DNA of 53,004 nt from an uncultured Methanobrevibacter sp. (GTDB lineage Archaea > Methanobacteriota > Methanobacteria > Methanobacteriales > Methanobacteriaceae). Positions 1 through 53,004 of this stretch are shown here, piece by piece. The position numbers and the translations under genes were made by a program. The notes beneath the pieces were generated by a model. It did no database searches and was not told where the DNA came from. It was given only the letters and a program-made list of their open reading frames with translations. The stretch covers positions 1-53,004 of the forward strand of contig CACXWH010000004.1 of assembly GCA_902771225.1 (NCBI GenBank), read 5' to 3'. How positions within the stretch are numbered: the first letter of the stretch is position 1; the number at the start of each line of letters is the position of its first letter.

Positions 1-1
1 A

Positions 2-115
2 ACGCGCACAACAGCATTATCAGTCAATAAAGACTGCACTAACATACATCTCATAATCCAAGATGTGTGGCAAATTATTGATTCTATCTCGTCGCACTTG
101 TCAAATGCTCTTTGA
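2..115 (+). CDS. Possible 3' end of an unidentified gene
   Basis: Reading frame 2 is open from the window edge to a TGA at 113-115, giving 37 codons that end in HLSNAL. The stretch is less AT-rich than typical intergenic DNA here, and it stops just before the uvrA TATA-like box, as a real gene end would. No family is recognisable from so short a tail. A short minus-strand frame (45 down to 1, starting MLVQSLLTD) is the competing reading. Sequence upstream of the window would settle it. Confidence 0.35.
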
Positions 116-118
116 AAT

Positions 119-130
119 AGTTTATATACC
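119..130 (+). promoter_or_regulatory. TATA box of uvrA
   Basis: The sequence GTTTATATACC lies about 28 bases before the ATG at 153. Archaeal transcription normally starts about 25 bases downstream of the TATA centre, so the uvrA message would have almost no leader. That fits the absence of a ribosome binding site before the ATG. Confidence 0.5.
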
Positions 131-152
131 TAAGAACAATAATATATTTATT

Positions 153-3035
153 ATGGCAGAAGAGTCTAAAAAACAAATAGTCATTAAAGGAGCACGAGAG
201 CATAATTTACAGAATATTGATGTTAGTGTTCCCCGTGATGAATTTATTGTAATTACTGGATTAAGTGGTTCTGGAAAGTCTTCATTAGCTTTTGATACCA
301 TTTATGCTGAAGGACAACGCAGATATGTTGAATCATTGTCTGCTTATGCAAGACAGTTTCTGGGGCAGATGAAAAAACCGGAAATGGAGTATATAGAGGG
401 TTTATCTCCAGCTATTTCAATTGACCAAAAAACAACAAGGGAAAACCCAAGATCTACAGTAGGTACTATTACGGAAGTTTATGATTATTTAAGATTATTA
501 TTTGCGAGAATTGGAATTCCACATTGTCCCAATTGTGGACGTGAAATATCACATCAAACTATTGGCCAGATTGGGGATAGCATTATAGAAGAAGGCGAAG
601 GCCTTAAAATTCAGATATTATCTCCAATTGTACGTGACAGAAAAGGTCAGCACAAAGATGTCTTTGAAGATTTAAGAAACAAAGGTTTTGTTCGTGTAAG
701 GGTTGACGGTGAAATTCGTGACCTGGAAGAAGACATTGACCTTGCCAAAACATATAGGCATAACATTGAAGTTGTTGTGGACCGTTTAAAGATAAGAAAA
801 GATGTTGATTTTAAAAGAAGATTGGTAGATTCACTGGAAACTGCAGCAGAATTTGCAGACGGATTGATTAATGTATTATTTACAGCAGATGACGGTGAAT
901 ATGAGAAAAAATACTCAGAACACTTTGCATGTGTTGATTGCGGAATTAACTTTGAAGAATTAACTCCTCGTATGTTTTCATTCAACGCTCCTCAGGGAGC
1001 ATGTCCGGAATGTAATGGTATTGGTTCTAAAATGGAAGTTGACCCGGAATTAATAGTACCAAATCCTCATTTAACATTAAATGAGGGAGCTATTGCACCA
1101 TGGTCAAAATCTTCTAAAAGAGAAAACTATTATTATCAGATGTTGGAAGCGGTTTCAAATTATTTTAACTTTAGTATGGATGTTCCATTTGATGAACTTC
1201 CTCAGGAATATCGCGATACTATATTATATGGTTGTAATGATAAGATTCCATTTACTTTTAAAAGAAGAAACAAATCTTACATGGTTAACCGTAGATTTGA
1301 AGGTGTTATTCCAAGAATGGAGAGATTATATCTTGAAACCAAATCCAATTATTCAAGAAAATATATTTCAAAATTCATGAGCGATAGAAAATGTCATGTT
1401 TGTAACGGTAAGAGACTACGTCCGGAAGTGCTTGCAGTTACTGTTGGGGGAAAATCCATAGCAGACGTTGTAGAATTACCTATTAAAGATTCATATCAGT
1501 TTTTCCTGGATTTGGAATTAACTGAAAGAGAATTATTCATTGCAAAAGAAGTTCTAAAAGAAATCAGAGAAAGATTAAAGTTCCTGGTTGATGTGGGACT
1601 TGACTATTTGTCAATGGAGAGGTCTTCCGGTACCTTATCCGGTGGGGAAGCTCAAAGAATCCGTCTAGCTACCCAAATAGGTTCTGGTTTGGTCGGTGTT
1701 TTATATATCTTGGATGAACCAAGTATAGGTCTTCATCAAAGGGATAATGTAAAATTAATAGGAACACTAAAAAGACTTAAAAACCTTGGAAATACTGTAG
1801 TGGTTGTTGAACATGACGAAGAGACCATTTTGTCTGCCGATCATGTTGTAGATATTGGTCCTGGTGCAGGTGAACATGGCGGTAAAGTAATTGCTCAGGG
1901 AACTCCGCAGGAAATCATGATGTGTGAAGATTCTGTCACCGGAAAATATTTATCAAGAAAAGAGGTAATTGATGTTCCTGAAACTCGCCGTGAAGGAAAT
2001 GGCCAAATCATTACTATTAAAGGAGCAAAACAAAATAACTTAAAAGACATTGATGTTGAAATTCCTTTAGGTAAATTCACATGCGTCACCGGTGTGAGCG
2101 GTTCTGGAAAAAGTAGTTTAATTAATGAAATCCTTTATAAAGGAACAAAAGGTGAACTTTCTAATAAATTCACTTTTGCAGGTAAATATGATAAAATTGA
2201 AGGATTAAAAAACATAGATAAAGTCATAGCTATTGATCAAAAACCTATTGGACGTACACCAAGGTCAAATCCTGCAACATATACTGGTGTATTTACAGAT
2301 ATTCGTGATTTATTTGCTAACACTCCGGAATCAAAGGCAAGAGGATATAAACCTGGAAGATTTTCTTTCAATGTAAAAGGCGGAAGATGTGAAGCATGTT
2401 CCGGTGATGGTATTGTTCAGATTGAAATGCACTTTTTAGCTGATGTTTATGTTCCATGTGAAGTCTGTGGCGGTAAAAGATATAATGATGAGACTTTGGA
2501 TGTTCGCTACAAAGGTAAGAATATCTATGAAGTTCTAGAAATGACCGTAGAAGAAGCATTGGAATTTTTTGAACATATTCCGAAAATACATAAAAAGCTT
2601 AAAACATTGGATGATGTGGGGTTAGGTTATATGAAAATAGGACAGCCCGCAACAACATTGTCCGGTGGTGAAGCTCAAAGAATTAAGCTGGCTAAAGAAT
2701 TATCAAGAACAAGTACCGGAAATACTTTATATATTTTAGATGAACCTACAACAGGTCTTCATTTTGCAGATATTAAACGTTTGCTTGATGTACTTGCCAG
2801 ATTAACAGATGCAGGTAATTCGGTTGTTGTTATTGAACATAATTTGGATGTCATTAAAACTGCAGACCATATTATTGACCTGGGTCCTGACGGAGGAGAT
2901 GGCGGAGGACGTGTTATTGCAACAGGAACTCCGGAAGATGTATCTAAAAGCGGAACTTATACCGGGGAGTTTTTAGATAAAATACTTAATGAAAATATAA
3001 CTCCTTATGCAAAGGAATTAATGGATGCTAAGTAA
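153..3035 (+). CDS. uvrA: Excinuclease ABC subunit A
   Basis: UvrA is the DNA damage sensor of nucleotide excision repair; as a dimer it loads UvrB at lesions in the cytoplasm. The 960-aa product has the tandem ABC ATPase layout. Walker A motifs GLSGSGKSS and GVSGSGKSS lie near residues 36 and 647, there are two LSGGEAQRI signatures, and each is followed by an ILDEP Walker B. Zinc-binding CxxC pairs include CPNC, CVDC/CPEC, CHVC and CEAC/CEVC. The open frame extends to 63, but homologues begin at [20 protein letters not shown], so the ATG at 153 is chosen. uvrB and uvrC are not in the window. The uvr system is thought to have entered archaea from bacteria. Confidence 0.97.
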
Positions 3036-3060
3036 TCTTAGCATTTTTTTCTTATTTTTT
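3025..3060 (+). terminator. Hairpin and T-run after uvrA
   Basis: ATGCTAAG (3025-3032) pairs with CTTAGCAT (3037-3044) around a TAAT loop that contains the uvrA stop codon, and T-runs follow at 3044-3060. Archaeal termination relies mainly on the T-runs; the hairpin may stabilise the 3' end. Confidence 0.6.
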
Positions 3061-3126
3061 TAAAATGCTTTGAATCCAAACTATTATTAATAAAGATAAT
3101 ATAAAAGTAATAGATGAGGAGATAAT

Positions 3127-3996
3127 GTGAATTTTAATTTATATGAAGCATTTTTAATTTTTATTCGTGGTGTATTAATGGGTTCTGCCGATATTGTTCC
3201 AGGTGTTTCCGGTGGAACAATGGCATTGATAACTGGAATTTACGGCCATTTAATAGAAGCAATAAGTAATATAAAATTTGGATTTTTAAAACCTTTATTT
3301 AAAGGCGATTTTAAAGGATTTTGGAATCAGTTGCTTGAAGAAATTGATTTTAAATTTTTAATTCCATTACTTTTAGGTATTGGTGTTGCTTTTTTAACAT
3401 TAGCTAAAGTAGTTACTTATTGTATGGATACACATACTGCATTAACCTATTCATTCTTCTTAGGATTGATTATAGCTTCTGCTGTGGTATTATTTAAAAA
3501 ACTTAATAAACTTGACATTAAAACCATTCTCTTTGCAGTGCTTGGAGCTGTTTTAACTTATATTTTCGTAAGTTTAAATCCAATCGCAGCTAATCATTCT
3601 TTATTAGTTCTATTTATTTCAGGAATGATTGCAATTTGTGCTATGATTTTACCTGGTGTTTCAGGATCATTTTTATTATTATTGCTTGGACAATACAAAT
3701 ACATGTTGAATGCTCTTCATGAACTTCATTTCACTGAAATAATTGTTTTTATTGTTGGTGCGGTAATCGGTATTCTTGGATTTTCAAAAATATTAAATTA
3801 CCTACTTAAAAATCATGAAGAAGTAACCATGGCATTTCTTATTGGAGTCATGCTTGGATCACTTAAAGTTCCTGCTGTTGAAATTGTTAATTCTACTGCT
3901 TTAAACATTTCAGCCATATTCCCATGTTTGATTGTTGCAATTATTGCTTTTGTAATTATTTTAATTATGGAAACTAAATTTGATTACATTGAGTAA
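3127..3996 (+). CDS. DUF368 integral membrane protein, probable polyprenyl-phosphate translocase
   Basis: The 289-aa protein is very hydrophobic, with about eight membrane segments, and carries the paired family motifs PGVSGGTMALI (near residue 25) and LPGVSGSFLLLLLGQY (near residue 180). This repeat pair marks DUF368. Bacterial members (PopT) have been shown to take part in recycling undecaprenyl phosphate across the membrane. In a pseudomurein-making archaeon the cognate lipid would be an archaeal polyprenyl phosphate; that is inference. The start is GTG, preceded by GAGGAG at 3115-3120. It is monocistronic between two hairpin terminators. Confidence 0.85.
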   Translation: MNFNLYEAFLIFIRGVLMGSADIVPGVSGGTMALITGIYGHLIEAISNIKFGFLKPLFKGDFKGFWNQLLEEIDFKFLIPLLLGIGVAFLTLAKVVTYCMDTHTALTYSFFLGLIIASAVVLFKKLNKLDIKTILFAVLGAVLTYIFVSLNPIAANHSLLVLFISGMIAICAMILPGVSGSFLLLLLGQYKYMLNALHELHFTEIIVFIVGAVIGILGFSKILNYLLKNHEEVTMAFLIGVMLGSLKVPAVEIVNSTALNISAIFPCLIVAIIAFVIILIMETKFDYIE

Positions 3997-4018
3997 TCAA
4001 ATTTAAATACTTTTTTTT
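3976..4018 (+). terminator. Hairpin and T-run after the DUF368 gene
   Basis: A 12-base stem (3976-3987 with 3993-4004) and 5-base loop overlap the stop codon. A run of eight T follows at 4011-4018. Confidence 0.65.
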
Positions 4019-4364
4019 AGATTCTTAAAAATTTTACAGACTCACATTTTTTTTAAAATTAATCATTACTATACTTAAACATTTTTAAAACTAATTATGG
4101 ACACTATAAAATATTAATTTTAGCATATAAAAAAATAAGAATCCTTTTTAAATATATAATTATATCCAATTTAATATGCAGTAAAATTTGTATATTTTAT
4201 TTATTTTCTAATACAAAAACTGTATTTTATCTTTTTTATAAAATTATACAGATTGATTATATTTTCTTAAAATATAATTATCTGTTCAATTATTATACGG
4301 CAGGTATTTATACTATTAAGTAAATAAATAACTGTATAATTATTGTGTGGGAGAGAATGCACAT
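3997..4364. other. 368-base AT-rich intergenic region
   Basis: Apart from the DUF368 terminator at the left and the TATA-like TTTATACTATTA near 4308-4319 that may serve the adhesin gene, I see no coding frame, RNA gene or repeat here. Confidence 0.5.
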
Positions 4365-7300
4365 ATGAAAAATAAATATATAATTAGTATATGTATATTT
4401 GTAATTTTTATGTCGATGACTGGCATATCGGCAAGTGAAAATGTAGATCAGACAGACAGTTTAGGATTATCAATAGAAGATAATATCGAAACTGCAGAAG
4501 ATGAACTGAAAATAATCAGGCAAACACCTGGTGAAGTTGAATTAAAAGAAAATGAAAACCAGACAATGAATTCCAATATTTTAGGAATATCAAATGAAGA
4601 TGAAATCCTAGGAGCTAAGGATATTTATGTCAAAGGTGATACATTCGAGGATATTCAAAATGCAATTAACGGTGCAGAAACTGGAGATATTATTCATCTG
4701 AATGGAACATATACAAATAATTTGGTGAAGCGTATCGAAATTAATAAAAATATTTCTATTATTGGTAAAGACAATGCTACTTTAGATGCAGAAGGTCAAT
4801 CTAGTATATTTTATGTTAATTCCAGTAAAATAAACATACAAGACATTACTTTTAAAAATGGTAACGTTAGGTTTATACATCCTTATTTAGAGATTCGTTC
4901 TGGTGGTGCTATTTTTTTTGCAAATGCTATTTCTAATTCCAATATTAATGCTACGTTCATTAACAACAAAGCAGTACAGAATGGTGGAGCAATCTATTTT
5001 AATGGAGCGGTTTCAAATTCAAATGTTATGGGAATATATACCAACAACACAGTAAAACAGGATGGTGGAGCAATCTATTTTAATGGAGCGGTTTCAAATT
5101 CAAATGTTATGGGAATATATACCAACAACACAGTAGGATGGGCTGGTGGAGCAAACATTTTCGGTAGTGTTTCAGGTTCAAATGTTACGGGAACATACAC
5201 CAACAACAAGGCAAATTATGGTGGAGCAAACTTCTTCAGGAATAATGTTTCCAGTAATTCTAAAATAAGTGGAAATTATAATAACAATAATGCAGAGCAG
5301 AATGGTGGTGCAAATTATTTCAATGATGCGGTTGAATACACAATTATTGATGGAACATACACCAACAACATCGCAAAGTATTATGGTGGAGCAAACATTT
5401 TTGGTAGTGTTTCAGGTTCAAATGTTACGGGAACATACACCAACAACAAGGCAAATTATGGTGGAGCAAACTTCTTCAGGAATAAAGTTTCCAGTAATTC
5501 TAAAATAAGTGGAAATTATAATAACAATAATGCAGAACAGCATGGTGGAGCAAATTATTTCAATGATACGGTTGAATACACAATTATTGATGGAACATAT
5601 GAAAATAACACAGCAAAAAAGGATGGTGGAGCAAACTTCTTCAGCAATAATGTTTCCAGTAATTCTAAAATAAGTGGAAATTATAATAACAATAATGCAG
5701 AACAGCATGGTGGAGCAAACAACTTCCAGAGTAGTGTTTCAGGTTCTAATGTTATGGGAACATATACCAACAACAAAGCAGAATGGAATGGTGGAGCAAA
5801 CAGGTTCTTGAGTAGTGTTTCAGGTTCTAATGTTATGGGAACATATACCAACAACACCGCAAAGAGTTTAGGTGGAGCAAACTGCTTCTGGGATTGTGTT
5901 TCAGGTTCTAATATTAAGGGAACATACACCAAAAACAAAGCTAGAAATGGTGGAGCAAACTTCTTCTGGGATTGTGTTTCAGGTTCTAATGTTACGGGAA
6001 CATATACCAAAAACAAAGCAGAGCAGGATGGTGGAGCAAACATTTTCGGTAGTGTTTCAGATTCAAATATTGGTGGAACATATACCAACAACAAAGCAGA
6101 ACAGCATGGTGGAGCAAACAACTTCCAGAGTAGTGTTTCAGCTTCAACTGTTACGGGAACATATATTAAAAACACTGCAAATATAGGAACAATCTTATTT
6201 TATAACGATGAGTATTTTTTTTCAAGTTTTGATGCAGAGATTAAAAATGCGATTTTTTTAAATAATAAATGTGAATATGAAATTTATACTCCTATCTTTC
6301 AAAATGATATTAGAGTAAATGATTGTTGGTTTGGTAATAATGCAAGCAATTTTAATGAAGCACCAAAAACTATTAATGTAACAAGGGGTAATTGGTTGTT
6401 TTTAAATGCTACTGCAGATTATACTTCTCTTTTAGTTATGGACTCAACAAATATCACATTTAAATTAAATTCTACCAATGGCCAGGATGTTTTTGCTTTC
6501 GATAATTCTAGGTTGCCTGCTGTTTATTTAACATTAACTGCAACTAAGGGTGATGTTGAAAAAACCACCACATTAGACCGAGCCGCTAAATATATAGCTA
6601 CAGAATATGGTAAAGGTAGTGTAACTGCAAGTATAGAAAATGCTAAGCATACAATCTTTTTAGATAATAGATTAAATCCTGAATTTTCTGCAGAAGTTAA
6701 TCCGCAAGTGATTGATTATGGTAATAATACTGTAATCTTTTTGTCTTATAATGATGCTGCAACAGGAACTGTCAACATTAGTTTAACAGGAAAAAAACAC
6801 TCACAAAAAATTGAAAATGTTGATTTAAACAAAACAATTGGGCTTCCAAATACAATTTTGCCGGATGAATATGAATTAACTGTCACTTATTCTGGTGATA
6901 AAGTATTTGCCAATGCAAATGCAACTTCCACTTTAACGGTTAATAAGTTAAAATCAGACATTAAAGTAGTGGGTCATGACATTTATGTTAATGAAACCCA
7001 AGGATTAATGTTTAATGTTAAATTACCTGAAAACGCAACAGGTAACATATCTATAAACAATGAAAGAATATTGAATGTTACTAAAGAAGGCAGAAAAGAG
7101 AATAATTCATTGATAATAGAAATAATGAATAATGCATATCCTGTTGGTAAATATGAGTGGACATTCACTTATTCTGGTGATGATATCTATGAAAGTTCTA
7201 AAGAAACATCTGTGGCCAATATTTTAATTATTCCAACTGAAATCACTGCAAATGTAACTTCTAAATTATTTGTGGATGATACGGCAAGTATTAGTTATAA

Positions 7301-9779
7301 TTTAACTCCGGATGGTGCTGTTGGTGATATTATATTTACTAGCAATGATACTGGAGTAGTTGAAGTTGACCGGAACGGCAATATCAAAGCAATCGCTGAA
7401 GGAACAGCACTTATTACGGTAAACTTTGAAGGCAGTGAAAACTACACTGCATCAAGCACGGATGTAACTATAACTGTAAGCAAAATACCTACTGAAATTA
7501 ATATAACAAATGCGACAGTTGAACTGAAAGCATATCAAAGTATTGGGGACTTGGCAACATTAAACCCTGCAAGGGCAGGAAATCTAACATACGCATCAAG
7601 CGATGAAGATATAGTGCTGGTATCAGATGACGGCATTATCCGTGCACTTATAAAAGGTACTGCCACAGTTACAGTTTCCTTTGCAGGAGACAATAAGTAC
7701 AAAGCAGCCGAAAACAAAAGCATAACTGTTAATGTAATTTTAAATGATGCAAGTGTCAGCGTTGAAAATGATACTTTGGATTTATTTGTTGATGATGCCT
7801 GTATAATTAATTCTACTGCTAATCCTCATTTCCTGACTGTTTACTATACCTCCAGTGATGAGTCTGTTGCTACTGTTACTGATTACGGTAATGTCAAAGC
7901 TGTAGGTGAAGGTACTGCTGTCATTACATTAACTGTCGGTGACGACGAAACCTATGCCATTAATTACACATATGTAAAGGTAACTGTCAGTAAAATACCT
8001 ACAGAAATTTTAATTGCCAATGAAACTTTTGATTTAAATGTTAATGATAAAGTTGATAGTGGTGTTAGTTTAAATCCTTCCGAGGCAGGTAATTTAACAT
8101 ATATAATAAGCGAACCTTCCATTATTAAATTATTAGATAATCAGATTATTGCTTTAAGTGAAGGCAGCGCCACTATTACCTATTCATTTGCAGGAAATGA
8201 CAAATATACTGCTTGTGAAAATAAAACCATTACAGTAAAAGTCATTTTGAATGACGCCAGCGTCAGTGTCAATAATAATACTTTAAATTTATTTGTTGGT
8301 GATACATTTACTATTGTTGTTAATACAACTCCAAAAGGTTTGAAAGTAACTTACATGCCAGATAATTCAGGCATCATTAGTGTTGATGAAAATGGTATGG
8401 TTACTGCATTAAAAGAAGGTACTGCCCCAATTATTGTTAAAGTTGGTGGTGATGGAGTTTATGCAGAAAATACCACTACAGTTACTGTAACAGTCAAAAA
8501 ATTAAATCCAACTATGGACCTCACTGCTGAGGATATTATTGAAGGTGAAAACGCTACAATTAATGTAGCCTTGCCAATTGATGCAACAGGCAATGTAACA
8601 ACTAAATTTAACGGCAAAACTTACTCTTCCAAAGTTGAAAATGGAAAAGCAATAATTACTATTCCTGATTTGGAATATGGCAACTATACTCTTCCAATAA
8701 CTTACTCTGGTGATGATTTGTATAATCCTACAGTAACTACAGTTAATATTACAGTTAACAAGAATACAGTAAACATTAATGCTGGGAATTTAACCAAGTA
8801 CTACAAAGACCCGCAAAAGTTTACTGTAACTGTAACTGACGCTAAAGGCCAACCGGCTACAAATAAAACTGTTGAAATCACAATTAATGGTGTTACATAC
8901 ACAAGAACTACTGATGAAAAGGGTACTGCTTCATTAAACATTAATTTGAACAGTGGTGAGTATCCTGTTGTTGTTGCTGTTGATGACATTAAGGTTAATT
9001 CATCTGTATTTGTTAAAGCCACTATAGATGCTTCAGATGTAGTTAAAGTGTTTAGAAATGACACTCAATATTATGCAAGATTTGTTGATGTAAACGGCAC
9101 ACCAACACCAAACACTGTGGTTTCCTTTAACGTTAATGGTGTTATCTATAACAGGGCAACTGATGAAAATGGAACTGCAAAACTGAACATTAATCTGCCT
9201 TCTGGTGAATACATCTTAACCGCTACCAACACAGTAACTGGTGAAAAAATCTCTAATGTCATTAAAGTGCTTTCTGTTATTGAATCCAGTGATTTAACCA
9301 AGTATTTCAGAAATGCTTCACAGTTTATTGTCCGCATTCATACTGCTGATGGTGGTTATGTCGGTGCAGGTGAAGAAGTTAGATTCAACATCAATGGCAT
9401 GATCTATGCCAAGAAAACCAATGCAACAGGACATGCAAAAATAAACATCAACTTACCTCAAGGCCTCTACACTATAACAACATACTACAAGGACTTTAGC
9501 CAAGGAAACAGCATTGAAGTATTGCCGATTTTAAGTGCTGAGGATCTCTCAATGAAATACATGGACGGATCACAGTTCAAAGCACAACTGGTTGATGGTC
9601 AGGGAAAACCTTACCCAAAACAGGATGTTAGATTCAACATCAACGGTGTGTTCTACAACAGGGCAACTGACAGTGATGGTGTGGCAAAATTAAACATCAG
9701 ATTACTTGCCGGCCAATACATCATAACATCAAGTTATAATGGCTGCAACATTGCAAATAAAATTACAATAAGGGGTTAA
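4365..9779 (+). CDS. Giant adhesin-like surface protein
   Basis: This 1804-aa protein starts with a signal peptide (MKNKYIISICIFVIFMSMTGISA). A right-handed beta-helix region follows (about residues 84-680), including about 20 Pmp-like repeats with a GGANxF core and TYTNN spacing between residues 185 and 600. Next come two Big_3_5-like Ig domains (776-955), five BIG2-like domains (956-1380), another Big_3_5-like domain, and four copies of a domain of about 80 aa with the core FNINGVxYxRxT...LNINLxxGxY (1468-1804). No C-terminal membrane anchor is visible. ATG 4365 is preferred over the in-frame GTG at 4347 because GGGAG at 4349-4353 is then a well-spaced ribosome binding site and the signal peptide is intact. 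Such adhesin-like proteins are abundant in gut Methanobrevibacter and are assumed to bind cells or surfaces. Confidence 0.9.
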   Translation: MKNKYIISICIFVIFMSMTGISASENVDQTDSLGLSIEDNIETAEDELKIIRQTPGEVELKENENQTMNSNILGISNEDEILGAKDIYVKGDTFEDIQNAINGAETGDIIHLNGTYTNNLVKRIEINKNISIIGKDNATLDAEGQSSIFYVNSSKINIQDITFKNGNVRFIHPYLEIRSGGAIFFANAISNSNINATFINNKAVQNGGAIYFNGAVSNSNVMGIYTNNTVKQDGGAIYFNGAVSNSNVMGIYTNNTVGWAGGANIFGSVSGSNVTGTYTNNKANYGGANFFRNNVSSNSKISGNYNNNNAEQNGGANYFNDAVEYTIIDGTYTNNIAKYYGGANIFGSVSGSNVTGTYTNNKANYGGANFFRNKVSSNSKISGNYNNNNAEQHGGANYFNDTVEYTIIDGTYENNTAKKDGGANFFSNNVSSNSKISGNYNNNNAEQHGGANNFQSSVSGSNVMGTYTNNKAEWNGGANRFLSSVSGSNVMGTYTNNTAKSLGGANCFWDCVSGSNIKGTYTKNKARNGGANFFWDCVSGSNVTGTYTKNKAEQDGGANIFGSVSDSNIGGTYTNNKAEQHGGANNFQSSVSASTVTGTYIKNTANIGTILFYNDEYFFSSFDAEIKNAIFLNNKCEYEIYTPIFQNDIRVNDCWFGNNASNFNEAPKTINVTRGNWLFLNATADYTSLLVMDSTNITFKLNSTNGQDVFAFDNSRLPAVYLTLTATKGDVEKTTTLDRAAKYIATEYGKGSVTASIENAKHTIFLDNRLNPEFSAEVNPQVIDYGNNTVIFLSYNDAATGTVNISLTGKKHSQKIENVDLNKTIGLPNTILPDEYELTVTYSGDKVFANANATSTLTVNKLKSDIKVVGHDIYVNETQGLMFNVKLPENATGNISINNERILNVTKEGRKENNSLIIEIMNNAYPVGKYEWTFTYSGDDIYESSKETSVANILIIPTEITANVTSKLFVDDTASISYNLTPDGAVGDIIFTSNDTGVVEVDRNGNIKAIAEGTALITVNFEGSENYTASSTDVTITVSKIPTEINITNATVELKAYQSIGDLATLNPARAGNLTYASSDEDIVLVSDDGIIRALIKGTATVTVSFAGDNKYKAAENKSITVNVILNDASVSVENDTLDLFVDDACIINSTANPHFLTVYYTSSDESVATVTDYGNVKAVGEGTAVITLTVGDDETYAINYTYVKVTVSKIPTEILIANETFDLNVNDKVDSGVSLNPSEAGNLTYIISEPSIIKLLDNQIIALSEGSATITYSFAGNDKYTACENKTITVKVILNDASVSVNNNTLNLFVGDTFTIVVNTTPKGLKVTYMPDNSGIISVDENGMVTALKEGTAPIIVKVGGDGVYAENTTTVTVTVKKLNPTMDLTAEDIIEGENATINVALPIDATGNVTTKFNGKTYSSKVENGKAIITIPDLEYGNYTLPITYSGDDLYNPTVTTVNITVNKNTVNINAGNLTKYYKDPQKFTVTVTDAKGQPATNKTVEITINGVTYTRTTDEKGTASLNINLNSGEYPVVVAVDDIKVNSSVFVKATIDASDVVKVFRNDTQYYARFVDVNGTPTPNTVVSFNVNGVIYNRATDENGTAKLNINLPSGEYILTATNTVTGEKISNVIKVLSVIESSDLTKYFRNASQFIVRIHTADGGYVGAGEEVRFNINGMIYAKKTNATGHAKININLPQGLYTITTYYKDFSQGNSIEVLPILSAEDLSMKYMDGSQFKAQLVDGQGKPYPKQDVRFNINGVFYNRATDSDGVAKLNIRLLAGQYIITSSYNGCNIANKITIRG
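4975..6170 (+). repeat. Pmp-like coding repeat array
   Basis: Short in-frame units of roughly 60-80 bases each contain GGTGGAGCAAAC. On top of these is a 240-base duplication: 5144-5355 and 5384-5595 are nearly identical, and part of the unit recurs at about 5624-5715. Sequence identity this high between copies suggests recent slippage or recombination within the gene. Confidence 0.85.
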
Positions 9780-9805
9780 ATATTAACCCCAATACTTATT
9801 TTTTC
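9772..9805 (+). terminator. Hairpin terminator of the adhesin gene
   Basis: GGGGTTAA (9772-9779) pairs with TTAACCCC (9783-9790), with TTATTTTTTC just after. The neighbouring gene converges on this site, so it may serve both strands. Confidence 0.65.
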
Positions 9806-9838
9806 AATAAAGAAATGGAACGCAAAAAAAGAAGTTAA

Positions 9839-11356
9839 TTAGAATGGAAGACTGGAATAAAATCCATGAAATTCATAATTATTATTGTTCCAATTAACAA
9901 CGTTACCTAATGTGTTTCTAGTATTAATCGAATCACTAACAAACCACGTATCGCCTATTAAGACCTGAGCCCATACATGACCGATAAAGTTACCGCTATT
10001 GAATTGGCATGTTCCATGTACATATCTGGCAGGAAGGCCTATAGCCCTATATAATGCAATTGATAAGTGAGCCTGATCAACACAGTTTCCTTCTTCAGCA
10101 TGTAATGTTCCAACGGCACCGTAATAAGTATCATAATAGTAACTATAAGATATTTTATTTCGCACATATTCAAATATTGCAGTGGCCTTATCAAAAGAAT
10201 TAGTAAAACTTCTGGTTAATTGATTTGCAAGTGAAACAATCTCGGAATTTGTAACTTGACAATTTGGCGAATTTGACAGATATGGTCTTAAATCGGAAAT
10301 TCCGTTTTTTGAATTTAGTGATGGCTTTTTAATAGTAATCTTTTTGGAAACTGATAAACCTTTATAATTTGTAGCGGTTATAATATATTGACCAACAATA
10401 AGGTTAATATTTAAATGCGCATTTCCTTCATTATCAGTTGCACGGGTATAGAATACACCATTAATATTAAATATAACATTGCTGTTAGCCAATGCTTTGC
10501 CTGAATCATCAAGAACATGAGCAATAAATTCCTGGCCATCCATATACTCCATATATAAATCCTTTGCAGAGATGGTGGACAATACTTTCACAGTATTGGA
10601 ATATTTTTCATCAGTGATAGGATTAATGGCTGTTAATACATATTTTGCTGGAGGAAGATTAATATTAAGTCTTGCAGTACCATTTTCATTTGTTTTTCTT
10701 TGATAGAAAACTCCATTAATATTGAATGTAACTATGGTATTATTTAAGTAATTGCCTTTGCCGTCAACAAATGTGGCGTAGTATTGTGCATCGCTCTTAT
10801 AATACTTGGTTATATCTTTTCCACTAATTGTAGGCAATACTTTTACAGTATTTTTAGTAGAAGATGGACTGTAGTTTTCATTACCCTCATAGGAAGAGGA
10901 TATGAGATAGTTTCCAGAGTTTAAGTTGATTGCAATGGATGCAATACCATCATTATTGGTGGTTCTATGATAGTTAACATTATTGATTGTAAAAATTATA
11001 CTTTGATTTGCTAATAAAAAACCTTCTTCATCTGATAAAACAACTTTAAATGCAGTTCCATTCTTATAATATAATTTAGTATTATTTCCAGCTAAAACAC
11101 TTTTTTTAATACTATTTTGAAGAATATCATCTGAATCGAATTCATTATCTTCATGAGAACTTATCTCAGATATATGACTGTTGGAAACATCTAAATTTTG
11201 TGAAGAAAGAACACTTTCATTATTATCTGCTAAATTTGAATCATCACCAGTATTTTTTAAATTTGCTGCTGAAACTGAACCTATAACAAGGAACAATATC
11301 AAAACAATAGAAAAAATCATTGCATATTTCTTATTAGAAATTTTTCCACCCCCCAT
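9839..11356 (-). CDS. Secreted protein with Ig-like repeats and a transglutaminase/C71-type domain
   Basis: The 505-aa product has an N-terminal signal segment (IFSIVLILFLVIGSVSA), three copies of the FNINGVFYxRxT...LNINL repeat also seen in the facing adhesin, and a C-terminal transglutaminase-like domain of about 150 aa. Candidate catalytic residues are Cys in GNCVDQAH (near 424), His in IGHVWAQV (near 460) and Asp in WFVSDS (near 474). Pseudomurein endoisopeptidases (family C71) share this fold and triad, so wall-peptide cleavage or crosslinking is plausible but unproven. The frame opens at 11404; the ATG at 11356 gives a typical signal peptide, though the GGGGGTGG just inside it resembles a ribosome binding site, so the start is uncertain. 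Confidence 0.8.
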   Translation of the reverse strand: MGGGKISNKKYAMIFSIVLILFLVIGSVSAANLKNTGDDSNLADNNESVLSSQNLDVSNSHISEISSHEDNEFDSDDILQNSIKKSVLAGNNTKLYYKNGTAFKVVLSDEEGFLLANQSIIFTINNVNYHRTTNNDGIASIAINLNSGNYLISSSYEGNENYSPSSTKNTVKVLPTISGKDITKYYKSDAQYYATFVDGKGNYLNNTIVTFNINGVFYQRKTNENGTARLNINLPPAKYVLTAINPITDEKYSNTVKVLSTISAKDLYMEYMDGQEFIAHVLDDSGKALANSNVIFNINGVFYTRATDNEGNAHLNINLIVGQYIITATNYKGLSVSKKITIKKPSLNSKNGISDLRPYLSNSPNCQVTNSEIVSLANQLTRSFTNSFDKATAIFEYVRNKISYSYYYDTYYGAVGTLHAEEGNCVDQAHLSIALYRAIGLPARYVHGTCQFNSGNFIGHVWAQVLIGDTWFVSDSINTRNTLGNVVNWNNNNYEFHGFYSSLPF

Positions 11357-11457
11357 TTTTTTGGAAAATTTTAATATATTATTATAAAATATTTGTATTC
11401 GCAATGAATAAATAAAGATTTATAATTAAAGAATATAAAAATGTTTTTAAAATATAA

Positions 11458-11607
11458 ATGCTGAAACTCATTAATTTTTTAAATTTACATAAAATCTATG
11501 AATATGTGCAAATTAATATTGATGTTCAATCAAACTCAGTGATAGACAACATTTTTAATGCCCATAAGAACAGTGGAGTAATTCTACTTTTTAAATTTTC
11601 TTTTTAA
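11458..11607 (+). CDS. Possible 49-aa small protein
   Basis: An open frame runs from ATG 11458 to TAA 11605-11607, encoding a peptide starting MLKLINFLNLHKIYEYV. Its composition is less biased than the neighbouring non-coding DNA, but there is no ribosome binding site and I recognise no family. It could be a small gene, a decayed fragment, or chance. Confidence 0.2.
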   Translation: MLKLINFLNLHKIYEYVQINIDVQSNSVIDNIFNAHKNSGVILLFKFSF

Positions 11608-11642
11608 AAATTTATTAATAATTAAAAATATATTAGAATATA

Positions 11643-14225
11643 ATGCTGGTTTTAAAAAAAATAAAAAAACAATGGAGATTATATCCCATAGGTTCTCCAA
11701 AAGATGCGCTAAATCATAAAAGAGAACCTGAATTTGTTGGAAATATCAAATTTTCCAATAATGGTGATTCTTTATCTATTTCTCGATTTGTAGCGGATTA
11801 TAATTTCAAAGAAAACTCCACTTTAAATGAAAAGCTAGTTCCTCCAGGTGAAGTTACTAAACTTCTTCGCTCTCAGGCGGTATTTTTAGCCACCCGTGAT
11901 GAAAAAGTGGAAAATTTTTTAAAATCACTTAATATCAAGGTTAGACATACCAGAGTTTGTGATTACTGTGCTTATGATGGACAGATTACCATTGTCAACT
12001 CTGATTTTTCATATAAATTTCACAATCAGTTAATATGTAAAAATTGTGCTTTGGATACAATTAAAAATGAAATTAAACTTCAGGGTTTTGATAAAAAAAT
12101 TTTTAGAAACTTAAAATCAATACTTGAAAAAACCAACAGTTTAGAAAGAACTTTATCTGTTCTTGATCCTCATTTCAATCCATTAAAAAATAAAAATCTT
12201 ACTTTATTTGATAAAACTTCTTCAAAATCAAGACTTAAGATTCCGGTAGTGGAAATGAAACGTTTAAAAATCAATCATGATTTTAGAGATATTTTAATTG
12301 AAAATGGAAATGATAAACTATTGCCTGTTCAGTATCTGGCGATTCATGAAGGACTCTTGAAAGGTGAAGATTTGCTTGTTGTAAGTGCAACAGGAAGCGG
12401 TAAAACGTTAATTGGTGAACTTGCAGGTATCACTCAAGCTCTTAAAGGTAAGAAATTTATTTTCCTAACACCATTAGTTGCTCTTGCAAACCAGAAATAT
12501 CGTGATTTTAAAAAGAAATACAAAAAACTAGGTTTAAATGTCGCCATTAAAGTTGGCCGCAATCGTGTTAAAGCAAAAGGTGAGTTGAAATTACCTGATT
12601 CTGATGTGTCAAATGCAGACATTGTTGTTGCAACATATGAAGGAATTGACTTTTTACTTAGAAATGGAAATTCAAATACGTTAAGTAAGCTGGGAGTAGT
12701 TTTAATTGATGAAATTCACATGATTGATGATGAAGACCGCGGTACTCGTTTAAATGGATTAATTAAAAGAATAAAAAACTTATATCCATCTACTCAAATT
12801 ATAGGTTTATCCGCTACAGTTAAAAACCCCGAATTTTTAGCCCGTGAATTTAATATGAAATTGGTTGAATATCCTGACAGGCCAGTTCCGTTGGAGAGAC
12901 ACCTGGTTTATGTAAGAAATGAATCATCTAAACGTTATTTAATGGCTAAATTGGCTAAAAAAGAATTTAATACAAAATCTAAGAAAGGTTATAGGGGTCA
13001 AACTATAATTTTTACCAATTCAAGACGTAAAACTCATAAAATTGCAAATTTCTTACAGGAAAAACATGTAAATGCAGCTGCTTATCATGCAGGTCTGTCC
13101 TATTATAAAAAAGAAAAAATAGAAAAAGACTTTGACAGGGCTCGATTGTCTGTTGTCGTTACAACTGCCGCTTTAGCTGCCGGTGTTGATTTTCCGGCTT
13201 CGCAGGTAATATTTGATTCTTTAGTGATGGGTAATAAATGGATTAATCCAAATGAATTTTCACAAATGCTGGGGCGTGCTGGAAGACCAAGTTATCATGA
13301 TAGGGGAATAGTCTATTTGCTTCCCGAAGTAGGCAATGATTTTGCAGGCGAAAGTGAAGAAGCAAAAGCACTGGACTTACTTGAAAGTAATAGTGAAGAT
13401 GTATTTATAGAATATGATGAAGAAAGTTCTTATGAACAGATTTTAGCCGATATTTCTTCTACTTCCATTAAAAATATGGATGAATTAAATAAGTTTTATA
13501 AGGATATTGATGTTCCAATCAGTTTGGAGATTGCTATTTCGGAAATGAAAGAGTTGGGTTTAATAGGAGATGATTTTAAAATAACTAAATATGGAAGAGC
13601 CACATCAGTATCATTTTTAAGTATTGGTGATGCTGAATTTATAAGGGATGCTCTTGATGATTGGGATTATTTAATTAATTATGTCAGACTATCTCCAATG
13701 TATAAAAATAAACAGGAATATGACAAATTAATGGTTAAAATTATAGCTATGGCTTTAGATTTAGAATTATTTGAAAATGCTTATTTATCTTCAGTAGTTC
13801 ATAATCAAATAGCCAATGCATTAAAAATCAAATTTTCAACCAGATTATTTGCGGAATCAACTTTGGATATTATTTCATCAGGTGAAGCTTTAGATAAACT
13901 GGATTCAAAGTTTCAGGATGCGTTAATACGTCTTCAAAGTGACTTTTTAAAATGCAATTGTCAGGATAGGCCTTTTTGCAGGTGCATGCAGCTTGGAATA
14001 TCTGAAGTTATTATTCATGAGCGTTTAAAAGGAAAAGATCCGGTTGACATATCAAATAAACTATTTAGAAAATATCAAATTCAAGTTTATCCGGGAGATA
14101 TATTTTCATGGCTGGATAATTTTGTTAAAAACTTGGATGCTATTAAAAGAATAGCTAAAGCTTTTAATCGAAAAAATATTGAACGTAAAACTTCTTATTT
14201 AATTAAAAAAATAGAAAATGGTTAG
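11643..14225 (+). CDS. Archaeal DEIH-box superfamily II helicase with a DUF5814-like region
   Basis: The 860-aa protein has an N-terminal zinc-binding pair (CDYC ... CKNC, near residues 103-136). A Ski2-like helicase core follows: SATGSGKT (motif I), TPLVALANQKY (Ia), DEIH (II), GLSATV (III), and a second RecA lobe with QMLGRAGRP (VI). The C-terminal part contains a second Cys cluster (CNCQDRPFCRC) and matches what I remember as the archaeal DUF5814 helicase family. The substrate is unknown; a role in DNA repair or RNA processing would be typical. There is no ribosome binding site before ATG 11643, and AAAAATATATTAG about 20-25 bases upstream suggests a leaderless message. It overlaps the next gene by 8 bases. 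Confidence 0.85.
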   Translation: MLVLKKIKKQWRLYPIGSPKDALNHKREPEFVGNIKFSNNGDSLSISRFVADYNFKENSTLNEKLVPPGEVTKLLRSQAVFLATRDEKVENFLKSLNIKVRHTRVCDYCAYDGQITIVNSDFSYKFHNQLICKNCALDTIKNEIKLQGFDKKIFRNLKSILEKTNSLERTLSVLDPHFNPLKNKNLTLFDKTSSKSRLKIPVVEMKRLKINHDFRDILIENGNDKLLPVQYLAIHEGLLKGEDLLVVSATGSGKTLIGELAGITQALKGKKFIFLTPLVALANQKYRDFKKKYKKLGLNVAIKVGRNRVKAKGELKLPDSDVSNADIVVATYEGIDFLLRNGNSNTLSKLGVVLIDEIHMIDDEDRGTRLNGLIKRIKNLYPSTQIIGLSATVKNPEFLAREFNMKLVEYPDRPVPLERHLVYVRNESSKRYLMAKLAKKEFNTKSKKGYRGQTIIFTNSRRKTHKIANFLQEKHVNAAAYHAGLSYYKKEKIEKDFDRARLSVVVTTAALAAGVDFPASQVIFDSLVMGNKWINPNEFSQMLGRAGRPSYHDRGIVYLLPEVGNDFAGESEEAKALDLLESNSEDVFIEYDEESSYEQILADISSTSIKNMDELNKFYKDIDVPISLEIAISEMKELGLIGDDFKITKYGRATSVSFLSIGDAEFIRDALDDWDYLINYVRLSPMYKNKQEYDKLMVKIIAMALDLELFENAYLSSVVHNQIANALKIKFSTRLFAESTLDIISSGEALDKLDSKFQDALIRLQSDFLKCNCQDRPFCRCMQLGISEVIIHERLKGKDPVDISNKLFRKYQIQVYPGDIFSWLDNFVKNLDAIKRIAKAFNRKNIERKTSYLIKKIENG

Positions 14226-15777
14226 AAAAATGTTTGTGGAAGATAAAATTTTAATTGGCGGTGACGTTTATTTGCTGCCAAAAATGGCAAATAGGCACGG
14301 TTTGATTGCAGGTGCAACAGGTACAGGTAAAACAATAACACTTAAAACGCTTGCCGAATCATTTAGTGATATGGGAGTACCTGTATTTTTGGCTGACATG
14401 AAAGGAGATATTTCAGGACTTGCCAAACCTGGTGAAATGAATGATAATATAGCAAAAAGAATTGAAGGATTGGATTCTTTTAAACTCAAAGCTTATCCTG
14501 TTGAATTCTGGGATTTGTTCGGTCAGAAGGGTTTGCCTGTACGTGTAACATTATCCGAAATGGGTCCTGCATTTTTATCTAAAATTTTAAACCTAACAGA
14601 AGCCCAAAGCGGTGTTTTAAATATTGTATTTAAAATAGCCGATGAGAAATCTTTACTTATCATTGATATTAAAGATTTAAAATCAATGATTAATTATGTT
14701 GTTGAAAATAAGGAGGTTTATGAACCACAATATGGTGCGATTGCAGCAAAATCAGCCAATACAATTTTGCGAAACCTCCTTACTTTAGAAGACCAGGGAG
14801 GAAATGATTTCTTTGGAGAACCTGCTTTGGATTTAAACGACTTTATAAAAGTCGATGATTCCGGATGTGGTGTAATTAATATATTGGATGCTCAAAAATT
14901 ATCCTTTTCTCCTGAGATTTATTCTTCATTTTTACTTTGGATGTTATCCTCTTTATATGAGCAGTTGCCTGAAGTGGGTGATGCTGATAAGCCTAAATTT
15001 GTATTTTTCTTTGATGAAGCTCATTTAATCTTTGATGGTATGGGTTCTGAATTTTTGAAGAAAATCGAACAAATTACCCGTTTAATCCGTTCAAAAGGTG
15101 TTGGTTTATACTTTATTTCACAGTCTCCATCAGATATTCCTGATGATATTTTAGGCCAATTAGGTAATAGGATTCAGCATGCATTAAGAGCATACACTCC
15201 TAAAGACCAAAAAGCAGTTAAAGTTGCAGCCGAAACTTTTAGAGCTAATCCTGAATTTGATACTGCAGATGTTATTTCTAGCTTGGGAATTGGTGAAGCG
15301 TTAGTTTCAGTTTTGGATAGTGAAGGGGTTCCGGGAATTGTTCAAAAGGTTAATATAGTGGCTCCTCAATCCTATATTGGGCCTGTCGATGATAATTTAA
15401 GGGCAGAATTAATTAATTTATCTGAATTTAAGGAAAAGTATCTTGAACCAGTTGACAATGAATCCGCTTATGAAATTCTTGCAAAAAAGATTAATCAAAG
15501 TGAAAACATTGAAAGTGAAGTGCCTCCGGCCCCACCAGTAAGTGAAGAAGCACTTTCTGAAGCGGGACCTGATTCTCAAAATCAGCAAAACGAATCTCCA
15601 TCATTGGGAGGTTTTGATTTGGGAAGCATTTTGGGCGGAGGTCAGCCTGCAGGTAAAAGAACTAAAAAGACTTCTCAACAAAAAACCGTTGAAAAAGCAG
15701 CTACAGTTGCAGCCAACACCGTTGCACGTGAAGTGACTAAGGGCATTATGAGAGGACTTTTCGGTCAGATGAGATGA
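14218..15777 (+). CDS. HerA/DUF853-like ATPase
   Basis: This 519-aa ATPase belongs to the HerA/FtsK-like superfamily, DUF853 branch. Walker A is GATGTGKTIT (near residue 32) and Walker B is FVFFFDEAHLIF (near 262), followed by the ITRLIRSKGVGLYFISQSP segment typical of the family. The C-terminal 100 residues are Pro/Gly-rich low complexity (PPAPPVSEE, GGFDLGSILGGG), then basic. It probably forms a hexameric motor, but no nuclease partner of the NurA type lies beside it. ATG 14218 overlaps the helicase end; ATG 14230 is an alternative. The next gene overlaps it as ATGA, so the three are probably translationally coupled. Confidence 0.85.
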   Translation: MVRKMFVEDKILIGGDVYLLPKMANRHGLIAGATGTGKTITLKTLAESFSDMGVPVFLADMKGDISGLAKPGEMNDNIAKRIEGLDSFKLKAYPVEFWDLFGQKGLPVRVTLSEMGPAFLSKILNLTEAQSGVLNIVFKIADEKSLLIIDIKDLKSMINYVVENKEVYEPQYGAIAAKSANTILRNLLTLEDQGGNDFFGEPALDLNDFIKVDDSGCGVINILDAQKLSFSPEIYSSFLLWMLSSLYEQLPEVGDADKPKFVFFFDEAHLIFDGMGSEFLKKIEQITRLIRSKGVGLYFISQSPSDIPDDILGQLGNRIQHALRAYTPKDQKAVKVAAETFRANPEFDTADVISSLGIGEALVSVLDSEGVPGIVQKVNIVAPQSYIGPVDDNLRAELINLSEFKEKYLEPVDNESAYEILAKKINQSENIESEVPPAPPVSEEALSEAGPDSQNQQNESPSLGGFDLGSILGGGQPAGKRTKKTSQQKTVEKAATVAANTVAREVTKGIMRGLFGQMR

Positions 15778-16265
15778 TTAATATGCCTCACCCACATGTC
15801 AATGTAATTTCTGAGATGGAAGATGCATCTAAATTAATAGATATAATTCATGAATCTAAAATTAGCTATGTTAGAAGTAATTTAAGCATCCATCTTCATG
15901 AAAGTCAGATAAAGTTGTTGAAGAATGTAGATAAACACTCTAAAAAACATCACAGAAAGGTGCGAGTAAGACAATATGCTAAAATTTCTGATGATGATAA
16001 ACATTTCAAATTGCATTCAAAATTGTTTTTAAAAAGATATAAAAAACTCGCCAAAAAAGATTTGGTTGAAATATTGGATGCTGATGACTTGCCATATGAT
16101 GTTGTATTAACTGAATATGGTAGGCAAATACTTTCAGAAATTAAAAAATTAGAAGATGAATGGGTCGAAATCGCCGACTGCAATCTGGAAGAATTGCGAA
16201 AAATGGCTTTAAACACCTTTGAAATTACATATAAATTCAAGAAAAGTCAGAAATACCAATTCTAA
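15774..16265 (+). CDS. 163-aa protein of unknown function
   Basis: I do not recognise this family. The product is rich in Lys and His, with a cluster DKHSKKHHRKVRVRQ around residues 45-60, and looks soluble and mostly helical. It starts in an ATGA overlap with the HerA-like ATPase gene (ATG 15774; ATG 15783 is an alternative), so it is likely made with it and with the upstream helicase. That context suggests an accessory or nucleic-acid-binding role, which is inference. Its 3' end overlaps the convergent GIY-YIG gene by 29 bases. Confidence 0.75.
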   Translation: MINMPHPHVNVISEMEDASKLIDIIHESKISYVRSNLSIHLHESQIKLLKNVDKHSKKHHRKVRVRQYAKISDDDKHFKLHSKLFLKRYKKLAKKDLVEILDADDLPYDVVLTEYGRQILSEIKKLEDEWVEIADCNLEELRKMALNTFEITYKFKKSQKYQF

Positions 16266-16662
16266 ATGGACATGCTATTGAGCTGTAAGCATTCTTTACT
16301 TCTTCAATAGCTGCTTTTTTACTTTTAAAATAATATAAGTGGCTTTCACAATCACAGTCGCTGCAGCCAAAGTCTTTGATAAACATATTGTTTTTAGCTA
16401 ATTTTTGAGATATGTCACATTCCACTTTTTTATCCAGATTATATATGACTTCAGTTATCTCATTGTTTTTCAATAGATAGTCTACATGCCAATGAAGTTT
16501 TTTTGTTTTGGAAAGGTGTCTTTTTACTCTGGATTCTAAATTATTCATTGCAGATCCAACATAAACATAATAACCTTTTTTAAAATCAATTTTAAGTTTT
16601 TTACCAATTTTCAGGTATTGGTTTTTATTAACTTCAATAATTAAACAATAACATCCTTTCAT
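16237..16662 (-). CDS. GIY-YIG nuclease-like DUF123 protein
   Basis: The 141-aa product matches the DUF123 (COG1833, Uri-type endonuclease) family. It begins MKGCYCLIIEV, as family members usually do, and contains GYYVYVGSAMNNLESRVKRH, where YYVYVG stands for the GIY-YIG core and the Arg/His are expected catalytic-site residues. A Cys-containing segment CSDCDCESHLYYF follows, and LHWHVDYLL is characteristic. It may act on branched or damaged DNA. The coding region seems intact, but its ATG (16662-16660) touches the left end of an insertion sequence, so the native promoter has been displaced. Confidence 0.85.
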   Translation of the reverse strand: MKGCYCLIIEVNKNQYLKIGKKLKIDFKKGYYVYVGSAMNNLESRVKRHLSKTKKLHWHVDYLLKNNEITEVIYNLDKKVECDISQKLAKNNMFIKDFGCSDCDCESHLYYFKSKKAAIEEVKNAYSSIACPFRIGISDFS

Positions 16663-16666
16663 TAAT
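16661..16666. repeat. Possible target-site duplication, left copy
   Basis: ATTAAT flanks the element on both sides (16661-16666 and 18852-18857). Because it is itself palindromic it cannot be separated from the inverted repeat by inspection; a 4-base TTAA duplication is an alternative. Confidence 0.45.
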
Positions 16667-16684
16667 TAGGGAGTGTCCGATAAT
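16667..16684 (+). repeat. Left terminal inverted repeat of the IS
   Basis: Eighteen bases identical to the complement of 18834-18851. If the flanking palindromic ATTAAT is counted, the match is 24 bases. Confidence 0.9.
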
Positions 16685-17166
16685 TGGGTGATGCTTTTTA
16701 TACACTTGAAATCATTAGTCAAGATTTCATGATTAATTTCGAGTATTTTATTAAGTATTGCTCATTTTAACACTTTCTTGCAGAAAATGAACTTAACACT
16801 AGTTTTTTATTAGTTTAATCAAAGATTAATTTAATCTGCTATTTTTATTGTTATTTTTAGGTTAAAATAATCAAGTTCGTGTTTATTAAAAATTCTCATT
16901 CTTGTTTAAAATGCTTTATTTAGTTTGTAACTAGATGTAATGTTTTTATTTTTGTATAAAAAGAGTTATATTTATATGTGAAGGAATTCATAATTATTAT
17001 ACATACAACAACTCAAAATAACAAAAATAAATTCACTTCACAATCTATTTTTTTGTGATTTATATAATTTATTTGTTTCGATTTTAAAAAAACGATCGTC
17101 AAGATTAATTTTATAATATTGTTGTTTTTTGTTGTATAATAAATTAAAATATTGGTGAAATTGAAA
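16685..17166. other. Non-coding leader inside the IS
   Basis: About 480 bases without an open frame lie between the left repeat and the transposase. They are AT-rich with direct AAAATAA-type runs and a small palindrome ACGATCGT near 17091-17098. The stretch presumably carries the transposase promoter; I see no passenger gene. Confidence 0.6.
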
Positions 17167-18807
17167 ATGAGCACTACATGTCAAAGTTATTATACTTTAA
17201 AGAGTCCTGGAGACAATATAGATAAAACACACGAATTATATACGTTATATTATTTATCCGAAATATTTAAAGAATTAAATCCAAGTTTTTTTGAGGAAAA
17301 TAAAGGTTCTGGACGTCCTAGAATTTATACTGCAAGTATAATGTTGCCATTCATACAATGGGGACATTTAAATAAGATTATTAGTTGTCGAGACTTGGAA
17401 AATTGGTGGACACGAAACGATGACACCTGCAATTTTATTTTGGATTGTAAAAAACCAGGTAAAAGCAGCATAAATGAATTTTTAAATGATTATAATTATT
17501 TAATTGATGCATTCGATATATTTATTGTAGAGTTTTCCATAAAAATTGGATTAATGAATGGAAACATCATATATCATGACGGCACTATACTTAAAGGTTA
17601 TTGCAATAATTTTAAGAAGTTATATGCTAATCAATTATATTTTCTGAGAGATTTTATTCTAAAACATCGGCACGAAACTGATGAAGAAGGATTATGGTTT
17701 AAAATGGACAAATATTTTAACAATAATGAATTTGAAGATGAAATAGAACCAATTTTAAATAAATTAAAAGAAAAAATTCGTGCTGGAGGCATTTATCTTT
17801 TAAAATCTGTTTTTAAACAAAAAAATGGCTTGAAAAAAGTTTTATTAAAAATCAAACATATGGAAGAAAATGTTAAAGGAAATCAGCCAATTAGTATTGT
17901 AGACCCTGAAGCACATAGTATGCTCGATAAAGATGGAGAATGGGGTTTTAATTATAATTTTCAAGCAGGAGTGGATGATAAATATGGAATGATTGCCGTA
18001 CATTACATTACACAAAGTCCAAATGATAAAAAAGAATTATTAATCACAGTAAATGAATTAAACGAAAGATTGGGCAAAGAAGACTACGTTATTGTAGTGG
18101 ATCATGGATATTGGCATATAAAAAGTTTAGAAGAAATATATAACTCACCCACCACAATTGTCATACCAGATAGAGCAGCTGCAAGCCATAAAAAAGAAAA
18201 CTCAAATAAAAAACAAAAGAAATCAAAAAAATCAAGTATAAAAATAGATAAAGATTTTAGAAAACCAAAATTCTTTAAAGATTGGCAAAAAGACATTTAT
18301 ATTTGCCCAAATGGATCAATTTTAAGAAGAATGAACAATAATAAGCAAAATGGCATAGAATATAAAGTTTATGGAACCGATGACTGTTTTACCTGTCCCG
18401 ATCAGAAAAAATGCGCAACAGAATCCAAAAGAAAAATCAAAGATCGATGCGAATCTGAAATCAATGAAATCAAAAAAATTTATTATTCAGAATGGGGTCA
18501 AGAAATTTATCATGGAAGAGGTTATAATGCTGAAGGCAATTTTGGAACATTATTTGAGTCTAGAAACTTCAGAGGAATAAAAACAAGAGGAACAAAAAGA
18601 GTAAAGGAGGAATTAACACAATACGCAATCACACACAACATTAAAAAAATACACAAACATACAACTGTTAATGTATTAAAAACCATTTTAAACTTAATAA
18701 AACAAGAAAAAACAAAACATATAAATGTGAATATAAATATTATTGATGAATTAATAAAAGATTTCATAATAGAGGATGAAATAATTGTAAATTTGAAAAT
18801 AAAATAA
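17167..18807 (+). CDS. IS1182-like DDE transposase
   Basis: The 546-aa protein has an N-terminal DUF772-like helical region and then a split DDE domain. The first Asp is in IIYHDGTILKG, the second in VIVVDHGYWHI, and the Glu in NAEGNFGTLFESRNFRGIKTRG-like sequence (the family E-G-x-F-G motif). A Cys cluster CFTCPDQKKCA lies between the last two, as in related transposases. The start is ATG 17167 because GGTGA at 17154-17158 is well placed; the frame also offers upstream TTG and GTG codons. No frameshift or stop interrupts it, so it may be active. Confidence 0.9.
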   Translation: MSTTCQSYYTLKSPGDNIDKTHELYTLYYLSEIFKELNPSFFEENKGSGRPRIYTASIMLPFIQWGHLNKIISCRDLENWWTRNDDTCNFILDCKKPGKSSINEFLNDYNYLIDAFDIFIVEFSIKIGLMNGNIIYHDGTILKGYCNNFKKLYANQLYFLRDFILKHRHETDEEGLWFKMDKYFNNNEFEDEIEPILNKLKEKIRAGGIYLLKSVFKQKNGLKKVLLKIKHMEENVKGNQPISIVDPEAHSMLDKDGEWGFNYNFQAGVDDKYGMIAVHYITQSPNDKKELLITVNELNERLGKEDYVIVVDHGYWHIKSLEEIYNSPTTIVIPDRAAASHKKENSNKKQKKSKKSSIKIDKDFRKPKFFKDWQKDIYICPNGSILRRMNNNKQNGIEYKVYGTDDCFTCPDQKKCATESKRKIKDRCESEINEIKKIYYSEWGQEIYHGRGYNAEGNFGTLFESRNFRGIKTRGTKRVKEELTQYAITHNIKKIHKHTTVNVLKTILNLIKQEKTKHINVNINIIDELIKDFIIEDEIIVNLKIK

Positions 18808-18833
18808 AAAAAGGGAGATTTGAAAATCCGATC

Positions 18834-18851
18834 ATTATCGGACACTCCCTA
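18834..18851 (-). repeat. Right terminal inverted repeat of the IS
   Basis: Exact complement of the left end at 16667-16684, starting 26 bases after the transposase stop codon. Confidence 0.9.
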
Positions 18852-19018
18852 ATTAATTATTTTTTTCCTGCATTATTATATTTTTACCGAGTAAAATAAA
18901 TATTTATACTAACTTATTTTTTTAATTTAAAGAAGTTATATTGTTTAAATTGGTAATAGATAAATTTAAAAACTACTTATTATAAAATAAGTAATATAAA
19001 CTAATGCTGGTGTAAAAA

Positions 19019-19951
19019 ATGTATTATTATGAATATGATTATGACAAGATTGATGTTGTTGATAAATTAATGTCATTTATTAGTACTAGACAATATGAAA
19101 ATGCACTTGAATGTATAGGCAGTCTTGACTTATCTCAATGCAGTGATCCGTTAATTTTAATGAGTAAAGCCCAATGCTTTTTGAGATTGGGTAAAAAAGA
19201 GGAAGCATATGATATTTATAGGCAAACTATTAAATCATGTGATGAAAAATTAAAAGAAGATAAGAACCCTTTCATTTTAAATATTAAAGGAAATTGTAAT
19301 CTGATTTTAAAAAAGTATGTTAATGCTATTGAATGCTATGATGAAGTATTGGAAATAGATGATAAAAATACTCTAGCTTTAAGTTTTAAATCTGTTGCAT
19401 TAATAAGGTTGGATGAACAGGATGCTGCTTTTGATTGTTTAGAAAGACTTTTGGAGATAGATTCTTCCAATAATGATATTAAGTTATTTAAAGTTCAATA
19501 TTTAAACACAATTGAAAAATATGATGAGTCATTAAAAATACTTGATGAAGTGTTAAATGAACCTTTTGAATACCCTCAAGCTTACATGTTAAAAGCTGAT
19601 GCATTGCTTGAGACAAATCATGTCAGTGAAGCATTGAAAAATGTAAATAAGTCATTGGAGTTAAATCCCAATATTTCATATTCATGGTACTTGAAAGCCA
19701 AAATTCTAATGGACAAATCTGATTTTGAAAATGCATTAAAAAATTTTGATAAAGCATTAACCATTGATGGGAATGTAGACTGCTATTTATTTGATAAAGC
19801 TTCCTGTTATTTGAATTTATCTAAATTTGATGAAGCCTATAAGACATATGTAAAGGCTTTTGAATTAAATCCCCATAGTGGGGGAATTTCAAATTCGGAA
19901 ATTTTTTTGGATTTCATTAAAGACCTGAAAGTAATAAATAAAAACATGTAA
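19019..19951 (+). CDS. Tetratricopeptide repeat protein
   Basis: This 310-aa soluble protein consists almost wholly of about seven TPR units, for example NAIECYDEVLEIDDKNTLAL, EALKNVNKSLELNPNISYSW and NALKNFDKALTIDGNVDCYL. TPR solenoids bind partner proteins; no catalytic domain, signal peptide or membrane segment is present, so the specific role is unknown. GGTG at 19009-19012 lies 6 bases before ATG 19019. TPR genes are numerous in Methanobrevibacter. The DUF371 gene follows 16 bases later, so the two are probably co-transcribed. Confidence 0.85.
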   Translation: MYYYEYDYDKIDVVDKLMSFISTRQYENALECIGSLDLSQCSDPLILMSKAQCFLRLGKKEEAYDIYRQTIKSCDEKLKEDKNPFILNIKGNCNLILKKYVNAIECYDEVLEIDDKNTLALSFKSVALIRLDEQDAAFDCLERLLEIDSSNNDIKLFKVQYLNTIEKYDESLKILDEVLNEPFEYPQAYMLKADALLETNHVSEALKNVNKSLELNPNISYSWYLKAKILMDKSDFENALKNFDKALTIDGNVDCYLFDKASCYLNLSKFDEAYKTYVKAFELNPHSGGISNSEIFLDFIKDLKVINKNM

Positions 19952-19967
19952 AAATAAATATTTCAGT

Positions 19968-20384
19968 ATGGAATATAAAATTAAATCAAAAGGTCATAAA
20001 AATGTATCTTCTCTTCATAAATCTACATTTGAAATAACAAAAGATCTGGAAATTGGACCGACTGCAGATTGTATAATCGGTGTTGATATGGACCAATCCA
20101 TGTTGAATTTTTCAAAGGAATTTAAAAATAAAATAGCTAATTCTAATACAAAGATTCAAGTTTTATTAGATACTCCTAATGCTCATGATGAAATAACTGG
20201 TTTTGGTCATGAAAATTTAACTTTAACACATCCTACAGATATTGTTTGCAGAACTAGTGATTTTACATGTCCGCGAACATTAATGATTAAATCTGACAAA
20301 GCAGCTCGTGACCTTAATTCTGATTTAGTTAATGATTTAAAAAATGAAGAAATTTTAGAAGTTACTATTAAAATCCTAGAATAA
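19968..20384 (+). CDS. DUF371 family archaeal protein
   Basis: The 138-aa product matches the archaeal DUF371 family (COG2090). It is a small soluble protein starting MEYKIKSKGHKNVSSLHKST, with the conserved features TADCIIGVDMD, GFGHENLTLTHPTDIVCRTSD and PRTLMIKSDKAARDL. The segment GHKNVSSLHKSTFEITKD aligns with the usual family N-terminus. The function is not established to my knowledge. It lies just upstream of tRNA-Leu. Confidence 0.85.
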   Translation: MEYKIKSKGHKNVSSLHKSTFEITKDLEIGPTADCIIGVDMDQSMLNFSKEFKNKIANSNTKIQVLLDTPNAHDEITGFGHENLTLTHPTDIVCRTSDFTCPRTLMIKSDKAARDLNSDLVNDLKNEEILEVTIKILE

Positions 20385-20392
20385 TAGTTAAG

Positions 20393-20402
20393 TTTATATA
20401 AT
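20393..20402 (+). promoter_or_regulatory. TATA box of tRNA-Leu
   Basis: TTTATATAAT ends 38 bases before the mature tRNA, implying a transcript start near 20420-20425 and a short 5' leader removed by RNase P. Confidence 0.6.
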
Positions 20403-20440
20403 GCTTAAAACATAATTATTAATAACTACTTTTGTTTTAT

Positions 20441-20524
<84 letters not shown>

Positions 20525-20606
20525 CTATTTTCAACTAATTTTTTTCACTAACTATTTATGTTTTAAAATCAAAATTATATTTAATAATTAATGTTGGTGA
20601 TAAACT

Positions 20607-21461
20607 ATGAAAGCTGTTATTCCTGCAGCAGGTTTCGGTACAAGATTTTTACCTGCTACTAAAGCACAACCGAAAGAAATGCTGCCTGTTTATGATAAGC
20701 CTACTATTCAATATGTTATTGAAGAAGCTGTAGCTTCTGGTATAGATGATATTTTAATTGTTACTGGTAGAAATAAACGTTCCATCGAAGATCATTTTGA
20801 TAAGTCCTTTGAACTTGAACAAACCTTACAAAGTGCAGGTAAGGATGACCGTTTAAAACAAGTTCGTGAAATCACTGATTTAGCAGATATTTGTTATGTA
20901 AGACAAAAAGAGCAAAAAGGACTTGGAGACGCTATTTACTGTGCTAAAAAGCATATTGGTGGAGAGCCATTTGCTGTTCTTTTAGGAGATTCTATTACTA
21001 AAGGACCCACCCCATGTACAAAGCAGTTAATTGATGTTCACAATAAATATGATGCATCTGCAATTTCTCTTGAAGAAGTGCCCTTTGAAAAAGTAGAAAG
21101 ATACGGTATAATCAAGGGAAATGAAGTTGAAAAGGATGTATATGAAATAACCAAACTTGTTGAAAAACCTCTCGCCCATCAGGCACCATCTAATTTAGCT
21201 ATTATGGGACGTTATGTTTTAACTCCGGATATTTTTGATAAAATTGATGAAACGGAACCTGGTGTAGGTGGTGAAATTCAACTGACTGATGCTTTATCTA
21301 AATTGGAAAAAATTTATGGAAATACTTTTGAAGGTAAAACCTACGATATCGGAAATCGTTTTGAATGGCTTAAAACTTCCATTGAATTTGCTCTGGATGA
21401 TGAAGAATCAAAAGAAGCATTATTATCTTATATGAAATGTATGATTAGTAAATGCGAATAA
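20607..21461 (+). CDS. galU: UTP-glucose-1-phosphate uridylyltransferase
   Basis: GalU makes UDP-glucose from UTP and glucose 1-phosphate for envelope glycans. The 284-aa protein has the nucleotidyltransferase signature AAGFGTRFLPATKAQPKEMLP at its N-terminus, followed by KPTIQYVIEEAV, the FAVLLGDSI motif with the metal-binding Asp, and EKPLAHQAPSNLAIMGRYV. The length is usual for bacterial and archaeal GalU. GGTGAT at 20594-20599 precedes ATG 20607. It is a single gene ending in a clear hairpin terminator. Confidence 0.95.
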   Translation: MKAVIPAAGFGTRFLPATKAQPKEMLPVYDKPTIQYVIEEAVASGIDDILIVTGRNKRSIEDHFDKSFELEQTLQSAGKDDRLKQVREITDLADICYVRQKEQKGLGDAIYCAKKHIGGEPFAVLLGDSITKGPTPCTKQLIDVHNKYDASAISLEEVPFEKVERYGIIKGNEVEKDVYEITKLVEKPLAHQAPSNLAIMGRYVLTPDIFDKIDETEPGVGGEIQLTDALSKLEKIYGNTFEGKTYDIGNRFEWLKTSIEFALDDEESKEALLSYMKCMISKCE

Positions 21462-21470
21462 TTATATTAT

Positions 21471-21500
21471 ACCCTTTTTAAGGGTTTTCTATTTTTTTTT
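21471..21500 (+). terminator. Hairpin terminator of galU
   Basis: ACCCTT (21471-21476) pairs with AAGGGT (21480-21485) around TTT, followed by a run of ten T starting near 21492. Confidence 0.7.
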
Positions 21501-21515
21501 TAATGCGTGAATTAA

Positions 21516-22739
21516 ATGCAGTACAGACTGATTAAAAAAACCGGTGATGAGATTTTTCCATTGGGTTTTGGCGCAATGAGACTTCCTCTTAAAAACGGTA
21601 AAATTGATAGAAATAAAGCTAAAGAATTAATTTATCATGCCATAAATAAAGGTGTCAATTTTATTGATACTGCATATCTTTATGGCGATAGTGAAACTTT
21701 TTTGGGAGAAATCCTTAAAGGAGAATATGCTGATAAAGTTAAGATATGTACAAAATTACCTGCCATAAATGTTCGAAAATATGAGGACATGGAAGAAATT
21801 TTATCAGAACAGCTTAAAAGACTTCAAAGAGATTCTATTGATTATTATCTAATTCATGCTGTTGATTCAAAAGCCATGAATAGGCTTTTGAAAAAAGACC
21901 TGATTAAATTTTTAAACAATGCCCGAAATGAGGGAAAAATCAGGCATATAGGTTTTTCATATCATGGTCCTAAGGAAGAGTTTCCATTATTAATCGATGT
22001 TTATGATTGGGATGTTGTAATGGTTCAGTATAATTATTTTGATGAGAATGTTCAAGCAAGTATTGAGGGTATTGAATATGCTGCTTCAAAGGATATGGGT
22101 ATTTTTGTAATGGAACCTTTAAAGGGAGGTATACTTGCAGGAAAAATGCCTTCACAGGCTGAAGAAATATTTAAAAAGGCCAATCCTAATAAAAGCAATG
22201 CCCAATGGGCAATGGAATGGGTTTTAAATAATCGCAACATTACTTGTGTTTTATCTGGAATGAACTCTCCAGAACAGCTTGAGGAAAATCTGGAAATTGC
22301 CTATAAGACAACACCTATGTCTATGAGTTTTGAAGATTTAGAAACTGTTGAGATTGTTAAAAGAGTGATGAGGGATTCTTTAAAAATTAACTGCTCAACA
22401 TGCGGATACTGCATGCCATGTCCTAGGGGCGTAAATATTCCCGAATGTATGAAGATATATAATGAGAAATTTTTATTTAACCATAAAGGATTTATAAATC
22501 AATCACTCATGGATTATTTCCAGTACGTATGTGGAATAATGGGTAATTCTGGAAATGCCGGTAAATGTAATGGCTGTGGTAAATGTTTAAGGAAATGCCC
22601 TCAAAAACTGGATATTATCTCTGAATTAAAAAAAGTTAAAAAAGAATTTGAGTTTCCGGGCATGAAATATATCTTGTCATTTGTTCGCCATATCGGTTTT
22701 CCTCTTTATAGACAATTGGTTAAATTATTAAACCGTTAA
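21516..22739 (+). CDS. Aldo/keto reductase fused to a ferredoxin-like domain
   Basis: The 407-aa protein has an N-terminal aldo/keto reductase barrel: GFGAMRLPL, the active-site Asp/Tyr in FIDTAYLYGDSE, Lys in ICTKLP, and His in DYYLIHAVD. A C-terminal iron-sulfur region contains CSTCGYCMPCP (near 290) and CNGCGKCLRKCP (near 350), consistent with two [4Fe-4S] clusters. This fused form (COG1453) is common in anaerobes and may exchange electrons between ferredoxin and a nicotinamide; the substrate is unknown. There is only a weak GTGA upstream of ATG 21516. It seems monocistronic. Confidence 0.9.
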   Translation: MQYRLIKKTGDEIFPLGFGAMRLPLKNGKIDRNKAKELIYHAINKGVNFIDTAYLYGDSETFLGEILKGEYADKVKICTKLPAINVRKYEDMEEILSEQLKRLQRDSIDYYLIHAVDSKAMNRLLKKDLIKFLNNARNEGKIRHIGFSYHGPKEEFPLLIDVYDWDVVMVQYNYFDENVQASIEGIEYAASKDMGIFVMEPLKGGILAGKMPSQAEEIFKKANPNKSNAQWAMEWVLNNRNITCVLSGMNSPEQLEENLEIAYKTTPMSMSFEDLETVEIVKRVMRDSLKINCSTCGYCMPCPRGVNIPECMKIYNEKFLFNHKGFINQSLMDYFQYVCGIMGNSGNAGKCNGCGKCLRKCPQKLDIISELKKVKKEFEFPGMKYILSFVRHIGFPLYRQLVKLLNR

Positions 22740-22818
22740 CTAATCCTATCAAAAAATCATATCTTAAAAAATTTAATATATTTTAAAATTCAACTTTAAT
22801 ATAATAAGGTGAAGTAAA

Positions 22819-23028
22819 ATGAAATTAGAAGAATTATTGGCTCCATGTCCAAAATGTGGTTCTAAAGATAAGATAGCTCATAGAAAACTGTTAGACAATC
22901 ATCGTGCTCATGCAGAAATGGAAACTGTTAAATGCGAAGAATGCGGCTACATTTTCTTTGTAAATGAAAATATGGACGAGGATGAGAAAAAGAAATTATT
23001 GAATGAACTAAATAAAGTGTATGGTTAA
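22819..23028 (+). CDS. 69-aa Cys-rich (zinc-ribbon-like) protein paired with a radical SAM enzyme
   Basis: This small acidic protein has two CxxCG pairs, CPKCG (residues 10-14) and CEECG (near 39-43), and a charged helical tail (DEDEKKKLLNELNKVYG). AAGGTGA precedes ATG 22819. It overlaps the radical SAM/SPASM gene by 8 bases. From memory, TIGRFAM defines a methanogen family of Cys-rich peptides (TIGR04165) paired with radical SAM family TIGR04083; this gene may be that peptide, but I cannot check the model. The alternative is an ordinary zinc ribbon acting as scaffold or metal carrier. Confidence 0.85.
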   Translation: MKLEELLAPCPKCGSKDKIAHRKLLDNHRAHAEMETVKCEECGYIFFVNENMDEDEKKKLLNELNKVYG

Positions 23029-24157
23029 AATGACATTTCACGTAATGATTATCCCTACACTAAACTGTCCGTCTAATTGTAAATATTGTTGGGGTTCAGA
23101 AAATAAAAAAGAAATGATGGATATTGAAATCATTGATCAAATTATTTCCTGGTTAGATGGTTTTAGAGATGATAAGGTTCATTTCACATTCCATGGCGGT
23201 GAACCTCTCCTTACAGGATATGACTTTTATGAAACTGCTCTTGAAAAATTATCCAAATTACCAAATTTAGATGGATTTTCACTTCAAAGCAATATTTGGC
23301 TTTTAACTGATGAATTAATAGATTTATTCATAAAATACAACGTTATTGTAAGTACAAGTATTGACGGGCCAAAAGAAATCAATGATTATCAAAGAGGGGA
23401 AGGCTACTTTGATAAAACAATGACAAAATTCAGATTAGCTAAAGATAAAGGGTTAATAATTAATTTTGTTTTAACAGTAACCGATTATTCAAAGGATTAC
23501 TCAGATGAATTATATGATTTCTTTAAAAGCGAAAAAATGAATTTAAAAATTCATGCTGCACTTCCATCTTTAAGGGGAGATAATGCAGATCCCTGGGCGC
23601 TTGATCAGGAAGATCATGGGCAATTGCTTATCGATTGGCTGGATAAATATCTCTATGATTTGGATAAATTCACCGTAATGGATTTAGACCATATCTGCAA
23701 ATCCAGTTTAAGAAGAAGGGGAACGCTATGTACCTTTGCAGACTGTATTGGAACAACTCTGGCCGTAGGCTCTGACGGTTCAATATATCCGTGTTACAGA
23801 TTTGTTGGAATGGATGAGTATGTTTTAGGTAATGTTAAAGATAATCCTGGTTTTGATGATTTAAAGGAATCAGAGGCATGGAAAAAGCTTCAGGAATTCA
23901 GGGATTATGTTGGTGAAAACTGTAAAAAATGTCGCCATGTTAAATATTGCGAAGGAGGTTGTCCTTATAATGCAATTGTTGCCTATCAAACAACTAAAGC
24001 AGTTGACCCGCAATGTACAGCATATAAAATGATTTTTGGAGAAGTTTCCAAAAGAATGAATAAGGAATTTGCTAAATCTGCATTTGGTTTAGGCCAGCCT
24101 TCTCCTAAAAAAGAAGGTGAAGCATTCAGCATAATGGATTTGGCCATGAAACCTTAG
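23021..24157 (+). CDS. Radical SAM/SPASM peptide-modifying enzyme
   Basis: The 378-aa protein has the radical SAM cluster motif CPSNCKYC near residue 14, FTFHGGEPLL (SAM-binding GGE) near 60, and a C-terminal SPASM region with Cys in CTFADCIGTTLAVGSDGSIYPC, then NCKKCRHVKYCEGGCPYNA and a final DPQC, suited to two auxiliary [4Fe-4S] clusters. SPASM enzymes mostly modify ribosomal peptides or mature enzymes. The overlap with the upstream Cys-rich gene makes that protein the likely partner. I place it tentatively in the methanogen family TIGR04083. ATG 23021 is used; ATG 23030 is an alternative without overlap. Confidence 0.9.
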   Translation: MVKMTFHVMIIPTLNCPSNCKYCWGSENKKEMMDIEIIDQIISWLDGFRDDKVHFTFHGGEPLLTGYDFYETALEKLSKLPNLDGFSLQSNIWLLTDELIDLFIKYNVIVSTSIDGPKEINDYQRGEGYFDKTMTKFRLAKDKGLIINFVLTVTDYSKDYSDELYDFFKSEKMNLKIHAALPSLRGDNADPWALDQEDHGQLLIDWLDKYLYDLDKFTVMDLDHICKSSLRRRGTLCTFADCIGTTLAVGSDGSIYPCYRFVGMDEYVLGNVKDNPGFDDLKESEAWKKLQEFRDYVGENCKKCRHVKYCEGGCPYNAIVAYQTTKAVDPQCTAYKMIFGEVSKRMNKEFAKSAFGLGQPSPKKEGEAFSIMDLAMKP

Positions 24158-24181
24158 ATTATCATAAACAAAAGGTTAATT

Positions 24182-26077
24182 TTAATCATTTTTGATCTTT
24201 AAGCATAATAATGTCATGTCATCATATTGTTTTGCATCTTTGGTGAAATCATGGATGTCATTTAATAATGGTCTGATTGGATTTTCATCACTTTCAAATT
24301 CATTAAAGAAATTTAAAAGTCTATCTTCACCATACATCTTGTCATTTTTATTGGTGGCATCTGTTATTCCGTCTGTATATAATATTATTTCATTTGTTAA
24401 ATTAATCTCGTCTAACACATAGTCATAATCTTCAAAAACACCTAAAGCAATTTCAGAATCAATATTTAAATATTTAAATTCATCATTTTCTTTTATTAAT
24501 GGGGGATTGTGTCCCGCATTAGAAAATATTAATTTTTTAGTTGTTTTGTTATATATTCCCAGCCATAATGTAAGAAACATGGATTCAGGATTATTTTCAC
24601 ATAACTCATTATTAATTTGATATAAAACTTTTGATGGGTTGTGTTCATGTTTTAATATCTGTTTGATTGTCTTTTGGGTAGTCATTGCAACTAATGCGGC
24701 AGGAACTCCTTTGTCTGATACATCCCCAATTACAATAGCTAAATTGTTCTCATCTAGCATGTAATAATCAAAAAAGTCTCCTCCAACTTCTTTTGCTGGA
24801 TGGGAATAACCATTTACAATAAAATCGTTATTTTCAATTTTTCCGGTTGGAAGTGCAGATGCCTGAATTTTAGTTGCAATATCAAGTTCGGCATTAATAC
24901 GCTCTTTTTCACTTTCAATTTTATGGATATTTTCAATGTATCTGTTGTTGTAGTTAATTAAATCAGTATATGAACGGGCTAGGGTACCAATTTCCGTATC
25001 TTTATTAATATATCTGGAATAAATATTTAATAATCTTTCAGAGTCTATTTTTTCATTTTCACGAATGGAACTCTTAATTTTTGAAAATGATACAATAGGT
25101 TCAATAACTTTAATTTCAATATATCTTAAAACGGCTAATGATGGAATAAAGAAAATAAGTAACAAAATGTCCATTATTAATATCATTGAGATTAGAATTA
25201 TACTTTTTGTCAATGGAATGATTTTCTGGATTATTGCAATTAATGAGGAATCATAAGATAGGTAGATGCCAATAATCATGATGAATAATGTTATTAAAAG
25301 AAAAATGTTCATTATTTCTTCAGGAGTAGATTTTTTATTGTTTATTGTTATATCTGAAGTAATCGGTTTTGTCAAATAAGCAAATAAAATTAACGAAAGA
25401 GTTATTAACTCAATAATGACGATGTAGTCATTTAAAACGAAACAACAATCAATAATCAGTGTTAATGTCAGGGATAATATTAATAAAATTATTAAAATTT
25501 TGTATAATTTTTCATTGACTTCTTTTTTGGATGTTTTTGGAATGTATGTAAGCTTATATTTATTGGATAGCCATATTCCAATTATTCCCATAATAAATGA
25601 TGCATTAATCATATTTAAGAAGTATAGGATTTCAATTAAATTAATTATTGGAATTGTGCCAGGATATATTAAATAAGCCAATTTTCCATGTAATATGGAA
25701 TATAAGGCTCCACAAAGAAGAATTATCTCTAAATATATAGTAAGGTTTGGAGTGTTGTTTAATTTTGGTTGTGTAACTTCATTTCGTTTTTTATAGTTGA
25801 CATACCACAATTTATATGCAAGGTAAGATACTCCAAAACTAACTATGCCAGATAATAGGGAACTGATTATGTCGGTACCCTTTATGCAGTCACATATTAT
25901 GTTCGCGACCACAGAACCGACTGCACCATATGGTCCGAAAATTAATCCGGAAGCTATTAATAATCCAATTTGCGGACTAAATGATTCACTAACATTCATT
26001 TTAGAAATATAAATTCCTAAATCAATAATTAACATTAAAATAAAAGGAATTCCAATTTGCTTTAATTTTTCATTCAT
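24182..26077 (-). CDS. Membrane-anchored SpoIIE/RsbU-type PP2C serine phosphatase
   Basis: The 631-aa protein starts with about ten membrane segments in two blocks (residues 8-190 and 195-325), followed by a HAMP-like linker and coiled coil (residues 325-400). The C-terminal phosphatase has the metal-binding motifs AKEVGGDFFD, IGDVSDKGVPAAL, NAGHNPP, LYTDGITDA and DDMTLLCLK, complete for a SpoIIE-type PP2C enzyme. It should dephosphorylate the STAS protein encoded two genes upstream in the same operon. The membrane part probably senses a signal or envelope state, unknown which. Its ATG overlaps the kinase stop codon (TAATG), so translation is likely coupled. Confidence 0.92.
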   Translation of the reverse strand: MNEKLKQIGIPFILMLIIDLGIYISKMNVSESFSPQIGLLIASGLIFGPYGAVGSVVANIICDCIKGTDIISSLLSGIVSFGVSYLAYKLWYVNYKKRNEVTQPKLNNTPNLTIYLEIILLCGALYSILHGKLAYLIYPGTIPIINLIEILYFLNMINASFIMGIIGIWLSNKYKLTYIPKTSKKEVNEKLYKILIILLILSLTLTLIIDCCFVLNDYIVIIELITLSLILFAYLTKPITSDITINNKKSTPEEIMNIFLLITLFIMIIGIYLSYDSSLIAIIQKIIPLTKSIILISMILIMDILLLIFFIPSLAVLRYIEIKVIEPIVSFSKIKSSIRENEKIDSERLLNIYSRYINKDTEIGTLARSYTDLINYNNRYIENIHKIESEKERINAELDIATKIQASALPTGKIENNDFIVNGYSHPAKEVGGDFFDYYMLDENNLAIVIGDVSDKGVPAALVAMTTQKTIKQILKHEHNPSKVLYQINNELCENNPESMFLTLWLGIYNKTTKKLIFSNAGHNPPLIKENDEFKYLNIDSEIALGVFEDYDYVLDEINLTNEIILYTDGITDATNKNDKMYGEDRLLNFFNEFESDENPIRPLLNDIHDFTKDAKQYDDMTLLCLKIKND

Positions 26078-26454
26078 TATTCCACTCTTTTAGTAATTTT
26101 CAGATGATTTTCACTATTCAGATAATCATATGATATGCCATCAGCCATTTGTTTAGTTAAGAATATGCCTAAACCACCAATTTGAGCTTCATCAATATTG
26201 TCCGGAAGTTTTGGACTTTCTTTTGTGAGTGGATTAAATTCAATTCCATTATCGATAAACTCAAGTGTTAATATGGGTGTGTTAAATTCAACATTAACGG
26301 TTATAAAATCTGTTTTTGAATAATTTATGATATTGGAGAGTATTTCTTCAACAATTAAATTAACCTGAAGATTTTCTTCGGGAAGTTCATTTAAAATAAA
26401 TTCATTTAAGTTATATAGTTCATTAAATTCAGGTTTCAACGTTATTGAATTCAT
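26077..26454 (-). CDS. RsbW-like serine kinase (HATPase)
   Basis: The 125-aa GHKL ATPase of the anti-sigma kinase type shows an N box (VEEILSNIINYS), a G1 box (DNGIEFNPLT) and an intact glycine-rich G2 box (IGGLGIFLTKQM). Such kinases phosphorylate a STAS protein and switch partners. Archaea have no sigma factors, so the classic target is absent and the output must be another protein. It lies between the STAS gene (ATGA overlap) and the phosphatase gene (TAATG overlap). Its nearest relative in the window is the C-terminal domain of the MATE exporter, which shares EEILxNII and GIEFNP. Confidence 0.92.
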   Translation of the reverse strand: MNSITLKPEFNELYNLNEFILNELPEENLQVNLIVEEILSNIINYSKTDFITVNVEFNTPILTLEFIDNGIEFNPLTKESPKLPDNIDEAQIGGLGIFLTKQMADGISYDYLNSENHLKITKRVE

Positions 26455-26759
26455 TCTATCTTTAAGATTTTGTCAAAACCAGACATTCTGAATATTTCTT
26501 TAACACTATCATCAACATTTTTAATAACAAATGGAATATTTTCAGATTTTAATTTTTTTTGGGTTGCAATTAAAACTCTAAGTCCTGCACTTGAAATATA
26601 TTCTAAATCAGTGAAATCTAATATTAATGATTCAAAATTTCCTATTTCATCGTTGATTTCTTTATCAAGGTCTTTTGAAGTAATAGTATCAATACGACCT
26701 TTGACAGACAATGTTAATTCCTTTTCATTGAAATTTTTTGTAATATCCATAATAATCAT
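26451..26759 (-). CDS. STAS-domain protein (anti-sigma-factor-antagonist type)
   Basis: The 102-aa single STAS domain resembles RsbV/SpoIIAA. The conserved segment LEYISSAGLRVLIATQKKLK contains the probable phosphorylation site, Ser57 in ISSAG. The N-terminal strand and the VDDSVKEIFRMSGFDKIL helix fit the family. As first gene of the operon it should be the phosphate-carrying switch between the RsbW-like kinase and the PP2C phosphatase. ATG 26759 is used; the ATG at 26750, three codons in, is an alternative. The operon is divergent from the NRPS gene, with about 96 bases between them. Confidence 0.9.
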   Translation of the reverse strand: MIIMDITKNFNEKELTLSVKGRIDTITSKDLDKEINDEIGNFESLILDFTDLEYISSAGLRVLIATQKKLKSENIPFVIKNVDDSVKEIFRMSGFDKILKIE

Positions 26760-26855
26760 CTAAATTAATCTATATATTGTTATTTAGTTAGTATTAACAT
26801 TTAAGTATTTTGATAAACAAAATTAGCATATATATATTATATCTAGGTGAATTTA
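26760..26855. promoter_or_regulatory. Divergent promoter region of the switch operon and the NRPS
   Basis: These 96 bases must hold promoters for both directions. TATA-like stretches include ATATATTG/CAATATAT at 26771-26778 (for the leftward operon) and the AT-rich 26790-26812 (for the NRPS). AGGTGA at 26845-26850 is the NRPS ribosome binding site. No clear long inverted repeat is visible, so any operator is unidentified. Confidence 0.45.
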
Positions 26856-29800
26856 ATGAATTTGTTTAACTTATCTTCCGCTCAGAGAATGATATTATTT
26901 TCAGAGGTAAATAATCCGGATAATGATTCTTTTTACCTTAACATTAGGAAAGATTATGATTTGAAGGATTTTGACTATGTAAAATCAGCTATTACAACTA
27001 TTTGTCAATGTTATTTAAATTTACAAATTAAATATGATGAAAATGGTGATTTCAAACAGTATTATGCTGAAAGCAAGGATGTTAATGTTGACACATTTGA
27101 AGTGAATGACGAAAACATTGATGAGTTTATTAAAGAATATTTAAATCAACCTTTTGGAGATATTTTTGATTCACCATTATATAGGTGGGCTGTTTTAAAA
27201 ACGGATTCTTCAACAGTTCTTGTCGGTGTTGTTCATCATATTTTGCTTGATGGAACATCACTCTATTCACTGGTTCCTCAAGAAATTGAAAAATATATGT
27301 ATTGCATCAAGAATAATGAGGAATATTCGCCTATAGATTATTCTTACAGCACCTATGTTGATGCCGAACTTGATTATTTAAATTCTGAAGATGCTAATGC
27401 TGATAAAGAATATTGGTTGGACACATTAAAGGATTATTCTCAGGATTGGTATTCTTTTGATGATTCGCAACTCGGGTATTTGGAAGTTCTTCTTGATGAA
27501 GCTCCCGACTTTGGTTATTCTCCTTTCGTTACTGCATTGGCGCTACATTTCTTATACTTCGCAAAATCTAAGAATGATAATGAGTCATTTAAAGATTTGA
27601 TTTTTAATACCTCTGTTCATGGAAGGTACTTTAATCAAGGTGATGCACTGGGAATGTTTGTAAATACAATTCCTTTAAGATTGGAATATGACGAGGAATT
27701 GACTTTTGATGAATTGCTCAAATATTCAAAATCCGTATTAAAAAGCGGTTTAACTCATGCTAAATTACAATTCAGTGAATATACAACTGATTTAAGAAAT
27801 ATGGGCATCCATCCGAATTGTGTTTATATGTTTTCTATAGTTTCAAACTCTACAGATCATGATTCAAAATTCATAACAACCCAAAAAAATATTAATTTCC
27901 CTCTACATTTTAGAATAAACAAGGATTTATCTGATAATGATGGATTACAATCTGTATTTATTGAATATGATAAAGCCTGCTTCAATTTAAATGAAATAGA
28001 ATCAATGGCATTGAGTCTTAAAGATTTGCTTAGGCAGGTGATTGAGAATCCTTCTAAAAAATGTAAGGATTATAATGTGGATGTTATAGACTTTTTTAAA
28101 GCTGAAAATTACTATAATAACTTAATTAATTCATTTGCATATCCAACTACAATATCTCCAGATGTAAGCGACGTTCAAAGTAATTTTGAAACAATATATC
28201 AATCATTCAGTCTTGAAAAGTTAAAGAAGCTATCTGATATGTATGATGTTAACTATGAAGAATTGTTTTTATCAATATTTTTATATAATCTGACCAAGTT
28301 TTCATTTTCTAAAGATATACTCGTAGCTTATAATTTACAGGCTGCAGGATATCATTTCAACACAGATTTATCAATTAAACAATATTTTGATAGTTTTAAA
28401 AATGAATTTAAAGAGTTTAAATACTATCCTTTATTTAATAATAAAAAATTAAATTTTGAAAGTGAAATATTGTTTGATACTCGAAATAGCAATTATGAAA
28501 ATTATAAGTTCATATTTTCAGTTGATAATAATTATTTGAATTTGACCTATGATTCTTCATATTATTCTCCTAAATTAATTGAAAGCTTTTTAACGGCTTT
28601 TAATGTATTAATCGATAAATTTGATAAACCAAATGATTTATTAAAAGATATTTCAATTTTAGAAGATGTAGATTGTGATGAAGGCTTTGAAATCACTCTT
28701 AAAAATGATGGTGTCATCAGTAAACTGTTTGAGAATGCTGTTGAGCAAAATCCCGATAAGTGCATATTGTATGCCGATGATGGGGAATATACTTATTCCA
28801 AATTAAATAGGAAAGCTAATAAAATTGCAAATGCTTTAATCAAAAGAGGATTGAAATTAGAGGATAAAGTAATGTTTATAATGAAGAGAAACAGTGATTT
28901 AATAGCCACTGTTTTGGGAATTATAAAGGCTGGTGGAGCATTTATTCCTATAGATCCTAAATATCCTAGAAATAGGATTGAACAAATTTTAGATGATAGT
29001 GATTCAAAATTTGTTATTATTGATGATGAAATTGACTTTGATATTGAAAATACTATTAAAGTTAATGAATTACTTGAAGAAGATGATGATACAAATCCTG
29101 ATGTTTGTATAACTCCAGATAATTTATGTTTCCTAATTTACACTTCAGGATCAACCGGTAAACCTAAGGGTGTAATGATAACTCATAGGGGAATATCAAA
29201 TTATATTGCATATGATGAGAAGAATGTTCCGATTTATGAGTTAAATAATAAATGTGATAAGTTTGTTTCAATATCTACTGTTTCTTTTATTGTATTTTTA
29301 AGAGAAATCTTTGGAACAATAATGAATGGGCTTCCAGTTGTCTTTGCTAATGATGAGCAGTCAATTGATCCGTTTAAATTATCAGAATTATTTATAAAAA
29401 CTGGTGCTGATGGTTTTGGTTCCACTCCTACAAGATTGCTTGAGTACTTAAGATTAACTGAAATTCAAGACATTCTTAAAAAATGTAAGGTTCTTATAGT
29501 CGGTGGAGAAGCATTTCCTCCAATATTGTATGATAAATTATCTAAAGTCACTAATGCTGATATCTATAACTCTTACGGTCCAACTGAAGTTACAATAGCT
29601 TCACATTATAAATTAATTGACAGTGATGTCGTTTCTGCAGGTTGGCCAATGCTTAATGTAGTTGATAAGATAATGGATATTGATGGAAACGAATTGCCTC
29701 CACATGTTCCTGGCGAAATATATGTTGGTGGGGCAGGAATTGCCAGAGGTTATTTAAACAATCCAGAACAAACAGAAAAAGTCTTTTTAACCTTAAACAA

Positions 29801-32800
29801 TATTCCTTATTATAATACTGGAGATTTAGGTAAAAAAGATGAGTATGGGGAGTTATATACTCTAGGTAGGAATGATACACAAATCAAGCTTCGAGGTTTG
29901 AGAATTGAACTTTCAGAAATTGAAGGTGCAATTGCGAATTATGACGATGTGTTGCTAACCAAAGTTGTAGTAAAAACCATTAATTCCATCGAGCATCTAT
30001 GTGCATATTACACAGCAGTTAGTGAAATAGATCAGGATGAATTGAATAAATACTTGGAAGATAATTTGCCAGATTATATGGTTCCATCTTATTATACTCA
30101 ATTAGAGGAATTCCCAAAAACTCCAAACGGCAAAACCGACTTTAAAAATTTACCTGACCCAAAAATTGATGTTGAAGAATTAATAAGTCCTAAAAGTGAT
30201 GTTGAAAAAGGAATTTATGATATTGTATGTGAAATTTTAGGCATCACAGACTTTGGAATAAATACTGATTTATTCAAAATAGGTTTAACTTCACTATCAG
30301 TTATCAAACTTTCTTCTTCATTATTTAAAGAATTTGGGGTCGAATTAAGCATTATAGAACTTATTAATGCGAAAAACATTGAAAATATTTCCGAACTTAT
30401 CGAGGCACACAATACAAGTAAAAAAATGGTCATGGAAGATAATTACGAATTGACTCCAAATCAATTGGGTGTTTACTTTGATTGTATAAAAAATCCTGAG
30501 AGAATAGGATATAACCTTCCAAAGAAAATAGTCTTAGATAAAAGCATTGATTCAAATAAATTAAAGGAATCCATTTTAAAAGCTATTGATATACATCCTT
30601 ATTTGAAAAACAGGATTGTAATTGAAGAGGGTAAGGTTTTCAACCAACAGTCCTTTGAAATTGCAGTTGACGAAATTGAAATTGAAGAAATTGATGATTT
30701 GACTCCAGAAATTTTAGATAATTTCATTAAGCCATTCGATATTGTTGATAATCAATTATTCAGATTTAAAATTTATGAAACTTCTTCAAATGTTGTTTTA
30801 TTGGCAGATTTCCATCATTTAATTGTCGATGGTACATCACTGAATATATTATTCAATGATATATCTGCAATTTATGATGATGACGAAGAGAGGTTAGTTG
30901 AAGTTGAAGCAGATGCTTATGAATACATTTCAAATGAGAATAACTTCCAGCTATCAAATCTAAGTAGTGAAAGTGAAGCATTCTTTGATGATATGATGGG
31001 TGATTTCGATGAAGGCACAGTATTGACTACTGATTTGGCGGGTGATGATGAAAATGCCGAATTAGCCAATATAAGGATTGGTTTGGATAAAGGATTGTTG
31101 GAATCTTTTTGCAGTGATAAGAAAATCAGCCCAAACATATTGTTCATGTCTGCAACAGCACTGACACTTACAAAATATATTTCTAATAAGGATATTTTGA
31201 TATCCACTATTTTCAATGGTAGGGATAATTACAAATACCAAAATACTATTGGGATGCTTGTAAAAACATTACCTATAGCCTTTAAAACTGATAGGGATAT
31301 GAATATTGAAGATTACTTCGAATTTATTGCGGATTCATGGTTAAATGTTTTGAATAATTCTTCGTTTAATTATGTAGAAGTTGCAAATAGGTATAATCTA
31401 TATCCCGACTTCTTATATGCGTTCCATGGAAAAATTATAGAAGATATCAATATTGGTGGAAAAACCTATCCTCGCGAATCAATGGAGTATGATTCCCTGA
31501 GATTCAAGTTGGCTTTGAATGTTGTTGAAGTAAACGACGAATTTGTTATTTCAATGGATTATAATGATGCAATTTATTCTAAGGATTATATTTATACTTT
31601 TGGAGAGTCAATAAAAAATATAATTAATCAATTCATTGATAAAAAAGAGAAATTGTCTGCAATAAAAATTAAAGACATTGCAATTGTTCCTGAATGGGAT
31701 GATGCTGAATTCATTGAAGTTGAGACTAAATTGCTTTATGAGTTATTTGAGAAAAATGTTGAGGAGAACCTTGATAAAGTTGCATTAATTAGTTGTGATG
31801 GGCAATTGACTTACGATGAGTTAAACAGAAAAGCTAATCGTGTTGCACATGCCCTTATCAATAGAGGTGTTAAGAGCGGAAGCAAAATCTTGCACATGCT
31901 TCCTAGAACAAGTGATTTGATCGTTGCAATGTTTGGTATTATTAAGGCTGGCTGTGCATTTATTCCTTTGGCTAATGATTATCCTGAAGAACGTGTGAAC
32001 TATATATTTGAAAATAGTGATGCGGATTATGTTATTTCTGATTTTGACATTAAAAATGCAGTAGCTGTTTCCACTTTGCTTGATGAGTCAGATGATGAGA
32101 CAAATCCTAAAGTCGATATCACTCCTGATGATTTGGCTTATATGATTTATACTTCAGGCTCTACTGGAAATCCTAAAGGAGTAATGATAACTAACGAAAA
32201 TATCACTAATCTTTTTGCAAATTCTGGTGAAAATTATGTTCATAATGTTTATCAGACTGTAGAAAGCATGTTATCCATCACGACAGTATCATTCGATGCT
32301 TCCATGATTGAGGTATTGGGTTGTTTTGTCAATGGCAGAACCTTAATATTTGCAGATGATAATCAAACTAAAGACATATTTGAATTGGTTGATCTAATTG
32401 AAAGGACAAAACCTGATTATATAGGTTCCACTCCATCTAGATTGCTTCAATATCTGGAATTTGATGGATTTAAAGAAGTATTAAATTCATTTAAGGCCAT
32501 AAAAGTCGGTGGAGAAAAATTCCCTAAAGAGTTACTGGAATCATTATCTGAGTATGACATTGATGTTTACAATTCATATGGTCCAACAGAAACTACTGTC
32601 CAATCAAATTTAAAACACATTGACTTTGATGGAGAAATCAGTGTTGGAAAACCATTATTTAACTATATTACTGAAGTAAGAGATATTGATGATAAATTAT
32701 TGCCTGACGGTGTAATGGGAGAATTATATATTGGAGGGCAAGGAGTAACAAAAGGTTATTATAAAAACCAAGAAAAAACTGATGAAGTTTATCTGTCAAT

Positions 32801-34610
32801 TAATGGAATCAATTACTATAAAAGTGGGGATTATGCAATAAAGAGAAATGATGAGATTTATGTCCAAGGCAGAATGGATAATCAGATTAAACTAAGAGGT
32901 TTGAGAATAGAACCTGGAGAAATTTCCTCTGTAATTTCAACATTTGATGGAATAACAAACGTTGTCGTTGTAATTAAGAAAATCAATGATGTGGATCATT
33001 TATGTGCATATTATAGTGGAAGTGATGAAATTGTAGTTGATGAGTTAAAAGAATATATCTCTTCTAGGTTAACGGATTATATGGTTCCAACAGTATTTAT
33101 GCAATTGGAAAAACTTCCACAAACTCCAAATGGTAAGACTGATATCAAGAATTTACCTGAACCTGAACTAACTAGTGAATATGTGGCTCCTGAAAATGAT
33201 GTTGAAGCATTTTTCGCAAATTGTTTCCAAGAGGTGTTAGGAATTGATAAGGTTGGAGTAACAGATAATTTCTTTGAAATTGGAGGTAATTCATTAATTG
33301 TTACAAAAATTACAATTGAATCAATTAACAATGGATATGATGTAAACTATGCGGATGTATTTGACAATCCAACTCCTAGATTGTTGGCGGATAGTATCTT
33401 ATCAGGTAAAAAATCCACAACAAGTTATGAAGATGACTATGATTACACATTAATCGATAATTTGTTGAAGAAAAATAATCCTAAATCATTCATTGAAGGT
33501 AAATGTGATGAAAGTTTGGGAAATGTGCTGCTTACTGGTGCTACTGGATTTTTAGGTATTCATGTATTGCATGAGGTACTTGAAAGCGAAAACGGTGATG
33601 TTTACTGTTTAGTTAGATCTAAAGGCAAATTAACTGCTGAAAAAAGATTGAAATCCTTGCTATTTTATTACTTTGCAGATGATTTTTCAGAGTTTGATGA
33701 TAGATTGCATGTTGTTGATGGGGACATAACCTCATTAGATGACTTTAAAAAACTGCTCCCATATGATATTAATACCATTATAAACTGTGCAGCTAATGTA
33801 AAACACTTTTCAGCAGGCACAGATATTGAAGATATTAATCTGGGTGGTGTGATAAACGGATTGGAATTTGCAAAACTTATTGATGCAAAATATGTTCAAA
33901 TTTCAACAGTAAGTGTTGCAGGAGAAAGTGTGAATAATTATCCTCCGTCAGATAGAATATTCTCAGAACAAGACCTGTTCATTGGTCAAAGAGTGGATAA
34001 TCAGTATTTAGGCAGTAAATTTTTAGCAGAGCGCCAAGTATTGGAAGCTGCCGCTGAAGATGGTTTGGATGTAAAAATTATGAGAGTTGGAAATTTAATG
34101 GCTAGGAATTCGGATAGTGAATTCCAAATCAATTTTGAATCTAATGGTTTTATAAATAGGATTAAGTCATTTATCACTATTGGTAAGTTTCCGGTTTCAA
34201 TGTTGAATAATAATATTGAATTTAGTCCAATCGACTACACAGCCAAATCTATTTTAAAGTTAGCAAAATCACCAAAAGAATGTGTGGTGTTCCATCCTTG
34301 CAACAATCACAAAATATCATTTGCAGACGTAATTGATATTCTTAAAAATTTAGGATTCGACATTGATGTTGTTAGTGAAGAGGAATTTGAAGCTGCATTG
34401 GCTGAAGTGATGAAAGATGAAGAAAAACAAGCTGGGCTTGAGGGTTTCATCACATCTATCGGTTCTGGACAAGTTAAAAAAGTTTGGGTTAAGGATACTA
34501 ATGATTATACTATCCAAATGTCCTATCTAATGGGTGTTAAATGGCCATTAATATCCGATGAGTATGTTTACAACTTCATGAAGTTCATGAAAGACAGTGA
34601 TTTCTTCTAA
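26856..34610 (+). CDS. Two-module nonribosomal peptide synthetase with reductase release domain
   Basis: The 2584-aa enzyme reads C - partial C - A - PCP - C - A - PCP - R. Condensation motifs are HHILLDG (127) and HHLIVDG (1320). Adenylation motifs YTSGSTGKPKG (near 762) and YTSGSTGNPKG (near 1762) each come with NSYGPTE and NGKTD. Carrier serines are in FKIGLTSLSV (near 1144) and FEIGGNSLIV (near 2144). The terminal SDR-type reductase has LTGATGFLG (near 2222), ISTVSVAGE and YLGSKFLAE. The expected product is a dipeptide, possibly N-acylated because module 1 starts with a C domain, released as an aldehyde or alcohol. A domain 1 lacks the usual amino-binding Asp. ATG 26856, after AGGTGA, is preferred to the in-frame GTG at 26847. 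A phosphopantetheinyl transferase must be encoded elsewhere. Confidence 0.95.
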   Translation: MNLFNLSSAQRMILFSEVNNPDNDSFYLNIRKDYDLKDFDYVKSAITTICQCYLNLQIKYDENGDFKQYYAESKDVNVDTFEVNDENIDEFIKEYLNQPFGDIFDSPLYRWAVLKTDSSTVLVGVVHHILLDGTSLYSLVPQEIEKYMYCIKNNEEYSPIDYSYSTYVDAELDYLNSEDANADKEYWLDTLKDYSQDWYSFDDSQLGYLEVLLDEAPDFGYSPFVTALALHFLYFAKSKNDNESFKDLIFNTSVHGRYFNQGDALGMFVNTIPLRLEYDEELTFDELLKYSKSVLKSGLTHAKLQFSEYTTDLRNMGIHPNCVYMFSIVSNSTDHDSKFITTQKNINFPLHFRINKDLSDNDGLQSVFIEYDKACFNLNEIESMALSLKDLLRQVIENPSKKCKDYNVDVIDFFKAENYYNNLINSFAYPTTISPDVSDVQSNFETIYQSFSLEKLKKLSDMYDVNYEELFLSIFLYNLTKFSFSKDILVAYNLQAAGYHFNTDLSIKQYFDSFKNEFKEFKYYPLFNNKKLNFESEILFDTRNSNYENYKFIFSVDNNYLNLTYDSSYYSPKLIESFLTAFNVLIDKFDKPNDLLKDISILEDVDCDEGFEITLKNDGVISKLFENAVEQNPDKCILYADDGEYTYSKLNRKANKIANALIKRGLKLEDKVMFIMKRNSDLIATVLGIIKAGGAFIPIDPKYPRNRIEQILDDSDSKFVIIDDEIDFDIENTIKVNELLEEDDDTNPDVCITPDNLCFLIYTSGSTGKPKGVMITHRGISNYIAYDEKNVPIYELNNKCDKFVSISTVSFIVFLREIFGTIMNGLPVVFANDEQSIDPFKLSELFIKTGADGFGSTPTRLLEYLRLTEIQDILKKCKVLIVGGEAFPPILYDKLSKVTNADIYNSYGPTEVTIASHYKLIDSDVVSAGWPMLNVVDKIMDIDGNELPPHVPGEIYVGGAGIARGYLNNPEQTEKVFLTLNNIPYYNTGDLGKKDEYGELYTLGRNDTQIKLRGLRIELSEIEGAIANYDDVLLTKVVVKTINSIEHLCAYYTAVSEIDQDELNKYLEDNLPDYMVPSYYTQLEEFPKTPNGKTDFKNLPDPKIDVEELISPKSDVEKGIYDIVCEILGITDFGINTDLFKIGLTSLSVIKLSSSLFKEFGVELSIIELINAKNIENISELIEAHNTSKKMVMEDNYELTPNQLGVYFDCIKNPERIGYNLPKKIVLDKSIDSNKLKESILKAIDIHPYLKNRIVIEEGKVFNQQSFEIAVDEIEIEEIDDLTPEILDNFIKPFDIVDNQLFRFKIYETSSNVVLLADFHHLIVDGTSLNILFNDISAIYDDDEERLVEVEADAYEYISNENNFQLSNLSSESEAFFDDMMGDFDEGTVLTTDLAGDDENAELANIRIGLDKGLLESFCSDKKISPNILFMSATALTLTKYISNKDILISTIFNGRDNYKYQNTIGMLVKTLPIAFKTDRDMNIEDYFEFIADSWLNVLNNSSFNYVEVANRYNLYPDFLYAFHGKIIEDINIGGKTYPRESMEYDSLRFKLALNVVEVNDEFVISMDYNDAIYSKDYIYTFGESIKNIINQFIDKKEKLSAIKIKDIAIVPEWDDAEFIEVETKLLYELFEKNVEENLDKVALISCDGQLTYDELNRKANRVAHALINRGVKSGSKILHMLPRTSDLIVAMFGIIKAGCAFIPLANDYPEERVNYIFENSDADYVISDFDIKNAVAVSTLLDESDDETNPKVDITPDDLAYMIYTSGSTGNPKGVMITNENITNLFANSGENYVHNVYQTVESMLSITTVSFDASMIEVLGCFVNGRTLIFADDNQTKDIFELVDLIERTKPDYIGSTPSRLLQYLEFDGFKEVLNSFKAIKVGGEKFPKELLESLSEYDIDVYNSYGPTETTVQSNLKHIDFDGEISVGKPLFNYITEVRDIDDKLLPDGVMGELYIGGQGVTKGYYKNQEKTDEVYLSINGINYYKSGDYAIKRNDEIYVQGRMDNQIKLRGLRIEPGEISSVISTFDGITNVVVVIKKINDVDHLCAYYSGSDEIVVDELKEYISSRLTDYMVPTVFMQLEKLPQTPNGKTDIKNLPEPELTSEYVAPENDVEAFFANCFQEVLGIDKVGVTDNFFEIGGNSLIVTKITIESINNGYDVNYADVFDNPTPRLLADSILSGKKSTTSYEDDYDYTLIDNLLKKNNPKSFIEGKCDESLGNVLLTGATGFLGIHVLHEVLESENGDVYCLVRSKGKLTAEKRLKSLLFYYFADDFSEFDDRLHVVDGDITSLDDFKKLLPYDINTIINCAANVKHFSAGTDIEDINLGGVINGLEFAKLIDAKYVQISTVSVAGESVNNYPPSDRIFSEQDLFIGQRVDNQYLGSKFLAERQVLEAAAEDGLDVKIMRVGNLMARNSDSEFQINFESNGFINRIKSFITIGKFPVSMLNNNIEFSPIDYTAKSILKLAKSPKECVVFHPCNNHKISFADVIDILKNLGFDIDVVSEEEFEAALAEVMKDEEKQAGLEGFITSIGSGQVKKVWVKDTNDYTIQMSYLMGVKWPLISDEYVYNFMKFMKDSDFF

Positions 34611-34623
34611 ATGAGGTATTGTA

Positions 34624-36366
34624 ATGTATAAAAGGAAGTATGATTTATTAGCAAGTAAATTCAATGAATTTTTCCTGCCGACATTAATGACATCAATGGC
34701 GGGAAATATTTGTTTATTCATTGATTCTATTATTGTTAGTTTCTTAATTGGGGCTATAAATCTATCAGCGATTCAGGTAGCCAGTCCGTTAATAACATTT
34801 ATAAATCTTATTTATTGGATGGTTGGTTTAGGAGGTTCTGTCCTTTGTTCTATTGCAAAATCAGAGTTTGATGAAGAAAAAAGTAATTCACTTTTTTCTG
34901 TTTCTATAATGAGTTTGATTGTTCTTGGAATTCTTGTTTTAATTTTAGGATTGCTTACAAAGGGAACTCTCATTCCGATGTTGACTACAAGTAAAGAGAT
35001 TATTCCTCTCGTTGATGAGTTTTTCACTGTTTTACTATTTGGAATGCCGTTTTTATGTTATCTGATGAGTTTATCATATTTTGTTCGTGCAGATGGCCTT
35101 CCTAATTTGGCATTCCGGTCAATTTTGATATCAAACATTGTAAATATTATCATGGATTTTGTTTATATCGAGGTGTTTGGCTTTGGAATTGGTGGTGCTG
35201 CATTGGCTACTGCAACAGGTTATGCAGTGGGTTCAATTTATGTTAGCACATACTTCTTTAAATCAGAAAGAACTTTAAAATTCTATAGTTTAAGCAAAAT
35301 AAAATTGCGTAATGCCTTAAATTATTTTAAGGAGATTGCAACATCAGGTTTTTCATCAGCTTCCACACAACTATTCTTTACAGTACAATTATTAATATAT
35401 AATGCAGTAATTGGTGTTGTGTTGGGTCAATATGGTTTAACTGCATATAGTGTATGTAGAGGCTGTTCTTATATAATTTACATGTTTCTAATAGGGACTT
35501 CACAGACAATGTCTCCTATTGTATCAGTATATTATCAGGAAGAAGATTATTCCGGTGTCGACTATGTTGTGAAAAGAGCGCTTAAAATTGCATTGGTTTC
35601 AAGTATTGCATTAGTATTGATTTTTACGTTGGTTCCTCAAACAGCACTGACATTATATAGTGTTCATGGCCAGGCTACTCCGACTGTGGTTAATGCTTTA
35701 AGAATATTCATGATTTCTTTTGTTGGTGTTGCAGTAACTTTCTTATTCACTTTCTACACTCAAGCTATTAAAAGAAACAAATTATCTCTATCAACTTCAA
35801 TCATTGAAGGATTCGTTGCTCCTGTTGGATTATTGTTTATTTTGACTCCAATAATGGGAGGTAATGGTATTTGGCTTTCATTTGTAGGTGCTGAAGTAGT
35901 AACAATAATATACATTTTCATTGCTACAAAATACATCTCCAAAAAGACAAATGGTGAATATGGTGGATTCTTCATAAATAAAAAAATGCCAACTAGTGAA
36001 GTATTAGATTTAACCGTTGGAGGTACTTTAAAAGAAACGGTTGATGTAGCACGCCATATAGAAAATTATATAAAAGATTTGGGAATAGATGACAATAAAT
36101 CAATGATTGTGAGTTTATCCGTTGAAGAGATATTGGTGAATATCATTAACATAAATGAAAATCTTGATTCAATAGATGTTCTTGTTAAAATTCAAGAGGA
36201 ACATATTTTGGTAGGTATTAAAGATCAGGGAATTGAATTTAATCCAGTAATTGAAAATGATGATTTGAAATTTGATAATATTTCAGTATTAAATAAAATT
36301 GCTGACAAAATAGACTATTCCCGAGTTTTAGGATTAAACAGCACTGTAATAACTATTAAAATTTAA
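34624..36366 (+). CDS. MATE-family exporter with C-terminal RsbW-like domain
   Basis: Residues 1-445 form a twelve-segment MATE transporter (MatE repeats, with GNICLFIDSIIVSFLIGAIN near the start). Residues 455-580 are a cytosolic GHKL/RsbW-like domain with N box VEEILVNIININE and G1 box DQGIEFNPV, closely resembling the separate kinase at 26077-26454. The glycine-rich G2 box of that kinase (GGLGI) is replaced by FDNISVLN, so ATP binding or kinase activity may be lost while STAS binding could remain. It starts 13 bases after the NRPS stop, with GAGGT at 34612-34616, so it is probably co-transcribed and exports the NRPS product. Confidence 0.92.
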   Translation: MYKRKYDLLASKFNEFFLPTLMTSMAGNICLFIDSIIVSFLIGAINLSAIQVASPLITFINLIYWMVGLGGSVLCSIAKSEFDEEKSNSLFSVSIMSLIVLGILVLILGLLTKGTLIPMLTTSKEIIPLVDEFFTVLLFGMPFLCYLMSLSYFVRADGLPNLAFRSILISNIVNIIMDFVYIEVFGFGIGGAALATATGYAVGSIYVSTYFFKSERTLKFYSLSKIKLRNALNYFKEIATSGFSSASTQLFFTVQLLIYNAVIGVVLGQYGLTAYSVCRGCSYIIYMFLIGTSQTMSPIVSVYYQEEDYSGVDYVVKRALKIALVSSIALVLIFTLVPQTALTLYSVHGQATPTVVNALRIFMISFVGVAVTFLFTFYTQAIKRNKLSLSTSIIEGFVAPVGLLFILTPIMGGNGIWLSFVGAEVVTIIYIFIATKYISKKTNGEYGGFFINKKMPTSEVLDLTVGGTLKETVDVARHIENYIKDLGIDDNKSMIVSLSVEEILVNIININENLDSIDVLVKIQEEHILVGIKDQGIEFNPVIENDDLKFDNISVLNKIADKIDYSRVLGLNSTVITIKI

Positions 36367-36919
36367 TTGGGATTTTTCATGATGGAGCAATATGGCTTGT
36401 AATGTGTTAGGTGATGTTGTAGAAAATGTATTCAATGCAGAATTATTGAAAAATGGGAAGTTTTAATCTTCCTTAATATAATTTTTCACCACTATACTGG
36501 TTTTCTTCAGTATATACTTTATTAGTGAAAACTTATAAAAATGATTCACAATATTATGCAACATTCATTGACTCCTCAGGTAATCTATTAAATAATACTC
36601 CAGTTAAATTTAATATTAATGGTGTATTTTACACAAGAACAACAGTAAATACTTATATACTTCTTTAACAATTATATTAATTAATTGGTGTTTGAATGAT
36701 TGTTGTATAAAATAATATGTTGAATTATAATATTGATGGATAATAACTAATCTATTCCTTTAGAGAGAAAATTAATTTTAATCAAAAGATTTTAAATTCT
36801 CTCATCGACTAACTATGTTACTCGTAAAATACGGATGAAATTTTTTTATTATTTTTTTCCAATTTTGTATTCTTCATTTCAGACATTAATATTTTAACTA
36901 TATTATTGCAGGTTATATT
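36367..36919. other. 553-base region with a decayed adhesin fragment
   Basis: Between the exporter and hisG there is no intact gene. A 25-codon frame at 36392-36466 (MACNVLGDVVENVF...) is probably chance. 36525-36668 is a recognisable adhesin-repeat relic. GAGAGAAAATT at about 36762-36772 and AAATTCTCTC at about 36791-36800 could pair into a leader hairpin. The hisG promoter must lie in the AT-rich 36840-36910. Confidence 0.6.
36525..36668 (+). pseudogene. Fragment of an adhesin-like Ig repeat
   Basis: The frame from 36525 to the TAA at 36666-36668 encodes KNDSQYYATFIDSSGNLLNN followed by NTPVKFNINGVFYTRTT. This matches the repeat in the secreted protein at 9839-11356 (SDAQYYATFVDGKGNYLNNT...FNINGVFYQRKT) and those at the C-terminus of the giant adhesin. 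It has no start region and ends abruptly after the conserved Thr pair, so it is a relic of a lost adhesin gene or a recombination scar. Confidence 0.75.
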
Positions 36920-37909
36920 ATGAATGAAAAAATAATTTTAGGACTTCCAAAGGGAAGTTTGAATAATGTAAAAAGAGGAAATACTCATCAATTATTTGTT
37001 GATGCAGGTTATGATGTTCAAGGATACGAACCTGGTGATGAATCTTATGAAATAACCATTTCAAATGATAGTGAAATTGTTGCTTATTTGACCCGTCCAC
37101 AATCCACTCCTGTTGAATTAAACCGTGGAATGGTGGATATAGCTATTGTCGGTGAAGATTGGGTTAAAGAAGAATCAGTTTTAAGAGACAATGATATTAC
37201 TAAAATCGGTGATTTGGATTATGGGAAAACCCGTTTGATTGTTGCAGTTCCAAATGATTCTCCATATAATAGTTTATCTGATTTTTTTAAAGCTAATAAA
37301 GATAGAAAAACCCCAATTTTATGTTTTACAGAATATCCTAATTTAACCAGAAAGCATATTATGGAAAATGAAGTATATCAGGAAATCTATGGGGATGCTG
37401 TACCATTTGTACAGGTTAGAGGTTTAACTGATGGGGATAATGAAATGGTACAGGTTATTAACTCAGACGGTGCTACTGAAGTATACATTGCAAAAGGTGC
37501 AGATTTAATAGTGGATAATACTCAAACCGGAAGCAGCTTAAAGAAAGCTGGTTTAAAAGAAATTGAAACTATCATACACTCTTCAGCAGGTCTTTATGCA
37601 GGTGTAAACTGTACCGGTGAGAAACTTGAAAAGGCTAAAATGATTTATGAACAGTTATTGGGAGCTGTTACAGCTAAAAAATATTTTGATGTTAAATTTA
37701 ATATTGCAAATGGTAAAATCGAAGAAGTTTCCAATTATTTAATTGATAATAAATTATGTGCTGATGAACCTACAATAACTCCAGGGTCTGATTTTTCACA
37801 GATTAATGTATTGATTCCTAAAGCCAAGTTCCCGGAAATGGTTGATGCGATTAAAGGATTTGATGCAACTTCCATTATTAGAAATGATTTAAAACAACTT
37901 ATTGAATAA
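36920..37909 (+). CDS. hisG: ATP phosphoribosyltransferase
   Basis: HisG joins ATP and PRPP in the first step of histidine synthesis. The 329-aa protein starts [15 protein letters not shown] and has the family segments [14 protein letters not shown] and, for the PRPP loop, [28 protein letters not shown]. The C-terminal 80 residues ([26 protein letters not shown]) resemble the ACT-like regulatory domain of long-form HisG, so histidine feedback is likely. AGGTT precedes ATG 36920. No other his gene adjoins it, which is usual for archaea with scattered his genes. Confidence 0.95.
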
Positions 37910-38048
37910 TCATTTCTCTTTTTTTTTAATTTTTTTTATATATTGTTTAATTTTATTCATTATTTTAATTGTCATTATTTTTCATTAACATTTATAAAGC
38001 ATACAAGACATAAATAAATATAATATATAATATCGCGGGGATAAAAGA

Positions 38049-38945
38049 ATGTTAACATCTGTACAAAAAGAAATATTGCAAACACTAATAAACCTATACC
38101 AATCTTCAGATGGAAAATCCATTAAAGGAGAGGACATTGCTGAAGTCATGAATAGAAATCCCGGTACTATTCGTAATCAAATGCAATCACTTAGAAGTTT
38201 AAGTTTAGTAAAAGGTGTTCCAGGTCCTAGGGGAGGATATAAACCAACAATCGAGGCATATCACTCTTTAAATATTTCAATCTCAGAAAAGGAAGCAAAA
38301 GTTCCCATATATAAAAATGATGAACGATTGCCGGATATTTCTGTTGCAAAAATTGAATTTACATCAGTACCTCAGCAGGAAGAATGTGAAGCTGCTATAA
38401 AAGTACTTGGAACTATCAAGGATTTAAATCTTGGAGATACAATAAAAATAGGTCCAACACCTGTAAACAACCTGGGAATCATGGGAGAAATTGTTGGAAG
38501 AGATGATATGGATAATATTTTACTTGTAGATACAACTACAATAAGAAGCATACCAAAACAGACTGTAGGAGATATTGCAAGTAAAAACGTAATTTCTTTA
38601 AAAATAGATTGTGGTTTAAAAGAAGCTGCAAAGATATTTTCTGAAAATAAAATAGATGGTGCACCAGTTATAAAAGAAGGTAAGGTAGTTGGCGTATTTA
38701 CTTCAACAGATTTAATAAATGCATTAGCCAATAATATGGAAGATATTGTTGTCGGCGATTTAATGTCAAAAGAAGTAATTATCATAAACGAAGACTTAAA
38801 AATAGCGAAAGCTATTGAAATATTATTTAAGAAATCTATCTCAAGATTAATGATAGCTGATAAAGATAATAACTTACTCGGAATTGTAACAAGAACAGAT
38901 TTAATTAATTCTATTACCAATTTTGAAGAATTCCCCATTTTTTAA
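38049..38945 (+). CDS. HTH and CBS-domain transcriptional regulator
   Basis: The 298-aa protein has an N-terminal winged helix-turn-helix (SVQKEILQTLINLY ... GEDIAEVMNRNPGTIRNQMQSLRSLSLVKG-type, residues 1-70), a central beta-rich region, and two CBS domains (VGDIASKNVISL... and VGDLMSKEVIII..., residues 175-298). CBS pairs usually bind adenine nucleotides, so it may link gene control to energy or nucleotide status. The target is unknown. GGGG at 38037-38040 precedes ATG 38049. The deoxyhypusine synthase gene begins 15 bases after its stop and is probably co-transcribed. Confidence 0.88.
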   Translation: MLTSVQKEILQTLINLYQSSDGKSIKGEDIAEVMNRNPGTIRNQMQSLRSLSLVKGVPGPRGGYKPTIEAYHSLNISISEKEAKVPIYKNDERLPDISVAKIEFTSVPQQEECEAAIKVLGTIKDLNLGDTIKIGPTPVNNLGIMGEIVGRDDMDNILLVDTTTIRSIPKQTVGDIASKNVISLKIDCGLKEAAKIFSENKIDGAPVIKEGKVVGVFTSTDLINALANNMEDIVVGDLMSKEVIIINEDLKIAKAIEILFKKSISRLMIADKDNNLLGIVTRTDLINSITNFEEFPIF

Positions 38946-38960
38946 TATTAGTGTGATTAA

Positions 38961-39878
38961 ATGGATAAAGTCAATCAATTAAAAATAAAACCTGATATGA
39001 AAGTATCTGAATTGATAGAGCAGTTTGATAAATCAGGAGTTTTAGGCTCAGGAAGAGTAGCAAGAGCATCAAATATCCTTACAGATATGATTAAAGATGA
39101 TGAAATGAACATTTTCATGAGTCTGGGAGGCCCATTAATACCTGGAGGCCTTAGAAATATCGTAACGGATATGATACGAAATGAATACGTTAATTTAATT
39201 ATTTCAAGCGGAGCAAACATTACTCATGATTTACTGGAGGCATTTGGCGGAAAGCATTATCGTGATGAAGGAAGGGATGATGAGGATTTAAATGCTGAAG
39301 GAATAGGAAGAATTGCTGATATTAATGTAGGCTCAGATGATTTTACAATTTTTGAAAGCGAAATGATTAAAATATTTGAAGATATTTCAGCCCGTAAAAG
39401 TAAAATATCAATTCAGGAGTTATTATATGAAGTAGGATTGCTTATTGATGATGAAAATTCATTTTTAGCAACTGCAGCTAGAATGAAAACTCCTATTTTT
39501 GCTCCAGGATTAATTGACAGTATGTTCGGATTACAATTATGGATGTTTACACAAGATCATGATTTTACAGTTGATGCAGTTGCAGATATGCATTATCTTT
39601 CTGATTTAGTTTTTGATAGTGAAAGAATTGGAGGAATACTTTTAGGCGGTGGTTTAACTAAACATTATACTTTAGCTTCCACATTGCTTAAAGGCGGACT
39701 TGATTCAGCTATTCAAATAACACTTGACAGACCTGAAGCAGGTAGTTTAAGCGGAGCACCTCTGCAGGAAGCAAAATCCTGGTCTAAAGCAAGATGCGGA
39801 TCTACACTTGAAACAGTAATTGGTGATGTTACTATAATATTTCCGTTAATCTATGCAGCAGTATTGGACAAAATTTAG
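38961..39878 (+). CDS. dys: Deoxyhypusine synthase
   Basis: This enzyme transfers the aminobutyl group of spermidine (or a related polyamine) to a lysine of translation factor aIF5A, using NAD. The 305-aa protein has NAD-binding segments SLGGPLIPGGLR and SSGANITHDLLEAFGG, and GGGLTKHYTLASTLLKGG. The catalytic lysine is Lys276 in SWSKAR, and FPLIYAAVL closes the fold. Its length is usual for archaeal members. It follows the CBS regulator in a likely operon. aIF5A itself is not in the window. Confidence 0.95.
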   Translation: MDKVNQLKIKPDMKVSELIEQFDKSGVLGSGRVARASNILTDMIKDDEMNIFMSLGGPLIPGGLRNIVTDMIRNEYVNLIISSGANITHDLLEAFGGKHYRDEGRDDEDLNAEGIGRIADINVGSDDFTIFESEMIKIFEDISARKSKISIQELLYEVGLLIDDENSFLATAARMKTPIFAPGLIDSMFGLQLWMFTQDHDFTVDAVADMHYLSDLVFDSERIGGILLGGGLTKHYTLASTLLKGGLDSAIQITLDRPEAGSLSGAPLQEAKSWSKARCGSTLETVIGDVTIIFPLIYAAVLDKI

Positions 39879-39954
39879 CTCTAATGAGAATTATATTTGT
39901 TTTTTTTTGAAATTATCTTGTGTGATGGGTATTTGGTGTTAAAAAGAGATTAAA

Positions 39955-39977
39955 AAGGAAAATGGTTTGTTTTCCTT
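39955..39977 (-). terminator. Hairpin after the DUF5654 gene
   Basis: AAGGAAAA (39955-39962) and TTTTCCTT (39970-39977) form an 8-bp stem just beyond the stop codon of the leftward gene. A T-rich stretch (complement of 39940-39956) lies beyond it. Confidence 0.5.
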
Positions 39978-39978
39978 C

Positions 39979-40224
39979 TTAGTCATCTAATTCAATACCT
40001 AATTTTGCAGCAAATCTTGCTAAAAGTACAGTAACAATTACTGCAATTATTGTTACAATAATAGCATAGCTAAATAAGCTGGTTAATGCATTTCCTTTAC
40101 CAACGAATTGTTCGATTAATGCTTGAATAGCATTATTCCATGCTAAACCTGCTACAAATGCAAAAGCTGTAGTAATTAAACCTAAAATGGTTTCCATTAT
40201 TAATTTGGTTACTTCAGTTGCCAT
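39979..40224 (-). CDS. DUF5654 small membrane protein
   Basis: The 81-aa protein has two hydrophobic segments (LIMETILGLITTAFAFVAGLAW and FSYAIIVTIIAVIVTVLLA) flanking a short soluble loop, as in the DUF5654 family found in archaea and some bacteria. The function is unknown. A strong ribosome binding site (GGGAGGA, complement of 40236-40242) precedes its ATG. It converges with deoxyhypusine synthase; pyrF lies upstream on the same strand about 97 bases away and probably has its own transcript. Confidence 0.85.
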   Translation of the reverse strand: MATEVTKLIMETILGLITTAFAFVAGLAWNNAIQALIEQFVGKGNALTSLFSYAIIVTIIAVIVTVLLARFAAKLGIELDD

Positions 40225-40321
40225 GTATTTATCCTCCCTTTAATTTTTTTGTTCATTAGATAAGTAGAACATTTATATTTTATGTATTTTGTTATTAAAA
40301 TACTTTTAGTTAATTTTAACT

Positions 40322-40960
40322 TTAATTTAGTAAATTTTCACATGCAATTTTAGGATTATCTGCTTCATAAATGCTTCTTCCAACAATTATGGCATTAGAT
40401 ATTTCTAAAGTTTTTTTACCGTCTCCACCTTGTTTTCCAACTCCTGGTGATATTATGTAAGCATCAGGACCTACAATATCTCTTATAACTTGTAAACGAT
40501 CAAGACGGGTTGCTGGAGCTACATAGTTTGTTATTCCCATTTCAACTCCCATTTTTGCAATTTCCTCTGCAGAGGACTGTAAGAATTTTTTAGCTCCTGG
40601 ATGGGACATTTCAGTTAGTAAAAATAATTCTTTTTCATATTTTTTTGCAACATTTAGACATGCTTCCACACTATCTGGACCTACGAATCCATGGCATATT
40701 ATTGCATCGGCTCCTGCTTTAAAAGTCTCTTCACATATTTTTTCATTTGTTGCATCAATATCCGCTACTTTAAAATCGCATATTACTTTAAAATCAAATT
40801 TGTCTTTTAATTTTTTTATGATTTCAAGGCCTTCTGCAAGTGCTAGCGGATAGCCAATTTTTATGGTGTCTATATTATCTGAAACTTTTTCACATATATT
40901 TATTGCTTCTTTTTCGCTACCTACATCTAATGCTAAAATTAAGTTATTTTTAATGTTCAT
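40322..40960 (-). CDS. pyrF: Orotidine 5'-phosphate decarboxylase
   Basis: PyrF decarboxylates OMP to UMP, the last step of pyrimidine synthesis. The 212-aa barrel shows the N-terminal NLILALDV, the catalytic DFKVADIDATN charge network (Asp-Lys-Asp near residues 60-70), GADAIICHGFVG, and the phosphate-binding end SPGVGKQGGDG ... AIIVGRSIY. Length and motifs fit the archaeal form. It stands alone and is transcribed leftward, divergent from the cobalt transporter operon. Confidence 0.95.
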   Translation of the reverse strand: MNIKNNLILALDVGSEKEAINICEKVSDNIDTIKIGYPLALAEGLEIIKKLKDKFDFKVICDFKVADIDATNEKICEETFKAGADAIICHGFVGPDSVEACLNVAKKYEKELFLLTEMSHPGAKKFLQSSAEEIAKMGVEMGITNYVAPATRLDRLQVIRDIVGPDAYIISPGVGKQGGDGKKTLEISNAIIVGRSIYEADNPKIACENLLN

Positions 40961-41088
40961 ATTTTATTATTTGTTGTTATTATTTAAATTATTTTTTTTA
41001 AAACAGATTATTTTTGTTGTTTTTTTTAAATTATGTTTGAGTCGGCATAATAATTTATTCAAGTAGAATTGATAAATTTTTAATTATG

Positions 41089-41100
41089 TTTATATATAAT
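41089..41100 (+). promoter_or_regulatory. TATA box of the cbiMNQO operon
   Basis: TTTATATATAAT is the best TATA box between pyrF and cbiM. A start about 25 bases downstream falls near 41118-41126, at the left arm of the inverted repeat described next. Confidence 0.55.
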
Positions 41101-41118
41101 AAAACTAATACTTAATTA

Positions 41119-41164
41119 TATCAAATGGTAATTAAAAAATTTTTTAGATTTACCTAATTTGATA
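41119..41164 (+). promoter_or_regulatory. Dyad-symmetric site in the cbiM leader
   Basis: TATCAAAT plus GGTAA (41119-41131) is mirrored by TTACC plus ATTTGATA (41150-41154 and 41157-41164). The arms are 8 and 5 bases with a two-base offset, and the centre is AT-rich. The left arm overlaps the predicted transcription start. It could be the operator of a metal-sensing repressor of the NikR kind, or a leader hairpin. The GAGAGG before cbiM is just downstream. Confidence 0.5.
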
Positions 41165-41184
41165 AAAAAAGAGAGGAATTTATC

Positions 41185-41850
41185 ATGCATATTATGGAAG
41201 GATATTTACCATTGGAATGGTGTATTATTTGGTTTGTCATATCATTTATTGTCGTTGCATATGGTGTATATCAGATTAAAAAAATAGTAGATGAAACTCC
41301 AGAATCTAAAGCATTACTTGCTGTTAGTGGAGCATTCATGTTTGTATTATCATCTTTGAAATTACCTTCTGTTACTGGAAGTTGTTCTCACCCTTGTGGT
41401 AACGGTTTAGGTGCAGCATTATTTGGACCTGCAGTAACTGCAGTTTTAGCAACTATTGTACTTCTTTTCCAAGCAATTTTACTTGCTCACGGTGGATTAA
41501 CTACTTTAGGTGCAAACATTTTCTCAATGGGTATTATAGGTCCTGTTGTAGCATGGGCTGTATATAAAGCTTTAATCAAAGCTAATATGTCTTCCACCGT
41601 TGCAGTATTTTTTGCAGCATTTTTAGGAGACTTATTAACTTACGTAGCTACTTCATTCCAATTAGCTTTAGCTTTCCCAGCTCCTTCATTTGGATCTGCA
41701 TTATCTAAGTTTTTAGTTATTTTCGCAGTTACTCAAGTGCCATTGGCTATTGGTGAAGGTATTTTAACAGTAATTATTTGGGATAGATTAAAAGAATATA
41801 AACCAAAATTATTGGATAAACTTGGCGTATTAGCTCCTAAAGAGGCATAA
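41185..41850 (+). CDS. cbiM: Cobalt ECF transporter substrate-binding membrane protein CbiM
   Basis: CbiM is the metal-binding S component of the cobalt energy-coupling-factor transporter, supplying cobalt for cobamide cofactors needed by methyltransferases in methanogenesis. The 221-aa protein starts MHIMEGYLP, the conserved N-terminus whose His2 helps to bind Co(II). It has the segments [23 protein letters not shown]-type and a [19 protein letters not shown] helix, and six to seven membrane segments. GAGAGG at 41171-41176 precedes ATG. It is the first gene of cbiMNQO. Confidence 0.96.
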
Positions 41851-41859
41851 GGTGATATT

Positions 41860-42159
41860 ATGGATAAAACAACATTAATTATATTGGCTGTCGTTTGTAT
41901 AATACTTTTCGTTGCACCATTAATAATATTCAATGGTCATGGTGAAGATGACGGTTACTTTGGCGGTGCAGACGATGCAGCAGGTGAAGCTATTAATGAA
42001 TCACAAGGTGGTAAATATGAACCTTGGGCTTCAGCAATTTGGGAACCTCCTAGTGGAGAAATAGAAAGTTTATTATTCGCTCTTCAAGCTGCTATTGGAG
42101 CAATCATTATAGGTTATTTCTTTGGATACTGGAGAGGTCAAAAAAGTAAAGAAGATTAA
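41860..42159 (+). CDS. cbiN: Cobalt transport protein CbiN
   Basis: CbiN is a small accessory subunit required with CbiM for metal uptake. The 99-aa protein has the expected two membrane helices (ILAVVCIILFVAPLIIF near 8-24 and IESLLFALQAAIGAIIIGYFFGY near 68-90) around an acidic extracytoplasmic loop (GHGEDDGYFGGADDAAGEAI) with GGKYEPWASAIWEPPSGE. AGGTGAT precedes the ATG, 9 bases after the cbiM stop. Confidence 0.95.
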   Translation: MDKTTLIILAVVCIILFVAPLIIFNGHGEDDGYFGGADDAAGEAINESQGGKYEPWASAIWEPPSGEIESLLFALQAAIGAIIIGYFFGYWRGQKSKED

Positions 42160-42180
42160 TTAATCTTCTTATTTTTTCTT
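42149..42180 (+). terminator. Palindromic hairpin with T-runs between cbiN and cbiQ
   Basis: A perfect 22-base palindrome with arms AAGAAGATTAA/TTAATCTTCTT (42149-42170) covers the cbiN stop codon and is followed by ATTTTTTC and further T-runs to about 42185. cbiQ starts only 14 bases later, so it may act as a partial terminator inside the operon. Confidence 0.5.
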
Positions 42181-42193
42181 TTTTTGTGATTTT

Positions 42194-42889
42194 ATGAAGT
42201 TTGATATGGATTATATAGCGCATAATAATGCTTTAACAGAAACAAATCCTTATTTTAAATTGTTTTTAACAATTATTCTGCTAGTTGTTACGTTAGCTCT
42301 GGATAATTTGTATTTTGATGTAATTGTATTTATTATAATGTCAATTGTCATTTTAGCAATTGCTAAAATTGCTTTTAAGTCTTATTTAAAATTCTTATCA
42401 ATTCCGATGGCATTTCTTATAATAACCTGTATATTTTTAATATTTTTCTTTGGAAGCGGTGAAGTTATATATGATACAAAAATACTAGGTATTGTAGTTA
42501 CAAAAAATTCCCTGCATTATGGTGTCTACACATTTATGCGTGTAATGGGATGTTTGCCTTGTTTAGGCTTTTTAGCACTTACAACTCCAATAGCAAAAAT
42601 TTTACATTGTCTTGCAACTTTAAAAGTTCCAAAAATTATTATTGAAATTGGGCTTTTAATGTATAATTCAATATTTATATTCCTAAATGAAATAGATACT
42701 ATGCAAAAGGCACAGCAGACACGCTTAGGTTATCATTCTTATACCACTTCATTCAAATCATTGGGTGGTCTTGCAAGTACAATATTTTTAAGGTCTCTTG
42801 ATAAAAGTGAAACTTTACAGCATTCTCTTGATTCAAGAGGTTATGATGGTGAATTGCCAGTTTATGAGCCAAAAAACAGGAGTAATTAA
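42194..42889 (+). CDS. cbiQ: Cobalt ECF transporter transmembrane component CbiQ
   Basis: CbiQ is the T component that couples the ATPase CbiO to CbiM. The 231-aa protein has about five membrane helices and the coupling-helix motifs typical of the family in its C-terminal half, including QKAQQTRLGYHSYTTSFKS and LQHSLDSRGYDGELP (the Ala-Arg-Gly-type motifs). GTGAT precedes ATG 42194. The stop codon is one base before the cbiO start. Confidence 0.95.
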   Translation: MKFDMDYIAHNNALTETNPYFKLFLTIILLVVTLALDNLYFDVIVFIIMSIVILAIAKIAFKSYLKFLSIPMAFLIITCIFLIFFFGSGEVIYDTKILGIVVTKNSLHYGVYTFMRVMGCLPCLGFLALTTPIAKILHCLATLKVPKIIIEIGLLMYNSIFIFLNEIDTMQKAQQTRLGYHSYTTSFKSLGGLASTIFLRSLDKSETLQHSLDSRGYDGELPVYEPKNRSN

Positions 42890-42890
42890 A

Positions 42891-43724
42891 ATGTTAGAAG
42901 TTCAAAATTTGAAATATTCTTATAATAATGATTATCAGGCTCTAAAAGGAGTTAGCTTAAAGATAGATGAAGGTGACATGATTGCTCTTTTAGGTAAAAA
43001 TGGTGCTGGAAAATCTACTTTGTTTCTCCATTTAAACGGGATATACGAGCCGGATGAAGGAAAAGTTTTCATTGATGGTGAAGAACTTAAATACGATAAA
43101 AAATCTTTACTTAAATTTAGACAAAAGGTAGGAATTGTCTTTCAAAATCCCGATGATCAGATTTTTGCTCCTACAGTAGAGGAAGATGTTGCTTTCGGGC
43201 CTTTAAATTTAGGTTTGTCTATGGAAGAAGTTCAGGATAGGGTTGAAGAATCTTTAGCTCGTGTTGGAATGAGCGGTACTGAAAAAATAGCTCCACATCA
43301 TTTAAGTGGAGGTCAAAAGAAAAGAGTGGCTATTGCAGGAATTTTGGCTATGAAACCTGAAATCATGATTTTGGACGAACCGACTGCAGGACTTGATCCT
43401 CAGGGTGTAGAAAATTTAGTAAAATTATTAAAAGAACTTAATGATGAAGGAATTACTATTCTAATTTCAACCCATGAAGTTGATTTGGTGCCGGATTATG
43501 CAAATAAAGTATTTGTTTTAGTTGATGGTGAATTGATTGCTGAAGGTACACCTAAAGCAATATTTTCACAGCCGGAAGTTCTTGAAAAGGCTCATTTAAA
43601 AATTCCTATTGTAACGGAATTATTCCAACAACTCGAAACCGAAGGTTTTGACATGGAAAATGATTATCCTTTAACAATTGAGGAAGCTAAGGAAAAGTTT
43701 CTTACTTTAATAAATAAAAACTAA
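42891..43724 (+). CDS. cbiO: Cobalt ECF transporter ATPase CbiO
   Basis: The 277-aa ABC ATPase powers cobalt import. It shows Walker A GKNGAGKST (near residue 37), Q-loop FQNPDDQIFAPTVEEDVAFGP, signature LSGGQKKR, Walker B IMILDEPTAG and the H-loop STHEVD. The Q-loop segment is typical of ECF ATPases. The frame opens within cbiQ at 42798, but ATG 42891, next to the cbiQ stop and after AGGAG at 42877-42881, begins the canonical MLEVQNLKYSY. Confidence 0.95.
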   Translation: MLEVQNLKYSYNNDYQALKGVSLKIDEGDMIALLGKNGAGKSTLFLHLNGIYEPDEGKVFIDGEELKYDKKSLLKFRQKVGIVFQNPDDQIFAPTVEEDVAFGPLNLGLSMEEVQDRVEESLARVGMSGTEKIAPHHLSGGQKKRVAIAGILAMKPEIMILDEPTAGLDPQGVENLVKLLKELNDEGITILISTHEVDLVPDYANKVFVLVDGELIAEGTPKAIFSQPEVLEKAHLKIPIVTELFQQLETEGFDMENDYPLTIEEAKEKFLTLINKN

Positions 43725-43774
43725 TTTTTTTTAATTTTATTTTTAGTATTATTTTTAATTATTCTTACAAATAG

Positions 43775-44275
<501 letters not shown>

Positions 44276-44282
44276 GGGCAAC

Positions 44283-44993
44283 ATGGATTATAAAGTAACT
44301 GCGGAAGACAAAAATGCTACATATGTGGTTCTTCCAGCATATAATGAAGAAACTAGAATTCAACCAGTAATTGAAGCTATTGCTGAGAAAGGATACAATA
44401 TGGTCATTATTAATGACGGATCATCAGACAATACACTGGATGTTATTCTAGAATCTAAAAGAAAATATCCCAATAGGATTCATCTTTATTCATTAATTCT
44501 TAATCGGGGTGTTGGTGTTGCAACACAAACGGGTTTTGAAGCTGTTTTAAAATTCAATCCCAAATATGTTGTAAGTATGGATTCAGATGGCCAACATTCT
44601 GCTGATGATTTGGAAGCGGTAATAGAACCTTTGGTTTCCGGCAGGGCTCAGGCTGTTATAGGTGTAAGGCCACTTAAAGACATGCCTAAAAGCCGAAATT
44701 TTGCAAATGCAGTAATGAACTTTTTAACAAAAATATTTTATGGTGTTGATGTTAGTGATTCTCAAACTGGTTTTAGAGCAATAACATTTGATGCTTTAAA
44801 TAAAATTACAATCAATGCCAGAGGTTATTTAATATCTTCCGAATTCATCCGTGAAGTTAATGATAATGATATTCCTTTTGAGGAAGTTACTATTCAAACC
44901 ATTTACACTCCAGAAACACAGTCAAAAGGAACAAATTCTAAAGTCGCATTAAAAATTCTATTTCAAATGATGAAACATAAACTGTTTGATTAA
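44283..44993 (+). CDS. Family 2 glycosyltransferase (dolichyl-phosphate-mannose-synthase-like)
   Basis: The 236-aa GT-A enzyme has the nucleotide-sugar motifs VVLPAYNEE, INDGSSDNT, the metal-binding SMDSDGQHS and DSQTGFRA. It lacks membrane segments and resembles DPM1-type enzymes that load sugars on polyprenyl phosphate. The frame opens at 44244 within ribC; ATG 44283 after GAGGG is more likely. The next gene encodes a DUF2304 membrane protein, a frequent partner of such transferases that may anchor them to the membrane. Together they probably supply lipid-linked sugars for envelope glycans. Confidence 0.88.
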   Translation: MDYKVTAEDKNATYVVLPAYNEETRIQPVIEAIAEKGYNMVIINDGSSDNTLDVILESKRKYPNRIHLYSLILNRGVGVATQTGFEAVLKFNPKYVVSMDSDGQHSADDLEAVIEPLVSGRAQAVIGVRPLKDMPKSRNFANAVMNFLTKIFYGVDVSDSQTGFRAITFDALNKITINARGYLISSEFIREVNDNDIPFEEVTIQTIYTPETQSKGTNSKVALKILFQMMKHKLFD

Positions 44994-45002
44994 GGTGTAA
45001 TC

Positions 45003-45353
45003 ATGTTAATATATTCAATATTATTTCCAATACTAGCTATAATAGCTATTATCGTATTCTTTTTCAGATTCAGAAGTGGAAAACTGTCCTTATCTTCTTT
45101 TTTTATCTGGTCAATTATTTGGATTTTTGTAATTATATTTTCCATATTTCCAGACTCAAGTATGGTATTTGCAAGGGTTTTTGGAATTACAAGAGGGCTT
45201 GATTTTATCATAATTACTGCAGTAGTGCTTTTATTTTATTTGGGTGTGAAATTATATTACAAACTCGATAAACTAGAAGATGATGTAAATAAAATTGTTA
45301 AAGAAGTGGCAATAAGCAATGAAATTAGTTTAGATGATGAGGAAGAAAAATAA
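45003..45353 (+). CDS. DUF2304 small membrane protein
   Basis: The 116-aa protein has three membrane helices (residues 2-22, 32-52 and 64-85), a short loop with FPDSSMVFARVFGITRGLDF that is characteristic of DUF2304, and an acidic cytosolic tail. DUF2304 genes often sit beside dolichyl-phosphate-sugar synthases, as here, and probably act with them. AGGTG at 44994-44998 precedes ATG 45003. Confidence 0.88.
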   Translation: MLIYSILFPILAIIAIIVFFFRFRSGKLSLSSFFIWSIIWIFVIIFSIFPDSSMVFARVFGITRGLDFIIITAVVLLFYLGVKLYYKLDKLEDDVNKIVKEVAISNEISLDDEEEK

Positions 45354-45355
45354 TT

Positions 45356-46027
45356 ATGATATATTTCAGAGGATGTACTGCACGTGAAAAAGAAACATCA
45401 ATAGCGGATGCAACAGAAAATCTATTGAAATCCGCAGGTGTTGATTATAAAGTTTTGGATGATGAAAAATGCTGCGGTTCAGTACTGTTAAGAACAGGCT
45501 TTATTGATGAGGCTCAAAGTCAAATACAAAAAAATACCGAGGCTTTATCAGGCGAGTTAATATTAACTTCATGTGCAGGATGTTATAAAACTCTAAATCA
45601 GGATTACGAAGGTTTGGATGTTATTCATATTTCACAATTCTTAAAAGAGTTAATTGATGATAAAAAATTAAATTTTAATAAAAAAGATTTAACTGTCACT
45701 TATCATGATTCATGTCATTTGGGCAGGCACTGCAGCATATTTGAAGAACCGAGAGATGTTATCTCTAGTGTGGCTGATTTAGTTGAAATGCAAAATAATC
45801 ATGAGAATAGTTTGTGTTGCGGTGCAGGCGGTGGAGTAAAGTCCGCTTATCCTGAAATTGCAGATGAAATTGCAGATTCAAGAATATCTCAGGCCATTGA
45901 CACAAATGCTGATTTATTGGTTAGTTCATGTCCTTTTTGTAAGCTTAATTTAAAAAATCGTGGTTTAGATGTTTTGGACTTAACTGAATTTTTAATTGAA
46001 TATGGTGATGTTAATGAAGAACAGTGA
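45356..46027 (+). CDS. CCG-domain iron-sulfur protein (HdrB/LutA-like)
   Basis: The 223-aa protein has two cysteine-rich CCG domains of the heterodisulfide reductase B type: CCGSVLLRTGF ... CAGCYKTL in the first half, and HDSCHLGRH ... CCGAGGGVKSAYP ... CPFCKLNL in the second. Such domains bind unusual [4Fe-4S] clusters that handle thiols or electrons. It overlaps the following LUD-ferredoxin gene, giving a pair like LutA-LutB of lactate utilisation operons; in a methanogen the electron donor is unknown. The ATG follows the DUF2304 stop by 2 bases. Confidence 0.9.
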   Translation: MIYFRGCTAREKETSIADATENLLKSAGVDYKVLDDEKCCGSVLLRTGFIDEAQSQIQKNTEALSGELILTSCAGCYKTLNQDYEGLDVIHISQFLKELIDDKKLNFNKKDLTVTYHDSCHLGRHCSIFEEPRDVISSVADLVEMQNNHENSLCCGAGGGVKSAYPEIADEIADSRISQAIDTNADLLVSSCPFCKLNLKNRGLDVLDLTEFLIEYGDVNEEQ

Positions 46028-47216
46028 ACTTGAAACAATGAGAAAATCATTCAATACAGTTAAATCAAGATCATCTGAAATTAAAGACTCACCTCAGGTT
46101 AAAAGGTTGGAAGATAAAGTTCGTGAAATTAAAAAATATTCTATTCAACATTCTGATGAATTATATAATCAGGTCATTGAATCATTTAATCGAAATGGTA
46201 TTGATGTTGAGTTTGCAAAAACTAAAGAAGATGCTGTAAACATTATCTTTGATTTGATTGAAGGTTATGATAATAAGGTAATTGCTAAGGCTAAATCCAA
46301 TACATTAGGCGAAATTGATTTAAAAAGTAACTTGGCCGATAAAAATTGGAATGTAGTTGAAACTGACTTGGGAGATAGAATTTTACAACTTAAAAAAACA
46401 GATAATAAGCCCGTTCATCCGACAGGGCCTGCTTCTCATTTAAACATTTCAGAAATTACAGATATCGTCAATGATTCTTTAAACAGCAATGTAAATCCAA
46501 TTCCACGTGAAATAATGGAGCTTGTCCGTGAAGATGTATTGAATTTATTGAAAAATACTAATGTAGGTATATCAGGAGCTAATGCAATTGCATCAGAAGA
46601 AGGTTCATGTGTAATGGTTCACAATGAGGGTAATATTTCACTAGTTTCACTAAAAGATTTGCATATAATTGTAGCAGGAATTGATAAAATTGTACCAACA
46701 TTGGAAGATGCAATTTCCATTGCAAAACTTGAAACAGTATATGCAACAGGCAACTATGTAACATCATACATCAATGTAATATCTGCCCCATCAAAAACTG
46801 CAGACATTGAAAAGAAATTATTGAAAAATATGTATGGTGCTAAAAAAGTTGCAGTGATTCTTTTAGATAATGGAAGAAGCTCTGCAAGTGAAGAATGCTT
46901 ATGGTGCATTGGTTGTGGAAACTGTGTTGTCCACTGTCCGGTATATAATGCAGTTGGAAATGAATTTGGATTCAATAATTATTTGGGCGGAAGAGGCGTT
47001 GCAATGTCAAAATTCATTGAAGATGATGAGACATGCTTCGAATCCGGCCTTTATATGTGTACCTTATGCGGATTATGTACACTTAACTGTCCTGTAGCTA
47101 TTCCAACAAATGAAATAATTGAAAACATGAGAAAACTATCATCAGATGTTGGTTTTTATCCTAGAGTTCACGAAAAAATCAAGGATAATGTAAGTAAAAA
47201 CGATTCCCCATATTAA
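46014..47216 (+). CDS. LUD-domain ferredoxin protein (LutB-like)
   Basis: The 400-aa protein begins with a LUD domain (about residues 50-290, with SNTLGEID and GISGANAIASEEGSCVMV) and ends in a two-cluster ferredoxin (CLWCIGCGNCVVHCP and CTLCGLCTLNCP). This is the LutB architecture; the missing LutC-like part is not nearby. ATG 46014 is chosen because GGTGATG at 46004-46010 is its ribosome binding site; upstream in-frame starts exist at 45996-46008. It overlaps the CCG gene by 14 bases, so the two should form one redox complex. Confidence 0.9.
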   Translation: MKNSELETMRKSFNTVKSRSSEIKDSPQVKRLEDKVREIKKYSIQHSDELYNQVIESFNRNGIDVEFAKTKEDAVNIIFDLIEGYDNKVIAKAKSNTLGEIDLKSNLADKNWNVVETDLGDRILQLKKTDNKPVHPTGPASHLNISEITDIVNDSLNSNVNPIPREIMELVREDVLNLLKNTNVGISGANAIASEEGSCVMVHNEGNISLVSLKDLHIIVAGIDKIVPTLEDAISIAKLETVYATGNYVTSYINVISAPSKTADIEKKLLKNMYGAKKVAVILLDNGRSSASEECLWCIGCGNCVVHCPVYNAVGNEFGFNNYLGGRGVAMSKFIEDDETCFESGLYMCTLCGLCTLNCPVAIPTNEIIENMRKLSSDVGFYPRVHEKIKDNVSKNDSPY

Positions 47217-47627
47217 AAATACTTTTTTTTGAATATTAAAGTTAGTGTATTAAAATAACAAAAACAAGTTAAAATCAATGTCTACAACAGGATAAACATG
47301 TTCGAACAAGTAGACATTGAATTAAATTTATTCATTTAAATTTTAGAATTTAAGTACCCAGAAGTTGGATTTTAAACTCTAATGAATATTATGAAATAGA
47401 GTATATATAAATTTATTATTTTTTAATTTAAAAACCATAGGAAGTGTCGATTAGATCCAACAACCCAAACATAACAGTAAAAAGTTATCGCTAAACTATG
47501 ATTCTAATATTTGATTCTTTCTACAGTTTAAATGAGAAATAGATTATGGCATCAAATTAATTATATAAAGTGCGAAAAAATCAAAATCTAAAACAACAAC
47601 TCATTAAATACTAGAAAATACCATAAT

Positions 47628-47652
47628 AAATCTTTTAAAAGATTTTTTTTTA
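47628..47652 (+). terminator. Palindrome with T-run, orphan terminator
   Basis: An 18-base palindrome (47628-47645) is followed by further T to 47651. No gene ends directly upstream, so it may belong to a lost gene or an undetected small RNA. Confidence 0.35.
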
Positions 47653-47778
47653 GATGTCATTTTTAAAATAATGGAATCAATTGATAATTAATGATATTTT
47701 TTTCATTATCTGTATAAATTGTATTGAAAAGATAGTTCATAAAATATGCATATGCTTATAAAGAAAGAATACCAAATA

Positions 47779-47792
47779 TAAATATATTATAT
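47779..47792 (+). promoter_or_regulatory. TATA box of mfnB
   Basis: TATAAATATATTAT lies about 40 bases before ATG 47827. A start near 47810 leaves room for the strong CGGAGG site at 47815-47820. Confidence 0.5.
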
Positions 47793-47826
47793 TTTAGTAT
47801 TTTATTATTATAAACGGAGGAAATAC

Positions 47827-48540
<714 letters not shown>

Positions 48541-48553
48541 GTAGGTGTTTTTA

Positions 48554-50035
48554 ATGTTTTCTAAAAAAGTTCAAGAAGCAAGATTGTCATATACCTTTGA
48601 TGATTTTTTACTTACTCCAAATGCTAGTTATGTGGAGCCAAAAGATATTGATACTACTGTCGAATTATCTAAAGGCATTAAGTTAAATATACCAATTTTA
48701 AGTGCTGCTATGGATACTGTCACTGAATCAAAGCTTGCTATAGCTATGGCACAGGAAGGTGGTATTGGAGTAATTCACAGAAATTTATCCTTGGAAAGAC
48801 AAGTTGAAGAAGTTAAAAAAGTTAAATCCGCTGAAGATATTACTATTCGGGATGTTGTAACTATTACTCCGGATTCAACTATATTGGATGTTCAAAATAA
48901 AATGCAAGATGAATTAATCAGTGGTCTTCCTGTTGTTGATGGTGATAAAATCATTGGTATTATATCTAAAAGGGATATCAGGCCAGTTATGAAATCAGAT
49001 CCTAATAAAACAGTTAAAGATATTATGACTTCTGATGTTGTTACTGTTGAAGAACCAATCACTGCTGAAGAAGCGTTAAATATCGCTTATGAAAATAAAG
49101 TAGAAAGGTTACCTGTTCTTTCTGATGGTAAACTAGTGGGAATAATTACTATTAAAGATATTTTAAATCAAGCACAATACCCTAATGCTGCACGTGATAA
49201 AAATGGTGAATATTTGGTTGCTGCAGCTTGCGGACCATTTGATTTGGAACGTGCAAAAGCACTTGATAAGGCAGGTGCAGACATTATTTCAATTGACTGT
49301 GCTCATGCTCATAATATGAATGTAGTCGAATTCACTAAAAAGATTAAAAAAGAAATCAATGCTGAGTTATGTGTCGGTAACATTGCAACTGCTGAGGCTG
49401 CTGAAGACTTAATTTCAATGGGTGTGGATGCACTTAAAGTAGGTATCGGTCCAGGTTCAATGTGTACAACCCGTATTGTAGCAGGTGTTGGTGTACCACA
49501 GCTTACTGCGATTTCTGACGTTGCTGATGTAGCCGCAGGTTCAGGAGTTCCTGTTATTGCAGATGGTGGTATCAGATACTCCGGTGATGTAGCAAAAGCT
49601 ATTGGTGCCGGTGCAGATGCAGTAATGTTGGGTAATTTACTTGCAGCATCTTTTGAAGCTCCAGGTGATGTTGTTGTTATGAATGGAAAACAATATAAGA
49701 AATACCGTGGAATGGGATCCATGGGAGCTATGACAAGTGAATTTGATGGTGGTGCTGATAGATACTTCCAAGGTTCTAAAAGTAAAATGAACCACACAAA
49801 ATATGTTCCTGAAGGAATTGAAGGTGCAGTACCATATAGAGGAACCATTGCAGAAATTTTATTCCAATTAGTTGGCGGTTTAAAATCTTCAATGGGTTAT
49901 TGTGGAGCTGAAGATATTGCTAATATGAAACAAAAAGCCAGATTTGTTAGAATTACTAGTAGCGGTATAAAAGAGTCACATCCTCATGATTTGTTAATCA
50001 CTAATGAAAGTCCTAATTATCATTCCTTTGATTAG
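48554..50035 (+). CDS. guaB: Inosine-5'-monophosphate dehydrogenase
   Basis: GuaB oxidises IMP to XMP with NAD, the committed step to GMP. The 493-aa protein has the usual barrel with two CBS domains inserted (about residues 95-215) that sense purine nucleotides. The catalytic loop is [15 protein letters not shown] with Cys304, followed by [16 protein letters not shown], the flap [11 protein letters not shown] and [14 protein letters not shown] at 48543-48547 selects ATG 48554 over the in-frame GTG at 48545. It probably shares a transcript with mfnB. Confidence 0.96.
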
Positions 50036-50215
50036 ATTATTGGGTTAATATTAATGGTGTTTTGAGAAAATACATTTATTTTCTTGAATTTTCCATTAAC
50101 TTTAAATATGATGTAATACAATATTATTACATTAGATAATTTTATGATTGTTTTTAATCATGGTAAATCTAATTGATTTACAATTTTTTATTATTTTTAT
50201 TGGAGAGAAATTAAA

Positions 50216-50485
50216 ATGGCAAGAACTAAAAAAGTTGGTATTACTGGTAGGTTCGGTGCAAGATACGGAAGAAAAGCTAAAAGATCTGTAAAAATCATCG
50301 AAGAAAACATGAAAAAGAATCATGTTTGTCCTAAATGTGATAGACCTTATGTAAAAAGACAAGCTGCTGGAATTTGGAAATGTAGAAAATGTGGTGCAGT
50401 ATTCACTGGTGGAGCATATGTTCCACAAACTCCTATGGTAAGATCTGCAGCACGCAGTATAAGAGATATTAAAGCGGAGGAATAA
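50216..50485 (+). CDS. rpl37ae: 50S ribosomal protein eL43 (L37Ae)
   Basis: This 89-aa zinc-ribbon protein of the large subunit binds 23S rRNA. It starts [18 protein letters not shown], and its four zinc ligands are in CPKC (near 39-42) and CRKCG (near 57-60). GGAGAG at 50202-50207 precedes ATG. It heads the conserved archaeal cluster with rpoP, the Brix gene, pcc1 and prefoldin beta. Confidence 0.96.
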
Positions 50486-50488
50486 TCC

Positions 50489-50662
50489 TTGTATAAGTGT
50501 CCACGCTGTGGAACAGAAGTAGATCAAAAAAGCTACATGGATAATAAATGTCCTAATTGTAGATATAGGATTTTATTTAAAAATGTTCCAGAAGTAACCC
50601 GTTGGGTATCAGCAAGTGTTCCTGATGGGAATATGACTAACAGAGTCGGTCTTAAAAAATAG
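50489..50662 (+). CDS. rpoP: DNA-directed RNA polymerase subunit P
   Basis: RpoP (Rpb12 homologue) is a zinc-binding subunit of archaeal RNA polymerase. The TTG-initiated 57-aa frame reads [20 protein letters not shown], then CPNC and [19 protein letters not shown]. The two CxxC pairs and YRILFK are diagnostic. GGAGG at 50476-50480 lies 8 bases before TTG 50489, within the end of the eL43 gene. Family members usually end near the R-x-V-x-A-R position, at about 45 residues; here about 12 more residues follow ([14 protein letters not shown]). Missing this short TTG gene is easy for gene finders. Confidence 0.93.
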
Positions 50663-50726
50663 AATTAAATCAAGGTTTTAACTAATCTTGTTTTATCTAT
50701 AATTCTTTTTACTATTTTTGATTTAA

Positions 50727-51212
50727 ATGTTAATTTCAACTTCTAGAAAGCCTTCTCAAAAGACAAGAAAGTTCTGTAAAAATTTTGCTCATGCAACAGA
50801 TTCAACATCTGTAAATAGGGGTAAAATGAATATGAGAGAACTTTTATTAAAAGCTCTTGCAGAAGATGAAGTTAATTTAGCTATTGTTAATGAAATTAAA
50901 GGAAATCCGAGTAGAATTACTTTTTATTCTAATAAAGGGGATGAATTACTTACAATTTTAATTAGTGTTACAACTACAAATGAAAGACTCAATATTTCCC
51001 CATCCAAATTAAAAATAGTATCTGATGTTGAAAACCTTAATGTGCTAAATGATATTTTAGGTTTTGAATTAGTTGATAAGGCTGAAGAGAATTATATTCA
51101 TATTTCTAGTGGCTATGATGATGTAATAGCTAAAATAAATTTTATAAATAAATTTGGAGATAAGATTGATTTCCAGATTAATATTAAAAAGATTTTAGAT
51201 AAAAATGATTGA
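50727..51212 (+). CDS. Brix-domain ribosome biogenesis protein
   Basis: The 161-aa protein matches the archaeal Brix/IMP4-type family that assists 18S/16S and large-subunit rRNA maturation. It opens with the conserved MLISTSRKPSQKTRKFCKNF and continues with SVNRGKMNMRELLLKAL. No ribosome binding site precedes ATG 50727; a T-rich stretch at 50700-50715 suggests a separate or leaderless start. It overlaps pcc1 by 8 bases, and the order eL43-rpoP-Brix-pcc1-pfdB is widely conserved in euryarchaea. Confidence 0.92.
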   Translation: MLISTSRKPSQKTRKFCKNFAHATDSTSVNRGKMNMRELLLKALAEDEVNLAIVNEIKGNPSRITFYSNKGDELLTILISVTTTNERLNISPSKLKIVSDVENLNVLNDILGFELVDKAEENYIHISSGYDDVIAKINFINKFGDKIDFQINIKKILDKND

Positions 51213-51474
51213 TAATAGTCCTTTAGAATCTGTAAAAAGTGAAATCAATATTGAGTTTGAAAATTCTAAGCAGGCAGAAATTATTTATGATTCAATTATC
51301 TTAGAATTTCAGACAGCTCCGGATTATAGATCTTCTATGGACTTAACTTTAAAAGATAATTGTATTATCATTAATATTGATGCTCAAGATTCAACATCGT
51401 TTAGAGCTTCTGTTAATTCTGCTATTAAGTGGATTAATTTATCATTACAAATAAATAATTTAACAAATATATAA
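51205..51474 (+). CDS. pcc1: KEOPS complex subunit Pcc1
   Basis: Pcc1 is the small dimerisation subunit of the KEOPS complex, which makes the universal t6A modification on tRNAs. The 89-aa protein has the family layout: strand INIEFENSKQAEIIYDSI, DYRSSMDLTLKDNCIIINIDA, and SFRASVNSAIKWINLSLQI. It overlaps the Brix gene and is followed by prefoldin beta after 17 bases. Kae1 and Bud32 are not in the window. Confidence 0.9.
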   Translation: MIDNSPLESVKSEINIEFENSKQAEIIYDSIILEFQTAPDYRSSMDLTLKDNCIIINIDAQDSTSFRASVNSAIKWINLSLQINNLTNI

Positions 51475-51491
51475 ATTAAAAAGGTGATTAT

Positions 51492-51848
51492 ATGGAAATT
51501 CCTGAAAATATACAAGAGCAATTAAATCAGTTTCAACAGTTACAACAACAAGCTCAAGCTGTAACTATGCAAATTCAAAGTGTGGAAGTGCAAATTCAAG
51601 AAACTGAAAAAGCATTAGAAGAATTAAATAATAATGATGAAAATACTGAAGTATTTAAACAAGCAGGTAATTTACTCATTAAAGTAGATTATAAAGATGC
51701 TTTAGAAGAAGCAGAAGATAAGTTAGAAACTCTCAAGTTAAGAAAACAAACCATGTCTCGCCAAGAAGAAAGAGTCATGAAAAAACTTGAAGAAATGCAA
51801 AGTAATATTCAATCTGCTATGCAAGGAATGGCTCCTAATGGGGCTTAA
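51492..51848 (+). CDS. pfdB: Prefoldin subunit beta
   Basis: Prefoldin is a hexameric cytosolic chaperone that passes unfolded proteins to the thermosome. The 118-aa protein is two long coiled coils, MEIPENIQEQLNQFQQLQQQ at the N-terminus and ETLKLRKQTMSRQEERVMKKL towards the C-terminus, around a short beta hairpin (VFKQAGNLLIKVDYKDALEE). AAGGTGAT precedes ATG 51492. The alpha subunit is elsewhere. Confidence 0.95.
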   Translation: MEIPENIQEQLNQFQQLQQQAQAVTMQIQSVEVQIQETEKALEELNNNDENTEVFKQAGNLLIKVDYKDALEEAEDKLETLKLRKQTMSRQEERVMKKLEEMQSNIQSAMQGMAPNGA

Positions 51849-51873
51849 TTTCTATTCTTTTTTTTAGATTATT

Positions 51874-52158
51874 ATGTCAAAACTTAAAAAATTATCTTCC
51901 GATGATTTAGATAATATTTCTGCTGATTTTGGTGAAATTCTTGAGACTGAAGTTTCAAAAGTTATTTCAACTAAAGAACTTGAGGACATTGATTTAGACA
52001 TTACTCTTAATTATGAAAATAATCAACTGGATGTTGATGTTGATTTAGGAGTTCTTTTTGATGAATTATCTGAAATTAATCAGGACATGTTAATTGAAGC
52101 TGTTGATGAAGCTTATTTGAAGTTTGATTTATATATAGATGAAAATTATAGGGAATAA
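51874..52158 (+). CDS. DUF3194 family archaeal protein
   Basis: The 94-aa acidic protein matches DUF3194, a small archaeal family usually found right after prefoldin beta, as here. Visible features are LDITLNYENNQLDVDVDLGVLFDELSE, with alternating strands, and a C-terminal helix. The function is unknown; the constant neighbourhood suggests a link to protein folding or ribosome biogenesis. A T-run follows prefoldin at 51859-51866, so part of its expression may be independent. Confidence 0.85.
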   Translation: MSKLKKLSSDDLDNISADFGEILETEVSKVISTKELEDIDLDITLNYENNQLDVDVDLGVLFDELSEINQDMLIEAVDEAYLKFDLYIDENYRE

Positions 52159-52214
52159 TTATTTTTTTTAAAATTATTGGTATTACTTTTTATTATTTTT
52201 TTCATAAATATAGT

Positions 52215-52238
52215 AATACTTTTTTATAAAAAAGTATT
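52215..52238 (+). terminator. Palindromic hairpin upstream of the candidate RNA
   Basis: AATACTTTTTTA (52215-52226) is mirrored by TAAAAAAGTATT (52227-52238). It may end the DUF3194 transcript. GTATTACT (about 52182-52189) and AGTAATAC (52212-52219) form a second possible long-range stem. Confidence 0.4.
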
Positions 52239-52248
52239 TATATAATAA
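52237..52248 (+). promoter_or_regulatory. TATA box of a candidate small RNA
   Basis: TTTATATAATAA is a near-ideal box centred about 25 bases before 52267, where the 10-bp stem of the candidate RNA begins. Confidence 0.5.
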
Positions 52249-52266
52249 AAACTAACTATTAAACAT

Positions 52267-52352
52267 GGTTTGAAGTTAAAATTTTCAAAAGCTAGCTACG
52301 GATGAACACATTTTTTTCTGTCTTTCAAATTTCCCTCTTCTAAACTTCAAAC
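52267..52352 (+). ncRNA. Candidate small structured RNA
   Basis: GTTTGAAGTT (52268-52277) and AACTTCAAAC (52343-52352) form a perfect 10-bp terminal stem enclosing about 65 bases, including GCTAGCTACGGATGAACAC. A TATA box lies at the right distance upstream, and T-runs (TTATTTTTTTATTTTTTT) follow directly. No open frame fills it. GGATGAA loosely resembles a C box, but I see no proper D box. The class is unknown. Confidence 0.45.
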
Positions 52353-52767
52353 TTATTTTTTTATTTTTTTAAGTTCCTATTTTTCTTATTTTTCATACAA
52401 TTTAACTTTATTTAAATTAATTTACTTAATTTTGAGGTCTTTATATCAATATCATTTTAGTTCAGTAAATTATGATTAAACAAGTAATTCAAGACTACTT
52501 TATTGATTCTGGATTTTTTTCTATATTTATATTTTTACTTTCATTAATTTCTTATGCTGTTTTTATTTTTTATTTAATTTATTTTATTATTTTTAAGTAT
52601 ATTTTTAAATTTTATATTATTTTAATGAAAAATATATATTCAAGTATAATTTAATTTTTATAAATTTCAGATAACTTTATATATTATGTTGTTAAAAATA
52701 ATTAACAAGGGATAAAAATCATATTTTTTATACTTTCCCCTAAATTGATCATTATTTTTAATTTTAA

Positions 52768-52819
52768 AAATTAGGTTAAAATCATTATTTTAGCCTAATT
52801 TTCCTCCTATTGTTTTTTT
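52768..52819 (+). terminator. 15-bp hairpin with T-run
   Basis: AAATTAGGTTAAAAT (52768-52782) pairs with ATTTTAGCCTAATTT (52787-52801), with one G-T mismatch and a CATT loop. TTTTTTTTT follows at 52812-52820. TTTATATATTAT near 52677-52688 could promote a short transcript ending here. Confidence 0.45.
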
Positions 52820-52837
52820 TTAAATTTTAACTTTATT

Positions 52838-52881
52838 GTGCAAGAATTCTCCGGCTTCTTTAAGCCGGGGATGAATTGCAC
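52838..52881 (+). mobile_element. Possible right-end hairpin of an IS200/IS605-type element
   Basis: An outer stem GTGCAA/TTGCAC and an inner stem CCGGCTT/AAGCCGG (52851-52857 with 52862-52868) enclose a CTTT loop; the 3' side reads CCGGGGATGAATTGCAC. This resembles the subterminal hairpins at the 3' ends of tnpB genes, which also form the guide-RNA scaffold of TnpB. No tnpA or tnpB frame is visible upstream, so it would be a relic or solo end. Confidence 0.4.
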
Positions 52882-53004
52882 ATTTTAGTGGATAGTGTCT
52901 ATATTTTTTTTTTATGTGGATGGGGTGGTGAGATTAGTTTTCAAATGCTCTCGGATAAATGCCATATAATATGTAGGTTTATAATATGTAATATAGAAAG
53001 ATGG

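Follow-up and report, generated by a model that had tools for sequence, protein, structure and literature searches.

The SpoIIAA/SpoIIAB/SpoIIE and RsbV/RsbW/RsbU partner switches of Bacillus are assembled from the same three protein families that we describe here from a methanogen, and their output is a sigma factor. Archaea are not known to use sigma factors. The window (the whole stretch of 53,004 nucleotides of an uncultured Methanobrevibacter sp. that was analysed) differs from the Bacillus switches in this respect: its genome (G000) yielded no Sigma70_r2 match and therefore no sigma factor as a switch output, and in the order such matches occur in 7 of 150 genomes (above the cut-off in 5).

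A similar cluster was reported in 2010 from M. ruminantium M1 and read as serving sensing, regulation and export (PMC2812497), as the first-pass annotation had correctly stated, so that the gene set itself is not new. Like the window, M1 possesses a two-module NRPS, a MatE exporter, an anti-sigma factor antagonist and adjoining serine phosphatases (mru0066-0071), and a phosphopantetheinyl transferase (PPTase), a kinase, an antagonist and a phosphatase form a second cluster (mru0513-0516). In the window, by contrast, the kinase belongs to the NRPS cluster, and the genome yielded no PPTase; the available text on M1 names no kinase-like exporter domain and proposes a control of expression (PMC2812497). 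SiaABCD of Pseudomonas aeruginosa likewise combines a PP2C phosphatase, a kinase and a STAS-like protein with what we propose here for the window, a non-sigma output (PMC7647112, PMC8457831), for which the direct activation of SiaD by SiaC is the precedent (PMC8457831). However, the Pseudomonas switch acts on a diguanylate cyclase, which is bound at its stalk, whereas the output proposed for the window is a transporter with an anti-sigma-type tail, and the phosphatase of the window scores 30.8 bits against the SiaA model, which has a cut-off of 700. The STAS protein MlaB binds a subunit of an ABC transporter and thus provides a precedent for STAS on a transporter, but MlaB serves stability and assembly, and the text available on MlaFB mentions no kinase/phosphatase switch (PMC7367683). 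The fresh point of the present cluster is the exporter with its anti-sigma-type tail; the literature searched, which left out bioRxiv altogether and subscription journals for the most part, yielded no recognised description of a MATE protein carrying such a domain.

ORFs and Pfam matches bear out the five-gene layout of the first-pass annotation, in which phosphatase, kinase and STAS genes diverge from the NRPS and the MATE exporter:

24182-26077, minus strand: membrane-bound SpoIIE-type (PP2C) phosphatase, 631 aa (Pfam SpoIIE, 5.4e-44)
26077-26454, minus strand: RsbW/SpoIIAB-like serine kinase, 125 aa (Pfam HATPase_c_2, 1.5e-12)
26451-26759, minus strand: STAS-only protein of the anti-sigma factor antagonist type, 102 aa (Pfam STAS, 8.5e-18)
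26760-26846, no strand: divergent intergenic region, 87 bases
26847-34610, plus strand: NRPS with domains C-A-T-C-A-T-R, 2587 aa (Pfam Condensation, AMP-binding, PP-binding, NAD_binding_4)
34624-36366, plus strand: MATE exporter, whole ORF, 580 aa (Pfam MatE, 2.5e-29)
34624-35964, plus strand: transmembrane part of the exporter, residues 1-447 (Pfam; similarity to solved MATE proteins)
35965-36363, plus strand: C-terminal exporter domain of predicted SpoIIAB/RsbW fold, without ATP lid (alignment, model, fold comparison, dN/dS)

The overlaps between the switch genes, given earlier as 1-4 bases, measure 4 and 1 from the ORFs, and by ORF coordinates 13 bases separate the NRPS from the exporter. 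The earlier length of 2584 aa for the NRPS holds when counted from an ATG at the fourth codon, but the ORF itself starts at GTG and comprises 2587 aa.

Residues 19-432 of the exporter resemble solved MATE proteins (4.1e-23). The Pfam match of the tail is weak (HATPase_c_2, 20.9 bits, below the cut-off of 27.4), but the call is strengthened by an alignment, an AlphaFold2 model and a fold comparison. The last ~130 residues were modelled as a SpoIIAB/RsbW-type fold. Foldseek places anti-sigma factors such as SpoIIAB, UsfX and RsbW at ranks 1-9, most of them in structures that include their STAS antagonist or sigma factor; Z scores are 14.6-16.6 in the first ten rows (anti-sigma factors), compared with 12.5 for SiaB and 8.6 for DesK, the best histidine kinase. 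It counts against this result that three kinase rows sat in the alignment behind the model, which favours a SpoIIAB fold. The tail and the kinase can be aligned as one family, and the modelled fold assigns the tail to the anti-sigma kinases. In the alignment the tail retains the N-box and DxG, and the ATP lid with its G2 box is missing (~10 lid residues and the GGLG box are absent from the window protein). The kinase-like domain noticed in the first pass is real, but without an ATP lid it is better read as a putative pseudokinase docking domain than as an active kinase. Mean pairwise identity among 41 window-like exporters is 0.740 in the tail versus 0.716 in the transporter, and median dN/dS is 0.073 versus 0.080 (332 pairs of window-like exporters); the tail is as constrained as the transporter. 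Counting against our reading, tail residues vary in exporters beside NRPS genes: of 75 such exporters, 48 carry N506 and 60 carry D534.

Judged by their sequences, all three components of a SpoIIAA/AB/E-type partner switch are present, namely a STAS-only protein, a GHKL kinase and a SpoIIE/PP2C phosphatase. The kinase possesses an N-box (VEEILSNII), a G1 box (DNG) and a G2 box (GGLGIFL), and is predicted to be a GHKL serine kinase with these boxes intact. The STAS protein scores above the cut-off for TIGR00377 and carries the stretch YISSAGLR, the serine of which we take to be the expected phosphorylation site. The SpoIIE domain of the phosphatase is C-terminal (residues 443-628) and is preceded by a multi-helix membrane part and a HAMP-like linker, both judged by eye. 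The membrane part was modelled at low confidence (pLDDT 48.6), and a fold for this sensor part was sought with Foldseek without a match at E <= 0.001, the top hit, the ECF S-component ThiT, being too weak at E 0.22.

The NRPS retains HHxxxDG in both C domains and TGATGFLG and YxxxK in its R domain, while its T1 motif reads GLTS instead of GGxS with the serine kept; from its C, A, T and R domains and catalytic motifs an NRPS with reductive release is predicted. The motif comparison covered 38 of 40 NRPS; the other two, each with three adenylation pieces, were set aside. Among the NCBIfam models the NRPS scores best against the aureusimine synthetase AusA, with 1011 bits versus an equivalog cut-off of 2500 bits. 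AusA and the window enzyme both have two modules and a terminal reductase domain; they differ in that the window enzyme possesses an N-terminal C domain, whose HHxxxDG motif is intact. A dipeptide aldehyde is a plausible product on these grounds. Elsewhere a PPTase is commonly a sixth gene of the cluster; both true absence and an assembly gap would fit the lack of a PPTase in the G000 assembly of 122 contigs.

The exporter subfamily and the NRPS occur together in 72 of 150 genomes of the order and are both missing from 68, with exceptions of 4 and 6; a phylum-wide search added one genome to this set (151 vs 150). The cluster set is present twice in the window's genome and was found in several genera and in at least three gene orders in a chosen sample, comprising 100 loci from among the matches listed (taken by contig room and spread), 13 stretches of the window's genome and 20 switch loci; the gene-order and neighbour counts describe this sample and not all genomes. 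The first-pass annotation had taken the five genes for one unit, and co-occurrence across genomes, when looked for, was found, both in the 72 genomes and in the set being kept in shuffled orders; that the cluster genes form one unit is well supported. The co-occurrence table of STAS and NRPS is looser, as its STAS matches include frames > 500 aa, probably sulfate-type transporters. Fused exporters were counted from a length of 530 aa upwards, which gave 107 in 104 chosen loci and left out 17 shorter MATE ORFs. The ORF/profile step overlooked at least two STAS genes (L075, L154), so that the five-gene counts are low.

We propose, at a probability of about 0.5, that the output of the partner switch is the exporter itself, with STAS docking on the tail to gate export. 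The RsbW-like kinase would phosphorylate the STAS protein, and the membrane phosphatase, triggered through its membrane part by a signal, would strip the phosphate off again. Unphosphorylated STAS would then dock on the lid-less SpoIIAB-fold tail, which could bind a partner without being expected to phosphorylate it, and would alter the activity of the exporter, so that release of the NRPS peptide would be restricted to the condition that is signalled. The contact between STAS and tail, its effect on the exporter (activation or block), the triggering signal and the product are all inferred. In favour of gating, the whole switch (STAS, kinase and phosphatase) lies within the stretch of 24 of the 107 fused exporters, STAS directly adjoins the exporter in 11, 15 have a STAS but no detected kinase in the stretch, and exporter and switch remain linked where GH3 replaces the NRPS; counted against it are 12 exporters that adjoin ATP-grasp genes and whose fetched stretch contains no STAS, as well as 18 without an adjoining synthetase. 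Distance correlations are divided: over 39 loci STAS-tail is not above STAS-transporter (partial r -0.06), which counts against gating, and over the 24 whole-switch loci the partial r of STAS-tail is 0.40 (reached by 1 of 500 permutations, the tree being ignored). Kinase-tail reaches 0.43 at the same loci, so the correlation does not single out STAS.

This agreement between kinase and tail, together with their alignment as one family, is what would be expected if the tail paired with the kinase in a heterodimer (SpoIIAB-type proteins form dimers); kinase and STAS would thereby be brought to the membrane near the phosphatase, and the exporter would report transport load to the switch instead of being controlled by it. 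We regard such recruitment as improbable, as STAS occurs without a detected kinase in the stretch of 15 of the 107 fused exporters, some stretches being short and the ORF step missing genes. Less improbable, but still unlikely, is a transcriptional switch in which STAS and kinase act on an unlinked archaeal transcription factor that activates the NRPS-exporter operon, the tail being a side element. The authors of the M1 genome read their cluster as environment sensing and control of NRPS expression (PMC2812497), and a number of relatives share a conserved element, TTTTAAATATTTTGTTTAA, which often lies ~40 bases before the NRPS start and looks like a promoter. Of its intergenic matches, 19 lie no more than 250 bases from the start of an NRPS gene and 23 before other genes; the window copy, seen by eye as a degraded version with > 3 mismatches in the divergent region, is not among them. 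On the other hand, Pfam detected no DNA-binding domain in any of the five genes, G000 has no sigma-70 match, and a transcriptional switch leaves the conserved, lid-less, anti-sigma-like tail unexplained. The element was also considered as a cognate operator, but it is promoter-like and we could not assign a regulator to it; a TetR gene beside one relative's cluster (L036) had four other matches, none of which offered a usable, closely related gene at an identically arranged cluster.

Very doubtful, finally, is that the genes are mere genomic neighbours, the switch serving a general process and the genes travelling together as a horizontally acquired island. A bacterial origin is considered possible for the NRPS genes of M1 (PMC2812497), and 12 of 84 phosphatase-bearing genomes lack an NRPS match at the threshold used. 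Nevertheless, the clusters keep their members while the order of the genes changes, which counts against mere neighbourhood, as do GH3 clusters that hold exporter and switch with no NRPS in the stretch, and the PPTase matches, 43 of 86 of which lie <= 3 kb from a phosphatase among the matches listed, versus ~0.4 expected.

If gating of the exporter is true, cells without sigma factors have put bacterial partner switching to a new use, the direct control of small-peptide release, and a transporter joins the direct non-sigma outputs of such switches. The anti-sigma-like domain fused to an exporter offers a concrete, testable answer to the role of bacterial-type anti-sigma modules in archaea. Gating would also tell when gut methanogens release the peptides promised by their NRPS genes; rumen archaeal genomes carry 3.8 NRPS clusters each on average (PMC8241843).

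The bacterial search was limited to plasmids, IMG/VR and one narrow contig scan, and the fusion is therefore not claimed to be unique to archaea. With the window exporter as tblastn query, 0 of 40 plasmid records reached >= 80% coverage and matches end by residue 445 in the best 12 rows; a GH3-type exporter as query reached that coverage in 3 of 80, and the one of these that was inspected, from Ilyobacter, proved to be a normal MATE gene with a distinct short gene after it. IMG/VR yielded no relative of the fused exporter. The scan of genome contigs with narrow patterns returned five archaeal and three Bacteroidales loci, the latter with MATE ORFs of 447-488 aa and no tail match.

Relatives of the exporter adjoin GH3 enzymes or ATP-grasp proteins in place of the NRPS. 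Tentatively, at slightly less than even odds, Methanobacteriaceae may possess a secretion chassis, in which a MATE protein with a pseudokinase receiver is gated post-translationally by STAS, kinase and phosphatase and is combined with exchangeable amide-forming enzymes (NRPS, GH3, perhaps ATP-grasp ligases). Two candidates labelled by the tail profile alone, MATE736 and MATE789, are SpoIIE-HATPase proteins by Pfam, and the labels MATE362 and MATE372 rest on the same profile. It counts against gating that, of the five GH3-type archaeal loci of the contig scan, only two show the whole switch (L157 and L161, the latter a contig of Methanobrevibacter curvatus), one shows STAS and no kinase or phosphatase (L160), and two show an exporter alone (L158, 3.4 kb; L159, 12.4 kb). 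The core genes of L161 share their ORF coordinates with those of L144, whose genome (G106) falls in the family of the window's genome, in line with an archaeal origin of the cluster. Exporter and switch are kept together with GH3 as the synthetase in L144 (= L161), L154 and L157.

The positions and overlaps that the first-pass annotation gave for five reading frames at 24182-36366 agree with the ORF coordinates, and Pfam confirms their families: a SpoIIE phosphatase, an RsbW-like kinase and a STAS protein (together the switch), a divergent NRPS and a MATE exporter. It also expected the NRPS to co-occur with switch genes elsewhere, which is borne out by 150 genomes of the order and by gene neighbourhoods. 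With the NRPS scored by its condensation domain (E <= 1e-20) and the exporter subfamily at E <= 1e-25, 72 genomes possess both, 4 the exporter only, 6 the NRPS only and 68 neither. The corresponding counts are 72/12/6/60 for the phosphatase and 73/19/5/53 for STAS; all three sets are uncorrected for kinship, and the STAS matches include longer, probably unrelated proteins. The neighbourhoods are the stronger argument for linkage. Among the fetched neighbourhoods, those of the genus to which the window belongs mostly have the switch divergent from NRPS and exporter; in four loci (L077, L079, L090, L092) the five genes are co-directional (NRPS-exporter-STAS-kinase-phosphatase), and L095 has the order STAS-kinase-NRPS-exporter-(PPTase)-phosphatase. 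In a chosen sample of 104 loci, the whole switch lies within the stretch of 24 of the 107 exporters that carry a C-terminal domain like the window's.

The window is contig 4 of an assembly (G000) of 2.36 Mb in 122 contigs, in which eight contigs show condensation-domain matches; it also has six MATE genes that belong to the subfamily of the exporter, four SpoIIE phosphatases and three STAS matches.

Related gene sets in G000, and the STAS gene of a relative's locus (L154)
Contig 48 of G000: diverged second five-gene layout, order as in the window; exporter truncated where the contig stops
Contig 85 of G000: an NRPS truncated where the contig stops, with phosphatase and kinase divergent from it and no intervening STAS
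Contig 12 of G000: NRPS (cut), exporter, convergent STAS
G016:C6:38614-38895: STAS of L154

PPTase, the enzyme priming NRPS, is a frequent sixth gene: of 86 PPTase matches, at least 43 are less than 3 kb away from one of the SpoIIE phosphatases listed, where a rough estimate expects about 0.4. No PPTase (4'-phosphopantetheinyl transferase) was found in the 122 contigs of G000 with the PF01648 profile or with a relative's protein as query (best E 0.05), which is odd beside condensation-domain matches on eight contigs and points either to an assembly gap or to an unusual priming enzyme.

Switch genes, a fused exporter and two GH3-family genes stand together in L161 (M. curvatus; L144 is the same contig), L157 (Ca. 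Methanovirga australis) and L154, the assignment to GH3 being by Pfam on L144 and by similarity on L157, L161 and L154. L160 (M. cuticularis) has STAS, two GH3-like genes and the exporter, with no kinase or phosphatase within the fetched stretch; in L158 and L159 the exporter is alone in the stretch. Phosphatase, STAS, GH3, a RimK-like ATP-grasp protein, an ABC transporter, a second ABC-like ORF (recognised by eye), GH3 and kinase are consecutive in L136 (7798-18298; Pfam on this locus only) and L137, whose genomes gave no NRPS match at the threshold used. This makes it an amide cluster of non-NRPS type that is linked to the switch and has ABC genes where the MATE exporter would stand. Of the 107 fused exporters, 12 have an ATP-grasp protein as direct neighbour (at L027:8276-11764 and at 11 further loci; two Pfam-checked), and none of these 12 has STAS within the fetched stretch. 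We infer that the switch is not bound to NRPS: exporter and switch are constant and the amide-forming enzyme is variable, the ATP-grasp group being a possible exception.

Other arrangements were also seen. L146, L147 and L148 have a tandem pair of membrane SpoIIE phosphatases; the fetched stretches of L146 and L148 yielded neither a kinase nor a STAS. Proteins of 736 and 789 aa (L151:6313-13748 and L155:6430-12008) unite a SpoIIE phosphatase with HATPase_c_2 (Pfam), that is, switch enzymes in one chain, and adjoin STAS, PPTase and another phosphatase. Reductase-domain fragments, perhaps broken NRPS genes, adjoin the exporters of L100 and L117.

Residues 1-447 of the window's exporter are a MATE transporter (Pfam; similarity to solved MATE proteins). 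The kinase-like domain reported behind them (35965-36363) is real: this tail can be aligned to the kinase of the same cluster and is modelled with an anti-sigma fold, but its ATP lid and GGLG box are gone. Its N-box (VEEILVNII; kinase VEEILSNII) and G1 motif (DQGIEFNP; kinase DNGIEFNP) are kept; the G1 aspartate is lost in 10 of the 12 ATP-grasp-adjacent exporters. For the AlphaFold2 model (mean pLDDT 77, pTM 0.72; nine-row alignment, three rows kinases), the nine top-ranked Foldseek hits are chains of SpoIIAB, UsfX, RsbW or a further anti-sigma F protein. With a second structure aligner the top ten rows score Z 16.6 to 14.6, SiaB scores 12.5, and DesK, the best histidine kinase, 8.6. Across 41 window-like exporters, constraint on the tail is as strong as on the transporter. 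By its sequence alone the L154 exporter, beside GH3 enzymes, matches the models for anti-sigma F (5e-6) and RsbW (6e-5), both under curated cut-offs, and it matches SpoIIAB in the PDB at a borderline E of 0.02.

A sigma-70 search gave no match in G000, so that the switch needs a non-sigma output; 5 of the 150 genomes have a match above cut-off. Apart from the kinase, the gene of the unit that has a domain modelled in the right fold is the exporter, and hence we propose it as candidate output. A STAS phosphorylation cycle is likely, given the motifs of the kinase and the conserved serine of STAS; unphosphorylated STAS would dock on the exporter tail, and this docking would set export, its sign and the signal being likewise conjectural. 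Distance correlation between STAS and tail is -0.06 over 39 loci; over 24 loci it is 0.40, and the kinase-tail value there is 0.43, which does not favour STAS over the kinase as the partner of the tail.

Prior work on the known side includes Leahy et al., and PMC8241843 already documents a wealth of archaeal NRPS. Within the searches made, the lid-less anti-sigma-type exporter tail, the reshuffled synteny of the set and the exchange of one synthetase type for another are new, as is the proposal that the switch gates the exporter directly.

A two-residue product, released reductively and perhaps N-acylated, is likely because both HHxxxDG motifs are present in the NRPS, because its R domain carries the motifs of that domain, and because AusA is its best model match, far under that model's cut-off. 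The putative adenylation code of module 1 of the NRPS (whole gene window:26847-34610) is without the usual aspartate at its first position and is conserved in most of the 38 dimodular NRPS compared, among them that of the window (IVRGIGSIA in 26, IVRGVGSIA in 7), and that of module 2 is variable, the window's DAIGKGSVQ being found once. This suggests a shared first and a variable second building block. Genes for a small zinc-ribbon-like protein and then a radical SAM/SPASM protein (window:22819-24157) converge on the phosphatase gene across a gap of 24 bases. At window:21516-22739 an aldo/keto reductase that has Fe-S motifs could be the reducer of a peptide aldehyde; similar ORFs are present in 11 fetched loci, and in 9 of these the nearest cluster gene is less than 1.5 kb away.
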